Origin: Clostridia bacterium
Lineage (GTDB): Bacteria > Bacillota_A > Clostridia > UMGS1810
Direction of reading: 5' to 3'
Length of the DNA stretch: 12,976 nt
Assembly: GCA_017437345.1 (NCBI GenBank)
Contig: JAFSBJ010000158.1
Coordinates: forward strand, 1-12,976
Part shown: one piece after another, positions 1-12,976 of the stretch
How the letters are laid out: every line of letters begins with the position of its first letter
Numbering within the stretch: the first letter of the stretch is position 1
The notes under the pieces: generated by a model
The model's input: the letters and a program-made list of their open reading frames with translations, nothing else
The model's database searches: none
What the model was told of the DNA's origin: nothing
Position numbers and translations under genes: made by a program

Positions 1-40
1 GGTCATAGCCTTTAATTGATGTATTTACTTGTTAAGAGGG

Positions 41-69
41 ATTATAGCACCAGGAAAAAAATTTGTCAA
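41..69 (-). promoter_or_regulatory. Consensus sigma70-type promoter firing leftward
   Basis: Read on the minus strand, a perfect -35 TTGACA (64-69) and a perfect -10 TATAAT (41-46) are separated by exactly 17 bases. Transcription would begin near base 34 and run off the left edge of the window, so the gene it serves is not visible. A fully consensus promoter of this kind usually drives a strongly expressed unit, but whether that is an RNA or a protein gene cannot be told from the 34 transcribed bases. Confidence 0.75.
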
Positions 70-131
70 TAAAAATTTTTTACAGACCGTCGAAAAAGAA
101 CGCATCACAAAGCGCAAACAAAAAAACAAAG

Positions 132-172
132 CCTATCATCAGAAATAAAGTATGTTTTGATGGTAGGTTTTT
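132..172. terminator. Bidirectional Rho-independent terminator
   Basis: A 10-bp stem (132-141 with 158-167, one G-U pair) encloses a 16-base loop. It is followed on the plus strand by a run of five T, and on the minus strand by CTTTG plus seven T. It could stop leftward transcripts arising from the dapA side before they reach the leftward promoter at 41-69. Confidence 0.6.
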
Positions 173-183
173 ATATGTATGTT

Positions 184-207
184 GTTTTTGGCAAGTATGC
201 CAAAAAC
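184..207. repeat. Perfect 10-bp hairpin
   Basis: GTTTTTGGCA (184-193) and its exact reverse complement (198-207) are separated by the four-base loop AGTA. It is part of the structured intergenic stretch. There is no T-tract directly after the stem, so it is not a standard terminator. Confidence 0.6.
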
Positions 208-227
208 CAAAATTTCAGGCAATTTGC

Positions 228-290
228 TTACTTCGTCATTTTCTCTTGCCGTACCATCGTACTGTCTTCTTCGTGATTCCTCGTCTGCAT
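228..290 (-). other. Possible 20-residue mini reading frame inside the intergenic element
   Basis: An ATG at 288-290 on the minus strand opens a 20-codon frame ending in TAA at 228-230. The product begins MQTRNHEED, and the same frame is open upstream to about 350. There is no good Shine-Dalgarno site. The peptide is very polar and resembles short hypothetical ORFs I remember as recurrent in clostridial intergenic repeats, but I cannot verify that here. An overlapping frame from ATG 292-294 runs 51 codons to 139. Neither is called as a real gene; the entry records coding-like potential of the element. Confidence 0.2.
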
Positions 291-308
291 CCATTTTCGT
301 TCGTCTGT

Positions 309-335
309 CAGCGTGTCGACTTTATCGACACGCTG
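309..335. repeat. Perfect 11-bp GC-rich hairpin
   Basis: CAGCGTGTCGA (309-319) pairs exactly with 325-335 around the loop CTTTA. The plus-strand tail is CAAAAAATATTTTTG, so a T-run comes only after about nine bases, and the minus-strand tail is not T-rich. It is therefore better read as a structural end of the intergenic element, or a protein/RNA recognition hairpin, than as a classical terminator. It lies just upstream of the dapA -35 box. Confidence 0.65.
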
Positions 336-357
336 CAAAAAATATTTTTGTTATTGC

Positions 358-386
358 TTGACATAATGAATGTTTTGTTATAAAGT
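358..386 (+). promoter_or_regulatory. Probable dapA promoter
   Basis: A perfect -35 TTGACA lies at 358-363. The -10 is either TATAAA at 379-384 (spacer 15) or TAAAGT at 381-386 (spacer 17). The leader would be about 30-35 bases, too short for a lysine riboswitch, and none is seen. Confidence 0.55.
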
Positions 387-425
387 TTTTATAGTAACAT
401 ATATAAATTTATAGGAGGCGAAATT

Positions 426-1310
426 ATGAAAAACACAATATTCAAAGGAAGTGCCACAGCACTTGTAACTCCCATAAATGAAACAGGCGTTGATTTTGAC
501 GCTTTAAAAAGCTTAGTTGAATTTCAGATTGAAAATGGAACAGATGCCCTGGTTATCTGCGGAACAACCGGCGAAGCTCCAACTCTTGAAGATGGTGAGC
601 ATCTAGATGCAATAGAGTGTGCTGTGAGCTGCACCAAAGGCAGAATCCCCATTATAGCAGGCACCGGCAGCAACAACACCGACCATGCCATAATGATGAA
701 TAAGGAAGCTCAGAAAAGGGGAGCCGATGGTCTTTTGTGGGTTACTCCATACTATAACAAAACCACCCAGAGAGGTCTTATAAAGCACTATGAGGCTCTG
801 GCGTCATCCACCGACCTCCCTGCAATTTTATATAATGTCCCCTCAAGAACCGGAGTCGACATTAAACCGGAAACGGTTGAAGCTTTATCAAAAATCCCCA
901 ATATTGTTGCCATAAAAGAAGCCACGGGTGATGTGGCAAGAGCCTGCGACATTATTTCCCGTTGTGGAGATAATATTGATGTTTATTCAGGAAATGACGA
1001 TATTATAGTTCCATTAATGAGCATAGGGGCATCCGGCGTTATATCTGTTCTTTCAAATATAGCTCCAAAGGAAACCCACGATATGTGCGCATTGTGTCTT
1101 GAAGGTGATTTCAAAAAGGCAGGCGATATGCAGATAAAGTATTTTAACCTTGTTAAAGCGCTTTTCTGTGAGGTGAATCCCATCCCTGTTAAAACTGCAT
1201 TAAATCTTATGGGCAAAAATGCAGGGAAATTAAGACTTCCTCTTTATGAAATGGAAGAAAAAAATCTTGAGTTTTTAAAAAGTGAAATGAAAGCATTAAA
1301 TCTTATATAA
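426..1310 (+). CDS. dapA: 4-hydroxy-tetrahydrodipicolinate synthase (dihydrodipicolinate synthase)
   Basis: This enzyme condenses pyruvate with aspartate semialdehyde, the committed step toward diaminopimelate and lysine in the cytoplasm. The 294-residue product has the usual DapA length and a single TIM-barrel aldolase domain. Visible signatures are GTTGE at 46-50, the substrate-site segment PYYNKTTQRG, YNVPSRTG at 136-143 (catalytic Tyr136, substrate-binding Arg141) and the Schiff-base Lys164 in AIKEATGD. The start is fixed by AGGAGG at 413-418, seven bases before the ATG. It is monocistronic: its own promoter lies just upstream and a long palindromic terminator begins at its stop codon. 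Related N-acetylneuraminate lyases share the fold, but the motif set and length favour DapA. Confidence 0.95.
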   Translation: MKNTIFKGSATALVTPINETGVDFDALKSLVEFQIENGTDALVICGTTGEAPTLEDGEHLDAIECAVSCTKGRIPIIAGTGSNNTDHAIMMNKEAQKRGADGLLWVTPYYNKTTQRGLIKHYEALASSTDLPAILYNVPSRTGVDIKPETVEALSKIPNIVAIKEATGDVARACDIISRCGDNIDVYSGNDDIIVPLMSIGASGVISVLSNIAPKETHDMCALCLEGDFKKAGDMQIKYFNLVKALFCEVNPIPVKTALNLMGKNAGKLRLPLYEMEEKNLEFLKSEMKALNLI

Positions 1311-1355
1311 TAATAGAAAATCCTGAAGATTAATCTTCAGGATTTTCTATTATTG
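1308..1355. terminator. Bidirectional terminator between dapA and the convergent small gene
   Basis: This is a palindrome with a core of 19 perfect base pairs (1312-1330 with 1333-1351), extendable outward by a few more pairs, and centred on TA. Both sides end in ATTTTCTATTATT-like T-rich tracts, so it can stop dapA transcripts and the opposing transcript. The left arm includes the dapA stop region, and the right arm encodes the last codons of the minus-strand small gene. Confidence 0.85.
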
Positions 1356-1500
1356 TATCAAATTCATAAATATCTCTGTAGTTTTCGAGTTCATCTTCAT
1401 TTTCCGGCGGAACTGTAATAAGTCCGGTACATTCCGTAGAAGATGCCGCATCAAATTTATCATAGTCAGGATGGTCTGACTTTCTTTTTTCGTTTTTCAT
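1330..1500 (-). CDS. Small acidic hypothetical protein, 56 residues
   Basis: The function is not recognised. The start is well supported: GGAGGG (1508-1513 on the minus strand) sits seven bases from the ATG at 1498-1500. The product begins MKNEKRKSDHPDYDKFDAAS, then has a TGLITVPPENEDELENY stretch and an acidic tail ending in PED. It is hydrophilic, with no signal peptide and no membrane segment, and has one Cys (residue 24, in STECTG). It lies 65 bases downstream of the BrkB-like gene on the same strand and may be cotranscribed with it. Its final codons lie inside the terminator palindrome, so the terminator is partly coding. It is probably a clostridial lineage-specific protein. Confidence 0.8.
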   Translation of the reverse strand: MKNEKRKSDHPDYDKFDAASSTECTGLITVPPENEDELENYRDIYEFDTIIENPED

Positions 1501-1565
1501 TATATATCCCTCCGTAAATTTAGTATTTACTTTGGAATATGCAATATAACTGCAAAAATTTGTAA

Positions 1566-2414
1566 TTAAAATTCGTCAAAGTTAAGCTTTTTTCTTTTTC
1601 TGTGGTATATAAGTGCATTAATTTTTGCACCTGCCAGAATTATCATGCTTATCATATATATCCACACTATCATGCAAACAAATCCCGCCAGCGAACCGTA
1701 GATAATTTCATACTGCGGAAAATTATTAACATAAAGCGCAAAGAGCATAGACGCCAGATACCAGGCAACTGTTGTGAAAAGCGCTCCCGGAATAACCTCT
1801 CTTATTTTGAGCTTCGCTGTGGGCAAGGCTTTATAAAGAGCAGAAATAACCAGAGCAATAAAAACAAAAATTATAAAATATCTTGAGATATTCCACAAAT
1901 AGACGATTTCCTTCGTGGGGTTGTAAACTGATATGGCAATTGAAATCAGTCTGCCGAAAATAATAAGCCCGAAGCTTGCAATTATCGAAACAAAAATTAG
2001 AATGGCAAAAACAATTGCAATAAGCCTTGATTTCCAGAAGCTTCTTGTGTCCTCCTGCTTATAAAATCTCAAAAGCCCTTTTTCGGCTGTGAGAATAAAG
2101 CCTGACATAGTGGTTATGGAAAGGGCGGCTGTAATTGCAATAACTGCTGCGCTTTCTCCATGGCTTTTAAGCATATTCACCAGAAGAATTTCCACCTTAT
2201 GCGGAAGAAGAGCCAGCACCTTATACATTATATCTGTGTAGTAAAGGCTTATTGCTGAGCCTGCAGTAAATACCATTATTATCATAGGGAAAAAGGTGGA
2301 CAAAAGATAAAAGCTTATTTCTGCCGATAATCCCAAAAAATCACCGTCGAGAAAATCCTTTGTCAGCTTTTTTGCAGCAGCATATATTTTTAAAACTTTA
2401 GATTTTATATTCAT
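1566..2414 (-). CDS. YihY/BrkB-family integral membrane protein
   Basis: The product is 282 residues, typical for the YihY/UPF0761 (BrkB-like) family. It has a short basic amphipathic N-terminus and then about six hydrophobic segments. The family hallmark SAEISFYLLSTFFPM lies near residues 30-44, and later hydrophobic spans include FAILIFVSIIASFGLII and YFIIFVFIALVISALY. It ends in a basic cytoplasmic tail (YHRKRKKLNFDEF). The molecular function of the family is not settled: older annotations as ribonuclease BN or a virulence factor are unreliable, and a transport role is only suggested. The Shine-Dalgarno AGGAAAG is rather distant from the ATG. The gene is divergent from ftsK and upstream of the small acidic gene, which may share its transcript. 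Confidence 0.88.
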   Translation of the reverse strand: MNIKSKVLKIYAAAKKLTKDFLDGDFLGLSAEISFYLLSTFFPMIIMVFTAGSAISLYYTDIMYKVLALLPHKVEILLVNMLKSHGESAAVIAITAALSITTMSGFILTAEKGLLRFYKQEDTRSFWKSRLIAIVFAILIFVSIIASFGLIIFGRLISIAISVYNPTKEIVYLWNISRYFIIFVFIALVISALYKALPTAKLKIREVIPGALFTTVAWYLASMLFALYVNNFPQYEIIYGSLAGFVCMIVWIYMISMIILAGAKINALIYHRKRKKLNFDEF

Positions 2415-2447
2415 AGGCTTATCTCTTTCCTATAATTTGTTATATTT

Positions 2448-2476
2448 ATTATACAATAAACCCGATTAAATTACTA
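2448..2476 (-). promoter_or_regulatory. Possible promoter for the BrkB-like gene
   Basis: On the minus strand a perfect -10 TATAAT (2448-2453) lies about 35 bases before the start codon. The matching -35 position (2471-2476, TAGTAA) is poor. Confidence 0.4.
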
Positions 2477-2556
2477 TATGTAATATGTTGTTAGAAATAA
2501 CCAAAAATTCAGTCCAATATATGTTCAAAAAGCATATACATTTGGTTTTGAAAATG

Positions 2557-2565
2557 TGCTATAAT
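2557..2565 (+). promoter_or_regulatory. Extended -10 promoter for the FtsK/SpoIIIE gene
   Basis: TGC-TATAAT at 2557-2565 is a textbook extended -10 element. No good -35 is seen at the right distance, as is common for extended -10 promoters. The leader would be about 63 bases. Confidence 0.55.
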
Positions 2566-2634
2566 TAATATGGTATGTTATCGCAAACAAAGAGCATGCG
2601 TGCTTTTAAATTATAAAAGGACAGGTATTTTTAC

Positions 2635-4971
2635 ATGGATAAAAAACAAAACAACAAAAAACCTCTTTTAGCATCAAAAAAAGTAAAAACCAAAGCATCT
2701 TCAAAAAAAGATAAGTCTCCAAAATCAGCTGTTAATTTTGAGCTTGTGGCTGTGTGTCTTGTGGGGCTTTGTATATATCTTCTAATCTGCATATTCAGCG
2801 GAGGTGCTTCAGGCGGAATAGTTGGCAGATGGATATATAATGGTCTCACAGGTCTTATGGGCACCTGTGCCTACATTCTTCCCCTTATGACTATTGCACT
2901 TTTTGTTTATGCAGTATTTTTTGCTCAGGGTGAGAAAATAAAAAAGAAATTCATTTTGTCTTATTGTCTTTTATATGACATATGCGGCATACTCCATATG
3001 ACCTTTGCCCACGATGTTATAGCAAAAGAATGGTTTGCCCATGGAATGTCCGGAGAAATAAGCGGCGGCATCCTTGGCGGAGTGCTGACCGTTGTTCTTC
3101 GCTGCCTTGGCGATGCCGGAGCATATATCATTCTATACTGCGCTCTTATTGTACTTTCAGTTCTTGTTTTTGATATATCTCTTTCTCAGATAGCTGCATT
3201 TTTCAAAACCCTGTTTGTAGCTTCGGAAAAAGAGGAAAAGAAAGCTCCAAAGGGAAGTGGCGGAGTTGTTGTTAAGCCCGATATAGATAAAGAACCCTAC
3301 CGCGAGCCGGAAAATATCGTTATAAACATTCCCGAAGAAGAGCCAAATGACATTCCCGACCCGGAAATCAGAATCTATGATGATGTTACCTCAGGTTCCG
3401 AAGATGAAGAACCCTCCGAAGAAGAAAAGGAGGCAAAACGACTTTCCGGCGAAGAAACCGAAAACATCACAAGGGAAATCCGTGAAGAAATAGACGGAGC
3501 AGGAGATGGCAAAAGCAAAATAATTGAATATAACTATCCCGATATTGACCTTCTTGCCAAGCCTCAGGCAAACGGAGCAAATGCAAATGTTCAGGAAGAA
3601 CTTATGACAAATGCCCGTCAGCTCATAGAAACTCTAAGAAGCTTTAAGGTGGATGCCAAGGTTGTGGAAATAAGCCAGGGACCCACCATCACCCGCTATG
3701 AAATAGAGCCTGCAGAGGGTGTGAGAGTGAGTCAGATAACAGGTCTTTCAAAGGATATAGGTCTTAAATTCAAAGCTGAAAAGGGCGTTATGGTAGCACC
3801 CGTTCCCGGAAAATCCACCATCGGTATTGAAATAGAAAATAAAGACCCCAGCGTTGTAACCCTTCGCGAGGTTATTGAATCAGAAGAATTTAAAAACCAC
3901 AAATCAAAGCTTGCGGTGGCTCTTGGTAAGGATGTAAGCGGCAAACCAATCATAATGGACCTTGCCAAAATGCCTCATCTTCTCATTGCCGGTGCCACAG
4001 GTGCAGGTAAATCTGTTTGCATAAATACCCTTATCATAAGCCTTATGTATAAAGCAGACCCGAATGAGGTTAAGCTTGTTATGATAGACCCCAAACAGGT
4101 TGAGCTTGGTGTCTACAACGGAATTCCCCATTTGCTTATTCCCGTTGTTAAAGATGCTAAAAAGGCAACAGGAGCGCTTTCCTGGGCTGTTCAGGAAATG
4201 ACAGAGCGCTATAGCATTTTCGAAAAAAATAATGTCCGCAATATAAAAGGCTACAATGAGCTTATGGAGAAAAATGGCACTCCCGAAAATAAAATGGCAT
4301 CAATTGTTATTATTATCGACGAGTTTGCCGATTTAATGATGGTGGCTCCTGCCGATGTTGAAAACTATGTGTGCCGAATTGCTCAGCTTGCCCGTGCGGC
4401 AGGTATGCATCTTGTTATTGCAACCCAGAGACCTGTTGTAAAATTTATAACCGGTAATATCAAAGCCAATGTTCCCAGCCGTATTTCCTTTATGGTTGCA
4501 TCAGTAAGAGACTCTCAGACAATTCTCGATATGGGCGGAGCGGAAAAGCTTATAGGAAAAGGCGATATGCTCTATATGCCCGTTGGTGAAACAAGTCCTG
4601 CCCGTATGCAGTGTGCCTTTGTTTCCGACGATGATGTTAAAGCAGTTGTCGAATCAGTAACCAATGGTGTTGAAGCAGTTTATGATCCAAATGTTATAGA
4701 ACAGCTTGAAAAAGACGAAGGCGAATATCAGCCCGACGGAGAAGACCCCGGTGATGCCGATCCCCTTCTTTCCGATGCCATAGATATGGCAATAACAAGC
4801 GGTCAGATTTCCACCTCACTACTTCAGCGAAGATTCCGCATAGGCTACAACAGAGCCGGCTCTATTATCGACCAGATGGAAGCAAGAGGTATCATAAGCG
4901 GTCTTGACGGAAACAAACCCCGTCAGGTTCTTATCACACGAGAGCAGTATAACGAAATGCTGATGCAGTAA
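2635..4971 (+). CDS. FtsK/SpoIIIE-type DNA translocase
   Basis: This is a membrane-anchored hexameric ATPase that pumps double-stranded DNA, clearing chromosomes from the division septum and, in spore formers, moving DNA into the forespore. The 778 residues show the full layout. A Lys-rich start (1-30) is followed by four or five membrane segments between about 33 and 180. An acidic, Pro/Glu-rich linker covers about 215-290. The alpha domain starts near 320 (RQLIETLRSFKVDAKVVEIS). The RecA-like motor has Walker A GATGAGKS at 453-460 and Walker B IVIIIDEFAD ending at 566, followed by TQRP. A C-terminal gamma winged-helix (about 710-773) is the part that reads polar DNA motifs in this family. 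The start is ATG 2635, with AAAGGA at 2616-2621, a somewhat long spacing. FtsK and SpoIIIE cannot be separated from sequence alone, so no gene symbol is given. Confidence 0.95.
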   Translation: MDKKQNNKKPLLASKKVKTKASSKKDKSPKSAVNFELVAVCLVGLCIYLLICIFSGGASGGIVGRWIYNGLTGLMGTCAYILPLMTIALFVYAVFFAQGEKIKKKFILSYCLLYDICGILHMTFAHDVIAKEWFAHGMSGEISGGILGGVLTVVLRCLGDAGAYIILYCALIVLSVLVFDISLSQIAAFFKTLFVASEKEEKKAPKGSGGVVVKPDIDKEPYREPENIVINIPEEEPNDIPDPEIRIYDDVTSGSEDEEPSEEEKEAKRLSGEETENITREIREEIDGAGDGKSKIIEYNYPDIDLLAKPQANGANANVQEELMTNARQLIETLRSFKVDAKVVEISQGPTITRYEIEPAEGVRVSQITGLSKDIGLKFKAEKGVMVAPVPGKSTIGIEIENKDPSVVTLREVIESEEFKNHKSKLAVALGKDVSGKPIIMDLAKMPHLLIAGATGAGKSVCINTLIISLMYKADPNEVKLVMIDPKQVELGVYNGIPHLLIPVVKDAKKATGALSWAVQEMTERYSIFEKNNVRNIKGYNELMEKNGTPENKMASIVIIIDEFADLMMVAPADVENYVCRIAQLARAAGMHLVIATQRPVVKFITGNIKANVPSRISFMVASVRDSQTILDMGGAEKLIGKGDMLYMPVGETSPARMQCAFVSDDDVKAVVESVTNGVEAVYDPNVIEQLEKDEGEYQPDGEDPGDADPLLSDAIDMAITSGQISTSLLQRRFRIGYNRAGSIIDQMEARGIISGLDGNKPRQVLITREQYNEMLMQ

Positions 4972-4990
4972 ATAAAAGAGAAGAGATAAG

Positions 4991-5066
4991 AGAGAATAGT
5001 TAAGAGAAATGGTTCAAAGCCGCCTCTAGCGGCTTTGTTCCTATTTTTCACTCTTCACTATTCACT
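4991..5066. repeat. MITE-like imperfect inverted repeat
   Basis: The left arm (4991-5023) and right arm (5029-5066) are imperfect reverse complements. AGAGAATAGTTAAGAG on the left matches AGTGAATAGTGAAGAG, the reverse complement of 5052-5066, and the arms meet in a perfect 9-bp core hairpin. The CTCTTCACTATTCACT-type arm is low-complexity and unlike the genes on either side. There is no transposase, and no target duplication is obvious. It appears to have landed between ftsK and the radical SAM gene, now serving as the ftsK terminator and ending only a few bases before the next ribosome binding site. Confidence 0.55.
5015..5048 (+). terminator. Rho-independent terminator after the FtsK/SpoIIIE gene
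   Basis: CAAAGCCGC (5015-5023) pairs perfectly with GCGGCTTTG (5029-5037) around a five-base loop. The tail is TTCCTATTTTT. It forms the core of the larger inverted repeat. Confidence 0.75.
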
Positions 5067-5082
5067 ATATATGGAGTTTCCT

Positions 5083-7044
5083 ATGCAGCATCCCGATTTT
5101 CTTCCCATATCCCGTGAGGATATGAAAAAACTTAATATTTCAGAGCTGGACTTTGTCTATGTTTGCGGTGATGCCTATGTTGACCATCCATCCTTTGGCC
5201 ACGCCATAATTTCAAGAGTTCTCTGGGAAAATGGCTATACCGTGGGGATAATTTCTCAGCCCGGCTGGAAGAATACCGACGACATCTCCCGCCTTGGCAG
5301 ACCTCGCCTGGGATTTTTGGTGTCGGCAGGAAATATAGATTCTATGGTAAACCACTATACTGTCAACAAGAAAAAACGCTCCGACGATATGTATTCCCCC
5401 GGAGGAAAAGCAGGTCTCAGACCCGACAGAGCAACCATTGTTTACTGCAATCTTATAAGGCAAGCCTTTAAAGATGTTCCGATAATAATAGGCGGCATTG
5501 AAGCCAGCCTTCGCCGCTTTGCTCACTATGACTATTGGGATAATAAAGTCCGCCGAAGTATTCTTTTTGATTCCAAGGCAGACTGCCTTTCCTATGGCAT
5601 GGGCGAAAGGTCAATTGTGGCTCTTGCCGATTGTCTGTCCAGAGGTGAATCCCTTGGCGACACTCTGATAGATGGTTGCTGCTTTATCAAAAAGGATTTG
5701 ACATTGGTAGGAGAGTATCTTGAAATTCCCTCATATGAAGATGTTTCCGGGGATAAAACAGCCTATGCAAATGCAACCCGTATTCAATATGAAAATCAGG
5801 ATAGCATAAGCGCAAAAATTCTTGTCCAGAAGCATGGCGACAGGTATCTTCTTGCAGCAAAGCCATCAAAACCTCTTGAAACAAAAGAGCTTGATGCTGT
5901 CTATGAGCTTCCCTATAGCTTCCGCCCTCACCCTGTATATGATAAAGACGGTGGCGTTCCTGCTATAGAGGAAATAAAATTTTCCATCACAAATAACCGC
6001 GGCTGCTTTGGGGAATGTAATTTCTGCGCGCTGACCTTCCATCAGGGACGCTCAGTAAGAAGCAGAAGCACGCAGTCCGTTGTCAGAGAAGCTGTCAGAA
6101 TGACAAAAGCCCCCGATTTTAAAGGTTATATTCACGATATCGGAGGCCCCACAGCAAATTTTTCGGCTCCGTCCTGCCTCAAACAGCTGAAAAGCGGCAC
6201 CTGTTCCAAAAGAAAATGTCTTTATCCCGATGTCTGCAAAAATTTAAATGTAGACCACTCAGATTATCTCAAAACCCTCAGGGCTGTAAGAAAGCTTCCC
6301 GGTGTCAAAAAGGTGTTTATCCGTTCGGGCATCCGCTATGATTATCTTCTTGCCGATAGAGACGAAAGCTTTTTAAAGGAGCTTTGCAAACACCATGTCA
6401 GCGGACAACTCCGCATAGCCCCTGAGCATGTGTCGGATGAGGTTCTGTCTTTAATGGGTAAGCCGCCGGCTAAGGTTTATGAGCGCTTCGTTGAAAAATT
6501 CAATCGCGAAAGCAGGCGTATCGGGTTAAATCAATACACAGTTCCCTATTTAATGAGTTCCCATCCGGGAAGCACCTTAAACGATGCAATAGAGCTTTCG
6601 CTCTATATAAAAAAGCACCATATAAGTGCCGAGCAGGTTCAGGATTTTTACCCCACACCATTTACCGTGTCAACCTGTATGTATCACACAGGCATCAATC
6701 CTCTCACTATGGAAAGGGTATATGTTCCCAAAACACCCGAAGAAAAGCAGATGCAAAGAGCTCTTCTTCAGCCAACGGACCCGCGCAATCACCAAATAAT
6801 AATAAAGGCTCTTTCAAAGGCAGGCAGAAATGACCTTATAGGCTTTGATGCATCCTGCCTTATAAGACCAAGAATATTAAAAAAAGAAAAAACAGCTCTT
6901 ATGAGCAAAGAAAATAAAAAAACAACAAAACGGAAGGATGTTATCACAAATGAGCTATCAGATTTTAGACGGAAAAAGAGTATCACAAAAGGTAAAGGAC
7001 GAACTCAGGGTAAAGGTGGAAAGCCTCAAGGAAAAAGGCGTTAA
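5083..7044 (+). CDS. YgiQ/UPF0313-family radical SAM protein
   Basis: The product is 653 residues, the usual size for the YgiQ family, whose reaction is unknown. An N-terminal UPF0313 domain comes first ([20 protein letters not shown] near residues 25-45). The radical SAM domain carries the CX3CX2C cluster motif with Cys308, Cys312 and Cys315 ([11 protein letters not shown]). A third region typical of the family's C-terminal domain follows ([21 protein letters not shown]). The last 50 or so residues are extremely Lys/Arg/Gly-rich. The start at ATG 5083 is chosen because GGAG (5073-5076) is six bases away and the product begins as YgiQ proteins do. An upstream in-frame ATG at 5071 and a TTG at 5035 would read through the inverted repeat. 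No promoter of its own is visible. The final 95 bases overlap folD in another frame. Confidence 0.92.
6932..6937 (+). promoter_or_regulatory. folD ribosome binding site inside the upstream gene
   Basis: GGAAGG lies 12 bases before ATG 6950. An earlier in-frame ATG at 6938 directly abuts this site with no spacer and has no other Shine-Dalgarno sequence upstream, so 6950 is preferred. The site is coding sequence of the radical SAM gene, so translation of the two genes is likely coupled. Confidence 0.6.
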
Positions 7045-7801
7045 TGCCGGGCTTGCTGTTGTTATAGTGGGAGATGATCCTGCATCAAGAGTTTATGTTA
7101 ACAACAAGAAAAAAGCCTGCGAATATTGCGGAATATATTCCGAAGAATATGCTCTCCCTGCCCAGACTACCCAGGACGAGCTTTTAGCCCTTGTGGATAA
7201 GCTCAACAAAAAAGACGATATCCACGGTATCCTGGTTCAGCTTCCTCTCCCCAAACACATAAACGAAGAAACAATCTTAAATGCCATCGATCCCAAAAAG
7301 GATGTTGATGCATTTCACCCTGTAAATGTTGGAAAAATAATGATAGGTAATTTCGATTTTCTCCCCTGTACTCCTGCCGGCGTAATGGAGCTTTTAGATG
7401 ATGCCGGAATTGAGCTTTCAGGCAAAAACTGTGTTGTAATCGGAAGAAGCAATATAGTTGGCAAACCCCAGGCAATGCTTCTTCTCCATAAAAATGCCAC
7501 AGTAACAATCTGCCATTCCAAAACCAAAAACTTAAAAGAGGTATGCCGCGAGGCAGATGTGCTGGTGGTTGCTGTGGGCAGAGCAAAAATGGTTGACGAA
7601 AGCTATATAAAAGAGGGCGCTGTTGTGGTTGATGTTGGTATGGATCGCGACGAAAATGGTAAGCTATGCGGAGATGTAGACTTTGATTCTGCATGCAAAA
7701 AAGCTTCATGGATAACCCCTGTTCCCGGCGGTGTTGGCCCCATGACAATTGCCACCCTTATGAAAAATGCAGTAACTGCTGCAGAGAAAACTCTTAAATA
7801 A
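6950..7801 (+). CDS. folD: Bifunctional methylenetetrahydrofolate dehydrogenase/cyclohydrolase
   Basis: FolD interconverts 5,10-methylene-, methenyl- and 10-formyl-tetrahydrofolate, using NADP as cofactor. The 283 residues match the family length. The catalytic YxxxK is YVNNK at 49-53. It is followed by [12 protein letters not shown], the substrate-site [14 protein letters not shown], the Rossmann segment GRSNIVGKP, and the C-terminal signature [18 protein letters not shown]. The DVDAFHP segment has Ala where many homologues have Gly. The gene starts inside the radical SAM gene (95-base overlap) and ends in a strong terminator. Its product supplies the formyl donor used by PurN, encoded about 4 kb downstream in a separate transcript. 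Confidence 0.95.
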
Positions 7802-7849
7802 TAAAAGGCGACGGAAAAATTTTATTATATTTTTCCGCCGCCTTTTATT
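7800..7849 (+). terminator. Strong terminator after folD
   Basis: A 21-bp stem (7800-7820 with 7829-7849) has a single A-C mismatch and an eight-base loop. It has a GGCG(A/G)CGG core and ends in CCTTTTATTG. It begins at the folD stop codon and separates the radical SAM-folD unit from the purine operon. By symmetry it could also act on the opposite strand. Confidence 0.88.
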
Positions 7850-7871
7850 GTTCGTTTATGTATAATTACTA

Positions 7872-7900
7872 TTGAAAGAATGTAGTTTTTGTGTTATACT
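7872..7900 (+). promoter_or_regulatory. Promoter of the purine operon
   Basis: The -35 TTGAAA (7872-7877) and -10 TATACT (7895-7900) are separated by 17 bases, with a TGT extension before the -10. The untranslated leader would be about 78 AT-rich bases. Further TATAAT matches at 7914-7919 and 7925-7930 lack good -35 partners. No purine riboswitch fold or clear PurR box is seen in the leader. Confidence 0.7.
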
Positions 7901-7984
7901 GTAGATGATTTTTTATAATTGTAATATAATGAAGATTTTATTTTTTGATTTTATTGAAAAAAGCCAAGAGAAAGGATGTTAAAT

Positions 7985-8479
7985 ATGAAAAAAATCGGCA
8001 TCATAATGGGCTCCGACAGCGACCTGCCCGTTGTAGAAAAAGCAATAAACACTCTGAAAGAATATGGTGTACCCTATGAGGTTCATGTTTTTTCGGCTCA
8101 CAGAACTCCAATCGAAGCTGCAGAGTTTTCCAAAAACGCCAGAGCAAATGGATTTGGCGCAGTTATTGCAGCGGCAGGAATGGCAGCTCACCTTGCAGGG
8201 GCAATTGCCGCAAACACCACACTCCCGGTTATCGGAATTCCTGTTAAATCAGCATGCTTAGACGGTATGGATGCTCTTCTTTCCACAGTGCAGATGCCTT
8301 CAGGCATCCCTGTTGCCACAGTTGCAATAAACGGAGCTGCAAATGCAGCACTTATCGCAATTCAGATTCTTGCTGTCGAAGATAAAGAGCTTGCCGCAAA
8401 GCTTGACGATGCAAGAAAAAAAGCCGCAGAAACAGTGCTTGAAAAAAATAAGGCAGTAGAAGATAAATTCAACAATTAA
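7985..8479 (+). CDS. purE: N5-carboxyaminoimidazole ribonucleotide mutase (PurE, class I type)
   Basis: PurE interconverts N5-CAIR and CAIR (step 6 of purine synthesis in bacteria). The 164-residue product is the normal size. It begins [14 protein letters not shown] and has the conserved SAHRTP segment with the active-site His, the AAHLAG loop, and the signature [25 protein letters not shown]. These resemble the class I (bacterial mutase) form rather than the class II CO2-using form. The partner ATP-grasp enzyme PurK is not in the window. The start at ATG 7985 has AAAGGA (7971-7976) eight bases upstream, whereas the earlier ATG at 7976 overlaps that site. It is the first gene of the operon, and its stop codon abuts the ribosome binding site of the next gene. 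Confidence 0.95.
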
Positions 8480-8492
8480 AGGAGAAAACCAA

Positions 8493-9917
8493 ATGGGTGG
8501 ATTTTTTGGCGCAGCAAGTAAGTTTGATGCTGTGTCCGATGTATTCTTCGGCACAGACTATCATTCACATCTGGGAACTAAAAGGGGAGGCATGGCAGCC
8601 TATGATAAAGAAATAGGCCTCCAGAGAGATATTCACAACATCGAAAACTCTCCCTTTCGTACCAAATTTGATAATATTCTTGAAGAAATGAAGGGAAATT
8701 CGGCAATCGGCTGTATCAGTGATACTGACCCCCAGCCTCTTTTAATCCGTTCACAGCTCGGCACTTTCGCCATATGCGTGGTAGGTATTATAAATAATGC
8801 CGAAAATCTTATAAAAGAGCATCTCTTAAAAAATGGCGACCATTTCGGTGCAATGACAGGCGGTAAGATTAATTCAACAGAGCTTGCAGCAGCACTCATA
8901 AGCCTCAAAGAGAATTTTGCCGATGGCATAAAATTTCTTCATAGCATTATAGACGGTTCGCTTTCTATTCTTATTCTCAAAAACGACGGTTCAATCATTG
9001 CTGCTCGTGATAAGCTTGGCAGAACCCCTATCCACATTGCCAAAAATGAAAATGGCTATTGTGCATCATTTGAATCCTTTGCCTGCCAGAAGGTAGGCTA
9101 TGAGCTGGAAAGAGAGCTTGGCGCCGGAGAGATAGTTGAGTTTACAGCAGATGGCATAACTCAGCTTGCTGCACCGGGCAAGGAAATGAGAGTGTGTGCA
9201 TTTTTGTGGACATATTATGGCTACCCCAATTCAATCTATGAGGGAATAAATGTTGAGGTTATGAGAAACCGCAATGGTGCTATCATGGCAGCTCACGATA
9301 TGGAAACGAAAAATGCCGAGGGAATTGATTTTGTAAGCGGAGTTCCCGACTCAGGCACTCCCCATGCAATAGGCTATGCCAATGAAAGCAAAATCCCCTT
9401 TGCCCGCCCGTTTATAAAATATACCCCCACCTGGGCGCGAAGCTTCACCCCGCCAAAACAATCCGACAGGGCTCACATAGCAAAAATGAAGCAGCTTCCC
9501 GTTCACGACCTGATAGTAGACAAAAAGCTCTTGTTTGTGGATGATTCCATAGTAAGAGGAACTCAGCTTAAGGAAACAGTTGATTTTCTCTATCACAACG
9601 GTGCCAAAGAGGTGCATATGCGGAGCGCATGCCCTCCAGTAATGTATAGCTGCAAATATTTAAACTTCTCAAGAGCCACAAGTGAAATGGAATTAATTGC
9701 CAGAAAGACAATATCAGAGCTTGAAGGCGATGAGGGCTTGAAGCATATTGAGGAATACAGCGATGGCAGTACAGAAAGAGGAAAAAAATTAAGAAAAGCG
9801 ATATGTGAAAAACTTAATTTTGCCTCATTGGATTTTCAGTCAATCGAAGGCACGATAAAGGCCATAGGTATCGAACCTTGTAAGCTTTGCACCTACTGCT
9901 GGAATGGAAAAGAATAA
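8493..9917 (+). CDS. PurF-family amidophosphoribosyltransferase homologue lacking the glutaminase nucleophile
   Basis: The 474-residue product matches PurF in length and architecture: an N-terminal Ntn-type domain (about 1-225) and a C-terminal phosphoribosyltransferase domain. The PRPP loop VDDSIVRGTQ is intact at 349-358, and GVPDSGTPHAIGYA is also kept. Cys235, Cys387 and Cys466/Cys469 line up by eye with the four iron-sulfur ligands of Bacillus subtilis PurF; the tail is CKLCTYCWNG. However, the protein starts MGGFFG instead of MCGI-G, so the nucleophile Cys is absent. By eye, HVRYST is replaced by CISDTD, HNG by VVG and SDTE by NSTE, removing the Arg, oxyanion-hole Asn and Asp of the glutaminase site. 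The start is secure (AAAGGAG, 8-base spacing). It could make phosphoribosylamine from free ammonia, use another amine, or regulate. A canonical purF may lie elsewhere in the genome, so no symbol is given. Confidence 0.88.
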   Translation: MGGFFGAASKFDAVSDVFFGTDYHSHLGTKRGGMAAYDKEIGLQRDIHNIENSPFRTKFDNILEEMKGNSAIGCISDTDPQPLLIRSQLGTFAICVVGIINNAENLIKEHLLKNGDHFGAMTGGKINSTELAAALISLKENFADGIKFLHSIIDGSLSILILKNDGSIIAARDKLGRTPIHIAKNENGYCASFESFACQKVGYELERELGAGEIVEFTADGITQLAAPGKEMRVCAFLWTYYGYPNSIYEGINVEVMRNRNGAIMAAHDMETKNAEGIDFVSGVPDSGTPHAIGYANESKIPFARPFIKYTPTWARSFTPPKQSDRAHIAKMKQLPVHDLIVDKKLLFVDDSIVRGTQLKETVDFLYHNGAKEVHMRSACPPVMYSCKYLNFSRATSEMELIARKTISELEGDEGLKHIEEYSDGSTERGKKLRKAICEKLNFASLDFQSIEGTIKAIGIEPCKLCTYCWNGKE

Positions 9918-9981
9918 TTAAAAAGTAATTTAAAATAAAAAACATAAATTCTATAAATCTTAATGTTTGGAGGAAAAACTT

Positions 9982-11004
9982 ATGAACAACAGCTTCAGCG
10001 AAAGCTATAAAGCAGCAGGTGTTGATATCACCGCCGGCTATGATGCCGTAAAACTTATGAAAAAACACATTTCCCGCACCCTCACCCCCGGTGCAATGTC
10101 TGATATAGGAGGCTTTGGCGGACTTTTTGTTCCCGATATGGCAGGAATAAAAGAACCGGTTCTCGTTAGCGGAACAGATGGTGTTGGCACAAAGCTCAAA
10201 ATTGCATTCTTAATGGATAAGCACGATACCGTCGGAATAGACTGCGTTGCAATGTGTGTTAATGATGTTATCTGCTGCGGAGCAAAACCACTCTTCTTCC
10301 TTGACTATATTGCCTGCGGAAAAAATGTTCCCGAAAAAATTGCATCAATAGTATCCGGTGTTGCAGAAGGCTGCGTTCAGGCAGGTGCCGCACTCATCGG
10401 CGGAGAAACAGCTGAAATGCCCGGCTTCTATCCCATAGATGAATATGACCTTGCCGGCTTTGCAGTTGGTATGGTGGATAAATCAAAGGTATTTGACAAC
10501 ACAACCATCAAAGAAGGTGATGTTATAGTTGCCATTCCTTCATCAGGTATCCATTCAAACGGATATTCTTTAGTACGCAAGGTGTTTGATGTTGAAAATG
10601 CCGACCTTAATGTTTACAGCGATGAGCTTGGCAAAACCATAGGTGAAGAACTCTTAACACCAACCAAAATTTATGTTAAAGACCTCTTTGCCATAAATGA
10701 TGTTGCAAATATCAAAGCAGTATCCCATATAACAGGCGGCGGCTTCTATGAAAATATTCCAAGAAGTATTCCCGAAGGCTTTGGCGCAAAAATAGAAAAA
10801 GCAGCTGTTAAAGTTCACCCAATCTTCAATATGGTCGCAAAGCTTGGCGGTATTCCCGAAAGAGATATGTTCAATACCTATAACATGGGCGTTGGAATGA
10901 GCATCGTCGCTGCCAAGGAAGATGCCGACAAAGCCCTTGCAGCTTGCAAAGATGCCTACATAATCGGTGAAATCGTTAAAGGCAGCGGGGTGCAGTTATG
11001 GTAA
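9982..11004 (+). CDS. purM: Phosphoribosylformylglycinamidine cyclo-ligase (AIR synthetase)
   Basis: PurM closes FGAM to aminoimidazole ribonucleotide using ATP (step 5). The product is 340 residues, the usual length, of the two-domain PurM/PurL fold. Key segments are [16 protein letters not shown] at the N-terminus, the nucleotide-loop [12 protein letters not shown], the family signature [11 protein letters not shown], and [14 protein letters not shown]. The start is ATG 9982, with GGAGGA (9969-9974) seven bases away. It follows the purF homologue after 64 AT-rich bases with no terminator, and overlaps purN by seven bases, so translational coupling is likely. Confidence 0.96.
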
Positions 11005-11579
11005 AAAAGAAAGTTGCTGTTCTTGTCAGCGGCGGCGGAACCAACCTGCAGGCTCTTATAGATGCTGAAAAAAACGGAATCATTAAAAGCGGCACAATAT
11101 CTCTGGTTGTTTCAAATAAAGAAAGTGCTTATGCTCTCCAGAGAGCCAAAAATGCAGGCATTGAAGGCGTGTATATCCCAAGGGGAAAGGAATTTGAACA
11201 AAAGCTTATAGCTATTCTTGAAGAAAAGCAGATTGATTTTATAGTTCTTGCAGGTTTTCTTTCTATCCTTTCCGAAAGCTTTGTTAAAAGATACGATAAA
11301 AAAATCATCAATGTTCACCCTTCGCTCATTCCTTCATTTTGCGGTGATGGTTTCTATGGCTTAAAGGTTCATGAGGCAGCTCTTAAAAAAGGAGTTAAGG
11401 TAACCGGTGCCACAACCCACTTTGTTAATGAAATTACCGACGGTGGCGAAATCATAATGCAGAAGGCTGTTGAAATATCCGATGACGACACAGCCGAAAC
11501 TCTTCAGCTTAAGGTAATGCAGGAAGCAGAATGGATTATCCTTCCGCTTTCAGTTGAAAAGGTTTGCTGTGAAATGTAA
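10998..11579 (+). CDS. purN: Phosphoribosylglycinamide formyltransferase (GAR transformylase 1)
   Basis: PurN transfers the formyl group of 10-formyl-tetrahydrofolate to GAR (step 3). The 193 residues fit the PurN family. They include the phosphate-binding [14 protein letters not shown], the catalytic NVHPSLIPS with Asn105 and His107, His141, and the catalytic Asp148 in ITDGGEII. An [17 protein letters not shown] segment follows the active-site loop. The start ATG overlaps the purM stop (shared ATGGTAA) and is preceded by GGGG within purM. FolD, encoded upstream, makes its folate substrate. Confidence 0.96.
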
Positions 11580-11623
11580 TTTTTCTCATTTGAATTATCG
11601 ATAAATATCAGGAAGGTGATATA

Positions 11624-12004
11624 ATGAGTACCGAATTTGAACGCATTGTTCTTGAAAAACTTTCGAAGCTTGATGTTTTGGAAGAAAAGTTTGATACCTT
11701 AGAAAACCGGTTTGATACTATGGAAAATCGGTTTGATACTATGGAAAATCGGTTTGATAATATGGAAAATCGGTTTGATAATATGGAAAAAAGGCTTGAC
11801 ACTATGGAAACAGATTTAAAATCTGTCAAGAAAACAGCCTTAAAGGTTGAAACTGAATTAATACCAAAAACACAGCTTATGCTTGATAACTATATGAATA
11901 TTGCCGAAAAGGTTAATATTTCATCCGATTTGCAGGAGGAAGTAAAAACCTTAAGATATGAAGTTGATATAATAAAACAAATATTGAGTGTTAATAATCA
12001 ATAG
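11624..12004 (+). CDS. Coiled-coil heptad-repeat protein inside the purine operon
   Basis: This is a 126-residue protein of unknown function. After a short leader (MSTEFERIVLEKLSKLDVL) come six near-identical seven-residue units at 20-61: EEKFDTL, then ENRFDTM twice, ENRFDNM twice, and EKRLDTM. A degenerate ETDLKSV follows. Hydrophobic residues recur every 3 and 4 positions (F/L and M), as expected for a coiled coil. A second helical, charged region ends in LQEEVKTLRYEVDIIKQIL. There is no membrane segment and no Cys. The start is supported by GGAAGG (11611-11616). No terminator or promoter separates it from purN or purD, so it should be cotranscribed. It may be a scaffold or a lineage-specific accessory protein. 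It is not a purine enzyme. Confidence 0.85.
   Translation: MSTEFERIVLEKLSKLDVLEEKFDTLENRFDTMENRFDTMENRFDNMENRFDNMEKRLDTMETDLKSVKKTALKVETELIPKTQLMLDNYMNIAEKVNISSDLQEEVKTLRYEVDIIKQILSVNNQ
11681..11806 (+). repeat. 21-bp tandem repeat, six units
   Basis: Six consecutive 21-base units of the type GAAAATCGGTTTGATAMTATG (M is A or C) start at 11681, 11702, 11723, 11744, 11765 and 11786. The outer units are more diverged, and the middle four differ at only one or two bases. Because 21 is a multiple of three, gain or loss of a unit would keep the reading frame. Confidence 0.9.
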
Positions 12005-12033
12005 TTAATTTCCATGTTGAAAGGACGGGTAAT

Positions 12034-12976
12034 ATGAAAGTAATGGTCATAGGCGGTGGCGGCAGAGAACACGCCATAATTCACAGCCTGAAAAAAAGCC
12101 CAAAAATAGATAAAATATATGCTCTCCCCGGCAATGGTGGAATTGCAGCCGAGGCAGAGTGTGTTGCAATTGGTGCAACAGAAAAAGAAAGAATTGTTGA
12201 ATTTGCAGTTGACAACAAAATAGATTTTGCAGTTGTAGCTCCTGATGATCCCCTTGTTTTGGGTGTGGTTGATGCGCTCAACGAAAAGGGCATCGATTGT
12301 TTCGGCCCCAGGGCAAACGCTGCAATTATTGAAGGTAGCAAGGTTTTTTCCAAAAACCTTATGAAAAAATATAATATTCCCACAGCCGGCTATGAGGTTT
12401 TCTCCGATAGCGAATTAGCTAAGGAGTATCTCGAAAAATGCGATTTCCCAATCGTTATTAAGGCCGACGGTCTTGCTCTTGGAAAAGGAGTTATAATAGC
12501 TCCCGACCTCAAAGAAGCCAAGGATGCCATAGATATGATAATGAAAGATAAGGTCTTTGGTGCCAGCGGCAACAATATCGTTATTGAAGAATTCCTAACA
12601 GGCCCTGAGGTATCGGTTCTTTGCTTTACCGATGGTAAATGCTTAAAACCCATGGTATCTTCAATGGACCACAAGCGCGCCCTTGATAATGACGAAGGCT
12701 TAAACACAGGCGGCATGGGAACAATCGCTCCCAACCCCTGCTACACAGAGGCTGTTGCAAAAGAATGTATGGAAAAAATCTTTATCCCAACAATCGAAGC
12801 AATGAACAAAGAGGGCAGAACCTTTAAAGGTTGTCTCTATTTTGGTCTTATGCTCACCCCAAAAGGTCCGAAGGTTATAGAATATAACTGCCGCTTCGGC
12901 GACCCCGAAACCCAGGTTGTTCTTCCTCTTTTAAAATCCGACCTTTTTGAAATTATGCTCTCTGTGGCAAATGGAA
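12034..12976 (+). CDS. purD: Phosphoribosylamine-glycine ligase (GAR synthetase), 3' end cut by window
   Basis: PurD joins glycine to phosphoribosylamine with ATP (step 2), using the unstable product of the PurF reaction. The first 314 residues are present; about 420 are expected, so roughly a quarter is missing beyond the edge. The N-domain begins KVMVIGGGGREHAI and has the LPGNGG loop. The ATP-grasp region includes PIVIKADGLALGKGVIIA, ASGNNIVIEEFLTGPEVSVL, SMDHKRALDNDEGLNTGGMG and IEYNCRFGDPETQ. The segment APDDPLVLG replaces the commoner GPEAPLVAG form. The start at ATG 12034 has AAGGAC upstream. It lies 29 bases after the coiled-coil gene in the same apparent operon. Confidence 0.96.
   Translation, partial: MKVMVIGGGGREHAIIHSLKKSPKIDKIYALPGNGGIAAEAECVAIGATEKERIVEFAVDNKIDFAVVAPDDPLVLGVVDALNEKGIDCFGPRANAAIIEGSKVFSKNLMKKYNIPTAGYEVFSDSELAKEYLEKCDFPIVIKADGLALGKGVIIAPDLKEAKDAIDMIMKDKVFGASGNNIVIEEFLTGPEVSVLCFTDGKCLKPMVSSMDHKRALDNDEGLNTGGMGTIAPNPCYTEAVAKECMEKIFIPTIEAMNKEGRTFKGCLYFGLMLTPKGPKVIEYNCRFGDPETQVVLPLLKSDLFEIMLSVANG

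What the first reader, a model, noticed from the sequence alone, without database searches (positions are those of the whole stretch)
8493..9917. PurF homologue with an inactivated glutaminase site sits in the purine operon
Seen: the protein starts MGGFFG rather than Met-Cys-Gly-Ile, and there is no alternative start that gives an N-terminal Cys. By-eye alignment shows that the other known glutaminase residues (Arg of HVRYST, Asn of HNG, Asp of SDTE) are also replaced. The PRPP loop VDDSIVRGTQ and the four candidate iron-sulfur Cys remain. Known: canonical PurF takes NH3 from glutamine through Cys1 and channels it to PRPP. Inferred: this enzyme may make phosphoribosylamine directly from ammonia, which would suit an ammonia-rich gut or rumen. 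It could also partner with a separate glutaminase, or be a regulator beside a canonical PurF.
Basis: partly seen in the sequence, partly recalled or inferred. Interest (0 to 1): 0.75.

Follow-up and report, generated by a model that had tools for sequence, protein, structure and literature searches.

The report
Glutaminase-dead PurF replaces normal PurF
Many gut bacteria carry a relative of the first enzyme of purine synthesis that has lost its glutamine-splitting site but kept the rest, and in some of them it is the only such enzyme found, so it probably builds the first purine precursor from free ammonia.

Summary
The 474-aa ORF at 8493-9917 is a PurF homologue with no N-terminal Cys and no start that would give one. 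In 344 aligned relatives Cys1, Arg26, Asn101 and Asp127 are replaced and Arg73-Tyr74 deleted; the PRPP loop and four Fe-S Cys are intact. It belongs to a separate, widespread clade ("DegF") usually annotated amidophosphoribosyltransferase, although it scores 162 bits against a curated cut-off of 350. In 293 genomes from the class of a close relative, 84 have DegF. In 23 of those no ordinary PurF was found, yet 22 of the 23 carry purD, against 1 of 37 genomes with no PurF of either kind. In the window's clade DegF holds PurF's place in the pur operon. Where ordinary PurF survives it often lies beside nitrogen-assimilation or other glutamine-using genes. Best reading: DegF is a working phosphoribosylamine synthase without a glutaminase, most likely using free NH3, a PurF counterpart of the AsnA/AsnB pair. 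PRA synthesis in vivo is well supported by genomics; the ammonia step is inferred. The dead domain stays strongly conserved with new invariant polar residues, so a new ligand or partner there is not excluded.

The parts
8493..9917 (+). DegF: PurF homologue with a degenerate Ntn glutaminase domain (residues 1-230) and an intact PRPP-dependent synthase domain (231-474)
8493..9182 (+). Former glutaminase domain: Gly at the Cys1 position, Leu at Arg26, 8-residue gap removing Arg73-Tyr74, Val at Asn101, Ser at Asp127; family-specific invariant D22, Y23, H24, H48, N52, R56, N127, R177
9540..9566 (+). PRPP loop DDSIVRGTQ (residues 350-358)
8480..8484 (+). Shine-Dalgarno-like aggag before the DegF start
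   Evidence: sequence read
7976..8479 (+). purE, first purine gene of the operon
   Evidence: TIGR01162 197.5 bits
9982..11004 (+). purM
   Evidence: TIGR00878 424 bits
10998..11579 (+). purN
   Evidence: TIGR00639 182 bits
12034..12976 (+). purD, cut by the window end
   Evidence: TIGR00877 424 bits on the part present
6956..7801 (+). folD, upstream neighbour, 174 bases before purE
   Evidence: FolD model NF008058 392 bits (cut-off 355)

Best explanation
DegF is a phosphoribosylamine (PRA) synthase: the synthase half of PurF joined to a former glutaminase domain that can no longer bind or split glutamine. It binds PRPP with the ordinary PurF loop and flexible-loop residues and most likely aminates it with free NH3 from the cell's ammonium pool, which would suit an ammonia-rich gut or rumen. 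It is an old paralogue, often a stand-alone gene. In the window's clade it sits in purE-(purC)-DegF-purM-purN-AICAR formyltransferase-purD-purL in place of canonical PurF, which was lost or kept elsewhere, often beside nitrogen-assimilation or other glutamine-dependent synthase genes. Shown by sequence: loss of the glutamine site, retention of the PRPP site, operon place, sole-PurF genomes. Inferred: catalysis, use of NH3, the direction of the gene move, the division of labour by nitrogen supply.
Against: No assay. The one complete PurL scanned from a DegF-only operon (L254, G107) keeps its glutaminase domain, and 23 of the 32 DegF-only genomes have GlmS-sized frames (600-672 aa) with a matching amidotransferase domain (not scanned further), so these cells did not give up glutamine as an amide donor in general. 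The dead domain is conserved nearly as well as the synthase (mean top-residue frequency 0.70 against 0.74) with new invariant polar residues, more than an unused relic would need. Of 68 canonical PurF genes 13 are in pur operons and 17 have no labelled neighbour, so the nitrogen-cluster split is not universal. Thr374 of the PRPP loop is Gln in 344 of 344. Many of the genomes are MAGs; genomes in the counts are related to each other.
Confidence: 0.66

Rival explanations
1. DegF is a PRA synthase fed by a separate glutaminase: an unlinked amidotransferase subunit, or canonical PurF as a heteromer in the genomes where the two genes sit side by side.
For: DegF and canonical PurF are adjacent in G118, G192, G179 and in L016. 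The conserved remnant domain could be a docking surface.
Against: In 23 genomes no canonical PurF was found to partner with. The labels used in 81 operon loci show only purine genes around DegF apart from a few single neighbours; no extra glutaminase was recognised. Unlabelled and unlinked genes were not screened.
Confidence: 0.15
2. The former glutaminase pocket has become a new site, for another nitrogen donor or an allosteric ligand, so DegF is not simply ammonia-driven.
For: D22, Y23, H24, H48, N52, R56, N127 and R177 are invariant (rounded 1.0 in 62 nonredundant sequences) where canonical PurF mostly has other residues or a gap; the domain is conserved almost as well as the synthase.
Against: Positions of the old glutamine pocket became Gly, Leu, Val/Ile and Ser/Pro/Ala, which looks filled rather than rebuilt for a polar ligand. 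No ligand is known; interface or folding could explain the conservation.
Confidence: 0.13
3. DegF is a PRPP-sensing regulator or pseudoenzyme beside a real PurF.
For: 61 of 84 DegF genomes also have canonical PurF, and DegF often stands alone away from pur genes. B. subtilis PurR is a precedent for a PRPP-binding regulator (recalled).
Against: 23 genomes have only DegF and 22 of them have purD. The nine synthase residues checked are kept in 344 of 344. No DNA-binding domain seen: Pfam finds only GATase_7, and the fold match is PurF from residue 2 to 474.
Confidence: 0.05
4. Misassembly, frameshift or pseudogene.
For: The window comes from an unnamed record and no whole genome is held for it.
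Against: Full-length ORFs with the same substitutions occur in 344 distinct sequences, including proteins named from Christensenella massiliensis and C. minuta.
Confidence: 0.01

Closest known systems
PurF / glutamine PRPP amidotransferase (TIGR01134; B. subtilis 1ao0/1gph, E. coli 1ecf)
   Same: Two-domain fold end to end, PRPP loop, flexible loop residues, four Fe-S Cys (B. subtilis type), pur operon place
   Different: Cys1, Arg26, Arg73-Tyr74, Asn101 and Asp127 lost across the aligned family; 162 bits against a cut-off of 350; about 30% identity to B. subtilis PurF; separate clade
Cys1 mutants of E. coli PurF (Mei and Zalkin 1989, as cited in PMC3261824)
   Same: No nucleophile; predicted to use ammonia only
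   Different: Laboratory mutants of an otherwise intact site, against a natural family in which the glutamine site is dismantled
AsnA/AsnB, and ammonia-type carbamoyl-phosphate synthetases (recalled)
   Same: Logic: ammonia- and glutamine-dependent enzymes for one reaction, used under different nitrogen supply
   Different: AsnA and AsnB are unrelated folds; DegF and PurF are paralogues
Mlab_0150 of Methanocorpusculum labreanum (PMC3261824, passage read)
   Same: PurF paralogue without the active-site Cys
   Different: A relatively recent single duplication with Ser in place of Cys beside a normal purF; DegF is an old, widespread clade that can be the only PurF found

Membership tests
PurF equivalog TIGR01134 (glutamine-dependent amidophosphoribosyltransferase) | Score over the curated cut-off (350 bits) | tested here: not met
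   161.7 bits
PurF equivalog TIGR01134 (glutamine-dependent amidophosphoribosyltransferase) | N-terminal catalytic Cys | tested here: not met
   Gly; no upstream start or Cys; Gly in 343 of 344 relatives
PurF equivalog TIGR01134 (glutamine-dependent amidophosphoribosyltransferase) | Glutamine-binding Arg73, Asn101, Asp127 (roles recalled) | tested here: not met
   deleted or replaced
PurF equivalog TIGR01134 (glutamine-dependent amidophosphoribosyltransferase) | PRPP loop and flexible-loop residues | tested here: met
   D366, D367, R371, T373, K326, Y329, R332, K349 kept in 344 of 344; Thr374 is Gln
PurF equivalog TIGR01134 (glutamine-dependent amidophosphoribosyltransferase) | Two-domain PurF fold | tested here: met
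PurF equivalog TIGR01134 (glutamine-dependent amidophosphoribosyltransferase) | Four Fe-S cluster Cys (B. subtilis type; ligand numbers recalled) | tested here: met
   C235, C387, C466 in 344 of 344, C469 in 343 of 344; aligned with B. subtilis PurF
PurF equivalog TIGR01134 (glutamine-dependent amidophosphoribosyltransferase) | PRA formation from PRPP | not testable with these tools
   needs an assay; genomic evidence only
PurR-type PRPP-binding regulator (recalled definition) | DNA-binding domain fused to a type I PRT fold | tested here: not met
   N-terminal part is an Ntn fold, GATase_7 is the only Pfam match

The most novel reading that the evidence does not exclude
Clostridia have a nitrogen-switched first step of purine synthesis: an ammonia-driven PurF without glutaminase (DegF) for ammonium-rich growth and, where kept, a glutamine-driven PurF placed with GS/GOGAT/AmtB genes for nitrogen limitation. 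In parts of the group DegF, and CarB without CarA, have fully displaced the glutamine-dependent forms.
Probability: 0.4. Interest if true: 0.82.

Novelty: new variant of a known kind. Interest (0 to 1): 0.7.

Why it matters
The first committed step of purine synthesis is taught as glutamine-dependent. A widespread family in gut and rumen Clostridia seems to have dropped the glutaminase while staying in the pathway, yet is mostly annotated as ordinary amidophosphoribosyltransferase. If it uses ammonia, metabolic models and nitrogen budgets of these bacteria change, glutamine-analogue inhibitors of PurF would not hit it, and the family offers a natural test of what the glutaminase domain of a channelling enzyme does once its chemistry is gone.

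Tried and rejected
Alternative start giving Met-Cys: rejected. Regulator-only role: rejected for DegF-only genomes. Loss of canonical PurF as an effect of missing sequence: unlikely for the window's clade (11 of 24), weaker for more distant DegF (12 of 60, about 3 expected from a 5% miss rate). Extra operon glutaminase: none recognised among the labels used, other ORFs not screened. General loss of glutamine amidotransferases: not supported. Literature: six searches, of which I saw listings only, apart from passages of PMC3261824; no paper on this family was seen in those listings. Rfam on the window gave no match at the gathering score (sub-threshold matches only). Neighbours of 22 DegF loci chosen as mostly outside the operon share little apart from CarB in 5 of 22. 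Distribution: 12 of 199 genomes drawn from the phylum of G001 have DegF; other phyla were not searched. For six canonical loci without labelled neighbours (L171, L173, L178, L180, L213, L224) no nitrogen genes were evident from the sequence starts; these were not scanned with families. The size of the family is not known: the 8000 proteins scored were a capped list and may include ordinary PurF.

Rows dropped: one search kept 344 DegF and 181 canonical sequences after length filters, start-motif filters and removal of identical rows, so relatives with unusual starts (such as truncated L049 and L073) are not in the residue counts. The context labels used 109 DegF and 68 canonical genes; the tree used 120 rows. 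G254 (DegF split over two contigs) is counted as DegF-only. The tool counts 232 genomes over the PurF cut-off; one search uses 233, every genome whose best PurF match was not a DegF-type score. Genome lists for one search were copied by hand from the answers, and their totals (255, 84, 254, 208, 231) agree with those answers.

Full report

The site. On an alignment of 344 DegF, 181 canonical clostridial PurF and E. coli PurF (E. coli numbering), DegF has Gly at Cys1 (343 of 344), Leu at Arg26 (344), a deletion over Arg73-Tyr74 (344), Val or Ile at Asn101 (332 of 344) and mainly Ser, Pro or Ala at Asp127. In canonical PurF these are invariant, Asp127 in 180 of 181; the canonical rows were picked by a Cys start motif, so Cys1 there is no test. 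The synthase side is kept: Tyr258, Lys326, Tyr329, Arg332, Lys349, Asp366, Asp367, Arg371 and Thr373 in 344 of 344. One change there is universal, Thr374 to Gln. The roles given to these residues are recalled from the PurF literature. The four Cys aligned with the B. subtilis Fe-S ligands are kept in 343 or 344 of 344. The former glutaminase domain is not decaying: its mean top-residue frequency is 0.70, against 0.74 for the synthase, in 62 nonredundant sequences, and it has its own invariant D22, Y23, H24, H48, N52, R56, N127 and R177.

Who has it. Named homologues are nearly always annotated amidophosphoribosyltransferase (one listed as phosphoribosyltransferase family protein). The true family size is unknown, since the 8000 proteins scored are a capped list that may include ordinary PurF. 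Among 293 genomes drawn from the class of G001 (95% completeness asked for, values not shown by the tool), 84 have DegF; 61 of these also have canonical PurF and 23 do not. purD is present in 61 of 61 with both, 22 of 23 with DegF only, 170 of 172 with canonical only and 1 of 37 with neither, that one the weakest match listed. So purD goes with having any PurF-type protein, and DegF counts as one. In the genomes of 42 of the 80 related loci, all with DegF by selection, 32 have no canonical PurF. A 5% miss rate does not explain this for the window's clade (11 of 24, P about 7e-9); for more distant DegF the excess is smaller (12 of 60, P 4e-5). G231, nearly a single contig of 1.67 Mb, has the operon purE-purC-DegF-purM-purN-purB-AICAR formyltransferase-purD-purL and no canonical PurF. 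Genomes are related, so these P values overstate independence. In the phylum of G001, 12 of 199 genomes drawn have DegF.

Where it sits. In 81 loci (window plus 80 relatives, many cut by contig ends) purM is present in 78, purE in 74, purN in 72, the stand-alone AICAR formyltransferase in 63, purD in 59 and purL in 55; 3 of the 80 (L005, L015, L024) show no purine neighbour (labels by BLAST to proteins checked). In a tree of 120 rows DegF and canonical PurF separate with full support (the branch between them is long, so the root is unsure). All 32 operon-borne DegF in the tree fall in one 37-row clade (support 99) that also holds 5 rows without operon neighbours, and stand-alone DegF branch outside it; so DegF probably moved into the operon once or few times. 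In Christensenella (apparently G101 and G160, from the identical protein P0121 and the contig length of P0122) canonical PurF keeps the operon place and DegF stands alone. In G118, G192, G179 and L016 the two genes are adjacent.

The canonical partner. Of 68 canonical PurF genes in fetched loci, 13 are in pur operons, 15 have at least two nitrogen or glutamine-enzyme genes (GS, GltB1-3, AmtB, AsnB, PyrG) within 8 kb, and 40 have other contexts (17 with no labelled neighbour, 23 with purC, purB, carA or pyrG). Family scans of two such clusters show glutamine synthetases, split glutamate synthase, an ammonium transporter fused to PII, AsnB-like protein, CTP synthase, an ANTAR regulator, CarA and glutamate dehydrogenase around canonical PurF.

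A parallel. Near DegF a CarB is found in 5 of 22 loci looked at (confirmed by TIGR01369). In G193, nearly one contig, this CarB has no CarA beside it and lies about 0.1 kb upstream of DegF, while the only CarA found sits with a second CarB and canonical PurF. CarB without CarA occurs in 9 of 20 DegF-only genomes with CarB, 0 of 61 with both PurFs, 14 of 145 with canonical only and 2 of 5 with neither. This fits lineages that run these reactions on ammonia, but kinship is not controlled, and other glutamine-dependent enzymes persist: a complete PurL from a DegF-only operon keeps its glutaminase domain (L254) and GlmS-sized amidotransferase frames are seen in 23 of 32 DegF-only genomes.

Mechanism. 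Shown: the glutamine site is gone and the PRPP site kept, DegF holds PurF's operon place, and it is the only PurF-type protein found in genomes with purD. From the literature: E. coli PurF with Cys1 replaced still uses ammonia (PMC3261824 passages). Inferred: DegF makes PRA from PRPP and free NH3; loss of part of the glutamine loop may open the way for ammonia; canonical PurF, where kept, serves nitrogen-poor growth. A partner glutaminase or a new ligand in the old domain remains possible.

Novelty. Six literature searches listed no paper that I recognised as about this family; the library lacks most subscription journals and I read passages of one paper only. The nearest case seen is a Cys-less PurF duplicate in one archaeon (PMC3261824). 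I call DegF a new variant of a known kind: it works like the synthase half of PurF but fails the defining glutaminase features.

Noticed in passing
L246 (G193) and loci of G161, G278, G083, G214: A CarB lies near DegF, directly upstream in G193 and G161; 9 of 20 DegF-only genomes with CarB have no detectable CarA, suggesting ammonia-type carbamoyl-phosphate synthesis.
   Followed up: partly
L175, L176, L179, L206, L208, L220, L228, L231: Canonical PurF inside or beside a nitrogen-assimilation cluster with some of GS, split GOGAT, AmtB-PII fusion, AsnB, CTP synthase and ANTAR regulator.
   Followed up: partly
L181, L182, L183, L016: DegF and canonical PurF genes side by side, possible heteromer or transition state.
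   Followed up: no
L002:7334-7414: ZMP/ZTP riboswitch (64 bits) upstream of DegF's operon; none at gathering score in the window.
   Followed up: partly
window 11624-12004: 126-aa coiled-coil ORF with repeated segments between purN and purD; Pfam matches are weak coiled-coil models below their cut-offs.
   Followed up: no
window DegF residues 309-318 and 358: Rebuilt stretch KYTPTWARSF in the flexible-loop region and a universal Thr-to-Gln change after the PRPP loop, both family-specific.
   Followed up: no
L181:4927-6108 and the DegF operons of the window's clade: These operons use the stand-alone AICAR formyltransferase (NF005492, 680 bits on the L181 protein) rather than bifunctional PurH.
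   Followed up: no
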